Source: Sporohalobacter salinus (GTDB taxonomy: Bacteria > Bacillota > Halanaerobiia > Halobacteroidales > Acetohalobiaceae). Taken from it: a stretch of DNA of 64,000 nucleotides. The stretch lies in assembly GCF_016908635.1 (NCBI RefSeq), contig NZ_JAFBEG010000005.1, forward strand, positions 62,001 to 126,000. Reading direction: 5' to 3'. Made by a program: the position numbers and the translations under genes. Positions 1 to 64,000 of the stretch are shown piece by piece. Every line of letters begins with the position of its first letter. Position 1 is the stretch's first letter. Under the pieces are notes generated by a model. The model had not been told where the DNA came from. It saw only the letters and a list, made by a program, of their open reading frames with translations, and ran no database searches.

Positions 1-2486
1 ATCTGCTTAACTTCCTCTACTGCTCCTTCAATTTCAGGAGTAAATAGACCATCCGGTACAGGTTTAATATCTTCGACTAGTTCTACAATCTTTTTTGGAT
101 TTTCAATTACTACTTCTCTAGCTATCTCTGGTTCGAAATAATCAAATTCAGCTAACATTTCCTCTGTAGTTCTATAATAAAGAGGAGCCTGATCTTCAGC
201 ATCATCAAACCCTTGACCTTCCATCAAAATTTCACGATAAATTTTATCTTCTGGATCAAGAAAATGTACATCACAAGTAGCAATTACTGGTTTATTCAAT
301 TTCTCTCCTAATTGATAAATCTGTTGGTTAATCTCCTTTAGTTCTTCTTTTGAATCAACTTGTTCATTCTCTATTAAAAACTGATTATTACCTAATGGTT
401 GAATCTCTAAGTAATCATAGAATTCAGCAATATCTCGAATAGTACTCTCATCCTTACCATTGATAATAGCCTGATAAAGCTGACCTGCCTCACAAGCACT
501 ACCAATAATTAATCCCTCTCGACGTTTTAAAAGATCACTTTTTAAAATTCGCGGCACTCGATGAAAAGTTTCAATATGTGCCTTTGAAACTAACTTATAT
601 AAATTCTTCATCCCCTGCTGATTCTTAACTAAGATAACTGCATGATAAGGTCGAAGACGCTTATAATCTATCTCACTGCTTAATTCATTAACTTCAGTCA
701 GATTATCAACTTCATTTTCTTTTAAAATATCTAATAATTCCAATAAAATTTCTGCTGTTACCTCAGCATCATCAACAGCCCGATGATGATTATCTAAAGA
801 CTTATCAAACTCTTTTGCCAATCTATTTAACTTAAAACTCTTTAAATCTAGCAACGCTCGAGCTAAATTAAGAGTATCCAAGGCAGAATTATCTAAAGCA
901 GACTTCCCTATAGACTGAAGCTTATTATTGATAAAATCACGATCAAAAGATAAATTATGTGCTACTATCGTTGCTTCGCCTACAAAGTCTAAAAATTCAT
1001 CTAATGCTTCTTCTTTTTTTGGTTTTCCAGCTACCATACTATTATCGATCCCTGTTAATTCTACTATCCGTTCCGGGATATCTGTTTCAGGATCAACTAA
1101 TGTTCCAAATCTATCCACTATCTTGCCGCCCTTAACTTTAGCAGCTCCAATTTCTATTATTTCATTATTATGTGGATTAAAGCCAGTTGTCTCTAGATCA
1201 AAAACAACATACTCTGCTTCTGTCAGTTTAACATCAATCCCATTGATCACAATCGGTTCTCCATCATCAATTAAATATGCTTCTAAACCATAAATCAACT
1301 TTAAGTCCAGATCATTTGCAATATTATAAGCTTCAGGAAAAGCCTGAACTACTCCATGATCAGTAATAGCTAAAGCCTGATGACCCCAATCTGCTGCCCG
1401 CTTAATTACATCTTCTAATTTCACTACTGAATCCATTGCACTCATTTGGGTATGGAGATGAAGTTCAACCCTCTTTTCTTCAGCATTATCCTCCTTTATT
1501 TCAGGCTGAAACCGGCTTACATCTCGCGGCATCACTGTTAATTCCTGAGTATATTTATCAATTTGAGCTCTCCCTCTAACTCTAATCCAATCACCTTCTG
1601 AAATATTAGACCCTACTTCACCATTATTATCTTCAAATACTTTAGCTGTAATCGAATCAGTAGTATCAGTAATAGCAAAAATAACTAAATCTCTACCACT
1701 TTTTAATTCTCTAATCTCTAAGCTTATTACCTTCCCCTGTATAGTCACACTACGTTCCTCACTCTGAAGTTCTTCAATCTTCTTAGGATCTGATTTAATC
1801 TTTTTCCCCTTAATAATCCTAGAACTATTATTAGACTTACTCCCCTGGGAAGAACCACTCTGTTTTTCCATTTGAGAATCAACTGAAGCCATTAAATCAT
1901 TAATATATTCTTCATTTTCTTGCTGTTGTTTTTTTGATAAAGCCTCTACTTCTTCACTAAAGTCTCCTAATTCAAAATTAACTGTAATCTCTTTATTTAA
2001 CCTATCAGCTACCAAATCTGAAATTAAGTCATCACACTTTTTAGTCTGCAACTTTTCTATCCCTAATTTATTTTTAACCAGAATTGTTAAGTTCTCTTCA
2101 TTCACTAACTCCCATTTAGCCTCTGATAACCAACCTTTAGTCATAGGAAATTTATCTGCTACTTCAATTATTATTTCAGACCATTCACTCTGTAAACGTT
2201 CTTCTAAAGAAAGATCGGCTCGAAAATAATTAAAATAACAGTCCACTTGTTGAATTAGATCAATCTTAGTTTGTAAAATTTCAGTAATAGCCTCTGTTAA
2301 ACCCTCTTTTTTAAGAAATTTTGCTGCCTGTCCATATATTTCTAATCTCTTAGTTTCAGGTTCCAAAACAATCTTTTTAAATTTAATCTGTGAAGTTAAA
2401 TCAATATCTGATGTAGTAAGTAATTCTGTAATTAATTCTTCTTGAATACTATTTTCCTTAGCAGCTTCAATATAAACTCTTAACAT
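1..2486 (-). CDS. polC: DNA polymerase III alpha subunit, PolC type (N-terminal part; 3' end outside window)
   Basis: Replicative DNA polymerase of low-GC Gram-positives. About 828 codons are visible from ATG at 2486 and the frame is open to the window edge. In order I see the N-terminal domains (about 1-200), an S/K/Q-rich linker, an OB-fold (about 245-320), the start of the PHP domain with HLHT near residue 340, and the DEDD 3'-5' exonuclease inserted in PHP (FDLETTG near 427, then AHNLSFDRDF and HHRAVDDA). The rest of PHP ends near LFTPEIEGA at the edge; the polymerase palm lies outside. Exonuclease inside PHP is diagnostic of PolC rather than DnaE. It is the last gene seen of the rpsB-to-polC cluster, 12 bases after the mgtC-family gene; proS, usual just before polC in Bacillus, is absent here. 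Confidence 0.97.
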   Translation of the reverse strand, partial: MLRVYIEAAKENSIQEELITELLTTSDIDLTSQIKFKKIVLEPETKRLEIYGQAAKFLKKEGLTEAITEILQTKIDLIQQVDCYFNYFRADLSLEERLQSEWSEIIIEVADKFPMTKGWLSEAKWELVNEENLTILVKNKLGIEKLQTKKCDDLISDLVADRLNKEITVNFELGDFSEEVEALSKKQQQENEEYINDLMASVDSQMEKQSGSSQGSKSNNSSRIIKGKKIKSDPKKIEELQSEERSVTIQGKVISLEIRELKSGRDLVIFAITDTTDSITAKVFEDNNGEVGSNISEGDWIRVRGRAQIDKYTQELTVMPRDVSRFQPEIKEDNAEEKRVELHLHTQMSAMDSVVKLEDVIKRAADWGHQALAITDHGVVQAFPEAYNIANDLDLKLIYGLEAYLIDDGEPIVINGIDVKLTEAEYVVFDLETTGFNPHNNEIIEIGAAKVKGGKIVDRFGTLVDPETDIPERIVELTGIDNSMVAGKPKKEEALDEFLDFVGEATIVAHNLSFDRDFINNKLQSIGKSALDNSALDTLNLARALLDLKSFKLNRLAKEFDKSLDNHHRAVDDAEVTAEILLELLDILKENEVDNLTEVNELSSEIDYKRLRPYHAVILVKNQQGMKNLYKLVSKAHIETFHRVPRILKSDLLKRREGLIIGSACEAGQLYQAIINGKDESTIRDIAEFYDYLEIQPLGNNQFLIENEQVDSKEELKEINQQIYQLGEKLNKPVIATCDVHFLDPEDKIYREILMEGQGFDDAEDQAPLYYRTTEEMLAEFDYFEPEIAREVVIENPKKIVELVEDIKPVPDGLFTPEIEGAVEEVKQ

Positions 2487-2498
2487 TAAGACACTCCC

Positions 2499-3179
2499 CT
2501 AGCTTGAGTTATCTTTAAGTTCAACTTGAATTACACCATCAGTTTGAGTTAAATGTGAAATTACTTGACTATACTCAAAATCTGCTGGTAGTCTAACTCG
2601 TAAATTAATATATATATTCGGTTCATTATCAATATGGTCAATACTTACATCAATAATCTGAACATCATAATCTCCTAATGCCGAACCAATCTTTCCAATT
2701 TGACCTGGTTGATCATAAGCCTTAATACGCAAAGCTTCTTCTCCGCCATTCTGAACAATATTCCTTTCAATAATACTTAAAATAGTCAGCGTTATAATGA
2801 TTAAGACAGTAGCACTAATCGAACTAAAATAAAATCCAGCTCCAACCGCTAAACCAACTCCAGCAACAGCCCACAATCCAGCTGCTGTTGTTAATCCTTT
2901 GACAGAAAACCCTTCTCTAATAATAGTTCCAGCCCCTAAAAAACCGATCCCGCTAACTACCTGAGCTGCAATCCGCCCTGGATCATTAGTACGTGAAGCC
3001 TGAAAAAGCGTATAAAATTTAATTGATACAATCATTATTAATGCAGAACCTAAACAAACTAAAACATTAGTCCGAAAACCTGCCGGACGAGAATGACTTT
3101 CTCTCTCCCAACCTACTAATCCTCCTAATAATATCGCCAATATTAATCTTGATAAGATTTCAACCTGGTCTAGAATCAA
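2499..3179 (-). CDS. MgtC/SapB family membrane protein
   Basis: Small integral membrane protein of the MgtC/SapB family, linked in other bacteria to growth at low Mg2+ and to membrane energetics; the substrate is not established. The N-terminal 140 residues form about four or five hydrophobic helices with the family's GWERESHSRPAGFRTN signature, followed by a soluble ACT-like C-terminal domain of about 75 residues. A GTG at 3185 abuts the GGGAG Shine-Dalgarno, so the TTG at 3179 (five bases after GGGAG) is the better start. It sits between a glycosyltransferase and polC, where Bacillus has proS. Function here is unknown. Confidence 0.88.
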   Translation of the reverse strand: MILDQVEILSRLILAILLGGLVGWERESHSRPAGFRTNVLVCLGSALIMIVSIKFYTLFQASRTNDPGRIAAQVVSGIGFLGAGTIIREGFSVKGLTTAAGLWAVAGVGLAVGAGFYFSSISATVLIIITLTILSIIERNIVQNGGEEALRIKAYDQPGQIGKIGSALGDYDVQIIDVSIDHIDNEPNIYINLRVRLPADFEYSQVISHLTQTDGVIQVELKDNSS

Positions 3180-3199
3180 AATCACTCCCTAAAATTAAA

Positions 3200-3228
3200 T
3201 GTTGTTACTTAACTTATAAGCAACAACA
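3200..3228 (-). terminator. Probable intrinsic terminator after the GT2 gene
   Basis: A 7-bp inverted repeat (3200-3206 with 3222-3228, TGTTGTT/AACAACA) with extra inner pairing is followed on the minus strand by ATTTAATTTT. It separates the glycosyltransferase from the mgtC-family gene. The T tract is interrupted, so leaky termination is likely. Confidence 0.45.
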
Positions 3229-3248
3229 CTACTTAATCAATTTAATTA

Positions 3249-3878
3249 TTAACTCCATTGAATTCCTTTAATCATTTCCCAATACATCCTAAAACGTGCT
3301 ATAATTCCTTGCCATAATCCTAGTTTTTCTTCTTTCATCACATGGGTTAAGCCATTTAATATAACCCTTTTAATTTTAATTCCAGATTCTTTAGCATGTC
3401 TAGTTAAAGCAACCTCTACTCCAAATCTAGTTAAATCTAAATTAGATATCTCTTGTAATATCTCTCGTCTAACACCTCGCTGCCCTGACAAAAAGGGAGC
3501 AATCTTTTGAGCTAAATCAGTAGTAAATCTCCCCTTACCAAAGAGTCCAACAGTCATCTTAAAATTATTATTAATAAGTGGATTTAATAATCTATCTATA
3601 TGTTCTGAATTCAAACCAATCAAGTCAGCATCTAAAAATAGAATAATCTCCGCTTCAGTTTCTTCTACTCCTAACTGCATCGCTCCACCCTTACCAATAT
3701 TCTCATTTAATTCTACAACTTTCGCACCACATTCATCAGCAATCAAAGCTGTATTATCAATCGAACCATCACTCACTACAATTGTCTCTGTAATTAAATC
3801 ATGCTGAATAGTTATATTAACTACTTCTGCAATCCTTTCTTCTTCATTATAGGCTGGAATTACTGCAGCTATCTTCAT
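3249..3878 (-). CDS. Glycosyltransferase family 2
   Basis: GT-A fold glycosyltransferase of about 209 residues. Visible: the nucleotide-binding start AVIPAYNEEERI, VVSDGSIDNT, NIGKGGAMQLG and the metal-binding FLDADL (DxD-like). This pattern is typical of enzymes that move a sugar from a nucleotide donor to polyprenyl phosphate or another small acceptor; the acceptor cannot be read from sequence. No membrane helix is obvious. The start at 3878 is chosen because GGGAGG lies just upstream; an ATG-less extension to 3920 is open but has no ribosome site. Its place after the isoprenoid genes makes a polyprenyl-phosphate acceptor plausible but unproven. Confidence 0.85.
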   Translation of the reverse strand: MKIAAVIPAYNEEERIAEVVNITIQHDLITETIVVSDGSIDNTALIADECGAKVVELNENIGKGGAMQLGVEETEAEIILFLDADLIGLNSEHIDRLLNPLINNNFKMTVGLFGKGRFTTDLAQKIAPFLSGQRGVRREILQEISNLDLTRFGVEVALTRHAKESGIKIKRVILNGLTHVMKEEKLGLWQGIIARFRMYWEMIKGIQWS

Positions 3879-3926
3879 TAATTTCCCTCCCAAATTCCAG
3901 CAATTCGTGTAAGCTAACAAAGAAAC

Positions 3927-4979
3927 CTATTTCATCTTATCTATCTCTTGCAATAAAGTAGTTATCAATTTATCTCCTGGTACTTTTCTTATTACTTTTC
4001 CTTCTTTAAATAATAAACCTACATCTTTACCTCCAGCAATTCCGATATCTGCTTCTCTAGCTTCTCCAGGACCATTAACTACACAACCCATAATAGCTAC
4101 CTTTAAATTGATATCTAAGTTCTGTATCTTCCTCTCTACTTCATTAGCTACCTCTATTAAATTGATCTCACATCTACCACAAGTAGGACAAGAAATAATT
4201 TCTGGACCCTTCTGTCGTAAATTAAGTGCTTTCAAAATTTCATATCCTACTTTAACCTCTTGAACTGGATCTCCTGTCAATGAAACTCTAATTGTATCCC
4301 CTAATCCCTTATTTAAGATAATCCCTAAGCCTACAGCAGATTTAATCGTTCCTGACCATTCAGTTCCTGCTTCAGTAATTCCTAAGTGAAGAGGATAATT
4401 GACTTTCTCAGCTATCAATTCATAGGCTCTTTTGGTCATATCTACATTGGAAGCTTTAAGTGAAATAATAATATCGCTAAAACCATACTTCTCTAATAAT
4501 CTAACATTCTTTAAAGCACTTTCAACCATTGCTTCTGGAGTCGGAGACCCATACTTCGTTAATAGTTCTTCTTCTAGAGATCCAGCATTAACTCCTACTC
4601 TAATTGGAACTTCTTTTTCTTTAGCAGCTAAAGCTACCTTCTTAACCTTTTCTTCATTCCCAATATTACCTGGATTAATCCGCAGTCCATCAACTCCTAA
4701 TTCCAAAACACGCAAAGCTAACCGATAATCAAAATGAATATCAGCAATTAATGGATTATTCATAGCAGATTTAATTTCAGCTACTTTTTCAGCAGCTTCC
4801 TGGTCAGGAATCGCCACTCTAATCAACTCACAACCAACTTCCTCTAACTTTTTAATTTGCTCTACTGTAGCCTCTACATCTCTAGTATCAGTATTAGTCA
4901 TTGATTGAACAGAAATAGGTGCATCCCCACCAATTTTAATATTTCCTATTTCTACTTGTCTAGTCTCTTCTCTTGGCAT
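3927..4979 (-). CDS. ispG: 4-hydroxy-3-methylbut-2-enyl-diphosphate synthase
   Basis: Penultimate enzyme of the MEP isoprenoid pathway; reduces MEcPP to HMBPP using a [4Fe-4S] cluster. The TIM-barrel N-terminus starts TRQVEIGNIKIGGDAPISVQ. The cluster ligands are visible in CPTCGRCE and MGCVVNGPGEA, and a Glu lies in the usual C-terminal domain. About 350 residues, the short bacterial form. The upstream GTG at 4988 overlaps the Shine-Dalgarno, so ATG at 4979, eight bases after AGGTG, is preferred. It overlaps the 3' end of the HD gene by 20 bases, implying translational coupling. dxr of the same pathway is three genes upstream in the same run. Confidence 0.96.
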   Translation of the reverse strand: MPREETRQVEIGNIKIGGDAPISVQSMTNTDTRDVEATVEQIKKLEEVGCELIRVAIPDQEAAEKVAEIKSAMNNPLIADIHFDYRLALRVLELGVDGLRINPGNIGNEEKVKKVALAAKEKEVPIRVGVNAGSLEEELLTKYGSPTPEAMVESALKNVRLLEKYGFSDIIISLKASNVDMTKRAYELIAEKVNYPLHLGITEAGTEWSGTIKSAVGLGIILNKGLGDTIRVSLTGDPVQEVKVGYEILKALNLRQKGPEIISCPTCGRCEINLIEVANEVERKIQNLDINLKVAIMGCVVNGPGEAREADIGIAGGKDVGLLFKEGKVIRKVPGDKLITTLLQEIDKMK

Positions 4980-5544
4980 CCACTTCACCTACTTTGCCAT
5001 TACAATTCTTACATTGCCTATTACAGCTTTCTAAACTCTGCTGAACTAACATATCAAGACGACGTACCCGTTCTAAAGCTTCAGCAAAATCTATCTCTAA
5101 ATTATGACGTTCTTTATCCTTTAGATCATCCAAATCATCAGCATCAAAGACTAACTGCTGTAAAGAAGTTAATTCAACCCCCTCACTGATAGGACTTGAA
5201 TCACTATGAAAGAGAATAGCTAACGCAATAGTTCTGGCTTTACTTAAATCCTCTCCCTTAAAAATTAATAATTCATGAGCTCTTTCTGCTCCCTTAATAG
5301 TATGAATATCATAATAATTATAAGATTCGTAATCCCATTCTCCTTGATTCTCCCAATTAGTATGTCCTATATCATGTAGCAATCCAGCTTTAGTAGCTAT
5401 ATCTGGACACAACTGCCGTTCACTTGCCAATTCAAAAGCATTCTCTGCTGTTATCACAGCATGGCGTAATCCCCCTTGGGGCAGATGCTTTTTTGCTACA
5501 CTATCAGTAATTAATGTCTCTAATGTAACATGTTCTGTTAACAT
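4960..5544 (-). CDS. HD-domain phosphohydrolase-like protein with Cys-rich tail
   Basis: A 194-residue single HD domain protein. The metal-binding pattern is visible as RHAVITAENA (His), GLLHDIGH (HD pair) and a later FDADDLDDL (Asp), so an active metal-dependent phosphohydrolase is plausible; the substrate is unknown. The last 30 residues add CNRQCKNC, a possible metal or redox site not usual in HD proteins. ATG at 5544 follows AGAGGTG. It lies between rseP and ispG, where Bacillus has no gene. It is not a full RelA/SpoT or HD-GYP protein. Confidence 0.8.
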   Translation of the reverse strand: MLTEHVTLETLITDSVAKKHLPQGGLRHAVITAENAFELASERQLCPDIATKAGLLHDIGHTNWENQGEWDYESYNYYDIHTIKGAERAHELLIFKGEDLSKARTIALAILFHSDSSPISEGVELTSLQQLVFDADDLDDLKDKERHNLEIDFAEALERVRRLDMLVQQSLESCNRQCKNCNGKVGEVDAKRRD

Positions 5545-5566
5545 TCAAACACCTCTTTATAAATAT

Positions 5567-6640
5567 TTAGAAGATATCAACTATATCTTTATAGACAATA
5601 ACTGCCATTAAAATTAATAATAATACTAGGCCTATAAAGTGAACGAACCCTTCTTTTTCTGGATCAATAGCTTTCCCTCTAATAACTTCAATTCCTAAAA
5701 AGGCTAATCTACCTCCATCTAAAGCTGGAAAAGGAAGCAAATTTAAAATTCCTAAATTAACACTCAAAATCGCCATCAAATTTAATACTTTTAGAATACT
5801 AACCTGAGCAGCATCTCCTACTAACTGGGCTATCTTCACTGGTCCAGCTACCTCAGATGCCATCTGACCAGTAATCATTCTCCAAATTCCACTAATAATT
5901 CCAATGGTTACTGCTAATGTCTGCTGAACTCCTAATTTAATCGATTTAAAAATACCAGCTTTTTCTCGAATCAATTGAGGCATAATTCCAATTAAACCTA
6001 CATCTCTTTCAGAATTTAATTCAGGAACTACTTTAAAAGATTTAAGCTCACCATTTCTTTTAACTGTAACTATAATCTCTTCATTTGGATTCTTATTAAT
6101 TAAAGCTGCCAACTCTTCCCAATTATTTACCTGTTTATTATTTACAGCAACAATCCTATCTTGTACTTGAAGACCAGCTTCTTTAGCAGGTTTATCCGGT
6201 AAAACAGTCCCAATTACTGTAGAAGATGAACCTGAAACTGGTACCCCAAAAACAGAAAAAATCAAACTAAAAAGCACTACTGCTAATAAAAAATTCATTA
6301 ATGGACCTGTAAAAATAACCGCTATTCGTTTGAAAACAGATTTTTGAAAAAGACATCTTTCATTCTGATAAGCCTGACGGTACCGCTGTATATCCTCAAT
6401 TTCATCTTCATTTTCATCAACAGGAAATTCCCCCATCATCTTACAATAACCACCTAAAGGGAATAAACGTATCGAATAAAGAGTCTCCCCTTTCTGTTTT
6501 CCAATTAATTTAGGTCCCATCCCAACAGCAAATTCTTCTACTAATACTCCCGTCTTCTTAGCAACAATAAAATGACCAAATTCATGAACAAAAATTAAAA
6601 AACTAATCACAACTACAAAAGATATTATTGTAGTTAACAA
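5567..6640 (-). CDS. rseP: Site-2 intramembrane zinc metalloprotease
   Basis: RseP/RasP-type site-2 protease that cuts transmembrane segments of anti-sigma factors and remnant signal peptides. HEFGH (zinc site) lies in the first membrane helix near residue 19. A PDZ domain covers roughly 125-210. The second catalytic motif is NLLPFPALDGG near residue 300, with a final helix at the C-terminus. 357 residues, normal length. The start is TTG at 6640, downstream of AAGGAGG, and overlaps the dxr stop by seven bases. It keeps the conserved cdsA-dxr-rseP order of Firmicutes. Confidence 0.95.
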   Translation of the reverse strand: MLTTIISFVVVISFLIFVHEFGHFIVAKKTGVLVEEFAVGMGPKLIGKQKGETLYSIRLFPLGGYCKMMGEFPVDENEDEIEDIQRYRQAYQNERCLFQKSVFKRIAVIFTGPLMNFLLAVVLFSLIFSVFGVPVSGSSSTVIGTVLPDKPAKEAGLQVQDRIVAVNNKQVNNWEELAALINKNPNEEIIVTVKRNGELKSFKVVPELNSERDVGLIGIMPQLIREKAGIFKSIKLGVQQTLAVTIGIISGIWRMITGQMASEVAGPVKIAQLVGDAAQVSILKVLNLMAILSVNLGILNLLPFPALDGGRLAFLGIEVIRGKAIDPEKEGFVHFIGLVLLLILMAVIVYKDIVDIF

Positions 6641-7791
6641 CAGGATTCAACCTCCTTTTCACCTTGGGTTCTAGCCCAACAATCGGCATCTAATATTTCT
6701 GTCAAATCAGGGTTTTTAATTACTTGATGTTGATCCATTACCCTTTTAATTACAGTTGGAATTTCAATGAATTTCAATTCTCCAGCCAAAAATCTTGTTA
6801 CAGCCAATTCATTAGCCGCATTTAAAACTGCAGGCATAGTACCTCCAATTTTCCCCGCTTGATAAGCATAAGTCAGGCAAGAAAATAATTCCTTATCAGG
6901 CTCTTCAAAATCAAGCCTTCCTAATTCAGCCAAATCTAATCTTTCAAGATTGTTTTCTTTTCGCTGAGGATAAGTTAATACATATTGAATCGGCACCTTC
7001 ATATCAGGCAACCCCATCTCTGCTATCATAGAAGCATCCTTAAATTGAACTAAAGAATGAATAATACTTTGAGGATGAACAACAACATCAATATCACTAA
7101 ACTCAATATCAAATAGCCATCGGGCTTCAATTACTTCTAAGCCTTTATTCATTAAAGTAGCCGAATCAATGGTAATCTTACCACCCATATCCCAATTAGG
7201 ATGATCTAAAGCTTCTTCAACAGTTACACCAGCCAATTCTTGTCTAGTACTACCTCTAAATGGTCCTCCAGAAGCAGTAAGTATTATTTTTTCAATATTT
7301 TTTCTATCTTCACCGCCTAATGATTGAAAAATAGCATTATGTTCACTATCTATTGGTAGAATTTGAACTCCATTCTGTCTCGCTTTATCCATTACTAATT
7401 TTCCACCGATCACTAATGTTTCTTTATTAGCTAATCCAATATCTTTTCCTGCTTCTATAGCCTTTAAAGTAGGCACTAAACCTACTGCTCCTACTACTGA
7501 GTTAATTACTAAATCCACTTTATTAATAGTTGCTACTCTAATCAACCCTTCTCTACCAATCAATACTTTAGTTGGCAAATCTGACAACTTATATTTTAAC
7601 TCATTAGCAGCTTCTTCATTCATTACAACAACAAACTCAGGCTTAAATTCCCGCGCCTGGGCGGCTAGACATTCTACATTGTTGTTAGCAGTTAAAGCTA
7701 CAATATCATACTCAAGTTCTAATTCTTTTATTACTTCTAAAGTTTGTGTTCCAATCGAACCTGTAGAACCTAAAATTGTAACTGCTTTCAT
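6634..7791 (-). CDS. dxr: 1-deoxy-D-xylulose 5-phosphate reductoisomerase
   Basis: First committed enzyme of the MEP pathway; converts DXP to MEP with NADPH and a divalent metal. The NADPH site ILGSTGSIGTQTLEVI is at the N-terminus, ANKETLVIGG follows near 125, and the metal and substrate loops IDSEHNAIFQ and LTASGGPFR near 150-190. About 385 residues, typical. ATG at 7791 follows GGAGG, so the longer frame to 7818 is not used. Substrate feeds ispG and UppS in the same cluster. Confidence 0.97.
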   Translation of the reverse strand: MKAVTILGSTGSIGTQTLEVIKELELEYDIVALTANNNVECLAAQAREFKPEFVVVMNEEAANELKYKLSDLPTKVLIGREGLIRVATINKVDLVINSVVGAVGLVPTLKAIEAGKDIGLANKETLVIGGKLVMDKARQNGVQILPIDSEHNAIFQSLGGEDRKNIEKIILTASGGPFRGSTRQELAGVTVEEALDHPNWDMGGKITIDSATLMNKGLEVIEARWLFDIEFSDIDVVVHPQSIIHSLVQFKDASMIAEMGLPDMKVPIQYVLTYPQRKENNLERLDLAELGRLDFEEPDKELFSCLTYAYQAGKIGGTMPAVLNAANELAVTRFLAGELKFIEIPTVIKRVMDQHQVIKNPDLTEILDADCWARTQGEKEVESCC

Positions 7792-7810
7792 AAAAAATTC
7801 CTCCAATTGA

Positions 7811-8869
7811 TTATTCAATTAAAATCGAAACAAATCCAGCTCGAATTACTGCTCGTAAAAAAATTAAAATTGCCGGTCCAATAAAGAAACCACCAATTCC
7901 CAACATCTGAACTCCAAGATACATAGAAACCAAAGTAGCTAAAGGATGTATTCCTATATTTTCACCAATTACTTTTGCCTCGGCTAATTGCCTAATTATA
8001 GCTACTATACCTAAAATAACTAACAATGAAATTCCTAAACTAATCTCCCCAATAACTATAGAATAAACTACCCAGGGCACTATAACTAAACTAGGACCAA
8101 TTACTGGAATCAAATCTAATATCCCTGTTAACAAACCTAAACTAATAGCATAATCGCTACCTAAAAATAATAATCCCGTAATAAAAAGAACAGTAGTAAT
8201 AGAAATCAATATTAATTCCGCCCTTAGAAAGCCAATGGCAGCATCCATAATTTCTGTTTCTAATTTACTAATCTTTTTATGCCAGCTTTTAGGAAACACA
8301 CCTAAAATAGTTTGATTAATTAATTCTTTATCCCGACTAATAAAGAAAGTGGATATTAAACTAACTAACAAAATTGTAATGAACTTGGGCAATCCTTTCA
8401 ATAAGTTTAGAAAAGTAGTAATTCCTCTCTGTAACATAGCTCTTAATTGCTGGTATAAGTTTTCCAAATTTTGAGTAATAACTTCTTTTACTGTTTTTGG
8501 CAGCTCCAATTCTAATAGTAATCTACTCAAATTTTGATTCTGTTTTACTACCCATTGAGCTCTATCGCCAAGAGTTTTAAATTCAGGTATATTATTAGCT
8601 AATTTAGTCAATTCAACAAATAATCTAGAAAAAAAGATAGTAATAATTAATATAATAATAATTAATATAATTCCTAAGCAGAAAGTAACTGCTAACCCTC
8701 TACCTAAACCTAATTTAACTTGTAACAATTCAATAATAGGTTCAATTAATGAAGCAATTAAAAATGCAATAATAAAAGGCAGGAAATAAATTAAACAATA
8801 CTTAAAAAAGATAAGACTTAATAGAGCTATACCTAAAGTCCCTAGAGCCACTTTATAAATAGGTTTCAT
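7811..8869 (-). CDS. AI-2E/PerM family membrane protein
   Basis: A 352-residue polytopic protein of the PF01594 type, with about seven or eight helices and a cytoplasmic loop after the third (about 65-150) rich in charged residues. Members are called AI-2 exporters, sodium/proton antiporters or permeases; the substrate is not predictable from sequence. Conserved C-terminal GSDYAISLGLLTGILDLIP and EAKVIGENIGIHPL stretches are present. ATG at 8869 follows TAGGAGTG. It sits between cdsA and dxr, a place seen in several clostridia. Confidence 0.87.
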   Translation of the reverse strand: MKPIYKVALGTLGIALLSLIFFKYCLIYFLPFIIAFLIASLIEPIIELLQVKLGLGRGLAVTFCLGIILIIIILIITIFFSRLFVELTKLANNIPEFKTLGDRAQWVVKQNQNLSRLLLELELPKTVKEVITQNLENLYQQLRAMLQRGITTFLNLLKGLPKFITILLVSLISTFFISRDKELINQTILGVFPKSWHKKISKLETEIMDAAIGFLRAELILISITTVLFITGLLFLGSDYAISLGLLTGILDLIPVIGPSLVIVPWVVYSIVIGEISLGISLLVILGIVAIIRQLAEAKVIGENIGIHPLATLVSMYLGVQMLGIGGFFIGPAILIFLRAVIRAGFVSILIE

Positions 8870-8890
8870 TGGGCTTCACTCCTAAAATTC

Positions 8891-9721
8891 TTAGCTAAAG
8901 AATTGAAAATAATAATATGTTATAGGTAAAACAAATAATAAACTATCAAATCTATCTAAAACTCCGCCATGTCCAGGAATTAAATCACCAGAATCCTTTA
9001 TTTGAGCATCCCGTTTGAAAGCTGATTCTACTAAATCACCTAATTGAGAAGCAATTCCCAACAAAGCTCCTAAAATAATTCTATCTTTTAAATCTAAAAA
9101 GTCAAGCGGAAGCCATAATCCCACTAATGAAACTAAAAGGATACTACCTCCTAAACCTCCTAATGCACCTTCAATTGTCTTTTTAGGACTTATGTTAGGA
9201 GCTAATTTATGCCGCCCAAAATTAAGTCCAGTAAAATAAGCCAAAGTATCAGTTATCCAAGTAACCAAAATTGGTAGCCAAATTAACTTCTTACCTATAT
9301 TTACTCCTGCAAAATTGAAATTATAAATTAAAATTAAATATAAAAATAGACCACCAACATATATAATTCCCAATAAAGTAACTGCAGTATCCAAAATCGA
9401 AGAAGATTTCTTAAAATCTCCTTTAATTAAATTACTCAATAATAATATATATAAGATAGCGATTATCCCTAAATATAAATTAAACTCAACAATTATCCCT
9501 TTAAGAGATAAATATACCATCAACAATAAAAACATTCCACTAAATATTCCTAAAACTTTATTGGGGGTAATTCCTTTAGCAGCGACTAATTCATAAAATT
9601 CATTTAATCCTAATGCTGTTAACAATAAGACAGCTGTTAAAAATAACCACCCGCCTACATTTAAAATAAAATATAATAATAAAATTCCAATTATGGCACT
9701 ACCAACTCTTTTATTTAGCAA
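8891..9721 (-). CDS. cdsA: Phosphatidate cytidylyltransferase
   Basis: Makes CDP-diacylglycerol from phosphatidic acid and CTP, the branch point of phospholipid synthesis. 276 residues with about seven membrane helices and the C-terminal family signature in pieces: KKTIEGALGG, SQLGDLVESAFKRD and KDSGDLIPGHGGVLDRFDS. The start is TTG at 9721, seven bases after AGGTG. It lies seven bases downstream of uppS, the usual pairing. Confidence 0.96.
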   Translation of the reverse strand: MLNKRVGSAIIGILLLYFILNVGGWLFLTAVLLLTALGLNEFYELVAAKGITPNKVLGIFSGMFLLLMVYLSLKGIIVEFNLYLGIIAILYILLLSNLIKGDFKKSSSILDTAVTLLGIIYVGGLFLYLILIYNFNFAGVNIGKKLIWLPILVTWITDTLAYFTGLNFGRHKLAPNISPKKTIEGALGGLGGSILLVSLVGLWLPLDFLDLKDRIILGALLGIASQLGDLVESAFKRDAQIKDSGDLIPGHGGVLDRFDSLLFVLPITYYYFQFFS

Positions 9722-9727
9722 TCTACA

Positions 9728-10486
9728 TCACCTACTATCCTTTTCCTTTAAACCACCAAATCTACGTTCCCTCTCTTGATAATCAGCTATAGCTTCCAAT
9801 AACTCTCTCTCATCAAAATCCGGCCAATACGTATCTGTAAACCAAAATTCCGTATACGCAGACTGCCATAATAAAAAGTTGCTAATTCTTTTTTCACCGC
9901 TAGGTCTAATTAATAATTGAGGGTCCGGTATACTTGCTGTATAAAGTTCATTGCCTAACTTTTCTTCATTTATATCATCTAACTTAATTGAACCATTTTT
10001 CACTTTAAGAGCCAAACTTTTAGCAGCATCAATAATTTCAGATCTTCCACCATAATTCAAAGCAATATTTAAATTTAAACTTTTATTTTTATTAGTCATT
10101 TCTACAACCTTATCAATCTTATCTTTAATATTCCTGGGCAAACCTTCTATTTGACCTAAAACTCTAATTTTAACATCGGATTGATGTAACTCTTCAACTT
10201 CATTATCGAAAGCACGGTGAAAAAGTTTCATCAGAAAATCAACTTCTTTTTTAGGCCGTTTCCAGTTTTCAGTTGAAAAAGCAAATACAGTTAAATGTTT
10301 GATGCCTAAATCATTTACTACTTTTACAATTTTCTTTAACCTCTGCATACCTTCTTTATGTCCAGCAGTCCGCGATAATCCGCGTTCTTTAGCCCACCGC
10401 CCATTACCATCCATAATAATAGCTATATGCTCTGGCATCTTTTGAATTAAAACTTTTTTCTTCAATTCTTTTAAATCCGACTGCAT
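9728..10486 (-). CDS. uppS: Isoprenyl transferase (undecaprenyl diphosphate synthase)
   Basis: cis-Prenyltransferase that builds C55-PP for peptidoglycan and teichoic acid carriers. HIAIIMDGNGRWAKERG holds the catalytic Asp. FAFSTENWKRP, NIALNYGGRSEI and the C-terminal RPSGEKRISNFLLWQ are all present. About 253 residues. Two consecutive ATGs (10489, 10486) follow AGGAGG; the second has the better seven-base spacing. A strong hairpin precedes the Shine-Dalgarno. Confidence 0.97.
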   Translation of the reverse strand: MQSDLKELKKKVLIQKMPEHIAIIMDGNGRWAKERGLSRTAGHKEGMQRLKKIVKVVNDLGIKHLTVFAFSTENWKRPKKEVDFLMKLFHRAFDNEVEELHQSDVKIRVLGQIEGLPRNIKDKIDKVVEMTNKNKSLNLNIALNYGGRSEIIDAAKSLALKVKNGSIKLDDINEEKLGNELYTASIPDPQLLIRPSGEKRISNFLLWQSAYTEFWFTDTYWPDFDERELLEAIADYQERERRFGGLKEKDSR

Positions 10487-10512
10487 CATTCTACCTCCTA
10501 TCAATTACAACA

Positions 10513-10544
10513 TAACCCCCTCTGCTTTTTTAAAGAGGGGGTTA
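10513..10544 (-). terminator. Hairpin between frr and uppS (leaky terminator or attenuator)
   Basis: An 11-bp perfect stem (10513-10523 with 10534-10544, TAACCCCCTCT/AGAGGGGGTTA) with a 10-base loop. In the minus direction it lacks a long T run and ends 20 bases before the uppS Shine-Dalgarno. It could be a weak terminator, an RNA-processing site or a translation control; the sequence does not decide. Confidence 0.55.
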
Positions 10545-10630
10545 CCTAACATTACTCTAAACTTCTTCTTACTAACCCTGACTGGACATTAAAAATTAAT
10601 TATATAATTCCAATTATTTCCGAACAACCT

Positions 10631-11188
10631 CTAAATTTCTAAAATTTCTTCCTCTTTTTTCTCTAATAATTCATCTACTTTAGCAATATACTCATCAGTT
10701 AAACCTTGAATATTATCTAAACCCCGATGATAATTATCTTCTGAAATGTCTCCGTTGGCTTCTAACTTTTCTAATTCATCATTTGCTTCCCGACGTAAGT
10801 TTCGGATTGCTATACGATGCTCTTCTGCTTTATCATTAGCTAAAGAAACATACTCTTTTCTTTTTTCTTCAGTTAGCTTAGGAATATTAATTCTAATTAC
10901 TTCCCCATCATTATTGGGATGCAAATCTAAATCAGACTTCATAATTGCTTTTTCGATATCTTCTAGTACATTATCATCCCATGGCTGAATTAATAACTGC
11001 CGCGGTTCAGGAGCAGAAACTTTAGCCATCTGATTAATTGGAGTTTTTACTCCATAATAACTAGCAGTAATACCTTCTACCAATGAAGGTTTAGCTCGGC
11101 CAGTTCTAATCTGATCGAAATCATTTTTAACCTGATCAATCACTTGCTCCATTTTCTTTTGAGTTTCCTTTTCTACTTGCTTAATCAT
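10631..11188 (-). CDS. frr: Ribosome recycling factor
   Basis: Splits post-termination ribosomes together with EF-G. 185 residues, the standard length, with the three-helix domain ends (KKMEQVIDQVKNDFDQIRTG and the C-terminal DNIQGLTDEYIAKVDELL) and the middle domain PEPRQLLIQPWD. ATG at 11188 follows AAGGAGG. Conserved order pyrH-frr-uppS. Confidence 0.97.
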   Translation of the reverse strand: MIKQVEKETQKKMEQVIDQVKNDFDQIRTGRAKPSLVEGITASYYGVKTPINQMAKVSAPEPRQLLIQPWDDNVLEDIEKAIMKSDLDLHPNNDGEVIRINIPKLTEEKRKEYVSLANDKAEEHRIAIRNLRREANDELEKLEANGDISEDNYHRGLDNIQGLTDEYIAKVDELLEKKEEEILEI

Positions 11189-11217
11189 CCTTATTCCTCC
11201 TTATTAAAACGTCTGAT

Positions 11218-11931
11218 TTATCGGACAAAAGTACCAATTTCTTCTCCCATGGCTACTCTTTTTATATTCTCCATTTGTTTAAGTCCAAATACAATAATTG
11301 GAATATCATTATCCATACATAATGATACAGCAGTAGAATCCATAACTCCCAGTCCACGATTAATCACATCAATATAATTCAGTTCCTTAAACTTAATAGC
11401 ATCTGGATTCTCTACAGGATCAGAATCATAAACCCCATCAACATTTTTAGCCATTAAGATAGCATCTGCATCAATTTCGGCTGCTCGTAAAGCTGCTGTT
11501 GTATCAGTAGAAAAGAAGGGGTTCCCGGTTCCAGCCCCAAAAATAACTATTCGCCCTTTCTCTAAATGCCGAATAGCTCGACGACGAATATAAGGTTCTG
11601 CTACTTCGCGCATAGCTATAGCAGTCTGAACTCTAGTTTCAATCTCTAACTTCTCTAAACCATCTTGAAGTGCCAAAGCATTAATTACAGTAGCTAACAT
11701 TCCCATATAATCAGCCGTACCTCTGTCCATCCCTTTAGCACTGCCGGCTACACCTCTAAAGATATTTCCACCGCCTACTACTATTGATACTTCCACACCT
11801 GTCTTAACAACTTCTTTTATTTCCTGAGCAACTGAACTAATAAATTCAGGATCAATACCGTATTCTTGATTACCGCTTAATACTTCACCACTTAGTTTAA
11901 TAATTACTCTTGAAAATTCAGCTTCAGCCAT
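11218..11931 (-). CDS. pyrH: UMP kinase
   Basis: Phosphorylates UMP to UDP; bacterial-type amino-acid-kinase fold, hexameric and allosteric. [11 protein letters not shown] opens the phosphate loop, [10 protein letters not shown] and [15 protein letters not shown] complete the nucleotide and UMP site. 237 residues. ATG at 11931 follows GGGGG. It is separated from tsf upstream by a strong terminator, so it may have its own promoter in the AT-rich 11945-12000 stretch, where I see only TA-repeat -10-like sequence. Confidence 0.97.
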
Positions 11932-12000
11932 TAAAAAACCCCCAGTCTTTCACACAATTCGATATATATATAAGAAACCCTTTTTTAAAAAAAGAATTTT

Positions 12001-12036
12001 ATTTAAAAAGAGAACACATTAATGTGTTCTCTTTAT
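12001..12036 (-). terminator. Intrinsic terminator after tsf
   Basis: A 12-bp perfect stem (12007-12018 with 12023-12034) with a TTAA loop, followed on the minus strand by TTTTT. It lies 13 bases after the tsf stop and would reduce transcription into pyrH. Confidence 0.85.
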
Positions 12037-12048
12037 TAAATTTACTCT

Positions 12049-12699
12049 TTACTTTTCAACTTCATTCTTAACTTCTTCAGCAAAGTCTTCTTCTTCAACT
12101 TCAATACCTTCACCTAATTCATACCGAGTAAATCTTCTAATATTAATATTCTCTCCTAGTTCAGCAATCTTTTCAGTAAGTAATTCTTGAATTGTTTTAT
12201 CATCATTGCGGATATATTCCTGCTCTAGTAAACAATTCTGATTAAAGAACTTCTCTAGCCTACCTTCAACTATTTGTTCTACAATATGTTCTGGTTTATC
12301 TTCATTAAGAGCCTGCTTTTTAAGCATTTCTTCTTCTTCCTCAATAATCTCTTCTGGTACATCTTCTCGAGATAAATATTTTGGATTAGCGGCAGCAATA
12401 TGCATAGCAATATTATTAACTAATTCTTTAAAAGCATCATTTTTAGCTACAAAGTCAGTCTCACAATTAATCTCAACTAAAACTCCAATTGCTCCATTCA
12501 TATGTATATAAGAATGAACTAACCCCTCAGCTGCTGTACGGTCTGATTTATCTTCTGCTTCACTAATACCTTTTTCACGTAGATACTTTACCGCTTCTTC
12601 CATATCACCATCAGTTTCTTTTAAAGCTTTCTTACAATCTAATATTCCAGCACTAGTCTTTGCTCTTAATTCTTTAACATCAGCTGCTGAAATTCCCAC
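12049..12699 (-). CDS. tsf: Elongation factor Ts
   Basis: Guanine nucleotide exchange factor for EF-Tu. ELRAKTSAGILDCKKAL is the N-terminal UBA-like region, and INCETDFVAKNDAF the conserved core motif. 216 residues, the short Firmicute form with a single core subdomain. GTG start at 12699, seven bases after GGAGG; no better ATG is near. It lies between two hairpin terminators, which may set its level relative to S2 and UMP kinase. Confidence 0.97.
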   Translation of the reverse strand: MGISAADVKELRAKTSAGILDCKKALKETDGDMEEAVKYLREKGISEAEDKSDRTAAEGLVHSYIHMNGAIGVLVEINCETDFVAKNDAFKELVNNIAMHIAAANPKYLSREDVPEEIIEEEEEMLKKQALNEDKPEHIVEQIVEGRLEKFFNQNCLLEQEYIRNDDKTIQELLTEKIAELGENINIRRFTRYELGEGIEVEEEDFAEEVKNEVEK

Positions 12700-12721
12700 T
12701 TTATAACCTCCTTCAATTTAG

Positions 12722-12767
12722 GCTTAAGAAAAGGGCGTTATAGAAATTCAGTCTCTATAACACCCTT
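12722..12767 (-). terminator. Intrinsic terminator between rpsB and tsf
   Basis: A 14-bp stem (12731-12744 with 12754-12767; one C-A position becomes G-U in the minus-strand RNA) followed by TTTTCTT on the minus strand. Sits 24 bases after the rpsB stop and immediately before the tsf Shine-Dalgarno, so it must be partly read through unless tsf has another promoter. Confidence 0.8.
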
Positions 12768-12790
12768 ATTTATCTTATAACCAATGTAAT

Positions 12791-13594
12791 TTATTCAACT
12801 TCTTCAACTTTTTCAGTTTCTTCAGATTCTTCAGTATTTTCTTCTTCAGACTGAAGTTCTTGTTCAGCTTCCTGAACTGCTTGAGCTTGAGTTTCAGCTT
12901 CTTGTTCTTGCTTACCCTGCTTACCTTCTAATACAGCATCCGCTACAATTCCTGTTAAAAGCTTAACAGCTCTAATTGCATCATCATTACCAGGAATTAC
13001 ATAATCTATTAAGTCAGGATCACAATTTGTATCTACAATAGCTACAATTGGAATCCCTAACTTATTAGCTTCAGCTACAGCAATTTCTTCTCTACGCGGA
13101 TCAACAATAAAGATAGCATCAGGAAGACCATCCATATCTCTAATTCCACCTAGGAACCTTACTAGCTTATCACGTTCACGCTTAAGCTCCATAACTTCTT
13201 TCTTCGGTAGAACTTCAAATAGCCCATCTTCTTCCATCTGCTCTAGCTCTTCTAAACGATCAATTCTCTTACTGATCGTTTGATAATTAGTCAACATACC
13301 GCCTAGCCATCTTTCATTGACATACGGCATACCGCATCTTGTTGCTTCCCGCACAATAGTTTCCTGAGCCTGCTTTTTAGTAGAAGCAAAAAGAACCTGT
13401 TTACCTTCACTAGCTAAGTCACGCACAAAATTGTATGCATCCTCAGCCAACTTTTCAGTCTGTTGAAGGTCAATAATATAGATTCCATTTCTTTCAGTAA
13501 AAATATAAGATTCCATTTTAGGATTCCAGCGTCTAGTCTTATGCCCAAAATGTACTCCTGACTCTAGCATTTCCTTCATAGTTACAACAGACAT
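12791..13594 (-). CDS. rpsB: 30S ribosomal protein S2
   Basis: Small-subunit protein S2. [15 protein letters not shown] and [14 protein letters not shown] are family hallmarks, and [15 protein letters not shown] follows in the Rossmann-like core. 267 residues; the last 40 are a Q/E-rich acidic tail beyond the usual fold, a common variable region. ATG at 13594 follows GAGGAGG. First gene after a strong promoter and a structured leader. Confidence 0.98.
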
Positions 13595-13614
13595 ATTACC
13601 TACACCTCCTCTCT

Positions 13615-13718
13615 GGGTTTCTATCCTCCACCTTCGTCAACTCCTTATTAAACCCGCACATTAATTTAACGGGCACCCTAATAAGGATCTGAAGATGTGT
13701 GTGATATATTTTACATAC
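13615..13718 (-). promoter_or_regulatory. Structured rpsB mRNA leader (candidate r-protein leader)
   Basis: Between the predicted transcription start (about 13719) and the rpsB Shine-Dalgarno lies a long stem: 13643-13650 with 13679-13686 (8 bp, CCTTATTA/TAATAAGG) plus inner CCCG/CGGG (13653-13656 with 13670-13673). On the transcript GGGUUU (13655-13650) can instead pair with AAACCC (13620-13615) just before the ribosome site, so two folds compete. This fits autoregulation by S2 or another factor. I do not recognise it as a named Rfam leader. Confidence 0.5.
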
Positions 13719-13725
13719 ATGAAGT

Positions 13726-13754
13726 AGTATAACACAAAATAAACATAATATCAA
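13726..13754 (-). promoter_or_regulatory. Sigma-A promoter for rpsB
   Basis: TTGATA (13749-13754) and TATACT (13726-13731) on the minus strand with an exact 17-base spacer. Lies just beyond the terminator of the flagellar operon and about 130 bases before rpsB, so it separates the two units. Confidence 0.85.
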
Positions 13755-13756
13755 TA

Positions 13757-13816
13757 TTTTTCCCCAAAAAATAAGATCGGTAATTAATTATTTTAAAATA
13801 ATTAATTACCGATCTT
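13757..13816 (-). terminator. Strong intrinsic terminator at the end of the flagellar operon
   Basis: A perfect 22-bp inverted repeat (13773-13794 with 13795-13816) followed on the minus strand by ATTTTTT. The stop codon of the last gene (13806) lies inside the stem. It marks the end of the roughly 30-kb flagellar transcription unit. Confidence 0.92.
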
Positions 13817-14300
13817 CATTTCCAGTTATTTTAAGTAGTACTCTTTCCAAAGATGGATCAGAATCAAACTCATACTTTCCTGCTAAAATCTTATTTTCTA
13901 CATTTAATTTTCTGATCAACTCTAAAAGCGCTTTCTTATCGCTAATAATTTTGCTATCAAATAATTTCTGTACAACCTGACTTGCTACAGCACCATTTTT
14001 AATTTCAATAATAGTTTTATTACTATCAGTATTTAATTTAGATTTAGTACTTAAGCTTTTTTTAGCTTCCTGTTTAGAATCAAGTTTTAATCCCACTCGT
14101 TTAGCTTGAAGCTTAATTTCTTCTTTTGATAACTTATTTGGAAATTTCATCCCTAATTCTTTAGCTTTTGTTATTACTTCTTCTTTATCCATTTTCTGTT
14201 TAGTATTAGTCTGCTGAAGATTTAAACCATCAGTTGCAATTAATAATAATCCTACCACTGTTAATAAAATCCCAATTCCTAATAGTACTTTTCTAGCCAA
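13806..14300 (-). CDS. Minimal MltG/YceG-like membrane protein without catalytic domain
   Basis: 164 residues: one N-terminal membrane helix (about 5-24), a K-rich linker to about 95, then a LysM-like subdomain as found at the front of MltG (IEIKNGAVASQVVQKLFDSK, then ILAGKYEFD near 142). The endolytic transglycosylase domain of real MltG, with its catalytic Glu, is missing, so it should bind rather than cut glycan; this is inference. TTG start at 14300 after GAGGTG. Last gene of the flagellar run. Confidence 0.7.
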   Translation of the reverse strand: MARKVLLGIGILLTVVGLLLIATDGLNLQQTNTKQKMDKEEVITKAKELGMKFPNKLSKEEIKLQAKRVGLKLDSKQEAKKSLSTKSKLNTDSNKTIIEIKNGAVASQVVQKLFDSKIISDKKALLELIRKLNVENKILAGKYEFDSDPSLERVLLKITGNEDR

Positions 14301-14312
14301 TTATATTTCACC

Positions 14313-14816
14313 TCAATCATTTAATTTACAGATTAATTCTACTTCTCTGCGCCCCATATTAAGTTCTTTAGCAATTTCAGAATAATTTAATCCTAAATTA
14401 AGCAATTTATTAACTTCTTCATACTTTTCATGATTCGAATTAGATTCCATAACTTCATCTTCACGAGAATCTTGTATTATTGTTTCTGTAATATTATCTT
14501 TTTTATTTAAATCTTCAACTTCTACTGTATTCTGTTGGGAAATTTTACTTAACTTAGATTCTAAAGCATTAGTAAATTTTTCTTTTCTCTGATTATCTAA
14601 ATCATTCTGTTTATTGTTGTTAGCCTTATGTTTTTCTAATTCCGAATATCCATTTTCTAGTCTATCTAAAAGAACATTAACCTGTTGTAACAATCGGTTT
14701 AATCTCACTTCCCTCTTTCTTAATTCATGCCCAACCTTCTTTTCTTGGCGATAAGTCAAAAATAAAGCAGCTACTATAAAACTAATTCCTAGAATTAAAA
14801 TTAATATTTTTAACAT
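14313..14816 (-). CDS. SwrB-like (DUF6115) membrane-anchored coiled-coil protein
   Basis: 167 residues: N-terminal membrane helix (about 2-22), a coiled coil rich in R/L/E (about 25-80), a K/N/D linker, and a C-terminal helix-turn-helix-like segment (VNKLLNLGLNYSEIAKELN, then GRREVELI). Layout, length and position between the sigma factor and rpsB match Bacillus SwrB, which promotes assembly of the flagellar export gate. Similarity is judged from architecture and the C-terminal motif, so orthology is likely but not proven. ATG at 14816 after AGGAT. Confidence 0.7.
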   Translation of the reverse strand: MLKILILILGISFIVAALFLTYRQEKKVGHELRKREVRLNRLLQQVNVLLDRLENGYSELEKHKANNNKQNDLDNQRKEKFTNALESKLSKISQQNTVEVEDLNKKDNITETIIQDSREDEVMESNSNHEKYEEVNKLLNLGLNYSEIAKELNMGRREVELICKLND

Positions 14817-14839
14817 TTTATCCTCCAGCCTAGTCCTTT

Positions 14840-15151
14840 TTATGCCTTGACATCAATATAATTTCCTTTTTCTCTCTTTTTCTCTTTTTCATCTGATTCT
14901 TGCCCTTTATCATCTGATGCATTATCTTTTGTATGTCTTTTGTGTCCTTTATCTTCTTGCTCATCTTGTACTCGTTTATTTGCTGTTTCTTCTGATTCAT
15001 TAACTTGTTGTTGTTTTTTGATATCTTTTTTATTCATCTGATTTGCCAATTCTTGCTGTTGTACTTGAGACTGCTGATTTTTTAGCTGTTGGATCTTACC
15101 TGCTTCAATTGAACGGGGAATTCGCGTATGGGGAGTAATATACTCTCCCAT
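14840..15151 (-). CDS. Hypothetical, disordered Q/K/E-rich protein of the flagellar operon
   Basis: 103 residues, no recognised domain. The first 15 residues (MGEYITPHTRIPRSI) and the last few (YIDVKA) look ordered and hydrophobic; everything between is Q-, K-, D- and E-rich and probably disordered. Good Shine-Dalgarno (AGGGGGTG) before ATG 15151 and operon position support a real gene. Similar short proteins occur near the sigma factor and DUF342 gene in some clostridia, from memory. Function unknown. Confidence 0.6.
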   Translation of the reverse strand: MGEYITPHTRIPRSIEAGKIQQLKNQQSQVQQQELANQMNKKDIKKQQQVNESEETANKRVQDEQEDKGHKRHTKDNASDDKGQESDEKEKKREKGNYIDVKA

Positions 15152-15169
15152 CTATACCACCCCCTATCT

Positions 15170-17056
15170 TTAAGAATAGGAACCTTTTTTCACTTCTCCT
15201 TCTTCTATATAATACTGAACATTCGTAATCTTTTTACTAATCTTTTTCACTTCAGTCCCAATCATTAATTTAACTCCAGGGTGAATTGTATCCTGTACTT
15301 TAATTCTTCCTTTTTTCCTTGCTTCTAATTCTTCTTCTAAGCTTTCTTTTTCTTCTTTTAATTCTTCAACTTCCTTGGCAATTTGAAATCTAGCTCTAGT
15401 TCTTTGACTCATGATTTCTTGCTGTCGCTCCGTTAATTGACCATCAATTTCTTCCTTTTTTTCCTTAAGATATTTAATTATCTTAATTGCTTCTTCTAAT
15501 TTTCTCCTTTGATCTGTTAATTCATTTTTTAGCTGATTATAATTATCTCGTAATTCAGGAGTAACACCTACATATAACTCAGTCGTAGTCCCTAAATTAG
15601 ACCCTACTACTTTAACCTCTATTCCTTTTCCAGCTCTAACCATTCCTCCTACAATTAGTCCTTTATTTTCAACTTTAATTACTCCCGCGGCATCTATATC
15701 ACTATGCATAATTGCTTCAACAACTATTAAATCACTATTAGTAACTATTTTCCCGTTTTCTATAAATCTGACCTTAATATCTCCTTTAGCTCTAAGCTCT
15801 CCTTTACTTTTGCCTATAAATCCATTTTCAATTAAAATTTCTCCTCCAGCTTCTAATTCAGCAGCATGCACACTCCCTTCAACCTGAATATCATTTTTAG
15901 CCTCAACTTTCATTCCATCAATGACATCTCCTTTAACCACTACAGTACCAACAAAATCAATATTACCTGTTGATAGATCAACATCTCCTTGAACTGTATG
16001 GATTGGGACTACATCTACCTTATTACCTTGATATATTACTTGACCTTCAATCTCAGATTTTAATGTTAATCCATCAGGACTAAGTTCAGTATTTTTCCCA
16101 GCAGGTATCTGTCTATCCTCTGGAGATTCAGGTTCGATTTTTTCGCCAGTTACTTTTGTTCCTGGACTACCCGGTTGAGGTTTAGTCTTAGTTACTAATA
16201 TATCTCCAGGATCAACATTATTAATCTTATTTAAGTTAAGAAAATCAACATGTCCATTTTCTAATTCACGAACCTTCCTCTCTTTACTCTCAATATCAAA
16301 CTTAAAATTAAGTTCTGCCGGCTTACCTGGTGTTGGCTTTTCTCCTTCTGCAATCAAACATTCTTCAACTTCATGCTTTAATCCTTCATCTTCATCTACT
16401 AACTTCTTTAATTTAGTCTTCTTAATCCCAAAAGTAACTCCTGCCTCTTCTAAAGCAGATTCCAATAATTCTAAAGTTGCTTTTTTCCCTCCTAAAGAAG
16501 GTTGAGCTGATAAATAAGCTTCCATTTTATCATTATCAAATTTCACTTCTACTCCAGCATCTTGATCTAATTCTGGTCTTCTCTCGGCAATTTTTACTGC
16601 TTCATTATAAATATCTTCAGTTAAAATTTCACTAATCTTTTCATAATCCACTTTTTTGATGCCCTTTGCATCTATTAAATCTTCTATCTGAATAAGATTA
16701 ATATCTTTGCCATTCCCTTGGGGCGGAATTAAATTAAGAAAAATTCCATCTTCATTAACAATTAATTCAACTTTTCCATCCTGAGATTCTATTTCTTCCT
16801 TATCTTCACTTTCTTCATCAGCTTTACTACTTTTATCTATTTCCTCAGAATTAATTTCTTCATCAGCTTCAGGAATAGATATTTGAACCTGATAAACTTT
16901 TGTTGTTCCAAAACCTAAAATCCCCGACTTTTCCTCTAATAATTCTACATTAAGATCTAATTCATCTGTAGTATATATATCTTCTATCTCCAATTGTTCA
17001 ACAGCTTTCTTAATTGCTTCATCTTCATTATCAGCTTCTAATTTTATTTCCTTCAT
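15170..17056 (-). CDS. FapA (DUF342) family protein with Jag-like N-terminal domain
   Basis: About 628 residues. The first 60 (EADNEDEAIKKAVEQL, EKSGILGFGTTKVY) form a Jag_N-type domain as seen in the KhpB/Jag RNA-binding protein. The rest is the FapA core with a right-handed beta-helix of repeated GDI/GEI turns (about 340-480) and a coiled coil (about 500-575). FapA-like proteins are conserved in motile and sporulating Firmicutes, and their role is unclear. Two ATGs follow a run of seven G; the second (17056) is better spaced. Placed directly downstream of the sigma factor. Confidence 0.85.
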   Translation of the reverse strand: MKEIKLEADNEDEAIKKAVEQLEIEDIYTTDELDLNVELLEEKSGILGFGTTKVYQVQISIPEADEEINSEEIDKSSKADEESEDKEEIESQDGKVELIVNEDGIFLNLIPPQGNGKDINLIQIEDLIDAKGIKKVDYEKISEILTEDIYNEAVKIAERRPELDQDAGVEVKFDNDKMEAYLSAQPSLGGKKATLELLESALEEAGVTFGIKKTKLKKLVDEDEGLKHEVEECLIAEGEKPTPGKPAELNFKFDIESKERKVRELENGHVDFLNLNKINNVDPGDILVTKTKPQPGSPGTKVTGEKIEPESPEDRQIPAGKNTELSPDGLTLKSEIEGQVIYQGNKVDVVPIHTVQGDVDLSTGNIDFVGTVVVKGDVIDGMKVEAKNDIQVEGSVHAAELEAGGEILIENGFIGKSKGELRAKGDIKVRFIENGKIVTNSDLIVVEAIMHSDIDAAGVIKVENKGLIVGGMVRAGKGIEVKVVGSNLGTTTELYVGVTPELRDNYNQLKNELTDQRRKLEEAIKIIKYLKEKKEEIDGQLTERQQEIMSQRTRARFQIAKEVEELKEEKESLEEELEARKKGRIKVQDTIHPGVKLMIGTEVKKISKKITNVQYYIEEGEVKKGSYS

Positions 17057-17075
17057 CATCTCCCCCCCTTTTTTA

Positions 17076-17858
17076 TCATCCTAATAATTCATCTTTTTTT
17101 CTACTTAAATATCCTCTTAATCTATAGATAGCTTTAGTATGCAACTGAGAAATTCTAGCAGTTGTAACTTCTAGTACTTCACCAATTTCTGTTAAATTTA
17201 AACCCTCATAGTAATAAAGAGTAATTACTTTTTGTTCTTGTGGTTTTAATTTTTCAATTGTTTCCCCTAAAACCCTCTTTATTTCATCATATTTAAAGCT
17301 CTGTTCTGGAGTTTCAACATCTTCATCAGCAATTATTTCAATTAAAGTAACTCCATCTACTTGACGACTATTAATAAAACTATCTAAGGAGGTCGTCTGA
17401 GGAATATTGATTTCAGACATTAATTCACTATACTCATCATAATTCAAATCTAATTCTTCCCTTATTTCCTCATCAGTAGGAAATCTACCCAATTTATTTG
17501 CTAACTTAGAATTAATCTCTGATACTCGCTTTGCTTTTCGCCGAACTGTAGTCGGCACCCAATCTAATTTCCTTAACTGATCAATAATGCTACCTCTAAT
17601 TCGAGAAATAGCATAAGTAGAAAATTTCATCCCACGACGATGGTCAAAACGTTCTATAGCATCAATTAAACCAATAATTCCATAATTCTCTAAATCCTCA
17701 AATTCAAATTTATCAGGAAGATTAATAGCCACCCTATTAGCTACATATTTTACTAGAGGTATAAATCGAAACATCAACTCCTCTTTAGCTTGTTGATTAT
17801 TCTTCTCTTTATATTCAATCCATAACTTCTGCTTGGTTTTATCCTGTAACTCGGCTAT
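17076..17858 (-). CDS. fliA: Flagellar sigma factor (FliA/SigD/WhiG type), probable AUA start
   Basis: Sigma-28 family factor directing late flagellar and chemotaxis genes. Region 2 (FEFEDLENYGIIGLIDAIER, then FSTYAISRIRG), region 3 (WVPTTVRRKAKRV) and region 4 (YYYEGLNLTEIGEVLEVTTA) are intact. The first canonical starts (TTG 17777, ATG 17774) remove 27 residues that match the SigD N-terminus (KLWIEYKEKNN). The open frame continues to a stop just after the upstream gene and holds no ATG, GTG or TTG. ATA at 17858 lies six bases after GGGGGG, 16 bases past the upstream stop. With that start the protein has 260 residues, normal for the family. Confidence 0.9.
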   Translation of the reverse strand: MAELQDKTKQKLWIEYKEKNNQQAKEELMFRFIPLVKYVANRVAINLPDKFEFEDLENYGIIGLIDAIERFDHRRGMKFSTYAISRIRGSIIDQLRKLDWVPTTVRRKAKRVSEINSKLANKLGRFPTDEEIREELDLNYDEYSELMSEINIPQTTSLDSFINSRQVDGVTLIEIIADEDVETPEQSFKYDEIKRVLGETIEKLKPQEQKVITLYYYEGLNLTEIGEVLEVTTARISQLHTKAIYRLRGYLSRKKDELLG

Positions 17859-17874
17859 CTTTATCCCCCCTTAA

Positions 17875-18303
17875 TTATTCCTCCTGAATACTCTGTACCA
17901 TATTAGCTAATTTTTCTGGATCCTGTTTTGCTAAATCTTCAACTTCCTTTTGTTCATCATAATCTATTTCTTCTAAATCTAAAGGCTGAAACTCATCATT
18001 ATTTTGACTTTCATTCTCTTCTTGTTTTTTATCTTCAATCTCTTTCTGATTTTGAGCAGCATACTGTTGGACAGCAGTCTCTTTAGAAACAGAATTTATC
18101 TCATTCGATTGTCTATTCTTCGCTGTCATATTAGTAACTAAATAGCCAATCCCTGCACCTAACATTCCAAATAATAAACTAGATAATAAACTACGCTTAA
18201 GTATAATCATCAATGATAATCTGTTTGCTACTGTAATAATAGCAACTAACAGAAAAACAACTAAAGCAAAGATAATAGATAAACTCTTAGTTAAACCATC
18301 CAA
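17875..18303 (-). CDS. Unknown two-helix membrane protein with FliF-tail-like C-terminus
   Basis: About 142 residues from TTG 18303 (nine bases after AAAGGAG). Two hydrophobic segments (about 6-27 and 35-57) form a hairpin, followed by a K/Q/E/N-rich cytoplasmic stretch. The last 19 residues, LAKQDPEKLANMVQSIQEE, line up without gaps with the end of FliF in this window (LVEEQPEEVARLLKTWLSEE), the helix that binds the FliG N-terminal domain. It lies between cheD and the sigma gene, where Bacillus has no gene. Function unknown; a link to the MS-ring or C-ring is inference. Confidence 0.65.
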   Translation of the reverse strand: MDGLTKSLSIIFALVVFLLVAIITVANRLSLMIILKRSLLSSLLFGMLGAGIGYLVTNMTAKNRQSNEINSVSKETAVQQYAAQNQKEIEDKKQEENESQNNDEFQPLDLEEIDYDEQKEVEDLAKQDPEKLANMVQSIQEE

Positions 18304-18318
18304 CCTTGTCAACTCCTT

Positions 18319-18801
18319 TTATAAAACCTGATCTTCTCCTTTAACTGTCTTAATTAATGTCTTACCATCTTCTACATGAAATTCCATAGTCCGTCCGTAA
18401 TCTTTTCCTACATCCGAACCTAATAACCTTATATTTTTTGCCCGCAAAATTTCCTTAACAGCTTTAACATTACGAGCTCCAATCTTCATACTAGAATCAG
18501 AGTTATCAAAACTAAACATCTGAGCTCCACCAGCAATCTTAGCCTTTAATCGTCTAATCCTAGCCCCAGCTTTTTTCATTTCATCCAATAAAAGCTCTAT
18601 AGCAGTATCTGCATACTTAGCAGGATTACTGTTCTTTCGATTCCCAGGTACTTTAGGTAACATAACGTGTGCTAAACCACCAATTTGCGAACGCGAATCA
18701 TAAAGAGCCACTCCTACACATGAACCCAAGCCAGAAGTTATTAAAATATCACTTTTTTCCCCTACATCCAAATCAGCCATTTTTACTCTAATTTTGCTCA
18801 T
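18319..18801 (-). CDS. cheD: Chemoreceptor glutamine deamidase
   Basis: Deamidates glutamines on chemoreceptors and binds CheC to stimulate its phosphatase activity. The catalytic Cys is in GLGSCVGVALYD and the His in GGLAHVMLP; KIAGGAQMF, IGARNVKAVKEIL and GSDVGKDYGRT follow. 160 residues, typical. ATG overlaps the cheC stop (ATGA), so the two are translationally coupled and likely made in fixed ratio. No cheA, cheB, cheW or cheY is in the window, so the rest of the pathway must be elsewhere. Confidence 0.96.
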   Translation of the reverse strand: MSKIRVKMADLDVGEKSDILITSGLGSCVGVALYDSRSQIGGLAHVMLPKVPGNRKNSNPAKYADTAIELLLDEMKKAGARIRRLKAKIAGGAQMFSFDNSDSSMKIGARNVKAVKEILRAKNIRLLGSDVGKDYGRTMEFHVEDGKTLIKTVKGEDQVL

Positions 18802-19436
18802 ATCTGCCCCACTCCAAGCTTAGATAAAATCTTATTTAGAGACTCAGGAGTAGGAATAAAGAAAAAATTCCCCGAAATTCTATCTTCTCCATCCCAGAAT
18901 TCAGTCTCAACTACTAAAGCATAATCTCCAATATAACCTACTTGTAAAAAAGCAACTTCTAAAATTGCTCCTGCCATATCCAACGCTAAACCTGGAACTG
19001 AAGGTAGTGGAGATAAGTTAGTCATTCTGCTTAAAGCATTTAAATAAGAATTAGTCAATATATTCCCTAGCTCTTTTAAAGTAGATTTCTTAATTTTCTC
19101 ATCCTGTTTATCTACATTATTTAATCTTTTATCTAATAATAAACTAGTCATTCTATTAGCACTCTTTTCATCTAACGCAAATAAAATTTTCCCTGGAATA
19201 TCCCCCATTACTTCAACTAAAATCCCAACTACTAATGACTCAGGACCACCTAGAATCTCTGGTATTTCATTTAAAGGTTTAATATCTACTTTTGGTACAC
19301 TCATATCAATTCTCTGATCTAACATCTGTGAAAAAGCAGTAGCGGCATTCCCAGCTCCTATATTAGCTATCTCTTTTAAAGCATCTAACTGCAAATCAGA
19401 AAGTTCAGTTAAATCAGTACGTGATTCATCCTCCAT
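18798..19436 (-). CDS. cheC: CheY-P phosphatase CheC
   Basis: Dephosphorylates CheY-P and controls CheD. Two CheC signature helices are visible: ALKEIANIGAGNAATAF near residue 20 and STLKELGNILTNSYLNAL near 110, each with the E...N pair needed for phosphatase activity. 212 residues. ATG at 19436 follows GGAGG with a ten-base gap. A 100-base gap to the upstream PilZ gene holds no clear signal; in Bacillus cheBAW precede cheC, and they are missing here. Confidence 0.95.
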   Translation of the reverse strand: MEDESRTDLTELSDLQLDALKEIANIGAGNAATAFSQMLDQRIDMSVPKVDIKPLNEIPEILGGPESLVVGILVEVMGDIPGKILFALDEKSANRMTSLLLDKRLNNVDKQDEKIKKSTLKELGNILTNSYLNALSRMTNLSPLPSVPGLALDMAGAILEVAFLQVGYIGDYALVVETEFWDGEDRISGNFFFIPTPESLNKILSKLGVGQI

Positions 19437-19536
19437 ACACTAGCCACCTCCGTTTGCACTTCTTAACTCCTCTATAATTTCCCCCTAATATTTAATCTAA
19501 ATTAATTTATTTGTTTATTTTATAATTCATGATAAA

Positions 19537-20217
19537 TTATAAAAGACCTTTTTTATGTAATTCTAATTGCTTCTGAAGTACCCACTGTACTACCTCATCC
19601 TGTTGTGATTGAGAAATATCAATATATTTAACTCCTAAACCAATCTTATCCTCATAGTCAGATAATTCATCTATTCTAATTACTTTTCCTATTATTTTTT
19701 CAAAACTAAAATCTTGAATCTTAAACTTAATTTCTATAAATGAATTTACCGAAATATCTTCTTTCACTGCCAATAATATTCCACCACCACTTATATCCAC
19801 AGTAAAAGCTAATTTAAATTCTTCCTGTTTCTCCTCATCATACTCTAATTCTTGTAAATCATCTAAATCAAGTTGACGATAGTTAATTTCCCTTCTAACA
19901 GGTATACGTACAAAGTCTCTTCTTTGAATCTTATTTACTTCAGGCGGAAACTCTACATCACAAGCAGCTACATTATTAGACATCCGTCGGGATAAAACTT
20001 TAGTTTCAAAACTATACTTAGCTCTTTTATTATTAAAAAAGACTTCTAATTCAGTTCCTACCGCTAAAGGAATTACCTGTTCATTTTTAATTGGCAGAGT
20101 AATCTGAATTTTATCTTCGGTTATATCAATAACTTTACAAACATAACTTCCAGTATATAAACCAGACTTAACTTCCACTTTAATTGATTCATCAGCCTCT
20201 AACCCCAAATCACCCAT
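19537..20217 (-). CDS. PilZ-domain flagellar brake protein (YcgR/YpfA type)
   Basis: c-di-GMP receptor that slows the motor. The N-terminal YcgR-like domain (about 1-95) is followed by PilZ with RRDFVRIPV (RxxxR) and FTVDISGGG (D-x-S-x-x-G), the two c-di-GMP-binding motifs, both intact. About 226 residues from ATG 20217, eight bases after AGGAGG; the longer frame to 20238 contains the ribosome site. Together with the riboswitch at the operon head it gives c-di-GMP control of both synthesis and function of the flagellum. Confidence 0.92.
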   Translation of the reverse strand: MGDLGLEADESIKVEVKSGLYTGSYVCKVIDITEDKIQITLPIKNEQVIPLAVGTELEVFFNNKRAKYSFETKVLSRRMSNNVAACDVEFPPEVNKIQRRDFVRIPVRREINYRQLDLDDLQELEYDEEKQEEFKLAFTVDISGGGILLAVKEDISVNSFIEIKFKIQDFSFEKIIGKVIRIDELSDYEDKIGLGVKYIDISQSQQDEVVQWVLQKQLELHKKGLL

Positions 20218-20240
20218 CCCTTCTCCCTCCTTTAACAATA

Positions 20241-21131
20241 CTATTTATCTGCTAATCCAAATAATTTAGAAAAGAATCCTCGTACTCCTGTAGCAGTACT
20301 CTCTTCTTTAATATCTAATAATTTATTTCTAATTTTTTTAATTGCTTTAGATGCTTTAGAATTAGGGAATTCTAAAAAGAAAGGATGCTGTCTTTTGACA
20401 GCCTTGATTACTTTTTTGTCTTTAGGGATTGTTCCTAACACATTAAGTTGAATATCTAGAAATTCATTAACAGCATTAGTAATTCGATTAGAAACCCTTT
20501 TTCCTTCTTTATCATTCTCTACTTGATTAATAACCAAATTAATTTTAGAAGTATGCTGTTGATTAGCAATAATTTTAATTAAACCATAGGCATCAGTAAC
20601 TGCAGTTGGTTCTGGAGTGGAAATTACAGTTATCTCATCAGCAGCTAAAATGAAATCAATAACCGCCTTAGAAACTCCAGCTCCTGTATCTATTAAAATA
20701 ATATCATATCTGTTTTCTAATGCTGTCCAACTATTAATTAAGTTTTGTAACTGATAATCAGTCAAATTAGCTAATTCCTCTGCTCCAGAAACTCCAGAAA
20801 TGACCTCTAAATTCTGAGGCCCTTTAATAATAACCTCTTCTATCTTCTTTTTTCCTTTAATTACATGACCTAAATTATATTTAGGAGCAATACCTAGGAC
20901 TACATCTATATTAGCCATTCCCAGATCAGCATCAATAATTCCTACTTTCTTGTCTTTAGCCTGCAAAGCTAAAGATAAGTTAACAGCAAAATTTGTCTTA
21001 CCTACTCCTCCTTTGCCGCTAGTAATAGCATATATCCGAGCCAAGCCTTCGTCTATCTGTTTTTGATTATCTTCCTGAGAATCATTTCGTTTTTGAACTA
21101 ACTCTCTTAATTTTTGAGCTTGATCTGTCAT
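20241..21131 (-). CDS. flhG: Flagellum number regulator, MinD/ParA-like ATPase
   Basis: FlhG/YlxH controls flagellar number and placement as partner of FlhF. The N-terminal 25 residues contain LRELVQKRNDSQED, resembling the FlhF-activating peptide. The deviant Walker A is ITSGKGGVGKTNFAVNLSLA, followed by IIDADLGMANIDV and ILIDTGAGVSKAV. 296 residues; the C-terminal KAIKKIRNKLL is the membrane-targeting amphipathic segment. ATG at 21131 after GGAG, six bases past flhF. Confidence 0.95.
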   Translation of the reverse strand: MTDQAQKLRELVQKRNDSQEDNQKQIDEGLARIYAITSGKGGVGKTNFAVNLSLALQAKDKKVGIIDADLGMANIDVVLGIAPKYNLGHVIKGKKKIEEVIIKGPQNLEVISGVSGAEELANLTDYQLQNLINSWTALENRYDIILIDTGAGVSKAVIDFILAADEITVISTPEPTAVTDAYGLIKIIANQQHTSKINLVINQVENDKEGKRVSNRITNAVNEFLDIQLNVLGTIPKDKKVIKAVKRQHPFFLEFPNSKASKAIKKIRNKLLDIKEESTATGVRGFFSKLFGLADK

Positions 21132-21137
21132 TTTAAA

Positions 21138-22217
21138 TTACTCCTCCAAAAGGGAATTCACAATTTTTTCTGGCTTAAATATTTCTATATCTTCTGGAAC
21201 ATTCTGACCATTAGTTATATACGATAATTTAGCTTCAAATTGATTAGTTATATTTAAAGTCATCCCTAAGTTTTTAGTTTCATCTAATTTAGTAAAGATA
21301 ATTTTATTAAGTCCTACTTGCTGAAAACTTAAAATAACATCCAACATATCCCTATACTTAGTAGTTGCACTCAATACTAAATGCTTCTCAACTCCATTTA
21401 TCCTATCTAATAAAGCATTCAGTTCTGACATATGCATTTCATTATTCTGACTTCGACCTGCTGTATCAATTAAGACTAAGTCCTTAGAAGCAAATTTGTT
21501 TAAAGCCTGTTGTAATTCATCAGGATCATAAACCACTTCTAGAGGAACATCGATTATTTCACTATAAGTCTTAAGCTGATCCACAGCAGCAATTCGATAG
21601 ATATCAGCTGTAATTAAAGCAACATCTTTATTCTCCTTCAAACTAAAATCAGCGGCTAATTTAGCCACAGTAGTCGTCTTACCTACACCTGTAGGTCCTA
21701 TTAAAGCAACTACTTTAGATCCTTGTGCCGGAAACTGGATTGGCGATCCTCGATTTAGTCTAGCTTTTATTTCCTCAGAAAACAATTTTGTTATCATTTC
21801 TGAATTCTTAATTTCTTGAGAGTTTAATCTATCATTAACCAATGTTGAAATTTTAGTTACTAACTCCTCTTTTACTCCTCGAGTCAATAGTTTATCCACT
21901 ATTTCTTTTAATTTATCTGGTAAATTATTATATGAAGTCTGAAGCTTATTCTCTTCTAATTCCTTTAAGACATCTCTCATCATCTGCTTTACCTGACTTA
22001 ATTCAGACTGCAACTGCTGTTCTTCTTTAGATCTATTATTACAGCTTTCATCTTCTAGGGCAGCTACTACCTCCACCTTTTCTTTACCAAATAGACCTAA
22101 AAAACCTCCTTCTTTAAATTTACGAGTATGTAGAATGATAGCTTCTGTTCCTAAATCAACTTTTACTTTAAACATTGCTTCTTGCATATTTTCTCCACGA
22201 TAACGCTTAACTTCCAT
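21138..22217 (-). CDS. flhF: Flagellar SRP-like GTPase
   Basis: Polar or placement GTPase of the SRP family. N-terminal B domain (1-80) begins with the family's RYRGENMQEAMFKVK; a helical N domain follows, then the G domain with [48 protein letters not shown] and IFTKLDETKNLG. 359 residues. The start codon touches the flhA stop (TAAATG). Confidence 0.96.
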   Translation of the reverse strand: MEVKRYRGENMQEAMFKVKVDLGTEAIILHTRKFKEGGFLGLFGKEKVEVVAALEDESCNNRSKEEQQLQSELSQVKQMMRDVLKELEENKLQTSYNNLPDKLKEIVDKLLTRGVKEELVTKISTLVNDRLNSQEIKNSEMITKLFSEEIKARLNRGSPIQFPAQGSKVVALIGPTGVGKTTTVAKLAADFSLKENKDVALITADIYRIAAVDQLKTYSEIIDVPLEVVYDPDELQQALNKFASKDLVLIDTAGRSQNNEMHMSELNALLDRINGVEKHLVLSATTKYRDMLDVILSFQQVGLNKIIFTKLDETKNLGMTLNITNQFEAKLSYITNGQNVPEDIEIFKPEKIVNSLLEE

Positions 22218-24290
22218 TTATAAGCTCACCATCCCTACTGTCTGCACATTTAAATCAGGTTCTAATTCATTAAAAGATAAAACAGTTAAATCAGAAGCTA
22301 CTTGCTCTGTTAAATCTTTAAAATGATATCTAACTACTGGTGAAGTCAATACAATAGGATCATATCCTTGCTGCATCATCTGTTGTATCTGTTGAGATAA
22401 GTTATTAAACAATTGTTGGGCAACATCAGGACCTAAAGTTACATATGCTCCCTGTTCAGTCCGTTCAATAGAATTAGAAATTCTTTCTTCTAATTGTGGA
22501 TCCAAAGTTAGCACATGAATATTATTATTATCATCTTTATATAACTCAGAAATCTGCCTTGATAAAGCCTGACGCGCATATTCTGTCAATATATCGACAT
22601 CTTTTGCATTTCTTGCTTCATCAGCTAACGTTTCCAAAATAGTTACTAAATCCCGTACTGGTACACCTTCCTGTAGTAAGTTCTGAAGCACTTTCTGAAT
22701 CTCACCAATAGTCATTAAATCCGGAATCAATTCATTAATTACTGCTGAATAGTCTTCTTTTAAATTATCAATTAAATCCTGTACTTCTTGTCTACCTAAT
22801 AATTCATGAGCATGATCTTTAATTAGTTCTGTCAAATGCGTAGCAATTACTGAAGGCGGATCTACAATCGTATAACCAGCTAACTCTGCTTCTTCTTTTT
22901 GATCTTCGCTAATCCACAATGCTGGCAGATCAAAGGCTGGTTCAGTAGTTTCAATCCCATCTATTTCATCAGTAACCATTCCCGAATCCATAGCTAAATA
23001 GTGATTAACCATAATCTCATGACGAGCAATCTCTATTCCTCTTAAATTAACTCGATAATGATCTGGCTCTAACTGCATATTATCTCTAATTCTAATAGGT
23101 GGAATAATAATCCCCAACTCTAAAGCACACTGTCGACGAATCATTGATACTCTATCCAATAAATCTCCACCTTGTTCTGGTACAACTAGAGGAATTAAAT
23201 TGTAACCTACTTCAACTTCCATCGGATCTACTTTCAATAATTCATCAATATCTTCCTGTTCTTCGTATTGGGAAACCTCTTCTTCCTCTTCACTAACTAC
23301 CTCTTCTTCAACAAGTTCTTGTTGAGTCTGATAAAGAGTATATCCTAATCCCGCCAACATCACTGCTAATAACAAAAAAGGAATTGTTGGTAAACCACTA
23401 ACAAAAGCAAATAAAGCCAGTACTCCAGAAACAATTAATAAACTCTTTGGTTGAGCTAACATCTGATTTGAAAGATCTGTTCCCAAATTTGACTCCGAAG
23501 CTGCTCTAGTAACTACAATTCCAGCTGCAGTAGAAATTAAAAGTGCTGGAATTTGACTAACTAATCCATCTCCAACAGTTAAAAGAGTATATGTTTGTAA
23601 TGCTTCTGTCACTGCCATACCTTGTTGTAAAACTCCAATAACCAAACCGCCGATTACATTTATTAGAGTAATTATAATTCCAGCAATTGCATCACCTTTA
23701 ACAAACTTACTAGCACCATCCATAGCACCATAAAAATCTGACTCATCTCTTAACTTTTTCCGTTGACTTCGCGCTTCAGCTTCAGTAATCAAACCAGCAT
23801 TTAAATCAGCATCAATACTCATCTGTTTACCAGGTAAAGCATCTAAAGTAAAGCGAGCCGTAACTTCTGCTACTCTTTCTGCTCCCTTAGTAATTACTAC
23901 ATACTGAATCACAACTAAAATAATAAAGATTACAAATCCTACTACATAATTTCCACCAACTACAAACTCTCCAAAACTTAATACCACTTCTCCAGCATAA
24001 GCTTCTCCTAAAATTAATCTAGTAGTGGAAACATTTAAAGCCAGTCTAAAGAGTGTAGCAATTAATAATAAAGTTGGAAAAACAGAAAACTCTAGTGGTT
24101 CTACAGTATACATTGAAATCAAAAGAATTGTCAACCCAAATGCAATATTAGCTGATAGTAATATGTCTAATAAAAAAGTAGGTAATGGTATAATAAACAT
24201 AATTACAATTGTAACAACTGCTAAAGCAAAAACAATATCACTATATTGAGTAAAACTTTTTGGAGCTAAATTATCACTAGGAGTGGCCAA
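22218..24290 (-). CDS. flhA: Flagellar export gate protein FlhA
   Basis: Large export gate component of the flagellar type III system. Eight membrane helices in the first 330 residues with the FHIPEP-type signature DADLNAGLITEAEARSQR in the cytoplasmic loop near 160, then an acidic linker (EEEVVSEEEEEVSQYEEQED) and the soluble substrate-docking domain (about 350-690). 690 residues, normal. TTG start at 24290, eight bases after GGAGG. Confidence 0.97.
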   Translation of the reverse strand: MATPSDNLAPKSFTQYSDIVFALAVVTIVIMFIIPLPTFLLDILLSANIAFGLTILLISMYTVEPLEFSVFPTLLLIATLFRLALNVSTTRLILGEAYAGEVVLSFGEFVVGGNYVVGFVIFIILVVIQYVVITKGAERVAEVTARFTLDALPGKQMSIDADLNAGLITEAEARSQRKKLRDESDFYGAMDGASKFVKGDAIAGIIITLINVIGGLVIGVLQQGMAVTEALQTYTLLTVGDGLVSQIPALLISTAAGIVVTRAASESNLGTDLSNQMLAQPKSLLIVSGVLALFAFVSGLPTIPFLLLAVMLAGLGYTLYQTQQELVEEEVVSEEEEEVSQYEEQEDIDELLKVDPMEVEVGYNLIPLVVPEQGGDLLDRVSMIRRQCALELGIIIPPIRIRDNMQLEPDHYRVNLRGIEIARHEIMVNHYLAMDSGMVTDEIDGIETTEPAFDLPALWISEDQKEEAELAGYTIVDPPSVIATHLTELIKDHAHELLGRQEVQDLIDNLKEDYSAVINELIPDLMTIGEIQKVLQNLLQEGVPVRDLVTILETLADEARNAKDVDILTEYARQALSRQISELYKDDNNNIHVLTLDPQLEERISNSIERTEQGAYVTLGPDVAQQLFNNLSQQIQQMMQQGYDPIVLTSPVVRYHFKDLTEQVASDLTVLSFNELEPDLNVQTVGMVSL

Positions 24291-24292
24291 AC

Positions 24293-25354
24293 TTAATACC
24301 TCCTCTCTTCATTGACCTGATACACATAAGCTAATACTTCAGCTACTGCCTGATATAATTCCATTGGTATTTCTTGATCTATCTCAACTTGAGCATATAA
24401 AGCTCTAGCTAATGGTTTCTCTTCTACAATTTCAATTCCACATTCTTCAGCTTTATCCTTGATCTTTTGAGCTACTTCTCCTTTACCTTTAGCTACTACT
24501 ATTGGAGCTTCCATGCTATCTATATCAAATTTAATAGCTATAGCAATATGAGTAGGATTTGTAATCACTACATCTGCTTCAGGAACCGACTCCATCATAC
24601 GGTTCATAGCCATTTCTTGCTGTTTCTCTTTCTGTCTCTTCTTTATCTCAGGATTACCATCAGTCTGCTTTTTTTCTTCTTTAACTTCCTGCTTAGTCAT
24701 TTTTAACTGTTGTTCATGCTCCCATTTTTGATAAATAAAATCTATAATACCTAATAAAATTAAAATTAAGCTAATCTTAATTGCCAGTGAATAAACTATA
24801 TTTCCAATTAAAGCAACAACCTGATGAACTCCTACCTTACTTAACGTAATTAATTTAGGCAGATTTCCTTTAATTGTGAAATAAGCTATAATTCCTACAA
24901 TAGATATCTTTAAAATTGATTTTAAAAATTCTGCTGCTGTCTGTTTAGAAAAAATCTGTTTAAAACCGGAAACCGGATTTAATTTACTAGGATCAGGTTG
25001 TAAAGATGTAGGAGTAAATAGAAATCCTGTCTGCAACAATCCAACAACAACACCTACTAATGCTACTACAAACATAATCGGCGAAACTAACTGAAAAATA
25101 AATTTAGCAATCTCTAACAATAAAGTGTGAAAAGTCTGGTTATTTAAAGTCATTGTCATATAATCAGTGAAATATTTATCCATAAATTGCATACTTTCAT
25201 ATAAAATATTATCCATTAAGAAAAAAAGCATAATGAAACTAAATAATAGAGTAAAAGCCATAGATAATTCTTGACTTTGAGCTACTTGTCCTTCTTCTCT
25301 AGCTTCTTTCCTTCGTTTCGGGGTGGGGTCTTCAGTTTTTTCCTCTGCTGGCAT
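24293..25354 (-). CDS. flhB: Flagellar export switch protein FlhB
   Basis: Switches export from rod/hook to filament substrates. The N-terminus EEKTEDPTPKRRKEAREEGQ is classic; four membrane helices follow, then the cytoplasmic domain with the autocleavage site NPTHIAIAIKF near residue 265. 353 residues. ATG at 25354 follows GGGAGGG. Confidence 0.97.
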   Translation of the reverse strand: MPAEEKTEDPTPKRRKEAREEGQVAQSQELSMAFTLLFSFIMLFFLMDNILYESMQFMDKYFTDYMTMTLNNQTFHTLLLEIAKFIFQLVSPIMFVVALVGVVVGLLQTGFLFTPTSLQPDPSKLNPVSGFKQIFSKQTAAEFLKSILKISIVGIIAYFTIKGNLPKLITLSKVGVHQVVALIGNIVYSLAIKISLILILLGIIDFIYQKWEHEQQLKMTKQEVKEEKKQTDGNPEIKKRQKEKQQEMAMNRMMESVPEADVVITNPTHIAIAIKFDIDSMEAPIVVAKGKGEVAQKIKDKAEECGIEIVEEKPLARALYAQVEIDQEIPMELYQAVAEVLAYVYQVNEERRY

Positions 25355-25365
25355 AACTTCCCTCC

Positions 25366-26142
25366 CTAATTACCTAGAATACTGATTATTTTATCTAAAC
25401 TGATAAATAGATCATTAAACAATCCTCTTAACAACGAAATATATACCGGAATTGTAATGAAAAGTAAAAAAGTTCCGACTAATAATTTTGTTGGTAAACC
25501 CATAACAAATACATTCATTTGGGGCACTGTTCTCGCTACCAATCCAAAAGCAACATCGGTTAAAAACAAAACTGCTATAATAGGCAAAGCAATCTGAAAT
25601 GCTAGCGGAAATAAATCTCCAGCCATCCGCAATAATTTCATAAATAAAGCATCTGATAAACTTAAACCCGTCAAGGGAATAACATCAAAACTATGTTTTA
25701 AAGCCCGTAATAAATGATGATGTCCATTAATAACTAAAAAGAATAATGTAGCTAATACATTCTTAAATTGTCCAATCACTGCAATAGAAGATCCATTTGT
25801 TGGATCCATTATATTGGCCATAGCAAGTCCCATTCTCATGCTTATCATCTGACCTGCTAGTTGAATACTAGCAAAAATTAAAATGGTTATAAAACCAAAA
25901 ATAAGTCCAATTGTTAATTCCGATAAAAAATTAAATAATAACATCAAAATATTTGCTGGCAATTCTAAGTTATTACTGTCAACTACAGATTTTAAAACCA
26001 AAGTTAATAAAAACACTAAACCAGCTTTAATCCGTTTAGGAATTACCTTACTACCAAAAAAGGGAGCAGTAAGAAATAAACCTGTAATTCTAAGCATGAT
26101 TAAAGCCCCTTGATAAATTGACTGTATTAATGCTAAATTCAT
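25366..26142 (-). CDS. fliR: Flagellar export protein FliR
   Basis: Export gate component. 258 residues with six or so helices; RITGLFLTAPFFGSKVIP near the start and QMNVFVMGLPTKLLVG near 205 are family motifs. Order fliO-P-Q-R-flhB-flhA is the conserved gate block. No sign of fusion to FlhB, which some clostridia show. Confidence 0.95.
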   Translation of the reverse strand: MNLALIQSIYQGALIMLRITGLFLTAPFFGSKVIPKRIKAGLVFLLTLVLKSVVDSNNLELPANILMLLFNFLSELTIGLIFGFITILIFASIQLAGQMISMRMGLAMANIMDPTNGSSIAVIGQFKNVLATLFFLVINGHHHLLRALKHSFDVIPLTGLSLSDALFMKLLRMAGDLFPLAFQIALPIIAVLFLTDVAFGLVARTVPQMNVFVMGLPTKLLVGTFLLFITIPVYISLLRGLFNDLFISLDKIISILGN

Positions 26143-26156
26143 TATTATCCCCTTTA

Positions 26157-26426
26157 TTAACCCACATAATTAGGTATATTAATAAACAAATTATGTACAA
26201 AATCCACCAAATTATTTAACATCCAGGGTCCAAAAAATATAATCGCTACTATAACAGCTAGAATTTTAGGAATAAAAACCAAGGTTTGTTCCTGAATCTG
26301 AGTAGTAGCTTGTAAAATACTAACTGCTAAACCAGCCAATAAGCCTAAACCTAACATAGGAGCTGTAACCATTAAAACTTGCAACAAAGCCTTTCTTCCT
26401 ATCTCTATAACTAACTGCTCTGTCAT
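26157..26426 (-). CDS. fliQ: Flagellar export protein FliQ
   Basis: 89-residue export gate subunit with two membrane helices. MVTAPMLGLGLLAGLAVSIL and QIQEQTLVFIPKILAV match the family. ATG at 26426 follows GGGAG. Confidence 0.95.
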   Translation of the reverse strand: MTEQLVIEIGRKALLQVLMVTAPMLGLGLLAGLAVSILQATTQIQEQTLVFIPKILAVIVAIIFFGPWMLNNLVDFVHNLFINIPNYVG

Positions 26427-26452
26427 CTAGAAAGCTCCCTTCTTACTATTAA

Positions 26453-27223
26453 TTAAAAAGTTTTAATTAGGGATTTAATAACTAGATACCAGCCGTCAAC
26501 TAATACAAATAATAATATTTTAAATGGAAGAGAAATCATTACCGGCGGTAACATCATCATCCCCATTGACATTAAAGTACTCGCAACTATCATATCAATC
26601 ACTATAAAGGGAAGATAAATTATAAATCCAATTTGAAAGGCTATTCTTAATTCACTAATAACAAAAGCAGGAATCAGAATATATGTTGGAATCTCGGTTT
26701 GGTTCTTAGGTCTCTCTATTTTACCTAAATCAACAAATAAAGCGATATCTTTTTCTCGAGTCTGCTCAAACATAAACCCCCTTAAAGGCTTAATCCCCTG
26801 CTCATAAGCCTGTATCTGATTAATTTCATCATTTAAATAAGGTTGGACTGCATCATCATAAATCTGTCCCCAAACAGGTGCCATCACAAAGATAGTTAAA
26901 AAAATTGCTAATCCAATAATAATCTGATTAGGAGGCATTCTTCTTGTTGCCAAGGCTCGTCTAATCAAAGATAACACTACTGCAATCCGCACAAAAGATG
27001 TCACCATAATCAAAATTGCCGGTGCTAATGATAATACCGTTAATAAAAGCATAATCTGTAACGGCAAAGCTAAATCTTGACTATTATTTGCACTATTAAT
27101 ATCCAAACTAATATTAGGTATATCAAAAGCTGGAGCTGCTTCAACTATACCTTGCCAGCTAATAATTATTAATAATAACAATACTGAAATTCTGAAGATG
27201 AATTTCCATCTCTTTTTAATCAT
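26453..27223 (-). CDS. fliP: Flagellar export protein FliP
   Basis: Export gate subunit forming the core pore with FliQ and FliR. An N-terminal signal peptide (KKRWKFIFRISVLLLLIIIS) is followed by a short periplasmic stretch and four helices, with VTSFVRIAVVLSLIRRA and MMMLPPVMISLPFKILLFV. About 256 residues. ATG at 27223 is eight bases after GGAAGG; ATG at 27229 is only two bases from it. The 5' end overlaps fliO. Confidence 0.96.
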   Translation of the reverse strand: MIKKRWKFIFRISVLLLLIIISWQGIVEAAPAFDIPNISLDINSANNSQDLALPLQIMLLLTVLSLAPAILIMVTSFVRIAVVLSLIRRALATRRMPPNQIIIGLAIFLTIFVMAPVWGQIYDDAVQPYLNDEINQIQAYEQGIKPLRGFMFEQTREKDIALFVDLGKIERPKNQTEIPTYILIPAFVISELRIAFQIGFIIYLPFIVIDMIVASTLMSMGMMMLPPVMISLPFKILLFVLVDGWYLVIKSLIKTF

Positions 27224-27560
27224 TATCATTGCCTTCCCTATTAAAAAACTTTTTAAAGCCCCGTTTTAAGTCATTATTCTTCATTTTATCTGTTAATTCC
27301 TCTATTTTATCCGAATCAGTTACTTTAGAAAGTAATTCCATTCTTTCTTTACTAATTCCTAATACCCAGATTTCATCTATTACTTTAACTAAATAGAGAG
27401 CCTGGTCAGAATTAAAATAGATTTTCTCTAATACTTGTAAATTTTGATTAAACCCTTGAAAATAACTTTGCTTCTTAATGAATTTAACTACTATAAAAAA
27501 TAGTAAAATAATAAGCAACAAATAAAATAACATTTTAATTAACTGCCAGGAAAAAGACAT
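27216..27560 (-). CDS. fliO: Flagellar biosynthesis protein FliO
   Basis: Small assembly factor for the FliP ring. 114 residues: one membrane helix (about 5-27) and a cytoplasmic beta-rich domain with VLEKIYFNSDQALYLVKVID and EIWVLGIS. ATG at 27560 after GAGGTG. Overlaps fliP by 8 bases. Bacillus has cheY between fliY and fliO; here only about 50 noncoding bases separate them. Confidence 0.88.
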   Translation of the reverse strand: MSFSWQLIKMLFYLLLIILLFFIVVKFIKKQSYFQGFNQNLQVLEKIYFNSDQALYLVKVIDEIWVLGISKERMELLSKVTDSDKIEELTDKMKNNDLKRGFKKFFNREGNDND

Positions 27561-27611
27561 CTTAACACCTCTATTAACTTAATATTTTGTTGACCCCTAA
27601 TTTATAAGTTC

Positions 27612-28856
27612 TTAAAGATTAGTGATTCTCTCCATAGGACTAATTATATCAGTAACTCTAAAGCCAAAGTTTTCATCAATTACAACTACCTCTCCTTTGG
27701 CAATTAACTTTCCATTAACTAATAAATCTACAGTTTCACCAGCTAACTTATCAAGCTCAATTACTGAGCCACTGCCTAATTCTAAAATATCTTTAATTAA
27801 CATCTTAGTTTTCCCTAATCTTACTGTAACTTCCAAAGGCACATCTTTAATTAAATTTATCTTGCTTTGAGCCTGGCTAGCCTGTGCTTCTCCTAATTGT
27901 GAGAACTCTACTGACTGTACATCAACACCTTCTTCTCTATTAACTGCACCACTTTTACTAGCAGCTAATTGTTGTCCTACTGGCTGTTGCTGTGGCTGCG
28001 AAGGCTGTTGTGCTGGCTGCTGCATCTGTTGTCCAGCCTGTGATTGTTTAGTTCTAGTTTCTGTATTTGCTTCATTTTGATCTTTAGCTGTAGCAGCTTC
28101 ACTACCTGACTGTTTTTCTTCAGCTGTATCTGATGATGTCCCAGGGTCAGTCAAATATGCTACTAATTCTTTAGCAAAATCCAACGGCATAAGCTGCACA
28201 ATTTGACTATCTATTAATTCACCAATAGTCAAATTAAATTCAACCTTTGCTATCACTTGACTAGGTTCAAAACTACGACTTTTAATTTCATCATTATTTA
28301 AAGTTAATAAATCAGCATTAGGAGGAGAGATATTAACTTTATCTCCTTCCATAATTGTTGACATAGAAGTAGAAGCTGACCCCATCATCTGATTCATAGC
28401 TTCACTAACAGCGCTTAAATGAAGATCATTTAATTCATCATCCGGGTCACTTCCATCGCCCCCCATCATTAAATCAGATATAATAGCTGCATCTTGTTGT
28501 TCTATAACCAAAAGATTACTACCTTCTAATCCTTCTATATATTCAACATCTATAACTACACAAGGGCGTTCATATTCATCAATTAAATTTTGAAAAGTAA
28601 TTAACTCCACCTCTGGGGCAGTAATCTCTACTGTCTCATCTAATAAACTATATAAAGCAGTAGCAGCAGACCCCATAGATATATTACCAATTTCACCGAT
28701 AGCATCCTTCTCTTTTTCTGTTAATTCTTCTTCTAGTTTAGAGTTATTACCATTATTCTTTTCATTTTCTTGTACTTCTTCAGCTTCCTCGTCATTAGAA
28801 TCATCATCATTTAATAAAGCATTAATCTCATCTTGGGACAAGACTTCTTCATTCAT
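27612..28856 (-). CDS. fliY: Motor switch phosphatase FliY (FliN-type C-terminus)
   Basis: C-ring protein combining a CheY-P phosphatase with FliN. The N-terminal EEVLSQDEINALL is the CheY-P-binding peptide. Two CheC-type helices follow (EKDAIGEIGNISMGSAATAL near 55 and LSAVSEAMNQMMGSAST near 150). A Q/P/A-rich linker of about 75 residues leads to the FliN (SpoA) domain from about 330 (VPLEVTVRLGKTKMLIKDIL). About 414 residues. ATG at 28856 after GGAGG; overlaps fliM by eight bases. Confidence 0.96.
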   Translation of the reverse strand: MNEEVLSQDEINALLNDDDSNDEEAEEVQENEKNNGNNSKLEEELTEKEKDAIGEIGNISMGSAATALYSLLDETVEITAPEVELITFQNLIDEYERPCVVIDVEYIEGLEGSNLLVIEQQDAAIISDLMMGGDGSDPDDELNDLHLSAVSEAMNQMMGSASTSMSTIMEGDKVNISPPNADLLTLNNDEIKSRSFEPSQVIAKVEFNLTIGELIDSQIVQLMPLDFAKELVAYLTDPGTSSDTAEEKQSGSEAATAKDQNEANTETRTKQSQAGQQMQQPAQQPSQPQQQPVGQQLAASKSGAVNREEGVDVQSVEFSQLGEAQASQAQSKINLIKDVPLEVTVRLGKTKMLIKDILELGSGSVIELDKLAGETVDLLVNGKLIAKGEVVVIDENFGFRVTDIISPMERITNL

Positions 28857-29853
28857 CTTCAACTGCCTCCTCTTTATCTAAAACAGAACTAATTTCTATA
28901 GCTAATTTACTTCCAACAACTCCTGGCTTTCCAATAAATTTTTCCTTACTGCCAACTTTAACTATTGCTTCTTTGATAGTCTTTTGATCTAATTTTATTA
29001 CATCTCCAGATTGTAAATCCAGTAAATCTGCTACCGTAATAGTTGAAGTCCCGAGATCAGCCATAACCGGTAACTTAGCATTACTCAATCTATCCTTTAA
29101 CTTTTCTAATTCCTCGGTATTAGTTGAATCTCGCGCAGTTGAAAACCAATATTGAGCATTTAATTTAGATACTATTGGCTCTAAAACAATATATGGAATA
29201 CAAACATTAATTAATCCTTCTGCCTCAGCAACTTCAGCATCAAATGTAGCTAAAATCACCATATCATTCCCAGGTACAATCTGAGTAAACTGAGGGTTAG
29301 ACTCTAAACTCTTAATTCGTGGTTTTAAATCAATAACATTTTCCCAAGCCTCTACAAAAGCACTTAAATTCTGTTTTAATATTTTTTTGATTACCATTTC
29401 TTCAATATCAGTAAAATCACGAATATTACTTGGCGGTGATCCTTGTCCTCCAAATAATCTTTCTACAATGGCATAACCAAGTCGAGGATTTATCTCTAAA
29501 ATGAATTCACCAGCTAAAGGATTAAAATCACAGATACTCATAATAGTTGGCTGTGGTAATGAACTAACAAATTCATCATAAGACAACTGTTCAATGGAAT
29601 TCAACTCTACATGTATCACTGTCCTTAACTGTGTAGAAAGACTGGTATTTAATAAACGAGCAAAATTTTCATATATCATCCTTAAAGTTCTTAATTGATC
29701 CTTAGATAGCTTATCAGGATGTTTAAAGTCATAAGCTTTAACCGACTTTTCATCATCATCATCTTTTAATTCTTCAGCCTCTACTTCCCCTGAATTAAAA
29801 TCCTGTAGTAAATTATCTATTTCATTTTGGGATAAAACTCTATCATCAGACAC
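28849..29853 (-). CDS. fliM: Flagellar motor switch protein FliM
   Basis: Middle layer of the C-ring; receives CheY-P. N-terminal VLSQNEIDNLL is the CheY-P-binding motif, the CheC-like middle domain has the FliG-contacting loop near FGGQGSPP, and the C-terminal SpoA domain starts around 255 (LPVMADLGTSTITVADLLDL). 334 residues. GTG start at 29853, six bases after GGGGGAG. Confidence 0.96.
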   Translation of the reverse strand: MSDDRVLSQNEIDNLLQDFNSGEVEAEELKDDDDEKSVKAYDFKHPDKLSKDQLRTLRMIYENFARLLNTSLSTQLRTVIHVELNSIEQLSYDEFVSSLPQPTIMSICDFNPLAGEFILEINPRLGYAIVERLFGGQGSPPSNIRDFTDIEEMVIKKILKQNLSAFVEAWENVIDLKPRIKSLESNPQFTQIVPGNDMVILATFDAEVAEAEGLINVCIPYIVLEPIVSKLNAQYWFSTARDSTNTEELEKLKDRLSNAKLPVMADLGTSTITVADLLDLQSGDVIKLDQKTIKEAIVKVGSKEKFIGKPGVVGSKLAIEISSVLDKEEAVEDE

Positions 29854-29867
29854 TTAATTCTCCCCCC

Positions 29868-30317
29868 CTACTGAACAACAAACTCGGTAAAGAAGACATT
29901 AGTTACTCTACCTTCAGAAATAAGCTTATTTAATTCACTTCTAATCTGTTCTCGCAAAGCTTTAGTCCCAGCTTTAGTATTGATATCTTCTGTCTTTTTA
30001 GTCCGAATAATTGAAATTACTGCATCCCTAATCTGTGGATTTCTAGATTTAAGCTTTTTAATAACATCTTCATTACTAACTTCTAACACCAAATCCATCC
30101 TCAAATAACGACGATCATTAGATAAATTAACCGTGAAATTTCCTGCTTTATAAGTAGGACCTAACTTGGTAGCTGTTTTATTGGCTTGATTACTACCCTG
30201 TCCACTTCCTCCTAACTGCTGCAACATAAAATAGGAAGTCCCAGCAGCAATTACTAATGATAATAAAACCATTACTACTAACATTAATTTAAAGTTCTGT
30301 CCAGCGTCTTCACTCAT
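29868..30317 (-). CDS. fliL: Flagellar basal body-associated protein FliL
   Basis: Stator-associated single-pass protein. Membrane helix at about 11-31 (LMLVVMVLLSLVIAAGTSYF), a G/Q/N linker, then the stomatin-like periplasmic domain (YKAGNFTVNLSNDRRYLRMD). 149 residues ending in FFTEFVVQ, the usual C-terminus. Follows motB with an 8-base overlap. Confidence 0.93.
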   Translation of the reverse strand: MSEDAGQNFKLMLVVMVLLSLVIAAGTSYFMLQQLGGSGQGSNQANKTATKLGPTYKAGNFTVNLSNDRRYLRMDLVLEVSNEDVIKKLKSRNPQIRDAVISIIRTKKTEDINTKAGTKALREQIRSELNKLISEGRVTNVFFTEFVVQ

Positions 30318-31050
30318 TCAACTTTCCTCCTTTTTGCCCACTAAATTCATCAAACTCTTTTTTTAATAAAATCACATCTACTCGTCTATTTAAAGCTCTA
30401 TTTTCAGAACTATTATTGGGCTTCACTGGTTTATATTTAGAATAACCAGCAGCCGACAATTTAGCTGGAACTATACCATTCTCCTCAATGAAATACTTTA
30501 CAACATTAGTTGCTCTGGCCGTTGATAATTCCCAATTAGAAGGAAATCTTGAATTACTAATAGGCAAATTATCAGTATGTCCCTCAACCATAATTTGATT
30601 AGGAACTCGACTTATTATATCAGAAATCTTATCTAAAATAGAATCAGCTTCATCTTTAATTTTAGCTTCTCCTAAATCAAATAATACTTTGCCAGTAAAC
30701 CGAATAGTCAAACCACGTTCTGTCATCTTCACTTTTATGTCATCCTGCAGCTTCTTTTTCTGTAAATAGGAAGTAAGTTTTTGATGGATCCTATTCAAAC
30801 GCGGCAGTCCCATATTATTATTCTGCACTCCAGCTGTAATTAATTCAGAAGACGAAACAGTCTTTCCTCCTTTTAAAACACCTAAATTGCCCTGCAAAGA
30901 CTCAAGAGCCATCTTAAACTTTTGTTCATTAATAGAAGAAAAAGAATATAATAAAACAAAAAAGGCTAACAAAAGTGTCATCATATCACCATATGTAGTT
31001 AGCCAATTACTGTCATCACTTTCATCATTTTGCCGTTTACGGCGTGGCAT
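30310..31050 (-). CDS. motB: Flagellar stator protein MotB
   Basis: Peptidoglycan-anchored stator subunit. The N-terminal helix SNWLTTYGDMMTLLLAFFVL carries the ion-translocating Asp near residue 23. The plug region follows, then an OmpA-like domain (about 110-240) with VEGHTDNLPI and NWELSTARATNVVKYFIEE. About 246 residues. The ATG at 31050, preceded by GGTGGAG inside the motA end, is preferred to the frame extension at 31077. Whether protons or sodium drive it cannot be read from sequence. Confidence 0.95.
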   Translation of the reverse strand: MPRRKRQNDESDDSNWLTTYGDMMTLLLAFFVLLYSFSSINEQKFKMALESLQGNLGVLKGGKTVSSSELITAGVQNNNMGLPRLNRIHQKLTSYLQKKKLQDDIKVKMTERGLTIRFTGKVLFDLGEAKIKDEADSILDKISDIISRVPNQIMVEGHTDNLPISNSRFPSNWELSTARATNVVKYFIEENGIVPAKLSAAGYSKYKPVKPNNSSENRALNRRVDVILLKKEFDEFSGQKGGKLNE

Positions 31051-31855
31051 TATTCTCCACCGCCATTTCGCTTTCAATTTCTTCCTCTTCTTCTAATTCT
31101 TGTCGACCAGCTCCAGATAAGAAAGCCTTTAATTTTTCTTCAATAATTCTAGGGTTCTCTCCTGCCTGAATCGAAAGAATTCCTTCAATCATAACTTCTT
31201 TAACCAAAATTTCTTCTTCACTCTTTGTCTTTAACTTTTTTGATAATGGTACGCAAATTAAATTAGCCATAAAAGTACCATAAAAAGTAGTAATTAAAGC
31301 AGTTGCCAATCCACCACCAACATTCTCTGGATTATCTAACTTACTTAACATCTGAATTAATCCTACTAAAGTACCCATCATTCCAAATGCTGGGGATAAT
31401 TCTCCCATGGTTTTAAAGATTCCCCTACTACTAGCATGACGTTCTTCTAAAAAAGCCAATTCAGTCTCTAAAATACTTCTGACTAATTCCGAATCTGTAC
31501 CATCTACTACTAACTGAATCCCTTTCTGCAAGAAATCATCATCCAACTGGTTAGCCTCATCCTCTAATGCCAATAATCCTTCTCTCCTAGCCTTTTCAGC
31601 AAAACTAACTAAAACAGAAATTACTTCCTGAGGATTAGTCTTTTGTTCATAAAATGCTACTCTTAAAACTCCAATTAATTCTTGAAGATGTTTAAATGAA
31701 TAACTAACTGTAACAGCAGCCAAAGTTCCACCTACTACTAATAAAAAGGAAGTAAGGCTTACAAAAATAACTGGGCTACCACCAAGAACTATTGCTCCCC
31801 CTATTAAGACAACTCCTGTTATAAGTCCTCCTATTGTTGCTAAATCTAAGTCCAT
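31037..31855 (-). CDS. motA: Flagellar stator protein MotA
   Basis: Stator ring subunit with four membrane helices. The cytoplasmic loop has RREGLLALEDEANQLDDDFL, and the third and fourth helices hold SPAFGMMGTLVGLIQML and LATALITTFYGTFMANLIC. 272 residues. ATG at 31855 after GAGGTG. Overlaps motB. Confidence 0.96.
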   Translation of the reverse strand: MDLDLATIGGLITGVVLIGGAIVLGGSPVIFVSLTSFLLVVGGTLAAVTVSYSFKHLQELIGVLRVAFYEQKTNPQEVISVLVSFAEKARREGLLALEDEANQLDDDFLQKGIQLVVDGTDSELVRSILETELAFLEERHASSRGIFKTMGELSPAFGMMGTLVGLIQMLSKLDNPENVGGGLATALITTFYGTFMANLICVPLSKKLKTKSEEEILVKEVMIEGILSIQAGENPRIIEEKLKAFLSGAGRQELEEEEEIESEMAVENNATP

Positions 31856-31882
31856 CTTATCACCTCATCTCTAAAGCATAAA

Positions 31883-32074
31883 CTATTCTACTACTTTATT
31901 TACCTCTCGTTTATAGTTAATTACCTTCTCTTTAACCAAATCTACTTTTTCAGTAACAACTATCTTATTGCCTGAAACCAAAGATATAACAGTATCCGGT
32001 GTAGATTCAATGAACTCTATCAATTCTGCATTCACTATTATCTCGGACCCATTTAATTTAGTAACTTCAATCAT
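31883..32074 (-). CDS. flbD: FlbD/SwrD family protein
   Basis: 63-residue protein matching FlbD (Bacillus SwrD, needed for full motor torque). VTKLNGSEIIVNAELIEFIE and TPDTVISLVSGNKIVV are the family pattern. ATG at 32074 after GGGGTG; the longer frame to 32083 overlaps the ribosome site. Placed between flgE and motA as in Bacillus, and preceded by a hairpin. Confidence 0.93.
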   Translation of the reverse strand: MIEVTKLNGSEIIVNAELIEFIESTPDTVISLVSGNKIVVTEKVDLVKEKVINYKREVNKVVE

Positions 32075-32097
32075 ATCTCTCACCCCTTTTGGGTTTT

Positions 32098-32137
32098 AAT
32101 AAAGGATTGGAGCAAATATTTGCTCCAATCCTTTATT
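32098..32137 (-). terminator. Intra-operon inverted repeat after flgE (partial terminator)
   Basis: A 20-bp perfect inverted repeat (32098-32117 with 32118-32137), starting nine bases after the flgE stop. The T tract on the minus strand is weak, so it may lower expression of flbD-motA-motB and downstream genes or protect the 3' end of the hook mRNA rather than stop transcription fully. Confidence 0.75.
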
Positions 32138-32145
32138 TATATTAA

Positions 32146-33789
32146 CTATCTCTTCAGATTAACTAACGTCTGCAACATCTGATCTGAAGTAGTAATTGCC
32201 TTTGAATTAGCCTGAAAACCTCGCTGAGCAGTAATCATTTCAGTAAATTGACGAGATAAATCAACATTTGACATTTCCAAACTCCCCGGCGTTAACATTC
32301 CTCGACCGCTAGTACCAGCTTGACCAATTTGTGCTTCACCAGAGTTATTAGATATGTTAAACATCGTACTTCCTTCCCGTGATAAACCGGCTGGGTTCTT
32401 AAAGCTAGCTACTCCAATTTTAGCTAATGTTTTGTTATAACCATTATCAAAAGAACCAGTTATAGTCCCTGATCCATCAATAGTAAAACTTTTAAGTGAA
32501 CCTTGAGAATATCCATCAGCTATGTCAAATTTAGCATCCATATCACCACCAGATTGAGTAAATTGAGAAAAATCTAAACTAACTGTCTGAGTACCTGCTC
32601 CTTTATCTGGAGTAAAGGTAATATCTACTTCATCTCCACCAGTAATATCACCATCACCATCAAAAGTAATTTGGTGTGCAGCACTTCCTAAACCAGTAGT
32701 AGTATCCAAAGTTGCATCACTTACACTTACATCTGATGGGGCTATTGTCCATTCATTATCAGCTGTCTTCTTTGTAGTGAAAGAAATAGTATGTTCTGTT
32801 CCCTGAGAGTCATAAACATTAGCTGTCAGATCCCGCTGAGCATTTAATGTATAATCCCCATCTACAGTTTCGCCGGCTCCGCCATCAAATAACGGAGTAG
32901 AATTAATATCAAAACTACCACCAAAACTTGCCAAAGTCTGTGTATTTCCATCTCCTGTTACATCCAATTCTAAATCGTTACTTCCTGCTAATAAATCAAT
33001 AGTACTTCCTCCATCATCTGCAACTAAATTAGTTACATTACCCTCTTCATCTACATTAATAGTTCCAGTTAATGTATTGCCGAGTGATGATCCACCTGCA
33101 ATAAAATCATCACTAGAATTTTCACCAGTTAATGTAAAGTCCCATTCATTATAATTTGGAGTTTTAGATAAATCAACACTCATATCCCCAACATTAGTAC
33201 CATCATCTACTTGTATTTTATTAGGAGTAAATTCTAATAAATTCTCTACTGAACCATCTAAATTGCCCTTAAAGTTAGCATTTTTAGAAGCTGAAGCTTC
33301 CATGGTTTTATCTAAGGAAATATCTTCTAAATTAGCACCGCCCATTTTATTAATTTCACCACTTTCGTTAGCCTTCCATCCCTGCATTCGATAACCAGTA
33401 GAAGAATTAACCAAGTACCCTTCTTTATCAAAAGTTAAATTACCTGCTCTAGTATATAAATTCTGATTTCCATCATTAGCTATAAAAAATCCTTCACCAT
33501 CAATTGCTAAGTCTGTCATTTTACCGGTGGACTGCGGATTACCTGATCCCATATTATTATCTACACTGCCTACCTGAACTCCCAAACCAATCTGTTGAGG
33601 ATTAGTCCCCCCTCTACCATCTTGGGGAGAAGAAGCTCCTTCAATTGTTTGACTTAACATTTCCTGAAAAGTAACTCTACTACCTTTATACCCAGTAGTA
33701 TTAACATTAGAAATGTTATTACCAATTACATCCATCTTTGTCTGGTGAGCTTTAAGCCCTGAAACACCAGCATACATCGACCGCATCAT
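32146..33789 (-). CDS. flgE: Flagellar hook protein FlgE
   Basis: Hook subunit. The N-terminal rod-type motif RSMYAGVSGLKAHQTKMDVI and NNISNVNTTGYKGSRVTFQE and the C-terminal VDLSRQFTEMITAQRGFQAN are conserved. 547 residues, long for a hook protein because of a G/D/T/S-rich central domain (about 150-440) that should form the exposed D2/D3 surface. ATG at 33789 after AGGAGG with an 11-base gap; a second ATG follows directly. Confidence 0.96.
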   Translation of the reverse strand: MMRSMYAGVSGLKAHQTKMDVIGNNISNVNTTGYKGSRVTFQEMLSQTIEGASSPQDGRGGTNPQQIGLGVQVGSVDNNMGSGNPQSTGKMTDLAIDGEGFFIANDGNQNLYTRAGNLTFDKEGYLVNSSTGYRMQGWKANESGEINKMGGANLEDISLDKTMEASASKNANFKGNLDGSVENLLEFTPNKIQVDDGTNVGDMSVDLSKTPNYNEWDFTLTGENSSDDFIAGGSSLGNTLTGTINVDEEGNVTNLVADDGGSTIDLLAGSNDLELDVTGDGNTQTLASFGGSFDINSTPLFDGGAGETVDGDYTLNAQRDLTANVYDSQGTEHTISFTTKKTADNEWTIAPSDVSVSDATLDTTTGLGSAAHQITFDGDGDITGGDEVDITFTPDKGAGTQTVSLDFSQFTQSGGDMDAKFDIADGYSQGSLKSFTIDGSGTITGSFDNGYNKTLAKIGVASFKNPAGLSREGSTMFNISNNSGEAQIGQAGTSGRGMLTPGSLEMSNVDLSRQFTEMITAQRGFQANSKAITTSDQMLQTLVNLKR

Positions 33790-33822
33790 AAATTAATCGA
33801 CCTCCTACAGAAATTTTAATTA

Positions 33823-33888
33823 TCAATATTCAGCCACTTCTATCAGTCCGCGGCTTATGGCTTCCTCAAATGAGGTCCAGCCATTAAT
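33823..33888 (-). other. Possible 21-codon micro-ORF and hairpin between TIGR02530 gene and flgE
   Basis: The 94-base gap before flgE is unusually GC-rich and holds an open frame of 21 codons ending TGA at 33823. It reads like coding sequence (WTSFEEAISRGLIEVAEY) but has no canonical start; the only candidate is ATT at 33888, overlapping the stop of the preceding gene, and no Shine-Dalgarno is seen. The same bases form a hairpin with CCTCATTTGAGG at its tip. It could be a micropeptide, a gene remnant or chance. Confidence 0.25.
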
Positions 33889-34273
33889 CCATTACTACTG
33901 CACTATCAATATTCGTAAAAACATTCTCCTTCATATTCTGATCATCAACGGCAGTTATTACTGTCTTATTTTCTACACTAACTACATATGAAACCTTATC
34001 CATCATAATCAATGATTCTTTAGCTCCTTTATTCTCTGCTTTAGTTACTGCCTTTTCTAGCTTATTCATATCCTGAGACGTCAAATTTATATTCCGAGAA
34101 TTCAACCGTTTCTTAGCATGACCGGAAAATTCAATTCCCGATTTTTCTTTTAATTGATTCTGTAAAATTTCATTAAAGGAATTACCATTCTTCTTTACTC
34201 TATTAGTATTCCTTTTCTGATTTGATTGCTGCAAAGGAGCAATCGGACGATTAGAATAAATTTGATTGCTCAT
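33884..34273 (-). CDS. Flagellar operon protein, TIGR02530 family
   Basis: 129-residue protein conserved between flgD and flgE in many Firmicutes. The family core SGHAKKRLNSRNINLTSQDM, then KVSYVVSVENKTVITAVD and KENVFTNIDSAVV, is complete. The N-terminal 40 residues are polar and probably disordered. Its biochemical role is not established; position suggests hook assembly or hook-cap function. ATG at 34273 after GAGGGTG. Confidence 0.9.
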   Translation of the reverse strand: MSNQIYSNRPIAPLQQSNQKRNTNRVKKNGNSFNEILQNQLKEKSGIEFSGHAKKRLNSRNINLTSQDMNKLEKAVTKAENKGAKESLIMMDKVSYVVSVENKTVITAVDDQNMKENVFTNIDSAVVMD

Positions 34274-34294
34274 TTAGATCACCCTCTCAAGGTA

Positions 34295-34711
34295 TTAACC
34301 TAAAATTTCATTAACGCTCCCCATATTATATTCATTACCATTAATTATTAACTTAGGACCGCTGTCAGCCATCTTAACCTTTTCTACTTCACCTGTTATT
34401 GTCTCTCCACTATCTTCATTTAAAGCTTTAACCTCTTTACCAACCAAACCACTTACTTGAGTCAGCTTCTGCATATTTAAAAATTCTTCCATGTTAGTAT
34501 TCATATTCGACATCTGCTCTAAAGAAGTAAACTGAGCGGTCTGAGAAATAAATTCCTTATTATCCATCGGATCTAACGGATCTTGATTCTTTAATTGAGT
34601 CACCATTAATTCTAAAAATTCATTCTTCCCCATTTTATTCGTAGATTTAATCTTAGCTTTTGATCCGTTCATAACATTATTAGAAGTAGAAACAACATCA
34701 CTAATGGACAT
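34295..34711 (-). CDS. flgD: Hook capping/scaffold protein FlgD
   Basis: Needed for hook polymerisation. The conserved N-terminal block MGKNEFLELMVTQLKNQDPL and DNKEFISQTAQFTSLEQM is present, followed by a short beta segment with the end of a FlgD Tudor-like domain. 138 residues, the short form. ATG at 34711 is 11 bases after GGAGG; the TTG at 34729 lies at the ribosome site itself. Confidence 0.94.
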   Translation of the reverse strand: MSISDVVSTSNNVMNGSKAKIKSTNKMGKNEFLELMVTQLKNQDPLDPMDNKEFISQTAQFTSLEQMSNMNTNMEEFLNMQKLTQVSGLVGKEVKALNEDSGETITGEVEKVKMADSGPKLIINGNEYNMGSVNEILG

Positions 34712-34735
34712 CTTCTCCATCACCTCCAATTCAAT

Positions 34736-36391
34736 TTAAATCACATAATCAATAGAATCAATTTCCAAACTACTTTCTACTACAGAATCTACTTCTATTG
34801 GTTCCTCTATCTTACCTAATTCCTCTAAAAGTTCTGGATCCAATCTCTGTTGATTCTTGTTACTCTGCTGTCTTCCTGAAAACCCCTGTTGGTTAAACGA
34901 TTCCTGTTCCTGAAAAGAACTAAAATCTTCCTCACTTCCTACTTCAACTACCATTTCACCAACTTCTAGGTTTTTCTCAGTTAATGCATTCTTCAATTGG
35001 TGTAACTGAGCTTCAATTGCCTTCTTTACTTGATAATTTTCAGCCATTACTTTAGTAGTAAGTACTCCATCACTAATAGCCATTTTTAAATTTACTTTTC
35101 CTAAAGAATCCGGCTTTAATTTTAATGTTAATTCATTCTTTCCTAAACTCTTCAACTGCTCTAATTGTTGCAAAACTTGGCTAACAACCTTAGTCTGATC
35201 TACTCGTTGAAGATTACCATTAACATTCATAAATTTACTATTGACTATATTCTGTCTAACCACATTATTCTTGGCTCTCATTTGATCTTCAACTCTAATT
35301 TTAGCAGCATTGAAGCTTTCTTCCTTTAGTTTCTGCTTATCACTACTTAATCTAACTCTAACTTTTTTTTCACTAGTTTCTTTATTCTGTGATTCTAACA
35401 GTTGCTTTAACAATGACTTATCAGACTGACTTTCTTTAGATTTCAACTGTTCTTTAGAAGGCTGTTGGTCAGAAAGAGTATTATCTTTAGCAGGTTCCTT
35501 ATTATTAAAAGACTGATGACTTCCTACTTTAACCTGTTGATTTTTCTGCTTCACTTCAATCTGATCACCTGTAATTCCATACTTCTGCAATAATTTGCTT
35601 AATTTACTATCAGAATTAGTAAGCTGTTTAAGCAGTTTAGATATCTGCTGTAATCGCTGATTCTGCTGATTGCCTTTAAGACCAAAAGTTGATCTTTGCT
35701 TCTGCATTTTACTAGCTAACTTTTTTAATTCAGCTAACTTTTGAAGTAAATTTTCTTTAAACTTCTTAACAGCTTCAAGATTTTTTCGGTTCTTAATAGA
35801 TTGTTGTTGATCAGAACTAAGCTTATCTAATAATTTTAACTGTCCGGCTCCAATCTCTTTTAGTTTCTTAAGCTGTAATTCAAATTCCTTTGCAGTTGTT
35901 AATAATTTAGTTTTCAGATTCTTTAATTTAGTCTTTTCTGCTTCTGACAATGAAGATAACTGATTGACATTTAACTTCATCAATTGCTGATAAATACTAC
36001 CAATGGAATCAAATAATTCTTTTAACTCTTCTTCTGTAATTTCAATCCCATCTTTAGCTAGTAATTTCTGCAGCTTATGAAGCTCTTTTGAAGTTAACTT
36101 TAAATTTGAATCTTCCCCAAATAATTTTTTTAGTTCTGTCGAACTTAAGTTTACATCTGAATCTTTATCCAGCAACTTTTGTAGCTTCTTAAGCTCTTCT
36201 GAATTTGAATTCTGACTAAGTAATTCCTTTACTTTCTGTTTATCTTTCTGATTTAAAGCCGCATTCTCTAATTTATTTAAGAAACTTGATCCTGGTTTCT
36301 TATTTGCTTTTTTATTTCTTGCCATCCGATGGGATGAATTATGTGCAGATTGAGAGTTACTATTCAATTGTAACAACTGAGCTGCTTCCAA
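34736..36391 (-). CDS. fliK: Flagellar hook-length control protein FliK
   Basis: Molecular ruler secreted during hook growth. The C-terminal substrate-switch domain is visible (LTLKLKPDSLGKVNLKM, then VKKAIEAQLHQLKNALTEKN). About 551 residues from TTG 36391, ten bases after AGGAGG. The N-terminal 450 residues are K/L/Q/S-rich with helical repeats; residues about 65-125 hold two copies of a 25-residue helix-loop-helix unit, one with an EF-hand-like loop. The first 40 residues are the likely export signal. Confidence 0.92.
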   Translation of the reverse strand: MEAAQLLQLNSNSQSAHNSSHRMARNKKANKKPGSSFLNKLENAALNQKDKQKVKELLSQNSNSEELKKLQKLLDKDSDVNLSSTELKKLFGEDSNLKLTSKELHKLQKLLAKDGIEITEEELKELFDSIGSIYQQLMKLNVNQLSSLSEAEKTKLKNLKTKLLTTAKEFELQLKKLKEIGAGQLKLLDKLSSDQQQSIKNRKNLEAVKKFKENLLQKLAELKKLASKMQKQRSTFGLKGNQQNQRLQQISKLLKQLTNSDSKLSKLLQKYGITGDQIEVKQKNQQVKVGSHQSFNNKEPAKDNTLSDQQPSKEQLKSKESQSDKSLLKQLLESQNKETSEKKVRVRLSSDKQKLKEESFNAAKIRVEDQMRAKNNVVRQNIVNSKFMNVNGNLQRVDQTKVVSQVLQQLEQLKSLGKNELTLKLKPDSLGKVNLKMAISDGVLTTKVMAENYQVKKAIEAQLHQLKNALTEKNLEVGEMVVEVGSEEDFSSFQEQESFNQQGFSGRQQSNKNQQRLDPELLEELGKIEEPIEVDSVVESSLEIDSIDYVI

Positions 36392-36433
36392 TTCTTTTTC
36401 ACCTCCTTTCAAAAATATGATATATATTAAAGT

Positions 36434-36973
36434 TTATGATTCACTAGATAAAATAACTGAATATTTAGCTGCTTTCTTTGAAGATAATTGGCTTAAAACT
36501 TCTCCAGCATGTTCCGAATCTAATTCCTTTAAAATCTCAATTGCTAAATTATCTTTTAATTCAGTTATTACTTGAGCTACCTTGGCTGGCTCCATGGTTT
36601 GATACATATCAATCAATTTTTTAATGCGAGCTTCCCTATTTTTCTGTTCTGCCTTCAGATCAGCTAATTTATTCTCCAACTTCTCAACCTTCTGCTGTTT
36701 ATTATTTAACTTTGAATCCTTAGCTTTCAACTTACTTTTAAGCTCTTCATTCTTCTGAGTTAAATTATCTACCTTTTTTTCTTTTTGTTTTAATTTATTC
36801 TCTAATTCCTTCTGCACTTCTTGACTAGCTATTATCTTCTTAGCTACTGGAATCTTTTTCACTTGATTAATAGCAACTTTCTTAACATTAATAATTCCAA
36901 ACATCTGTAATCCAACAGCTACAACAATTATTGCTAAAACTAGGGTTAATATAATCAAGAAAAACTTCTTCAT
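36434..36973 (-). CDS. YlxF-like protein with MgtE N-terminal-like domain
   Basis: 179 residues: N-terminal membrane helix (about 3-28), a long K/E/L coiled coil (about 45-115), then a C-terminal domain resembling MgtE_N/FliG repeats (MYQTMEPAKVAQVITELKD, then LDSEHAGEVLSQLSSKKAA). It matches Bacillus YlxF in position (fliJ-ylxF-fliK) and architecture, and resembles MotE, a MotC chaperone in rhizobia. ATG at 36973 after GGGGGAG. Role in the flagellum is inferred from context. Confidence 0.82.
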   Translation of the reverse strand: MKKFFLIILTLVLAIIVVAVGLQMFGIINVKKVAINQVKKIPVAKKIIASQEVQKELENKLKQKEKKVDNLTQKNEELKSKLKAKDSKLNNKQQKVEKLENKLADLKAEQKNREARIKKLIDMYQTMEPAKVAQVITELKDNLAIEILKELDSEHAGEVLSQLSSKKAAKYSVILSSES

Positions 36974-36997
36974 GCCAACTCCCCCTGCTTAATTACC

Positions 36998-37462
36998 TTA
37001 TATAACTGCCCGCTCGTTATCTGATCGCCGAATAAAGTTATTAGTAGCTAATTCATCAACATTCTTCTGTTCTTCACGAAAAAATTCTTCTTTATATTCA
37101 GCAAACTGCTTCTCTTTTAATTTATCTAACATCTTACATTCCTTAGTTTTATTTAGTAGTCGATTACGGCATTTATCAAACTCTTCTTTAATCTGAAGCA
37201 CTATCTCCTGCTGGTTTTCGATCTTTGCTGCCAAAACTTCAAGATGGTCTCTATACATCACCGCTTGTTGTAAATTAACACCATCGGTTTCATCTTGTCT
37301 GAGCTTAGCCTGAATCCTAGATTTATTATTCAACAACTTATTTAGCTCTTTTTTCTCTTCTTTTAAAGCAGACTGAATCTTAGCTAATTGCTGCTGAATC
37401 ATCCCCTCTTCCTGTTGCCGATAATCTAATACCTTTTCTAGCTTAAAGTTAAATTGTTGAAT
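36998..37462 (-). CDS. fliJ: Flagellar export chaperone FliJ, probable AUU start
   Basis: Antiparallel coiled coil protein linking the FliI ATPase ring to FlhA. The first canonical start (ATG 37402) lacks 20 residues that match the conserved FliJ N-terminus (FNFKLEKVLDYRQQEE). The frame is open upstream to a stop at 37481-37483 and contains no ATG, GTG or TTG, only CTG 37471, ATA 37468 and ATT 37462. ATT lies nine bases after AAAGGGG and 15 bases past the fliI stop. With that start the protein has 154 residues, close to the family norm. Confidence 0.88.
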   Translation of the reverse strand: MQQFNFKLEKVLDYRQQEEGMIQQQLAKIQSALKEEKKELNKLLNNKSRIQAKLRQDETDGVNLQQAVMYRDHLEVLAAKIENQQEIVLQIKEEFDKCRNRLLNKTKECKMLDKLKEKQFAEYKEEFFREEQKNVDELATNNFIRRSDNERAVI

Positions 37463-37476
37463 CTTTATCAGCCCCT

Positions 37477-38796
37477 TTAGTTAAAGATATCTTTCAACTG
37501 TTGGAGTGTAGTTTCAAAATCAGACTTTTCTTCAATTCCCTGCTGTAAAAAATCATTTACCTCATCTAATTTGTTTAAAGCATAATCCAATTCAGGGTTA
37601 TTCCCTTCCTCATAGGCTCCAATATTAACTAAATCCTTTGACTCTTCATAAGTAGCTAATACCTCTCTTAACTGTTGGGCTGCATTCTGATGTTCTTCAG
37701 TAATAATATCATTCATCACTCGGCTAACACTCTCCAAAATATCAACTGCAGGATAATGATTTTGAGTAGCCAGGTCTCTACTTAGAGTAATATGACCATC
37801 AACAATCCCCCGTACAGCATCAGCAATCGGCTCATTCATATCATCACCTTCAACTAAAACATTATATAATCCAGTAATTGTACCTACCTCATTATTTCCT
37901 GCCCTTTCTAATAATTTAGGTAGCATTGCAAATACTGACGGAGTATAACCTCTAGTTGCTGGAGGTTCTCCTACAGCTAGTCCAACTTCTCGTTGGGCTC
38001 TAGCTACTCTTGTAACTGAATCCATCATCAACATTACATCTTGTCCTTGGTCACGAAAGTATTCAGCAATTGTGGTAGTTACTAAAGCTCCTTTTAACCT
38101 CACAAGCGCAGGCTGATCAGAAGTAGCTACCACTACTACTGAACGTTCTAAACCTTCCGGGCCTAAATCTCTTTCAATAAATTCTCTAACCTCGCGACCT
38201 CGCTCTCCAATTAAACCAATAACATTTACATCAGCAGTTGTATTACGAGCAATCATTCCCAATAATGTACTCTTACCGACTCCACTTCCAGCAAAAATTC
38301 CTAATCGTTGACCACGACCACAAGTCAATAAGCCATCTATACTTCTAATTCCTACTGACAGAGGTTCAGTTATTCTCTGTCGTTTTAAAGGATCAGGTGG
38401 TGTATTATTTACTGCATATTCTCTATGTAATTTATTTAAATCTAAATCCGTTAACGGATTTCCAAGGCCATCTAAAACATGACCTAATAATTCATCACCT
38501 ACCTTAACCTTAAAAGGTTCATTAGTAGCTTCCACTTTACAGCCAGGCCCGATACCTCCCATTTCTCCTAGAGGCATCAATAAAATCTTATTATCTCTAA
38601 ATCCTACTACTTCAGCTTGAATTGGATCAGAATTAGACTCTGACTTAATTAAACAAACCTCACCTAATGTTACATCTGGTCCTTCTGATTCAATAATCAA
38701 CCCCACAACTTGACTAATTTTCCCGAAGTTATTAACCAATTTCCAAGATTCCAATTCTTCTGCTAGTTTTTTGCCGTCCAACAATTTATTACTCAT
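37477..38796 (-). CDS. fliI: Flagellum-specific ATPase FliI
   Basis: F1-beta-like ATPase that energises export. Walker A is GIFAGSGVGKSTLLG near residue 167, Walker B VMLMMDSVTRVARAQRE near 245, and the family motif RGYTPSVFAMLPKLLERAG follows. 439 residues. ATG at 38796, overlapping fliH by eight bases. Confidence 0.98.
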   Translation of the reverse strand: MSNKLLDGKKLAEELESWKLVNNFGKISQVVGLIIESEGPDVTLGEVCLIKSESNSDPIQAEVVGFRDNKILLMPLGEMGGIGPGCKVEATNEPFKVKVGDELLGHVLDGLGNPLTDLDLNKLHREYAVNNTPPDPLKRQRITEPLSVGIRSIDGLLTCGRGQRLGIFAGSGVGKSTLLGMIARNTTADVNVIGLIGERGREVREFIERDLGPEGLERSVVVVATSDQPALVRLKGALVTTTIAEYFRDQGQDVMLMMDSVTRVARAQREVGLAVGEPPATRGYTPSVFAMLPKLLERAGNNEVGTITGLYNVLVEGDDMNEPIADAVRGIVDGHITLSRDLATQNHYPAVDILESVSRVMNDIITEEHQNAAQQLREVLATYEESKDLVNIGAYEEGNNPELDYALNKLDEVNDFLQQGIEEKSDFETTLQQLKDIFN

Positions 38797-39571
38797 CTAT
38801 ATTCCCACCTAACAGCTTATTAGAAATCTCTTCTAATTGAGAAGTAATTGTAGCATCCAAACCGCCAAATTCTGTTTCTAGAATACATCCTCCAAGCTGA
38901 ATGTTCTGATCGGAAACTAACTTAACCTCTTCAAGATTTGAATCCAACTTTAAAAGCTTGTCCTTATCTTCTTTTAAAACCTCTAAATCAGAAGCATTAA
39001 CTTTAATAGTTACTTTCTTTTCTCCATTTAATAACTTGAGCGATTCCTGAATTAAATTTTCAATTATAGTTCTATCTAAACTTAGTTCTTGCTTAATTAC
39101 TTTTTCAGAAATTGCAATACTTAATTCCAAAACCTCATCTTTAAGACAGAAAATCTTATTCTCAATTTGCTGATCTAAGTTGTCAATTTTAATCTTTAAT
39201 TGATTCAATAACTTTGAAATTTCTTCTTCTCCTCTAGTTAGAACTTTCTCTTTTCCTTCTTCATACCCTTGATTTAATCCAGTTTGATAAGCTTCCTCTT
39301 TCATCTCTTCTGCTTTAGCTTTAGCATTCTCCTTAATCTTTTCAGCCTGCTCTTTAGCCTGTTTAACAATCTCTTCTGCCTCGTTCTCTGCTTCAGTTAT
39401 GATATCATTTCTAATCTGCTGCATTTCTTCTTTTTGTTGCTTAACTTGCTTGATATTACTAGTTTCTGAATTTTGTTCTTGCTCTTGTTTAGTATCATCA
39501 TCTTCTTCAACATCAATAAGGTGGATAGAATTATCTTTATTCACCTGAAAATGTTTGATTATCTTAGACAA
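38789..39571 (-). CDS. fliH: Flagellar assembly protein FliH
   Basis: Negative regulator and stator-stalk-like partner of FliI. 260 residues: acidic N-terminus, a long alanine/glutamate/lysine coiled coil (about 45-105, EAEEIVKQAKEQAEKIKENA) and a C-terminal ATP-synthase delta/E-like domain (LELSIAISEKVIKQELSLD, CILETEFGGLDATI). TTG start at 39571, nine bases after GGGGAGG inside the end of fliG. Confidence 0.92.
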   Translation of the reverse strand: MSKIIKHFQVNKDNSIHLIDVEEDDDTKQEQEQNSETSNIKQVKQQKEEMQQIRNDIITEAENEAEEIVKQAKEQAEKIKENAKAKAEEMKEEAYQTGLNQGYEEGKEKVLTRGEEEISKLLNQLKIKIDNLDQQIENKIFCLKDEVLELSIAISEKVIKQELSLDRTIIENLIQESLKLLNGEKKVTIKVNASDLEVLKEDKDKLLKLDSNLEEVKLVSDQNIQLGGCILETEFGGLDATITSQLEEISNKLLGGNIDE

Positions 39572-40574
39572 TTACTTCATCCTCCCCGCCACGATCGATT
39601 ACAATCTCACCCATCTCTTCTAATCTTCTAATCTCATTAACTATACGCTGCTGGGCTTCCTCTACATCTCGAACGCGTACCGGTCCCATAAATTCCATAT
39701 CCTCTTTAAGCATATCAGCAGCTCTATTAGATAAGTTATTAAATACCTTTTCACTAACCTGTTCATCAACTGTTTTTAGCGCTAAAGCTAAATCTTCCAT
39801 ATCAATATCTCTTAATACTAACTGTATAGCCTGATCGGTAAGAATAGTAATATCCTCAAAGACGAATAATCTCTTTCTAATATCTTCAGCTAATTCTGGA
39901 TCATCTTCATCTAAATCCTCTAAAATAGTCTTTTCAGTACCTCGATCAACTGTATTTATAATATCAACTATGGATTCCAAACCACCAGCTGTGGAATATT
40001 CATTAGTCATCATTGATGATAGTTTCTGTTCCAATACTCGCTCTACTTCCTTTATTACTTCTGGAGAAGTCCGATCCATAGTGGCAATCCTTTTAGCTAC
40101 TTCAGTCTGCTGTCCCGAAGGTAGGGCTGATAGGATACTAGAAGCCTGACCTGGTTCTAAATAAGCCATAATAAGTGCTATAGTCTGAGGATGCTCTCCC
40201 TGAATAAAATTTAAAATTTGAGTAGGATCTGCTTTGCGTAATTGATCAAAAGGTCTAACCTGAAGAGACGAAGTCAAGCGATCAATAACGTTTTCTGCTT
40301 GGCTCTCCCCTAAGGCTTTTGTTAAAACCTCACGTGCATAACCTATTCCTCCTTGATTCAAGTAATCATAGGCCACACACATTTGATGAAACTCATCTAA
40401 TACTTCATCTTTAGTTTCAGTAGGAACTTTATCTAAATTAGCTATTTCTAGAGTTAATTCTTCAATTTCATCTTCCTCAAAATGTTTCATTACTTCTGCT
40501 GAAAGATCTGGCCCCATTGATACTAGTAAAATTGCTGCTTTCTGTCTTCCAGATAGGTTCTCAAGCTGTGCCAT
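39564..40574 (-). CDS. fliG: Flagellar motor switch protein FliG
   Basis: Rotor protein that engages MotA. N domain (LSGRQKAAILLVSMGPDLS), middle domain with the EHPQTIALIMAYL (EHPQ) motif near 125, and C domain ending in the charged torque helix region (FEDITILTDQAIQLVLRDID). About 336 residues. ATG at 40574, seven bases after GGAGGG; the frame extends to TTG 40580 but that overlaps less well. Confidence 0.97.
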   Translation of the reverse strand: MAQLENLSGRQKAAILLVSMGPDLSAEVMKHFEEDEIEELTLEIANLDKVPTETKDEVLDEFHQMCVAYDYLNQGGIGYAREVLTKALGESQAENVIDRLTSSLQVRPFDQLRKADPTQILNFIQGEHPQTIALIMAYLEPGQASSILSALPSGQQTEVAKRIATMDRTSPEVIKEVERVLEQKLSSMMTNEYSTAGGLESIVDIINTVDRGTEKTILEDLDEDDPELAEDIRKRLFVFEDITILTDQAIQLVLRDIDMEDLALALKTVDEQVSEKVFNNLSNRAADMLKEDMEFMGPVRVRDVEEAQQRIVNEIRRLEEMGEIVIDRGGEDEVIV

Positions 40575-40590
40575 ATCCAATCCCTCCTTC

Positions 40591-42168
40591 CTATTGTTCT
40601 TCGGATAGCCAAGTTTTCAATAATCTCGCAACTTCTTCCGGTTGTTCTTCAACTAACTGGGACACTTCTTCTTTCATCTCTTTTCGTTTCTTCTCTTCTG
40701 GAGATAACTCTTTTTCTCTAGTAGCTGCTATTTCTTCTTCTCCTTGCTCATCAATTACTACATCAAGTCCTTCTTGTTTTTCTCCTTCACCTTGATCAGA
40801 ACTACCTCGTAATCTACGAATAATTAAGAAACCTATAACTAAGACTAACGCAGTAACAATTCCAATTATAATCCATCTTCTCTGTTCAGCAGCTTTCTGT
40901 TCTTCCATTTCAGCTGTCATCTTTTCTTCTAAACTACGGTCAAATTTAAAGTTAGTAATAGTAATCTGGTCTCCCCGCGATTCACTATACCCAACAGCTG
41001 CTTCTACTGACTGACGAATTGACTCTTTTTGCTGCGTGGATAATTCTCTATTAACCATTACTGCTACTGACATTTTCTTCACATCACCGGGAACTTGAGT
41101 ATACTTTTCAACTTTTTCGTTAATTTCATAATTAGTTGTCGTCTCTTCTTTTTCATAATTAGATTCTTGTTGTTCACTAGCTTCATATCCCGGAATATTC
41201 GATTCCGTACCTGGTACTCCTTGGGGACTTCCTCCTTGTCCACTATAACTTACTTCTTTCGACTGTTTACTTCTAACTACACCTTCATTATCATTAACTG
41301 GGTTATAAGTCTTACTTTCTATCTGACGCTTATCGAAGTTAAGATCAGCATTAACTCTAACTACCACATTATCCGGACCTAAAACCTTAGATAACATAGT
41401 ATTTAATTCTGTTTCCATATCATTCTCAAAATCACTTTCTAATTCTAATAATTTAGGACTAAAATCAGTATTATTAAATTTATCTTCTTGATTTAACTTA
41501 GCAGTTAATAAATTCCCACGATCATCAACTACTGTTACATTTTCTGGTTTTAGATCCTCTACACTATTAGAAACTAAATTTGTAATGCCCTTAACCTGCT
41601 TTAAATCAAGTTCTGCATACTCTTTCATTTTAAGCATAACAGACGCTTTAACTACTTTCTTTTTATCTAAATATAAACTCTCTCGAGGAGCACTTATCTG
41701 CACTTTAGCAAATTCAACGTTCTGTAAATGCATAATTGATCTTGCTAACTCACCTGATAAAGCACGATAAAAATTAACTCTCTGTTCAAAATCAGTACTA
41801 CCTAGCTGATTCCTATCAAATAGCTCAAACCCCACTGTTCCTTTTTTAGGCAAACCCTTACTAGCTAAATCCAATCTAATTTGATGTACATTCTGAGCTG
41901 GAACTAAAATCTGACTTCCATTCTCACCGAGCTTATAATCAACCTGTTTTTCATCTAATTGCTTAGTAATTACTCCTGCATCTTTCATAGTTAAATTATT
42001 AAATAATGTCACATAATTAGGTTTACTAGCCCAATTAGTAATAAATAAAAGAGCAATGATAGATATTACAGCTGCAGAAGAAATTATTATTTTGGCCTTT
42101 GTATCTAAATTATTCCATAATTCCTTAATTTGCTCAATCATCTGCTTTAAATTATCAATCATATTCAT
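40591..42168 (-). CDS. fliF: Flagellar MS-ring protein FliF
   Basis: Builds the MS-ring. First membrane helix about 26-46, ring-building motifs through residue 300, a low-complexity loop (KEVSYSGQGGSPQGVPGTES), second membrane helix about 430-450, and a C-terminal tail ending in LVEEQPEEVARLLKTWLSEE, the FliG-binding helix. 525 residues. ATG at 42168; ATG at 42162 has better spacing from GAGGTG. Confidence 0.97.
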   Translation of the reverse strand: MNMIDNLKQMIEQIKELWNNLDTKAKIIISSAAVISIIALLFITNWASKPNYVTLFNNLTMKDAGVITKQLDEKQVDYKLGENGSQILVPAQNVHQIRLDLASKGLPKKGTVGFELFDRNQLGSTDFEQRVNFYRALSGELARSIMHLQNVEFAKVQISAPRESLYLDKKKVVKASVMLKMKEYAELDLKQVKGITNLVSNSVEDLKPENVTVVDDRGNLLTAKLNQEDKFNNTDFSPKLLELESDFENDMETELNTMLSKVLGPDNVVVRVNADLNFDKRQIESKTYNPVNDNEGVVRSKQSKEVSYSGQGGSPQGVPGTESNIPGYEASEQQESNYEKEETTTNYEINEKVEKYTQVPGDVKKMSVAVMVNRELSTQQKESIRQSVEAAVGYSESRGDQITITNFKFDRSLEEKMTAEMEEQKAAEQRRWIIIGIVTALVLVIGFLIIRRLRGSSDQGEGEKQEGLDVVIDEQGEEEIAATREKELSPEEKKRKEMKEEVSQLVEEQPEEVARLLKTWLSEEQ

Positions 42169-42194
42169 TCACACCTCAATTTTCCAACAAAATA

Positions 42195-42491
42195 TCAAAC
42201 CTGCATACGCATAATTTCTTTATATGATTCAACAATTTTATTCCGAATCTGTAATGTTAAATCCAAAGATAACTTAGCCTTTGTAGCCGACATCATCACC
42301 TGATGAACATTTTCCACTTCGCCTGTTGCCAACTTTTCCGACATTATATCCTGTTTCTTCTGCAAATTATTTACTTTATTTAGGGCATTACTAAATACTT
42401 CTTGAAAAGATTTGTCCTTCTTTAATTTGTTATTCTTATTAAGATTTTGAGGTTGAAGTAATTTTTTAGACTGTATATTATTTGATTTCAT
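42195..42491 (-). CDS. fliE: Flagellar hook-basal body protein FliE
   Basis: Adaptor between MS-ring and rod. 98 residues with the conserved helix pattern: FQEVFSNALNKVNNLQKKQD, then LATGEVENVHQVMMSATKAK and RNKIVESYKEIMRMQV at the end. ATG at 42491 after GGAGG. Confidence 0.93.
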   Translation of the reverse strand: MKSNNIQSKKLLQPQNLNKNNKLKKDKSFQEVFSNALNKVNNLQKKQDIMSEKLATGEVENVHQVMMSATKAKLSLDLTLQIRNKIVESYKEIMRMQV

Positions 42492-42505
42492 TAGTTCTAG
42501 CCTCC

Positions 42506-42946
42506 TTATTTACCTATCTTTAGTGCACTCTTAAACATCTGTTTAGAGGTATTTAAGGCTGTTACATTTGCTTCATAAGCCCTACTAGCTGAAACCATAT
42601 CCACCATTTCAGAAGCAATATCTATATTCGGCATTTTTACATAACCTTCTTCATTAGCGTCAGGGTGCTGTGGATTGTAAACTAATTTAGGAGGTTTACT
42701 ACTTTCCTTTATATTTAGAACCTCTACTCCCTGCCCCGTCTGAGAAGTATTGGAAGAATCCAAACTAGGTATACTAAACTTTTGACCACCTTTAGCTTTA
42801 AAGACAGGTGATTTTTTTCTATATGGACCACCATCCTCTGTCCGAGTTGTATTTATATTAGCGATATTATTAGAAATCAAATCCATTCTTAATCGCTGTG
42901 CAGTCATGCCTGAACCACTAACATTCATTCCATTGAACAATCCCAT
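42506..42946 (-). CDS. flgC: Proximal rod protein FlgC
   Basis: Rod subunit. MNVSGSGMTAQRLRMDLISN and NNIANINTTRTEDGGPYRKK are the N-terminal rod motif; the C-terminus MVDMVSASRAYEANVTALNT completes the coiled-coil pair. 146 residues. ATG at 42946 after GGAGG. Confidence 0.97.
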   Translation of the reverse strand: MGLFNGMNVSGSGMTAQRLRMDLISNNIANINTTRTEDGGPYRKKSPVFKAKGGQKFSIPSLDSSNTSQTGQGVEVLNIKESSKPPKLVYNPQHPDANEEGYVKMPNIDIASEMVDMVSASRAYEANVTALNTSKQMFKSALKIGK

Positions 42947-42971
42947 TTTTTGAATCCTCCTTTTGATTATC

Positions 42972-43379
42972 CTATTTAACCTTATTAATTACATTACTCA
43001 ATTGATTTACTTTCATCGATAACATTCTTGTAACAGCTTGATATTCTAAACCATTCTTTGCTAATTTTGACATTTCTCGATCTATATCTACATTGTTTCG
43101 ATCATTACGTATTTTGGTATTATTAACTTCCCTAACGTTAAAATTTAATTTATTAAGATCAGGTTTTATAGAAAAATGACTCTTCTGAGTAGTTGTCAAA
43201 CCTACATTATTATCATTCAAAGCCATTTTAAGCTGTGATCTAAAATTCACATCTTTTCGTTTATAATTAGGAGTATCAGCATTAGCAATATTATTAGAAA
43301 TAGCCTGTTGACGTAGTTGAAGACCATCCAGTGCTCTATTTAGAATTGACATACTACGATCACCTGTGATATTATACAT
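42972..43379 (-). CDS. flgB: Proximal rod protein FlgB
   Basis: Rod subunit and first gene of the flagellar operon. RALDGLQLRQQAISNNIANA and DTPNYKRKDVNF are the rod motif, with a C-terminal helix NGLEYQAVTRMLSMKVNQL. 135 residues. ATG at 43379, six bases after GGGAGG. About 240 noncoding bases separate it from the riboswitch terminator; apart from low GC and the ribosome site I see no further element there. Confidence 0.96.
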   Translation of the reverse strand: MYNITGDRSMSILNRALDGLQLRQQAISNNIANADTPNYKRKDVNFRSQLKMALNDNNVGLTTTQKSHFSIKPDLNKLNFNVREVNNTKIRNDRNNVDIDREMSKLAKNGLEYQAVTRMLSMKVNQLSNVINKVK

Positions 43380-43617
43380 GATTAACCTCCCTTGTAAGTT
43401 ATTTCATTTAATTGCATTCAGAATTATTTACTAAAACCTACCCTAGTATAATTTTTCTTGGAATCATCAACACTTTCCTGCATGAATATCTTATAATATT
43501 ATTCTTTTAACTTTAATCTAACATAAAACAAGTTTTTACTGTAAATAATAATGAAATTAACTAAATAGTATACAATTAATTACAATATTTCTTGTTTTTT
43601 TCATTTATTTTAGGCAT

Positions 43618-43667
43618 AAATAAAGCCCTATTCCTTCAATTCAAATGAAGAAATGGGGCTTTTATTT
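43618..43667 (-). terminator. Riboswitch-linked terminator upstream of flgB
   Basis: An imperfect hairpin: AAAGCCC (43622-43628) with GGGCTTT (43656-43662), extended inward through ATT/AAT and CTTCA/TGAAG pairs, followed on the minus strand by TTTATTTATG. It starts right after the c-di-GMP aptamer. GGGG just 3' of the aptamer (about 43674-43677) can pair with the CCCC of this stem, giving a competing antiterminator. Confidence 0.8.
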
Positions 43668-43678
43668 CTTAAGTCCCC

Positions 43679-43766
43679 TTTGGTAGCTGAGCCATCATAG
43701 TGCTTGTAAACTGCACCGTAGATCTAGAAGCTTTGCGACCTTACCTTTCGATAAGTATGCCTTTTC
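43679..43766 (-). ncRNA. Cyclic-di-GMP-I (GEMM-I) riboswitch aptamer
   Basis: Read on the minus strand, the aptamer shows AAAGGCATACTTATC, a GAAA tetraloop, GGTAAGG, the highly conserved TCGCAAAGC, then a second stem closed by GGTGC/GCAC with a short variable loop, then ATGGC and CTACC. These match the GEMM-I layout: tetraloop docking into the second stem, and the CGCAAAGC strand at the ligand site. With the terminator next to it and flgB downstream it should control the whole flagellar operon; by analogy to Clostridioides difficile, an OFF switch. Confidence 0.9.
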
Positions 43767-43868
43767 TAGAGAAAAATTAATATTATATTTTCACACTTTG
43801 TCATATTTTATGGTATCTTCTTATTTTTTGTTAATTTAATTTCATAAGAAATATATGACATTACATGC

Positions 43869-43897
43869 ATTATAACTCATTATTTCCATTTAGTAAA
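43869..43897 (-). promoter_or_regulatory. Sigma-A promoter of the flagellar operon
   Basis: TTTACT (43892-43897) and a perfect TATAAT (43869-43874) with a 17-base spacer on the minus strand. Start of transcription near 43862 would put about 95 bases before the aptamer. It lies 37 bases past the codY stop, so the flagellar operon need not depend on codY transcription. No sigma-28-type promoter is seen here. Confidence 0.75.
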
Positions 43898-43933
43898 GGG
43901 GATTAGACAATTTTTTTAAAAAATTTACTTCAA

Positions 43934-44728
43934 TTAAACTTTCATCTTTTCTAACTCTTCTAACAAACGATCATTTAAGATTTTAATATATGTCCCCTTC
44001 ATTCCTAAAGAACGAGATTCAATAACTCCAGCACTTTCAAACTTACGTAAAGCGTTTACAATTACCGAACGAGTAATTCCTACTCTATCAGCAATTTTAC
44101 TAGCTACTAATAATCCTTCCTTACCATCTAATTCTTCAAAGATATGTTCAATAGCTTCTAACTCTGAGTATGATAGAGTCTCTAAAGCTACATGTACCGC
44201 TGCTTTTTTACGTGCCTCTTTTTCTATCTTTTCACTTTGTGATCTTAAAATTTCCATTCCCACTACTGTTGCTCCATATTCAGCCAAAATCAAATCATCA
44301 GCACTAAACTTTTCTCCAAAGCGAGCAATAATTAATGTTCCTAATCTCTCTCCCCCGCCGTTAATTGGAATAATTGTTGTTACCTTCTGACTAAACATAC
44401 ACTCTTCATCAATTTCAAAAACGCAGTCTGTATCTTTTTGCTCAAAATTAGCTTGAGTTTCAGTAATACCTAACACCCAATTATTATAATTTTCAGGAAA
44501 ATGCCCTTGATTTACTACTTCGTTTATCATTAATTCACATTCAAATTCATTAACTAATTCATGACCTAAAATCTCTCCATTTTTATCTACAATATATACA
44601 TTTGCTTCAATAGAATCACTTACCACTTTAGCAATATCTGTAAAGTCAACTGAATTAACTGCAGACTTCTTTAATAATCTATTAATTTTTCGGGTCTCTT
44701 CTAATAATGATTCTAATACTTCTTCCAT
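43934..44728 (-). CDS. codY: Global transcriptional repressor CodY
   Basis: GTP- and branched-chain-amino-acid-sensing repressor of stationary-phase, nutrient and often motility and competence genes. N-terminal GAF domain (about 1-155) and C-terminal winged helix with [20 protein letters not shown] and [20 protein letters not shown], strongly conserved. 264 residues. ATG at 44728, seven bases after GGAGG; the frame running to 44800 lacks a ribosome site. Order hslV-hslU-codY-flgB is as in Bacillus. Confidence 0.97.
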
Positions 44729-44902
44729 GTTATTTCCTCCTTTAATTTCTTCACGTAACTTTAATATTTTAAAACTAACTTGTCCATTTATTATATTCAA
44801 TTAAATTTAACCTTACTACTATAACTTTTTATTATCCAAGACTAAACCATTGATAACTACTAATAATTAAATTTCACTTCTTCCCTCCTATATTCAATTA
44901 TA

Positions 44903-46306
44903 TTATAAAATATATCTACTTAAATCTTTATCTTCTACTATATCGCTTAATTTATTCTGGACATACTCAACATCAATTTCAACACAATCTTCAGAAATTT
45001 CAGGTGCCTCAAAAGAAATATCTTCTAATAATTTTTCTAATACTGTATGAAGTCTACGGGCACCAATATTTTCAGTTTCTTCATTAATCTGGAAAGAAAT
45101 CCTTGCTAATTCTTCTATAGCCCCTTCTGTAAACTCTATCTCCAAATCTTCAATTGTCAATAAAGCCTTATACTGTTTAGTTAAAGCATTCTCAGGCTCT
45201 GTTAGAATAGCTTTAAAGTTTTCTTCAGTTAGATTAGAAAGTTCTACTCTAATTGGAAATCTCCCTTGCAACTCTGGAATTAAATCCTTAGGTTTAGAAA
45301 CATGAAAAGCCCCTGCTGCAATAAAAAAGATATGGTCAGTCTTAACCGCACCATGCTTGGTCATTACTGTAGAACCTTCTACAATTGGAAGAATATCCCG
45401 TTGAACTCCTTCACGAGAAACTTCTGGTCCAGAAGAAGATGTATTATCTCCTGCTACTTTATCTATTTCATCTAAAAAGATAATCCCTGATTCTTCTACT
45501 CGATTAATTGCTTCTGAAGAAACCTCATCCATGTCTATTAATTTCTGTGCTTCCTGTTGCTTTAGAATCTCTCTTGCTTCCTTAATAGATGTTTTTCTTT
45601 CCTTAGTCTGATTAGGAAACATTCCTCCCAATACATCTTGAAAATTAACTCCCATTTCCTCAACACCTGATCCAGAAAAGACTTCAATCATTTGTGAATT
45701 ATTTTCTTCTACTTCAATTTCAATTACCCTATCTTCTAGTTCTCCAGCTCTTAATTTCTCTCTCAATTTTTCTCTTCTTTTCTTTAAACGCTTAAGATGT
45801 TCTTGATCTTCAACTTCATTATCATTATTATCCTCATTATTAAAATTACCGAATAAAGCTCCTAATGGATTGCTATTCTTCTCACTTTCTGGCAATGGTA
45901 ATAATTTGTCTAAGATTCTATCTTCAGCCATCTTTTCCGCTTTGTCCTCAACCTCTTCCATTCTTTCTTTCTTAACCATTCTAATAGCCGTTTGAACTAA
46001 ATCACGAATTATGGATTCTACGTCTCGCCCAACATAACCTACTTCAGTAAATTTGGTCACTTCTACTTTTGCAAACGGAGCCTGAGCTAACTTTGCCAAC
46101 CTTCTGGCTATCTCAGTCTTACCTACCCCTGTAGGACCAATCATCAATATATTTTTAGGCATAATTTCTTCTCTTAATTCAGCTGATAATTGACGTCTAC
46201 GATATCTATTTCTCAAAGCTACTGCTACTGACTTTTTAGCTTCCTGCTGTCCAACTATATATTTATCCAACTTTTCAACGATTTCTCGTGGAGTTAACTC
46301 TTCCAT
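44903..46306 (-). CDS. hslU: ATP-dependent protease ATPase subunit HslU (ClpY)
   Basis: AAA+ unfoldase for HslV. Walker [18 protein letters not shown] near 55-70, an intermediate domain (about 110-240, K/E-rich), Walker [12 protein letters not shown] near 275, sensor residues in GRFPIRVEL, and the C-terminal LSRYIL tail that inserts into HslV. 467 residues. The C-terminal signal ends in Leu as expected. Confidence 0.97.
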
Positions 46307-46327
46307 CGACCCAACCCCCTTTAAAAA

Positions 46328-46855
46328 CTAAATTTCTTCTACTGTAATATTATCATTCGTATAAATGCAGATATCAGCTGCAATTTCTAAAGCCTGCTTA
46401 GCTATATCTGCTGGTTCTAAATCAGAATGTTTCAATAAAGCTCTAGTAGCTGCTAAAGCATAAGGACCACCAGAACCAATTGCTGTAACATCATCATCTG
46501 GCTCTATTACATCTCCACTACCTGAAATTACTAATAACTGTTCCTCATTAGCAACAATCAGTAGAGCCTCTAACTTCCGCAACATTTTATCAGTTCGCCA
46601 TTCTTTAGCCAATTCTACCGCTGCCCGCTGCAAATTCCCCTGAAACTCTTCTATCTTAGCTTCAAACTTTTCAAACAAGGTAAAACCATCAGCAGCTGAA
46701 CCAGCAAAACCAGCCAGTACTTCACCATTATATAATCGTCGCACTTTCCTAGCTTTATGTTTCATTACTGTATGTTTCATAGTTACTTGACCATCACCAG
46801 CAATTGCTACTTTTTCACCCTGTTTAACGGCAACTACCGTCGTAGCTTCAAACAT
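46328..46855 (-). CDS. hslV: ATP-dependent protease peptidase subunit HslV (ClpQ)
   Basis: Proteasome-like peptidase. The N-terminus [20 protein letters not shown] includes the Thr-Thr that becomes the catalytic N-terminal Thr after processing, followed by GDGQVTM and the second-strand [12 protein letters not shown]. 175 residues. ATG at 46855 after GGAGGAGG. Bacillus ClpQ is a serine variant; this one looks like a standard threonine form. Confidence 0.96.
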
Positions 46856-46921
46856 CTTTTTCCTCCTCCTCAACAGATCTCCAATCCAAAATAGGACCTC
46901 TGATTAATTCTCTGACATTTC

Positions 46922-46950
46922 ATGTTATCATATACTCTATCTTTATGCAA
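46922..46950 (-). promoter_or_regulatory. Probable sigma-A promoter of hslV-hslU-codY
   Basis: TTGCAT (46945-46950) and TAACAT (46922-46927), spacer 17, with TG one base before the -10 (extended -10). Lies between topA and hslV, giving a leader of about 60 bases. Confidence 0.55.
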
Positions 46951-46981
46951 GACTGTAAAAAAAATGATAAACTCAGTACGA

Positions 46982-49075
46982 TTAAGCTTCTGTCTCTAGC
47001 TGTTCAGGAGTCGTTTTAAAGTCACATTCTTCATTAGCACATAAATATTCTGTACCACGTTTTTTAGTAGTCTTTTCCATTAAAAAAGCTCCACATTCAG
47101 GACATTTCTCTTCAATTGGCTTATACCAAATCATAAACTCACAATCAGGATAATTACTACACCCGTAAAAAGTACGTCCTTTCTTACTTTTGCGTTGTAC
47201 TACCTCTCCATCCTCACACTCAATACAACCTACTCCCATTTTAATCAAATAAGGTTTAGTGTTCTTGCAATCAGGAAAACCAGGACAAGCTAAAAATTTA
47301 CCATATTTCCCATGTTTAACAATCATATTCTTACCACATTTTTCACAAACTTCATCTGTAACTTCTTTTTCTAGCTCTACTTCTTCCATATTCTCATAAG
47401 CAGAATCTAATCTATCTTTGAATGGAAAATAAAAATCTTTTAGAATTTCTCTCCAATCTTCTTCCCCTTTTTCTATATCATCTAACTGTTGCTCTAACTT
47501 AGCTGTAAATTCAATATCAGTTACATTGGGAAAATGTTCATTTAGAAGGTGATTTACTGTCTTTCCTAATTCAGTAGGTACAAATCGCTTGCCTTCTTTA
47601 TTAACATAACCACGATCCTGAATCGTTCCTACTGTCGGTGCATAAGTACTTGGTCGCCCGATTCCCTTTTTTTCTAAAGTCTTTACTAATTTAGCCTCAG
47701 TATATCTAGCTGGTGGTTTAGTAAAATGTTGCTTAGGTTTAAATTTCATTAATTCAACTTCTGTTCCCTCTTCTAAGTCATCAGGTAGATCTTTATCCTG
47801 CTTTCTATTCTTAAAGGTATCAACAGCTAAATATCCTTTAAATAAAGTTCTAGATCCTGTAGCTCTAAATAAATAATCTCCTGCTTCAATATTAACACTT
47901 AAAGTTTTATAAATAGCTGGACTCATCTGACTGGCAACAAACTTCTCCCAAATTAATTTATAGAGTCGATATTGATCATTATTTAAATAATTCTTAACTT
48001 TTTTTGGAGTTCGAAAAACAGAAGTAGGTCTGATAGCTTCATGTGCATCCTGCGCCCCTGATTTCACTTTATACTTCTTAGCTTCTTTTGGTCGATACTT
48101 AGAACCAAAGTTATCTTCAATAAACTTTCTAGTATCTTGCTCAGCCTCTTTAGAAATCCGAGTAGAATCAGTTCGAATATAAGTAATTAAACCAACTGTT
48201 CCCTCAGGTCCCAAATCAAGACCTTCATATAGCTGCTGAGCAATAAACATAGTCTTTTTAGCACTAAAATTCAAGCTACTAGCAGCCCGTTGTTGAAGAC
48301 TACTAGTTGTCAACGGCGGAGCTGGATTATTTCGACGTTTACGCTCTTTTATCTTGTTAATTGTAAAGCCATTCTTTTTAGCTTCTGCAATTACTTCATC
48401 AGTCTCTTTTTTATTACTTAATTTAAATTTCTTATTATTGATCCGATGTAATTTAGCTTCAAACTGCTGTTTGCTTTCAGTCTGCAAATCAACTGCAAGA
48501 GACCAATACTCTTCTGGTTCAAAATCTTCAATTTCTTTTTCTCGTTGACAAATAATCTTAACTGCTACTGACTGAACACGTCCTGCACTTAAACCTCTTC
48601 TTACTTTCTTCCATAATAACGGACTCAATTTATAACCTACTAATCTATCTAACAATCTTCTTGCCTGCTGGGCATCAACTCGATCATGATCTATTGACCG
48701 AGGATTTTCAATAGCTTGTTGAATAGCATTTTCAGTAATTTCGTTAAATTCAATTCGACATTTAGACTCATTATCTAATTTTAAAGCCCGGCTTAGATGC
48801 CAGGAAATTGCTTCACCTTCACGATCAGGGTCAGTAGCTAAAAAGATATTATCATTCTTTTTAGCAGCCTTCCGCAATTTTTTCAATACGTCACCTTTCC
48901 CCCTGATAGTTATATATTTCGGTTCAAACTCCTCTTCAACATTGATTCCTAATTGACTTTTGGGCAAATCAATCACATGCCCCATTGATGCCTCTACATT
49001 AAAATCTTTACCTAAAAATTTATTTATTGTCTTTGCCTTTGCTGGAGATTCTACAATTACTAAATTTTCAGCCAT
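46982..49075 (-). CDS. topA: DNA topoisomerase I
   Basis: Type IA topoisomerase relaxing negative supercoils. Toprim begins LVIVESPAKAKTI and includes ATDPDREGEAISWHL; the active-site Tyr is in GLITYIRTDSTRIS near 300. The C-terminus has three zinc-ribbon Topo_C4 units (CEKCGKNM...C, CIECEDGE...C, CPECGAFL...C). 697 residues. ATG at 49075. trmFO and xerC, which lie between topA and hslV in Bacillus, are absent. Confidence 0.98.
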   Translation of the reverse strand: MAENLVIVESPAKAKTINKFLGKDFNVEASMGHVIDLPKSQLGINVEEEFEPKYITIRGKGDVLKKLRKAAKKNDNIFLATDPDREGEAISWHLSRALKLDNESKCRIEFNEITENAIQQAIENPRSIDHDRVDAQQARRLLDRLVGYKLSPLLWKKVRRGLSAGRVQSVAVKIICQREKEIEDFEPEEYWSLAVDLQTESKQQFEAKLHRINNKKFKLSNKKETDEVIAEAKKNGFTINKIKERKRRNNPAPPLTTSSLQQRAASSLNFSAKKTMFIAQQLYEGLDLGPEGTVGLITYIRTDSTRISKEAEQDTRKFIEDNFGSKYRPKEAKKYKVKSGAQDAHEAIRPTSVFRTPKKVKNYLNNDQYRLYKLIWEKFVASQMSPAIYKTLSVNIEAGDYLFRATGSRTLFKGYLAVDTFKNRKQDKDLPDDLEEGTEVELMKFKPKQHFTKPPARYTEAKLVKTLEKKGIGRPSTYAPTVGTIQDRGYVNKEGKRFVPTELGKTVNHLLNEHFPNVTDIEFTAKLEQQLDDIEKGEEDWREILKDFYFPFKDRLDSAYENMEEVELEKEVTDEVCEKCGKNMIVKHGKYGKFLACPGFPDCKNTKPYLIKMGVGCIECEDGEVVQRKSKKGRTFYGCSNYPDCEFMIWYKPIEEKCPECGAFLMEKTTKKRGTEYLCANEECDFKTTPEQLETEA

Positions 49076-49108
49076 AATCCATCCACCCCCAAAACCAATT
49101 CTATATCA

Positions 49109-49603
49109 TTAATTAATATACTGTTTGTGCTCACTATTAATTGATTCAAATTCTGGCGAATTTTCAATGATTACAGATAATCTAGTCGGATCATCAATTA
49201 CTTTACTCAAAATCTTCCATAGACTCTTTAATCCTAATTCTCTCTTTTTAATATGAACCGACTTCTCTAAAAGCTCTTCTAATTCATCATCACTAATTAA
49301 ACCTAAACTGGATAATCTAAGCAACACACCTTGAGCTGAAACAGATAATTTAAATCTTTCTCTTATATCTAATATCCTCTGTGACTTTTTGAATTTAAAT
49401 TCATCATTACTATCTTCAGCTCCATTTTCTTCATTATATACATCAGAAGAAAAGATTAATTCAAAAGCAGTATCTATATCAGCAATTTCATAACCTTGGC
49501 TAACTAAATTTTCTACTAACTGCTCCTCATTTTCAATTATATCTTCATTATGCATAATTTGCTTTACCAGATAACTTACAATTTCAATTACATTCTCATT
49601 CAT
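49109..49603 (-). CDS. smg: Smg/DUF494 family protein
   Basis: 164 residues. ENVIEIVSYLVKQIMHNED, an internal helical region and GVLLRLSSLGLISDDELEEL match DUF494. Smg often sits beside dprA and topA, as here, but its function is unknown. ATG at 49603; leader of about 75 bases contains a CTAGGT/ACCTAG stem near 49610-49640. Confidence 0.85.
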   Translation of the reverse strand: MNENVIEIVSYLVKQIMHNEDIIENEEQLVENLVSQGYEIADIDTAFELIFSSDVYNEENGAEDSNDEFKFKKSQRILDIRERFKLSVSAQGVLLRLSSLGLISDDELEELLEKSVHIKKRELGLKSLWKILSKVIDDPTRLSVIIENSPEFESINSEHKQYIN

Positions 49604-49683
49604 AAGAAGCCTAGGTGATAGCTATAACAGCTTACCTAGTCCCTCCCCTCTATATTTAAAATACTTTCCTTAACATTTACTAT

Positions 49684-49712
49684 ATTATATGAGTTTTTAC
49701 TTGGTTTGTAAA
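49684..49712 (-). promoter_or_regulatory. Sigma-A promoter of smg-topA
   Basis: TTTACA (49707-49712) and TATAAT (49684-49689), spacer 17, on the minus strand between dprA and smg. Confidence 0.75.
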
Positions 49713-49750
49713 ACACATTATAAAAATTTTTAATTAATTTGTAAACCTCT

Positions 49751-50854
49751 TTACCTTTTTAATTTAAATCTATTACCTGATAATTGTATAATTAATCCTT
49801 TAATTTCTAATTTTAAAAGTATTGAATTTAACTGGCTAGCTGAAAAATTCACAGAATCCAAAAGCTTATCAAACTCCTGAGGATTAGATTTAATTTTATC
49901 ATAAACCTCAGCTTCTTGCGAAGATAAATCTATTTTTGTTTCTTCTTTTAATTCTTTTTCTGTCTTTCCTATTACTTCCAACCAACTATCTAAAGGTAAT
50001 TCAGTCAAAATATCATCTATAGTCTGAACCAATTTCGCTCCTGTCTGAATCAAACTATTAGTTCCAATACTTTGGTCTTTAGTAATATCACCAGGAATAG
50101 CAAATACTTCTCTCCCTTGATTCAAAGCCAAATTAGCTGTAATCAGTGAACCACTCTTTTTAGCAGCTTCTACTACTATTGTTCCTAAACTCAATCCGCT
50201 AATAATTCTGTTTCGCTGCGGAAAATTATTACCATGAGGAGCAGTCCCTAAAGGAAAAGAAGAAATTACAGCCCCTGATTTTTCAATCTCAGTTACTAGT
50301 TCATCATTCTCTGGAGGATAAATCACATCAATTCCGGAACCTAAAACTGCAATTGTTCTTCCATACTTTAATGATCCCTGATGAGCGGAAGTATCTATCC
50401 CACGGGCTAAGCCGCTAACAATAGTAAACCCCTGATCAGCTAAACTAGCTGCCAATCTATTGGCAACTTTCCGTCCGTATGCAGTACACTTTCTTGAACC
50501 AACAATAGATAAACTAATCAGATCCTGAAAAGATAACTCCCCCTTATAAAAGATAACTGGTGGAGGATCATAGATCTTCTTTAATAAAAAAGGATAATCT
50601 TCATCAGCAAGAGTTATATACTTAACTCCTACTTTCTCTATTCTTTCCAATTTATAATCTAAATTAATTTTTTCTCTATCCTTAATTATATGCTGACTTC
50701 TTTTCTTTCCAATTAATTTAACCTTACATAATTCAGTCTGACTAGCCTTCCAGATAGCTTCCGCATCTCCAAAATAATCTAACAAGTTCTTTATTATTCT
50801 AGGGCCTAATCCTTGTAAATTAATCAAGCCTAACCAGTACTTTCTCTTATCCAT
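49751..50854 (-). CDS. dprA: DNA-processing protein DprA (Smf)
   Basis: Loads RecA on incoming single-stranded DNA during natural transformation. Helical N-terminal domain (NLQGLGPRIIKNLLDYFGD), Rossmann core with SIVGSRKCTAYGRKVA, SGLARGIDTSAHQGSL and GSLITANLALNQGREVFAIP, and a short C-terminal winged-helix-like tail. About 367 residues. ATG at 50854 after GGTGAT; ATG at 50869 has no clear ribosome site. Next to comM, so competence or DNA-uptake functions cluster here. Confidence 0.95.
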   Translation of the reverse strand: MDKRKYWLGLINLQGLGPRIIKNLLDYFGDAEAIWKASQTELCKVKLIGKKRSQHIIKDREKINLDYKLERIEKVGVKYITLADEDYPFLLKKIYDPPPVIFYKGELSFQDLISLSIVGSRKCTAYGRKVANRLAASLADQGFTIVSGLARGIDTSAHQGSLKYGRTIAVLGSGIDVIYPPENDELVTEIEKSGAVISSFPLGTAPHGNNFPQRNRIISGLSLGTIVVEAAKKSGSLITANLALNQGREVFAIPGDITKDQSIGTNSLIQTGAKLVQTIDDILTELPLDSWLEVIGKTEKELKEETKIDLSSQEAEVYDKIKSNPQEFDKLLDSVNFSASQLNSILLKLEIKGLIIQLSGNRFKLKR

Positions 50855-50895
50855 AGTTAATATCACCATCTAGTTAATTATGTATTAATTCCACT

Positions 50896-50910
50896 AGTTA
50901 TCTGAAAATT
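50896..50910. promoter_or_regulatory. Candidate CodY box upstream of dprA
   Basis: The 15-mer AGTTATCTGAAAATT matches 13 of 15 positions of the CodY consensus AATTTTCWGAAAATT. It sits about 42 bases upstream of the dprA start, between comM and dprA, and codY is encoded in this window. AT-rich DNA gives such matches by chance, so support is limited. Confidence 0.35.
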
Positions 50911-50954
50911 CCTTCTTTTATATTTGAAGTTCAAAAATTTATTAAAACTAAACC

Positions 50955-52484
50955 TTAATTAGCAAATAACTTCCGATCTAAATCTCGATACTGAATTGCC
51001 TCGGCTATATGATCCGCCTCAATCTTATCTTTCTGATCTAAATCAGCTATAGTTCGACCTAATTTTAAAATTCTATCATAAGCTCTTGCACTTAAATTCA
51101 ATCTATCAATAGCTTGTTTCAATAATTCTTTACTATCTGAAGTTAAAATACAATATTCTTCAAGCAAATTACCATTCATTTCAGCATTACAAGTAATAGT
51201 ATATTTCTGAAAACGGTCATATTGAATCTTTCGAGCTTTATTAACCCTCTTTCTAATTTCAGCTGAAGTTTCTCCAGTAGAAGAACTAGAAATAACTTCT
51301 GCTTCTAATCTAGATACTTCAATATGTATATCAATTCTATCCAGCAATGGGCCTGAAACCTTATTGCGATATCTCTCCACTTGTCGATGACTACAACTAC
51401 ACTCCTGTTTAGAATCTCCATAAAAACCACAAGGACAAGGATTCATAGCAGCGATTAACATTATGTTAGCTGGATAGGTTAATGTTGTTAACGATCTAGA
51501 AATAGTCACTTCTCTTTCCTCTAATGGCTGGCGTAGAACCTCCAAGACATTACGATTAAATTCAGGTAATTCATCTAAAAATAAGACCCCATGGTGAGCT
51601 AAACTAACTTCACCAGGCTGAGGAATCCTCCCTCCACCTATCATTCCAGCATTAGAAGTAGTATGATGAGGGTCTCTAAAGGGACGTCTATTAATCAAAG
51701 ACTTATCTTTAGGTAACAAACCAACTATACTATATATCTTTGTTAATTCTATAGCTTCTTTTAAAGTTAAATCAGGCAAAATAGTAGGAAATCTTTTTGC
51801 CAACATAGTTTTACCCGAACCAGGAGGACCGATCATAATTACATTGTGACCTCCTGCAGCCGCTACTTCTAAAGCACGCTTAGCAGCCTGTTGCCCCTTT
51901 ACTTCATCAAAATCAATTCTATACTCTGGAGTTAAATCTAATTGATAATCTTCATTAATTATAGAATTTAATTCTTTATTATTTAAAAAATCTATTGTTT
52001 CTTCTAAAGATGTAACAGGAATAACTTCAATCCCCTCAACTACTGCTGCTTCATTAGCATTATTTTCAGGTAAAATTATTCCCTTTTTTTCTTCATCTTT
52101 GGCAGTTAAAGCCATTGGTAGCGCTCCATTAATTTCTCTTACTTCACCATTTAGCGATAATTCTCCAACCAAAACATATTCCGACAACTCAGTTATATCT
52201 ACTAATTCTTGAGCCGCTAAAATTCCAATAGCTAATGGAAGGTCATATATTGCTCCTTCTTTCTTTATATCAGCTGGTGCTAAATTAACTGTAATCCGCT
52301 TAACAGGAAAATTAAAACCAGAGTTCTTAATTGCTGCTCTAACTCTTTGACGAGATTCTTTGACTACTGTATTAGGTAATCCTACTAAATTAAAACTAGG
52401 TAGCCCCTGAGATAAATCTATCTCTACATCAACTAAGTAGGCTTCTACTCCCAATACTGCACTACTAATTACTTTAGAAATCAT
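50955..52484 (-). CDS. comM: YifB/ComM family Mg-chelatase-like AAA+ ATPase
   Basis: ComM-type helicase promoting branch migration during transformation in other bacteria. N-terminal Lon-like domain (LVDVEIDLSQGLPSFNLVGL), Walker A VIMIGPPGSGKTMLAKRF near 215, VLFLDELPEFNRNVLEVLRQ as Walker B, a Cys cluster NPCPCGFYGDSKQECSC (possible zinc site), and a C-terminal domain with LSARAYDRILKLGRTIADL. 509 residues. ATG at 52484 after AGGAAG. Confidence 0.95.
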   Translation of the reverse strand: MISKVISSAVLGVEAYLVDVEIDLSQGLPSFNLVGLPNTVVKESRQRVRAAIKNSGFNFPVKRITVNLAPADIKKEGAIYDLPLAIGILAAQELVDITELSEYVLVGELSLNGEVREINGALPMALTAKDEEKKGIILPENNANEAAVVEGIEVIPVTSLEETIDFLNNKELNSIINEDYQLDLTPEYRIDFDEVKGQQAAKRALEVAAAGGHNVIMIGPPGSGKTMLAKRFPTILPDLTLKEAIELTKIYSIVGLLPKDKSLINRRPFRDPHHTTSNAGMIGGGRIPQPGEVSLAHHGVLFLDELPEFNRNVLEVLRQPLEEREVTISRSLTTLTYPANIMLIAAMNPCPCGFYGDSKQECSCSHRQVERYRNKVSGPLLDRIDIHIEVSRLEAEVISSSSTGETSAEIRKRVNKARKIQYDRFQKYTITCNAEMNGNLLEEYCILTSDSKELLKQAIDRLNLSARAYDRILKLGRTIADLDQKDKIEADHIAEAIQYRDLDRKLFAN

Positions 52485-52511
52485 ATTTGAACTTCCTTTC
52501 TAAGCTAAACT

Positions 52512-52874
52512 CTAAGTCAGAAAAGCATTCTCTATATGTGAAATCTGATAATTATCTTGATTATGATATAAAATCCCAACAACATCGAACCTATAGTCTA
52601 CCCCTTCTTTTGGATGTTGGCTAATATAATATCGAGCAACTTGCTGTAACTTCTGTCTTTTATGATAATTAACCTCTTCTCTGGGATGACCAAATTTAAA
52701 ATTCTGTTTTGTCTTTACTTCTACAAAAATCAAATAGTTAGCTTTAGCTGCTATAATATCTAGTTCACCAATTCGACAGGTATAATTTCTTTTAATAATA
52801 TCATAACCGGTATTTTTTAAATATCTAGTAGCTAATTCTTCTCCTAATTTTCCTAATTCTTGTTTTCCAATCAT
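52512..52874 (-). CDS. yraN: UPF0102 family protein YraN
   Basis: Small predicted endonuclease-like protein of the Holliday-junction-resolvase fold family. GKLGEELATRYLKNTGYDII, RIGELDIIA and FVEVKTKQN (the E..D..ExK nuclease-like core) are present. 120 residues. ATG at 52874, five bases after AGGTGG. Usual neighbour of comM and rnhB. The 233 noncoding bases upstream hold no convincing promoter or RNA. Confidence 0.92.
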   Translation of the reverse strand: MIGKQELGKLGEELATRYLKNTGYDIIKRNYTCRIGELDIIAAKANYLIFVEVKTKQNFKFGHPREEVNYHKRQKLQQVARYYISQHPKEGVDYRFDVVGILYHNQDNYQISHIENAFLT

Positions 52875-53107
52875 TACCTCCACCTCTTCATGTGATATAA
52901 TTCTATTAAATCAATTTATTTCCTGCAACTAGTAAAAAATATTTAAATTTAACAGTTTACACCTAATATAATAAGAAGAAAGAAACATTTGAACGTATGA
53001 AACGAAACTGAAGAATTAGAAGTCTATGTCCTCTTAATATGCACTTTACTACTTCCTAAGTAATGGGAGGAGCAACAGAAATTCTAGCTTACGGAACAGC
53101 AGTAAAA

Positions 53108-53159
53108 TTAAAGAAAAATAAAAAAGTTATATCTATTCCTAACAGAGTAGATATAACTT
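53108..53159 (-). terminator. Strong intrinsic terminator
   Basis: A perfect 12-bp stem (53124-53135 with 53148-53159), 12-base loop, then TTTTTTATTTTTC on the minus strand. Ends the lepB-rbgA-rnhB unit directly at the stop codon of the small downstream gene. Confidence 0.93.
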
Positions 53160-53395
53160 CAAACTCGTACATCTATTGAATTTTCGCCAAGTTCCCCATC
53201 ATAACTTCGGTTTAACACCTTGAGAATAACAGTATTCTTATACCTCCCTTTCACTTGTACTCTAACTTTCTCCCCTACTTCTAATTCGGCTAAAACTCTA
53301 GCTTCCAAAGCATAATGCCCAAAATTAATCACTGCTGTCTTCTCCTTTACCTCAAGAACTATTCCATTCAGAATATCTCCTTGTTTTAATTTCAT
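53159..53395 (-). CDS. Small beta-rich protein of unknown function
   Basis: 78 residues. LKQGDILNGIVLEVKEKTAV, EARVLAELEVGEKVRVQVKG and a C-terminal polar tail suggest an OB- or S1-like beta barrel. Same place as Bacillus YlqG, downstream of rnhB, but I cannot claim orthology. ATG at 53395 after GGTGAAA. The short size and position before a strong terminator support a real gene. Confidence 0.7.
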   Translation of the reverse strand: MKLKQGDILNGIVLEVKEKTAVINFGHYALEARVLAELEVGEKVRVQVKGRYKNTVILKVLNRSYDGELGENSIDVRV

Positions 53396-53400
53396 TTATT

Positions 53401-54348
53401 TCACCTTAACTCTCGCTTTCGCTGTAAAAATATATTACGCAGCTCTTTTAATTCAAACTCCGATAATAAATCAACACATTCTTTTACACTAACAGCAATT
53501 GATTCTAATTGATCAATTGCTTCAGCATTCTTTAATCCCTTTTCAAATAGATAATAGTCTTTACTTAAAGCTGCTTCTCTTACTTTGCTAAAGGAATATC
53601 TATGTATTGAACAAGGACCATACTTTTCTAAGGCATCAATATGACTAGCAGTACCATAACCTTTATGTTGGGCAAAATTATATTCTGGATATTCCTTATC
53701 ATACTCTACTAACATGCGATCTCGAGTTACTTTGGCAATAATTGATGCTGCAGCTATTGAAATACTTCGAGCATCCCCATCAACTATTTTTTGCTGTCTA
53801 ATTTCAATTTCTGGAATCTCCTCTCCATCAACTAGAAGATAATCAGGAGTTTTATCTAAATTCAAAATTGCTTTTCGCATTGCTTGATAATTAGCATTGC
53901 GAATATTGATATCATCTATACAATCAGAATCAACAATCCCAACTCCTATATCCAATGCTTCTTTCTGTAATTCTGCAAAAAATTCTTCTCTTTTCTCTTC
54001 AGATAACTGTTTGGAATCATTCAATCCCGGCATAAATATATCCTTTGGTAGAATAACTACTGATGCTACTACCGGACCAGCTAATGGACCACGACCTGCT
54101 TCATCCACACCGCCAATTAATCGATAGCCTCTATTAACTAAATCATCTTCAAACCGCTTCATTTTATAAAACTTTTTTCGCTTTTTAGCAGCCCGCTTTT
54201 TCCTACGCTCACAACGCTTAGCTAACTGCCGAACTCCTTTTCGTGAATCAGCTATTAATTCAGCTATCAACTCATCAGATATAGCTTTCAGTTCCATACT
54301 CTTTAATTCGCTCTTAATCTCTTTTATAGTCATTTCCTCCAATTGCAT
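53401..54348 (-). CDS. rnhB: Ribonuclease HII
   Basis: Removes ribonucleotides and RNA primers from DNA. Catalytic DEAGRG near residue 80 (LIGGVDEAGRGPLAGPVVAS), the third acid in ILPKD...DYLLVDG, and HKGYGTASHIDALEKYGPC. The 75-residue N-terminal extension is of the Bacillus type; the C-terminus runs about 45 residues beyond the usual end (AEAIDQLESIAVSV...), giving 315 residues. ATG at 54348 after GGAG. Confidence 0.96.
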   Translation of the reverse strand: MQLEEMTIKEIKSELKSMELKAISDELIAELIADSRKGVRQLAKRCERRKKRAAKKRKKFYKMKRFEDDLVNRGYRLIGGVDEAGRGPLAGPVVASVVILPKDIFMPGLNDSKQLSEEKREEFFAELQKEALDIGVGIVDSDCIDDINIRNANYQAMRKAILNLDKTPDYLLVDGEEIPEIEIRQQKIVDGDARSISIAAASIIAKVTRDRMLVEYDKEYPEYNFAQHKGYGTASHIDALEKYGPCSIHRYSFSKVREAALSKDYYLFEKGLKNAEAIDQLESIAVSVKECVDLLSEFELKELRNIFLQRKRELR

Positions 54349-54365
54349 AGTAACTTCACTCCAAA

Positions 54366-55208
54366 TTAATTACTAGATATCTCTAAACTAATTCTACCTA
54401 ACTTTCCAGATTTAAATTCATTTAAAATTATATTTCCTGTCCTTTCGCGATCAATCTTACCACCAGACATTAGACAGCCGCGCCTGCGTCCTATATCTTC
54501 CATTAATTCTAAAGTATCATTATTAACCTGAGATAAATCAAACTGCTCTTCTAGAGTATCAGAAATTATATCTTTCAATACTTTAAGCAATTTATAACCA
54601 ACTAATTCTGAATCATATAATTCTTCTTTTACAGCACCAGTAGCTGCTAATTTAAAACTAATCTCCTCGTCATCAATCCTTGGCCATAAAATTCCAGGAG
54701 TATCAAGCAATTCAAGATCCTTTCGCATCTTAATCCATTGCTGACCACGAGTAACCCCTGGTTTATTTCCAGTCTTTACACTACCATACTCACAAAGTTG
54801 ATTAATTAATTGCGACTTTCCTACATTGGGAACTCCAATAATCATCAGTCGAATAGGTTTCTTTCGCCTTCCCTGCCGTTTTAACTGGTTCAATTTGTCT
54901 GACATTAAATTCTTTACCTTACTTATCATTAGATTAATTCGCTGACCATTAAGAGAATTGATAGCGACTGTTGGTGCCTCTTCACTTAATCTCTTAACCC
55001 AAATATCAGTTATCTTTTTATCAGCTAAATCCATCTTATTTAAAACAATAACCTTCTTCTTATCCCCAATTAAACTATCAAATTTTGGATTACGACTGCT
55101 AAAAGGAATACGTGCATCTAAAAGTTCAATCACAACATCTACTACCTTCAAGTTCTCTTTCAGCTTTTCTTTTGCTTTAGCCATATGGCCAGGATACCAA
55201 TTTATCAT
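54366..55208 (-). CDS. rbgA: Ribosome biogenesis GTPase RbgA (YlqF)
   Basis: Circularly permuted GTPase for late 50S assembly. Order G4 (VLNKMDLAD), G1 (IGVPNVGKSQLINQL), G2/G3 (KPGVTRGQQWIKM, LLDTPGILWP) is the permuted arrangement. Opens with MINWYPGHMAKAKEKLKENL, the family N-terminus. 280 residues. Conserved next to rplS in Firmicutes. Confidence 0.97.
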   Translation of the reverse strand: MINWYPGHMAKAKEKLKENLKVVDVVIELLDARIPFSSRNPKFDSLIGDKKKVIVLNKMDLADKKITDIWVKRLSEEAPTVAINSLNGQRINLMISKVKNLMSDKLNQLKRQGRRKKPIRLMIIGVPNVGKSQLINQLCEYGSVKTGNKPGVTRGQQWIKMRKDLELLDTPGILWPRIDDEEISFKLAATGAVKEELYDSELVGYKLLKVLKDIISDTLEEQFDLSQVNNDTLELMEDIGRRRGCLMSGGKIDRERTGNIILNEFKSGKLGRISLEISSN

Positions 55209-55224
55209 ATCTTATCACCTACTC

Positions 55225-55740
55225 TTAATTAATTGCCCCAATTCTAGTAATCGGCCAAAATCTAAATAAAGCTTCACCTACTATATTTTCTCGAGGTACA
55301 AATCCCCAAAAACGACTATCCTCACTATTATTACGATTATCACCTAAAACAAAATAATTTTGGGACGGCACTTCGATCTTATGGTAATCACTATAACCTT
55401 TATTTAAAGTATAATCTTCCTCAATAGCCTTTCCGTTAACATAGACTGTCCCATCAACAATCTTTACCGTATCACCGGGTAGACCAATCACCCGTTTAAT
55501 GAATTTTTTATGAGGATCAACAGGATATTTAAAAACAATAATATCAAAGCGTTGAGGATCTTGAAAACGATAAATAAATTTATTAACAAAAATTCGATCA
55601 CCTGGTTTTAACGTAGGCTCCATCGAACCTGAAGGAATAAAAAAGGCTTGTACAACAAAAGTAATAATTAAAAAAGATAAAATAATAGCAATAACTACTG
55701 CTTCTAAATATTCCTTTAATTGCTCTTGAAAAATTCCCAT
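55225..55740 (-). CDS. lepB: Signal peptidase I
   Basis: Removes signal peptides on the outer face of the membrane. One N-terminal membrane helix (about 14-35), catalytic Ser in FFIPSGSMEPTLKPGDRIFV, catalytic Lys in FIKRVIGLPGDTV, and the box E GDNRNNSEDSRFWGFV. 171 residues, typical Gram-positive single-pass form. ATG at 55740 after AAAGGA, after the rplS terminator. Confidence 0.96.
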   Translation of the reverse strand: MGIFQEQLKEYLEAVVIAIILSFLIITFVVQAFFIPSGSMEPTLKPGDRIFVNKFIYRFQDPQRFDIIVFKYPVDPHKKFIKRVIGLPGDTVKIVDGTVYVNGKAIEEDYTLNKGYSDYHKIEVPSQNYFVLGDNRNNSEDSRFWGFVPRENIVGEALFRFWPITRIGAIN

Positions 55741-55771
55741 CAGCTATTTCCATCCTTTCAACAAGTAAAGA

Positions 55772-55806
55772 TATATAAAAGAGGACAGGCCTGTAGCCAG
55801 TCCTCT
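55772..55806 (-). terminator. Intrinsic terminator after rplS
   Basis: AGAGGAC/GTCCTCT (7 bp, 55780-55786 with 55800-55806) plus an inner GGC/GCC stem, then TTTTATATA on the minus strand. Lies 16 bases after the rplS stop. Confidence 0.85.
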
Positions 55807-55821
55807 CCTTTATAAACATTA

Positions 55822-56184
55822 TTATGCTTCTTCTCTTGCTTCACGCTTCTCTTCAACTCGAGCCTTCTTACCTCGACGTTCACGAAGATAAAATATCTTG
55901 GAACGATTAACATCTCCCCGTTTAACAATCTCAATCTTATCAATTTTAGGCGAATGTACCGGGAAAATACGTTCAATTCCAACCCCGTGAGAAATCTTAC
56001 GTACAGTGAAGGTTTCTCTTACTCCTCCACCTTTTCGTTGAAGAACAACACCTTCAAAAACCTGAATTCTTTCAGTCCCGCCTTCTTCTACTTTAACATG
56101 AACGGAAACTGTATCACCAGCTCTAAATTCAGGAATTTCATCTTTCATATGCTCTTCTTCTACAACTTTAAGTAATTCTTCCAT
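55822..56184 (-). CDS. rplS: 50S ribosomal protein L19
   Basis: Large-subunit protein at the intersubunit interface. [20 protein letters not shown] and [20 protein letters not shown], then [17 protein letters not shown]. 120 residues. ATG at 56184, seven bases after AGGAGG; the frame extends to ATG 56220 but that lies inside the leader. Own promoter and terminator, so monocistronic or nearly so. Confidence 0.97.
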
Positions 56185-56251
56185 CGAACTCCCTCCTTCC
56201 GTTGAACGTTCATATTTCATAAGAAAATAGAGGACCGTCCCTATTCATACA
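56185..56251 (-). promoter_or_regulatory. rplS mRNA leader, candidate L19 autoregulatory leader
   Basis: About 67 bases from the predicted start to rplS. It contains a hairpin AATAG..GGA/TCC..CTATT (56226-56245) and a GAACGTTC palindrome near the ribosome site. Firmicutes have an L19 leader RNA family; position fits, but I cannot confirm the consensus by eye. Confidence 0.4.
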
Positions 56252-56257
56252 AGGCAC

Positions 56258-56286
56258 ATTATATCACAGACTTCGGATGATTACAA
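56258..56286 (-). promoter_or_regulatory. Sigma-A promoter of rplS
   Basis: TTGTAA (56281-56286), 17-base spacer, TATAAT (56258-56263), with TG one base before the -10. Immediately downstream of the methyltransferase gene. Confidence 0.85.
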
Positions 56287-56300
56287 GCAATAAGCAAAAT

Positions 56301-56870
56301 TTATATCCACCATTCTTCCCCAACTAATCTATCAAGAATAATTGAAGCAGCACTGCGCACTGATAAATGATTGTAATCTCCATTACCATAAATCGGCTCT
56401 AAAATATAATCTGCGTCTTCTATTATCTCTTGAGTTAAACCCCAACCAGTACCTAAAAGAATCAAGTAGGGACGCTGCTGTTTAGCAATATTATTTCTTA
56501 ACTTTTTATAACTAATTGTATTATCATATTTGCGAGCATCAGTAGCAATTATCACCGGTTGTTTTCCAGTTTTCGATTCTATCTCATTGAGAACTGCTTT
56601 TAAATCAGGTTTAACCTCAACTACCTTAAAAGCTTCCTGACGATCAGAATTATATTCAGCACCAAAATCACTACTCCAGTAATCCTGCATTTTTTTGACA
56701 AAATCCTGTTGCGATTCAAGATGATTAACAATATAATATTTAGATAAATTATAAGTTCGACTAACTCGAGCAATATCATGCAAATCAAAATTAGTCACTG
56801 TAGTAGTAATAACTTCCATATTCTTATTATAAACAGGATTATGTATTAGACTTAAATAAACTTCTGAAAT
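56301..56870 (-). CDS. SPOUT-type RNA methyltransferase (PF09936 family), probable AUU start
   Basis: SAM-dependent RNA methyltransferase-like protein found beside trmD. HNPVYNKNMEVITTTVTNFD, LHDIARVSRTYNLSKYYIVN and a knot region with LLGTGWGLTQEIIEDADYIL are characteristic; the RNA target is unknown. The only canonical start (GTG 56879) shares a G with the AGGAGG ribosome site and so cannot be used normally. ATT at 56870 lies eight bases after AGGAGG and gives SEVYLSLIHNPVYNK, where related proteins start. About 190 residues. Confidence 0.88.
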   Translation of the reverse strand: MSEVYLSLIHNPVYNKNMEVITTTVTNFDLHDIARVSRTYNLSKYYIVNHLESQQDFVKKMQDYWSSDFGAEYNSDRQEAFKVVEVKPDLKAVLNEIESKTGKQPVIIATDARKYDNTISYKKLRNNIAKQQRPYLILLGTGWGLTQEIIEDADYILEPIYGNGDYNHLSVRSAASIILDRLVGEEWWI

Positions 56871-56882
56871 TGCCGCCACCTC

Positions 56883-57617
56883 CTAATTTTCCATCTCTTC
56901 TTTTATCTCATTTAATAATTCTTTTTCGTCAATTGTTAACTCTACTTCATCCAAAAGATCTGGCCGGCGGAGCAAAGTCCGCTTTAATGCTTCTTTTTTA
57001 CGCCAAGCATCTATTTTCTGATGATTTCCGCTTAAAAGAACCTCTGGTACTTCCAAATCTCGATACTTACGAGGCCGCGTATAATGGGGATAATCTAAAA
57101 TTCCGTGATAAAATGAATCTTCTATAGCTGATTGATGAGTTCCTAATACTCCAGGAATCATACGGGCTACAGCATCAATTACTACCATAGCCGATAACTC
57201 TCCTCCAGTTAAAACATAATCACCAATAGATATCTCTTCATCAACTACCTCTTTTCTTACTCGCTCATCTACTCCTTCATACCTACCACAAAGTAAAATT
57301 AAATGATCTTCCTTGGCTAATTCCTTAGCTAACTTTTGATCAAAAGTCTTTCCTTGTGGTGAAAGAAAAATTACTTTTCCTTCCTTGCTTTTAACATCTT
57401 CAACAGCTCTAAAAATCGGCTCTGGCTTCATTACCATGCCAGCACCTCCACCATAAGGCGAATCATCGACATTGTTATGTTTATTCTGAGCAAAACTGCG
57501 GATATCATTAATATCTATATTAATTAATCCCTTGTCCTGAGCTCGCTTTAGAATACTCTCATTCAGCGGTCCAGTAAACATATTCGGAAAAATAGTTAAA
57601 ATATCAAACTTAAGCAC
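56883..57617 (-). CDS. trmD: tRNA (guanine37-N1)-methyltransferase
   Basis: Methylates G37 to prevent frameshifting. [35 protein letters not shown], the knot [13 protein letters not shown] and [18 protein letters not shown], then [20 protein letters not shown]. 244 residues. GTG start at 57617 directly after the rimM stop. Confidence 0.97.
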
Positions 57618-58124
57618 TTAAATCAATCCCTTAATCGGCTTAATTATCATTTCTTGAGATTCAAGATCAATCCTTTTGATCACTTCTTTGCTAGCAGGAA
57701 TTAAATGTTCTTCTTCCTCCGACTCTACTACATAAACATCATTACTACCTGTCTCCAAAATTTCCGTTACTTCTCCTAAATTTCGACCATCAACTGTAAC
57801 TACCTTCAAACCTATAATATCATGTAAATAATAGTGGTCTTCAGGCAGTTCAACTGCTTGAGCTTCAGGAATCTTAACCATAAAATCTTTATGTTCAATA
57901 GCAGTTCCAATATCATTAAATTCTGCAAACTTAATTACAACAAACTGCTTATGATATCTCATCTCCTCAATAGTTACTTGCTCTTCTTTATTATCTTTAG
58001 ATAAAATAACCTGCTCTAAAAACTCAAAGCGTTCTGGATAATCAGTTAAAGGTAAAATTCTTACCTCACCTTTATTCCCCTGATGTCTAGTAATTTTCCC
58101 AATATCAATTAAGTTTTCTTCCAC
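57618..58124 (-). CDS. rimM: 16S rRNA processing protein RimM
   Basis: 30S maturation factor that binds S19. N-terminal RimM barrel (IGKITRHQGNKGEVRILPLT) and C-terminal PRC barrel (HYYLHDIIGLKVVTVDGRNL, then NDVYVV). 168 residues. GTG at 58124 after AGGTGG is preferred to GTG 58133, which lies in the ribosome site. Separated from khpA by a hairpin. Confidence 0.95.
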   Translation of the reverse strand: MEENLIDIGKITRHQGNKGEVRILPLTDYPERFEFLEQVILSKDNKEEQVTIEEMRYHKQFVVIKFAEFNDIGTAIEHKDFMVKIPEAQAVELPEDHYYLHDIIGLKVVTVDGRNLGEVTEILETGSNDVYVVESEEEEHLIPASKEVIKRIDLESQEMIIKPIKGLI

Positions 58125-58159
58125 TCTAACCACCTCTTTTCTGCTAATTTATAATGAAG

Positions 58160-58187
58160 AAGAGCTAGAGTTAGACTCTAGCCCCTT
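58160..58187 (-). terminator. Hairpin between khpA and rimM
   Basis: 8-bp stem GCTAGAGT/ACTCTAGC (58164-58171 with 58175-58182), three-base loop, followed on the minus strand by TCTTCTTCATT. A partial terminator within the ffh-trmD operon. Confidence 0.6.
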
Positions 58188-58204
58188 TTAAACAGCACTC
58201 AATT

Positions 58205-58435
58205 CTATTGAATAATTTCTACAATAACTCGTTTCCCTTCTTTAGTAGCTGCTGCTTTTACTACTGTTCTAATTGCTTTTGCAATTCTTCCCTGCTTACC
58301 GATTACCTTTCCCATATCTTCCTCGGCAACCTGTAATTCAAGAATAACAGATTTAGAACCTTCAACCTGATTTACCTTTACTTCTTCTGGGTTATCAACT
58401 ATGTTACGGGCAATTAATTCTACTAATTCCTTCAT
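58205..58435 (-). CDS. khpA: KH-domain RNA-binding protein KhpA (YlqC)
   Basis: Small single-KH protein that pairs with KhpB/Jag in Firmicutes. MKELVELIARNIVDNPEEV and the KH loop KVIGKQGRIAKAIRTVV. 76 residues. ATG at 58435; GTG at 58447 overlaps the ribosome site. Between rpsP and rimM as in Bacillus. Confidence 0.95.
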   Translation of the reverse strand: MKELVELIARNIVDNPEEVKVNQVEGSKSVILELQVAEEDMGKVIGKQGRIAKAIRTVVKAAATKEGKRVIVEIIQ

Positions 58436-58465
58436 TCGCCCAGACACCTCCTCAATTCAGTGAGG

Positions 58466-58735
58466 TTACTTATTTTTTAGTTCATCGAACTTCTCCATAA
58501 GCCCTTCATCTTTAAATAAATTCTTAACAGTACTTGAAGGCTTAGCTCCATTCTGTAACCATTCTAATGCCTTTTCTTCTTTAATATCGACAGTTTCAGG
58601 CTCTGTAGTTGGATTATAGTAGCCTAATTCCTCAATAAATCTACCATCACGTGCAGTTCGAGAATCAGCAACTACTAATCTATAAGAAGGATCCCTATTA
58701 GCTCCCATTCTTCTTAATCTAATTTTAACTGCCAT
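58466..58735 (-). CDS. rpsP: 30S ribosomal protein S16
   Basis: Small-subunit assembly protein. [40 protein letters not shown]. 89 residues. ATG at 58735, eight bases after AGGAGG. The 281-base gap back to ffh has no convincing terminator or promoter; it contains a short direct repeat GTCTGTGT at 58962 and 58973. Confidence 0.97.
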
Positions 58736-59016
58736 CTTCATCACCTCCTTAATTAATGAAAAATATCTATACAAATTAAATAAAAAAACAACATAAATCA
58801 TTTGACACAAGACTTACACTAGACTCAACACAATACTTCCCAAATTCTAAGATCAAACCACTAAAAGATTATTTTGAGCAAATAATACCTTTAACAATAA
58901 AATTAACCTGTTGCTAACATAACACCTATAATTTAACTTATTATTAATCTGTTATTTTTTAGTCTGTGTTTTGTCTGTGTCTGATTTCTTCTCTTTTCAA
59001 TTAAATAAAAATCTAT

Positions 59017-60375
59017 TTACATAAAAGGAAACTTATTACCAAGACCGCCGAGGCCACCCCCGCCGCCCATTCCTTTCTGCATATCATTAAGCTGCTTCAT
59101 CATCTTCTTAGCTTGTTTAAACTGCTTTAATAACTGATTTACATCCTGAACTTCAGTTCCACTGCCGTTGGCTATTCTCCGACGCCGACTACCATTGATA
59201 ATGCTTGGATCTCTTTTTTCTTCAGTTGTCATCGAATTTACAATTGCTTCAATCTGGTCAAGATGTTCTTCACTCATATTCAGATTATCTAATTGTTTTA
59301 TTTTCCCCATTCCAGGAATCATATCCATTATCTGATCTAATGGACCCATGTTTCTAATCTGTCCCATCTGATCCATGAAATCCTCTAAAGTAAACTCTTC
59401 TTTTCTAAGCTTTTCTTCTAATTCTTTAGCCTTCTGAGCATCGATATTCTCTTCAGCTTTTTCTATTAAACTTAACATATCTCCCATACCTAAAATTCTT
59501 GATGCCATTCGATCCGGATGGAATGGTTCTAAGTCATCTAGTTTTTCTCCAGTACCGACAAACTTAATCGGCCGTCCAGTCACTTTTCGAATTGAAAGCG
59601 CCGCTCCACCACGAGCATCACCATCTAACTTAGTTAAAGTAATACCATCAATGCCTAAAGCTTCATTGAAACTATCAGCTACATTAACGGCATCCTGACC
59701 GGTCATTGCATCAACTACTAAGAGAATTTCTTGAGGATTAACGGCTGATTTAATATCTTTTAATTCATCCATCAATTCCTCATCTATATGAAGTCGTCCA
59801 GCTGTATCTATAATAACTACATCTCGACCATTAGACTTAGCATGACTAACTCCTGCTTTAGCAATATCAACAGGATCCTGCTTATCACCCATAGAGAAAA
59901 CAGGCTGATCTAGTCTCTCACCTAAAACCTGTAACTGTTTAATTGCTGCTGGACGATAGACATCACCTGCTACCAATAAAGGTCTACGTCCGTTTTTATG
60001 CAAATGCTGAGCTAACTTACCAACAGTAGTTGTCTTACCAGCTCCCTGAAGCCCTACTAACATAATCACGGTCGGAGGATCAGAAGCAATACTTAATTTG
60101 CTCTGAGTTTTCCCCATTAACTCAGTTAATTCTTCATTAACAATCTTAATTACCTGTTGAGCCGGTGTTAAGCTGTCCATTACTTCTTTTCCTACTGCTC
60201 TCTCTTCTATATCACTAATAAATTCCTTAACTACTTTAAAGTTAACATCAGCTTCTAATAAAGCTAATTTAACTTCTCTCAGAGCAGACTTAACATCTTT
60301 TTCTGATAACTTTCCTTTACCACGCAATTTATCAAAGGTATCCTGTAATTTATCAGCTAAACCTTCAAAGATCAC
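59017..60375 (-). CDS. ffh: Signal recognition particle protein Ffh
   Basis: SRP54 GTPase that targets membrane and secreted proteins with 4.5S/6S-type SRP RNA. N domain, G domain with [31 protein letters not shown] and [15 protein letters not shown], and the methionine-rich M domain ([20 protein letters not shown]) ending in a glycine-rich tail. 452 residues. Works with FtsY encoded just upstream. Confidence 0.98.
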
Positions 60376-60392
60376 ATTAGTCCCTCCTAATT

Positions 60393-60734
60393 TTAATCAC
60401 TTAGATTAGCAATAATTCGCTGTAACTTCTCTACCTTCTTAGAATCAACTTCTTCCCCAATCTGATCTACTATTTCTGTTAAATCATCAATCTGTTGCTG
60501 AATATATTTATATCTATCTACTAATCCTAATTTCTCTTCATAATCTTCTAAAGCTTTTTCTGCTCTCTGAAGATTATCATACACAGCTTGTCGACTAATC
60601 TCACAGCTATCAGCTACCTCTCCTAAAGATAGATCTTGATAAAAGTAAAGTTGTACCATCTCCTGCTGTCTATTAGTCAATAACTCACCATAAAAATCAA
60701 ACAGAATTCCTACTCTAACTGTACGCTCTAACAA
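60393..60734 (-). CDS. ylxM: YlxM-like SRP-associated helix-turn-helix protein
   Basis: Sigma-70 region-4-like protein conserved upstream of ffh; stimulates the SRP GTPase cycle in some bacteria. [20 protein letters not shown] and [20 protein letters not shown] (helix-turn-helix). About 113 residues. TTG at 60734 is six bases after AGGTG; the GTG at 60743 is part of that site. Confidence 0.93.
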
Positions 60735-60786
60735 AAAAATCACCTACGATATCTATTCTGTTAAGTAAAAAAACTTTACAGATGAT

Positions 60787-60815
60787 AGTATAACGTAGTC
60801 ATTCCTATTTGTCAA
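60787..60815 (-). promoter_or_regulatory. Strong sigma-A promoter of ylxM-ffh-rpsP operon
   Basis: Perfect TTGACA (60810-60815), 17-base spacer, TATACT (60787-60792). The -35 touches the hairpin at the end of ftsY. Confidence 0.92.
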
Positions 60816-60830
60816 GGATAATTTTTATCC
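60816..60830 (-). terminator. Small hairpin at the ftsY stop
   Basis: GGATAA/TTATCC (6 bp) with a three-base loop spanning the ftsY stop. No T run follows, so it is at best a weak terminator. Confidence 0.3.
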
Positions 60831-61931
60831 TGCAAATAACGCATCAATAAAGGCATCAGGTTCGAAATCCTGTAAATCCTCCACATCTTCACCTACACCG
60901 ATTAATTTAACTGGAATACCTAACTCTTCTTTAACAGCTAAAATAATTCCTCCCTTTGCCGTCCCATCCAATTTAGTAAGAGCAATTCCATCTACATCAA
61001 CAGCTTCATTAAACATTTCAGCTTGCGAAATAGCATTCTGTCCGGTAGTTGCATCAAGGACTAATAATACTTCTACTCGAGCTCCCTCGGCCTCACGACC
61101 GATAATTCTACGCACTTTCTCCAACTCTTCCATTAAATTATCCTGAGTATGAAGCCTTCCGGCTGTATCTACAACTAAAAGGTCCTTATCCCGAGCCTTA
61201 GCTGCCTGCACAGCATCATAGGCCACAGCTGCCGAATCAGCACCTGCTTCATGAGAAATAATATCAACTCCTACTTCATTTCCCCAAGCTTCTAACTGTT
61301 CAATTGCTCCAGCTCTAAAAGTATCACCGGCTGCTAACAATACATCTTGCTTATTTTGCTTAGCTCTTAGAGCAATCTTTCCAATAGTCGTTGTCTTACC
61401 AACACCATTAACTCCTACTACCATTAATATCGTCAAACGATGGTCATCATAAACATCATCTGCTCCTCTATCCAAAATATCCTGTAATTGTTTTTTAAAA
61501 ACATTATGCAACTCAGCTGGTTCTTTAATATCTTCTTCTTCAGCTATAGTTCGTAATTCATCTACTAACTTCATAGTTGTATGAACACCAACATCAGCTT
61601 GAATCAAAATCTCTTCTAAGTCTTCATAAAGCTCCTCATCAATATTACTCCGGCCTGTAAATAAATTCTGCACCTGCGAAACAAAAGAATTTCTGGTCTT
61701 GGAAAGACCACTTTTAAGACGAGAAAAGAACCCATCCTCCCCACTATCCTCACTTCTATTTTCATCTTCTATTTCTTCAGGATCATGAGTATCAAATCTA
61801 TTAAAGACACCACCAGAATCTGTATTCTTATCCTCTGTCTCTACTACTTCTTCCTGTATCTGTTCTTGAGCTTCATTTTTCTCTTCTTTCTCCTTTTCTT
61901 TCTTTTTCCTACCAAATAGTTTCTTAAACAT
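60825..61931 (-). CDS. ftsY: SRP receptor GTPase FtsY
   Basis: Membrane-associated SRP receptor. Acidic, K/E-rich N-terminal A domain (1-75), N domain with FFSRLKSGLSKTRNSFVSQV, G domain with VVGVNGVGKTTTIGKIALRA, AAGDTFRAGAIEQLEAWGN, DTAGRLHTQDNLMEEL and TKLDGTAKGGI. 368 residues. ATG at 61931. Confidence 0.97.
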   Translation of the reverse strand: MFKKLFGRKKKEKEKEEKNEAQEQIQEEVVETEDKNTDSGGVFNRFDTHDPEEIEDENRSEDSGEDGFFSRLKSGLSKTRNSFVSQVQNLFTGRSNIDEELYEDLEEILIQADVGVHTTMKLVDELRTIAEEEDIKEPAELHNVFKKQLQDILDRGADDVYDDHRLTILMVVGVNGVGKTTTIGKIALRAKQNKQDVLLAAGDTFRAGAIEQLEAWGNEVGVDIISHEAGADSAAVAYDAVQAAKARDKDLLVVDTAGRLHTQDNLMEELEKVRRIIGREAEGARVEVLLVLDATTGQNAISQAEMFNEAVDVDGIALTKLDGTAKGGIILAVKEELGIPVKLIGVGEDVEDLQDFEPDAFIDALFAG

Positions 61932-61946
61932 AACGTCTCCCCCTAT

Positions 61947-63080
61947 TTATGTTATTTCAATTGGTTTGCATAAATCAGTATACTCCTGTACAATACTAAA
62001 TCTTCTCTTTCTGATCTTCGCTTCCTCCTCTGGAGTCTCAGCTTCATAATACTCCTGACTTACTTTTTCATTTTCCTCAGCTAAATCAGTTACTTCATTC
62101 TGCACTTCAATTACAGTAGCTCCCTTTACTGTTCCAGTTTTATCATGACCAATAGCAATCACTGGACGCCCCCACATACCAGGGCCGGCCATAGCATCAC
62201 CCCGATGCATTACTCCCGTGCCTCCAGGATGAGTATGAACTATAACAGAATTATGTGGAACTTCTTCATTGTACGCTTGACGCAGAGAAATCCCACTCAA
62301 ATCAGTATACCCACTAGCTAACAACCGAGAAGGAATATATCCCATTCCTCCAACTACTAGATCACCACTCTTAACTACATTCCCATCTTCTATCACACCC
62401 ATAGCAGCAACTTCCCGTCCCTGCTCTATTGAGGTTGATTTATCGACTAACTCAGCTACAAAATCTTCATCTATAGAATTCACCTCAAGGCGTGGCAGTT
62501 CCCATTCGCTGATAGATTTAGTAATGAAAGAAAATTTCCTTTCCTCTATATCTACTACTTCAAGTTCTTCACTAATATCTAGAAAATTTAATTTAAGTTT
62601 AGAAGCTTCCTTAAGAATTTCTCTCTCTTCATCCATATCCTTAGCAACTAACTTCTTAAGTTCAATTTTCTCTGATTCAGTAGCAAGATCAAAATACTCA
62701 CTTTTAGGATAAAGAATTCCTACTCCAGCCGAAGACAACTCCTTGACCCCAATATTGACAACTGGCAAATCAAGAATATTAATTCCACCTACACTAGTAA
62801 TTAAGCCTGTCTTGCCTGGATTAGTAGAAATCAAAACTGCATTATCTGGCAGTTGATTTACTATTTCTATTAATGATCTTCCTTTAGTTGTAACTGCCTT
62901 ACTTAATAATTGACGATAGGGCAGCCCTGAAATACCTCCATCTACAATTTCAGATATAGCATCTATATAACCATCTTGATTAATAAGCCCTAAAGCTCCT
63001 GCTGGTCGTCCTTGACTTAATTCAATACTTCTATTTACTAATCTATCTACTATATTTTTAGCTAATCCCTTAACTGGCAA
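61947..63080 (-). CDS. Unassigned protein: tandem JAMM/MPN-like domains
   Basis: 377 residues, no assigned function that I recognise. The C-terminal half (about 215-325) has [15 protein letters not shown] and HRGD, i.e. H282-x-H284-P-x6-H292-x2-D295, with Glu223 upstream: the JAMM metalloprotease pattern with Ser replaced by His. The N-terminal half (about 18-125) aligns with it ([15 protein letters not shown] with [29 protein letters not shown] with [23 protein letters not shown] with RPVIAIGH) but has lost the metal ligands. A charged helical linker joins them. TTG at 63080, seven bases after GGAGG. No signal peptide or membrane helix. Confidence 0.75.
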
Positions 63081-63136
63081 ATTTATTCCTCCTCTAGATT
63101 TATTCTTTCCTATATTTATTTCATTATAAGCGATAT

Positions 63137-64000
63137 TTAACTGGCTAGCTCTGTTAATTTAAGTGATACTAATTCAGATACACCAGACTCTTGCATTGTA
63201 ACTCCATATAAAGCATCTGCTGCTCTCATTGTACCCTTTCTGTGAGTTATAACAATAAACTGGGATAATGAAGAAAGATCCTGTAAAAAATCAGCAAATC
63301 TATCAACATTAGCTTCATCTAAGGGAGCATCTATCTCATCTAAAATATAAAATGGGCTAGGTTTTACCTTTAATAAAGCAAATAATAAAGCAATAGCCGT
63401 TAGGGCCTTTTCTCCTCCAGACATTAAAGATAGTTTCTGCAATTTCTTGCCGGGAGGTTGGGCATTAATTTCAATTCCAGTCTCCAATAAATTATCAGGA
63501 TCTTCTAATCGTAATTCGGCCTGTCCACCGCCAAACAAATCAGTAAAGACCTCTTCAAATTCAATTTTTATCTTAGCAAAAGTCTCTTCAAACTTCTCCT
63601 CCATTGTTCTATTTATCTTATTAATTACCTTCTTTAGTGAGTTACGAGCTTCAATTAAATCAGCATGCTGTTCCTTCATAAAACTAAATCTCTCTTTTAA
63701 AGTTTCATACTCTTCAATAGCACCTAAATTTACATGGCCTAGTTCATCGATAGCCGACTTTAATTCTTCAATTCTATCCTCTACTTCTTTATAATCTTCA
63801 ATTGCTTCTCTATTATCTATTTCAGCTTCTATTTCAATTTCATAATTATCAACTAATTTTTCTTCTATATTCTCTAGTTTCACTTTTAATTGGGCTTCCT
63901 TTACTTCATATTCATTATGTTCTGTCTGTAATTCCTCTAATTCTTTCCTAATCTCCTGTGAATTTTCTTTAACTTCTTTTATATCAGCTGAAAGATCTTC
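63137..64000 (-). CDS. smc: Chromosome segregation protein SMC (C-terminal part; 5' end outside window)
   Basis: Condensin ATPase. About 287 C-terminal residues are visible: end of the coiled coil ([40 protein letters not shown]), then the C-lobe with [14 protein letters not shown], signature [20 protein letters not shown] and Walker [21 protein letters not shown]. The frame is open to 64000; the internal GTG at 63883 is not the start. Usual order rnc-smc-ftsY, here with the JAMM-like gene inserted. Confidence 0.97.

Follow-up and report, generated by a model that had tools for sequence, protein, structure and literature searches.

The Streptomyces gene sigR, which encodes a sigma factor, begins with GTC and is repressed by IF3, and changing this codon to ATG, GTG or TTG raises SigR above its anti-sigma factor; the same paper cites FliA/FlgM of E. 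coli as an example of an anti-sigma factor outnumbering its sigma factor (PMC5472188). In S. aureus, AUA starts of infC, ccpN and citZ were found by Ribo-Ret, non-canonical starts give about 10% of AUG expression, and reporters of ccpN and citZ reach about 10–30%, the ccpN AUA attaining as much as 30% in rich medium; ccpN has a non-canonical start in B. subtilis as well (PMC13009471). In vitro, strong third-base pairs are preferred by IF3 and weak ones are excluded (PMC10158994). Our literature search found no flagellar sigma factor with an AUA or other non-AUG start.

Here we analysed a stretch of 64,000 nucleotides from Sporohalobacter salinus, which belongs to a family of halophilic bacteria (contig NZ_JAFBEG010000005.1, positions 62,001 to 126,000; the window). 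A preliminary description had placed the start of its flagellar sigma factor gene, fliA/sigD, at ATA, a very rare initiation codon. We assign a probability of about 0.82 to the reading that this gene has a genuine, conserved AUA start behind a strong Shine-Dalgarno (SD) sequence, and that initiation there would be inefficient and IF3-dependent, keeping FliA below FlgM. The closest precedent is sigR (PMC5472188), which likewise encodes a sigma factor with an anti-sigma partner, combines a conserved non-canonical start with a very strong ribosome-binding site in one lineage, and has its start misplaced by gene callers. The two differ in function and codon (an oxidative-stress sigma factor with GTC versus flagellar sigma-28 with ATA) and in gene arrangement, as rsrA is co-transcribed with sigR whereas FlgM is encoded elsewhere; moreover, the sigR case is proven experimentally, whereas that of fliA is known from sequence. 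The S. aureus genes infC, ccpN and citZ resemble fliA in their AUA start and, for infC and ccpN, in an extended SD, and the lineage of fliA likewise has a non-AUG infC, but these three do not encode sigma factors and were detected by Ribo-Ret. The AUU start of infC, also present in the relatives studied here, shares with fliA a non-canonical third base and the expected policing by IF3, although it serves IF3 autoregulation and is widespread, whereas the AUA of fliA is confined to one family. Genes of the B. subtilis sigD type and fliA of the sister family agree with fliA in protein family, flagellar/chemotaxis neighbourhood and homologous start position, but have ATG (GTG once in the sister family) in place of ATA. 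With the present case, the sigR principle, in which IF3 acts on a non-canonical start to limit a sigma factor, would reach another sigma family and another phylum; this suggests that the choice of start codon is a recurrent means of keeping a sigma factor scarcer than its anti-sigma factor.

Identity and initiation site of fliA

Read from the AUA, the coding sequence on the minus strand (17076..17858) comprises 260 codons and a stop. The 260-aa product matches the FliA/WhiG family model TIGR02479 with 265 bits (cut-off 189.6) and Pfam sigma-70 regions 2, 3 and 4, all above cut-off, while the WhiG equivalog NF004935 gives 289.9 bits, below its curated cut-off of 343 bits. Downstream on the same strand lies the gene for FapA/DUF342, flagellar assembly protein A (15170..17059), and the flagellar/chemotaxis gene run upstream contains cheD and cheC (18319..19436, minus strand), followed by PilZ/YcgR, a MinD-like ATPase (FlhG) and an FlhF-like GTPase, to 22217; these neighbours indicate that the gene encodes the flagellar sigma factor. 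FlgM scored above cut-off in 13 of 13 genomes searched, and flgM begins with a conserved ATG in those family genes that were read; in the Sporohalobacter salinus genome it is sited elsewhere, not beside fliA. By model match, flagellar/chemotaxis context and the presence of FlgM in the genome, the protein is a member of the FliA/SigD (sigma-28) group. Acetohalobium arabaticum has been described as motile with one to two flagella. Between cheD and fliA, an ORF for a probable membrane protein (17875..18312, minus strand) is kept in the family; it has a sub-threshold match to DUF4834, and its C-terminal region (QDPEKLA and similar) is conserved.

Translation of the minus strand from 17936 to 17076 showed the fliA frame to be open from a bounding in-frame TAA (17873–17871) 5' of the AUA to the stop at 17078–17076. 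The leader reads GGG GGG ATA AAG ATA GCC GAG TTA CAG GAT AAA ACC AAG CAG, continues with AAG TTA TGG ATT GAA TAT AAA GAG AAG AAT AAT CAA CAA and then reaches GCT AAA GAG GAG TTG (17777) ATG (17774). The putative initiation codon (17856..17858) is separated by a spacer of six bases, ATAAAG (17859..17864; RTMAAG across the family), from the SD AAGGGGGG (17865..17872), which in the relatives reads AAGGAGGG or close to it. TTG 17777 is the first in-frame ATG, GTG or TTG after the TAA, and in Sporohalobacter salinus the stretch that runs from −14 up to +35 relative to the ATA has no canonical start in any reading frame. The preliminary description was accurate in all these respects: the lack of ATG, GTG and TTG upstream of 17777/17774, the coordinates, the peptide and the ATA six bases after the run of G. 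It had also anticipated that gene callers would truncate the protein by 27 residues, and the mechanical ORF caller indeed gave 233 aa from TTG 17777 instead of 260 aa from the ATA; annotation limited to ATG, GTG and TTG cuts fliA short by these 27 residues here and misplaces the start in other members of the family.

SD duplex energies of the five family leaders ranged from −11.8 to −15.4 kcal/mol; the 56 long ORFs of the window, each taken at its best start, had a median of −11.1 kcal/mol, a generic anti-SD tail being used throughout. As for RNA structure around the start, no genome folded better than its shuffles (z from −0.05 to 1.24). The stop of the upstream ORF (TAA 17877–17875 in Sporohalobacter salinus) lies 15–34 nt 5' of the fliA AUA in all five genomes, and translational coupling to this ORF may help initiation.

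Conservation of the ATA codon

The family sample consisted of five genomes from four genera, including Acetohalobium, Fuchsiella and Ca. Frackibacter, with Sporohalobacter salinus as G000. All five carry GGRGGGRTMAAG-ATA at fliA, once per genome and at no other gene, in the variants GGGGGG ATAAAG ATA, GGAGGG ATCAAG ATA, GGAGGG ATAAAG ATA (twice) and GGAGGG GTAAAG ATA. The codon six bases 5' of the start thus varies (ATA, ATC or GTA), while the ATA at the start is invariant. Searching with the 15-base motif GGRGGGRTMAAGATA returned exactly one match per family genome, each at fliA, against zero for the reversed control pattern, which is beyond chance. The ATA stands exactly 12 codons ahead of the invariant Trp of the LW pair in 5/5 genomes. 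Of the eight sister-family orthologues, six show ATG or, once, GTG at this same position, and two show ATG one codon later, at 11 codons. The orthologue alignment proposed in the preliminary description thereby favours the ATA, the codon being homologous to the canonical start of most sister-family genes.

A broader comparison covered 110 FliA/WhiG-like loci, including distant actinobacterial and clostridial ones. An ATG, GTG or TTG before residue 28 was missing solely in the seven family entries (five genomes, two of them entered twice), and was present in every one of the other 103 loci. Viral contigs gave a single weak locus. The additional N-terminus, LWI..K....Q.AKE.L, is conserved in the family, colinear with FliA of the sister family, and aligned from query residue 10 onwards with solved FliA/WhiG-type sigma factors, bearing out the earlier proposal of colinearity with the SigD N-terminus. 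Codon usage sets the first position apart: among 14 invariant Ile columns, codon 1 is the sole position with ATA in 5/5 genomes; where another column is fully conserved, the codon is ATT, which is the common one for Ile. A sequencing error turning ATG into ATA is ruled out by the agreement of five separate assemblies, and with the upstream peptide conserved, neither of the observations named beforehand as speaking against the ATA was made. Considering that the five genomes share one ancestor, their agreement counts as one evolutionary event. The gene has the features of a conserved non-NTG start, as judged by sequence comparison: it lacks a canonical start, the ATA occupies the homologous position, and an SD lies at the proper spacing. 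What makes AUA very probable as the start codon of fliA is the conjunction of its position, the SD and the lack of any alternative.

Two other placements of the start were considered. Translation could begin at the internal TTG or ATG (17772..17777, minus strand), giving a 233-aa sigma factor with an upstream frame open by chance. These are the first canonical in-frame starts, and the matches to TIGR02479 and to Pfam region 2 begin only at residues 29–31, as this placement would have it; but the pair is not conserved, reading TTA ATC in G003, CTA ATC in G004, and TTA ATG or TTG ATA in other relatives, so that two of the five genomes have non-NTG codons there. Given also a conserved upstream peptide that is colinear with sister-family FliA and solved sigma factors, and an SD located at the ATA and not at the internal pair, we regard an internal start as scarcely credible. 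Alternatively, initiation could occur at one of the codons closer to the SD (AAG at −3; ATA, ATC or GTA at −6), at which the frame is also open, or out of frame with a frameshift from the upstream gene. The −3 and −6 codons would leave an SD spacing of only 0–3 bases, which is too short, and the −6 codon is variable; fusion with the upstream gene would require readthrough plus a frameshift, since in G000 both the in-frame stop and the stop of the upstream gene precede the SD. Within reach of the SD, the five genomes have no out-of-frame NTG in common. The sole canonical start near and downstream of the SD is an out-of-frame ATG at +16 in G003, apart from an ATG at +35 common to the family, which is part of the Leu-Trp codons (TTATGG or CTATGG) and in Sporohalobacter salinus opens a frame of two codons. 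This second placement is accordingly very improbable.

Initiation machinery and expected yield from AUA

IF3 was found in 15 of 15 genomes searched, with normal family scores. Its own gene would be begun by a non-AUG codon: in 14 genomes of the same order or nearby families, an SD of AGGAGG or similar form precedes an ATT at infC, and in an outgroup genome (family f3) AATATCGTTAAT shows an ATC/ATT-like codon after the SD, the exact start being less clear. Initiator tRNA genes (GGG-CTCATAA-CCC) are present in 5/5 family genomes, with a CAT anticodon according to ARAGORN in the genomes scanned. An altered initiator tRNA with a UAU anticodon was considered and rejected: the single GGGCTTATAACCC match, in G001, coincides with no tRNA by ARAGORN and is a chance match.

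We propose that fMet-tRNA initiates fliA at the AUA, placed by the strong SD six bases upstream, and that the AUA would have replaced an ancestral AUG before the family diverged and been retained since. Because the third base of the CAU:AUA pairing is a C-A mismatch, which IF3 discriminates against, initiation would be several-fold weaker than at AUG and would track free IF3 and the growth state. It is quite likely that AUA is markedly weaker than AUG at fliA, and the AUA probably holds the flagellar sigma factor at a low level. Of the earlier interpretation, the AUA start is upheld by the orthologue comparison, while the inefficiency and IF3 sensitivity of translation at this gene are properties that we infer. 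The likely use of such weakness would be dose limitation, keeping FliA below the anti-sigma factor FlgM, which has a normal AUG, and so preventing spurious switching-on of late flagellar genes. We consider the odds that this dose-limiting role was selected to be about even. Some of the weakness of the codon may be made good by the strong SD, flgM does not adjoin fliA in the way rsrA adjoins sigR, and the AUA may have arisen by drift of the initiation context, with no regulatory purpose.

If the AUA is real but neutral, it would not limit the dose: FliA would be made in sufficient amount thanks to the strong SD and to coupling with the upstream gene, and the codon would have been fixed by drift. 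The strong SD energies, the closely preceding upstream stop in 5/5 genomes and the lack of unusual RNA structure agree with this view. Retention of the A is likewise modest evidence of selection, as at invariant Lys, Glu and Gln columns, where the third base has no start-codon role, an A is kept in all five genomes at 5 of 27 positions, so that its persistence without selection is only modestly improbable. Against neutrality, a single A-to-G transition would restore AUG, yet none of the five lineages, with protein divergence up to about 30%, has kept one, and AUA reporters in S. aureus reach about one-tenth of AUG expression (PMC13009471). On balance, neutral fixation is possible but rather unlikely. 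The AUA might also be an ordinary start in a lineage with a relaxed start code, owing to altered IF3 or initiator tRNA. About seven genes with an SD and a non-NTG candidate start in 800 kb of G001, and a CcpN-type ATT conserved in both families (both described below), would be in keeping with such relaxation; however, 874 ORFs yielded no more than these few candidates, and in the sequence read no clear AUA start other than that of fliA came up. Normal IF3 scores and a CAT initiator tRNA make a general relaxed code unlikely, and we give this explanation little credence.

Other candidate non-canonical starts in the order

The scan for an SD followed by a non-NTG codon with a coding-like extension covered the first 800 kb of G001, approximately one-third of the genome. 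Hits were obtained with ATT, ATC, CTG and ATA (the last at infC, one codon off), and none with the control codons AAG, AGG and ACG in the same 800 kb. A pattern search of the Sporohalobacter salinus genome with GGAGG-N6-ATTCTG yielded nothing useful. In 12 genomes, drawn from both families, a CcpN-type (HTH) repressor (G001:C1:746366 and orthologues) shows ATT without exception behind an SD of GGAGGG or similar form. An AI-2E-type permease (G001:C1:451417 and orthologues) has an invariant CTG in 5/5 family genomes and in several of the sister family, with an in-frame stop two codons 5' of the CTG in all five, which points to a probable conserved CUG start. The names CcpN-type and AI-2E-type are putative and reflect our reading of the sequences. 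In a substrate-binding lipoprotein (G001:C1:475552 and orthologues), ATT (as ATT ATT or ATT ATC) follows the SD in four genomes, and in these no NTG is found at the start of the signal peptide. Misannotation of the kind expected for fliA probably affects several more genes of the order.

More tentatively, the fliA AUA could be a selected regulatory device in which entry into the late flagellar programme is gated by start-codon fidelity, that is, by the IF3 level and the growth state, jointly with a small lineage-specific set of genes with conserved non-NTG starts responding to IF3 that would comprise the AUU starts of infC, the CcpN-type repressor and the lipoprotein and the CUG start of the AI-2E-type permease; we consider this doubtful.

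In G001, ORFs at C1:411541–411733 and 490489–491854 were flagged as further candidates, with an SD and ATT and no NTG nearby. A short conserved protein (G001:C1:25304, G000:C26:10843) has ATT at its likely start in the genus; in part of the sister-family orthologues an ATG stands one or two codons further upstream.
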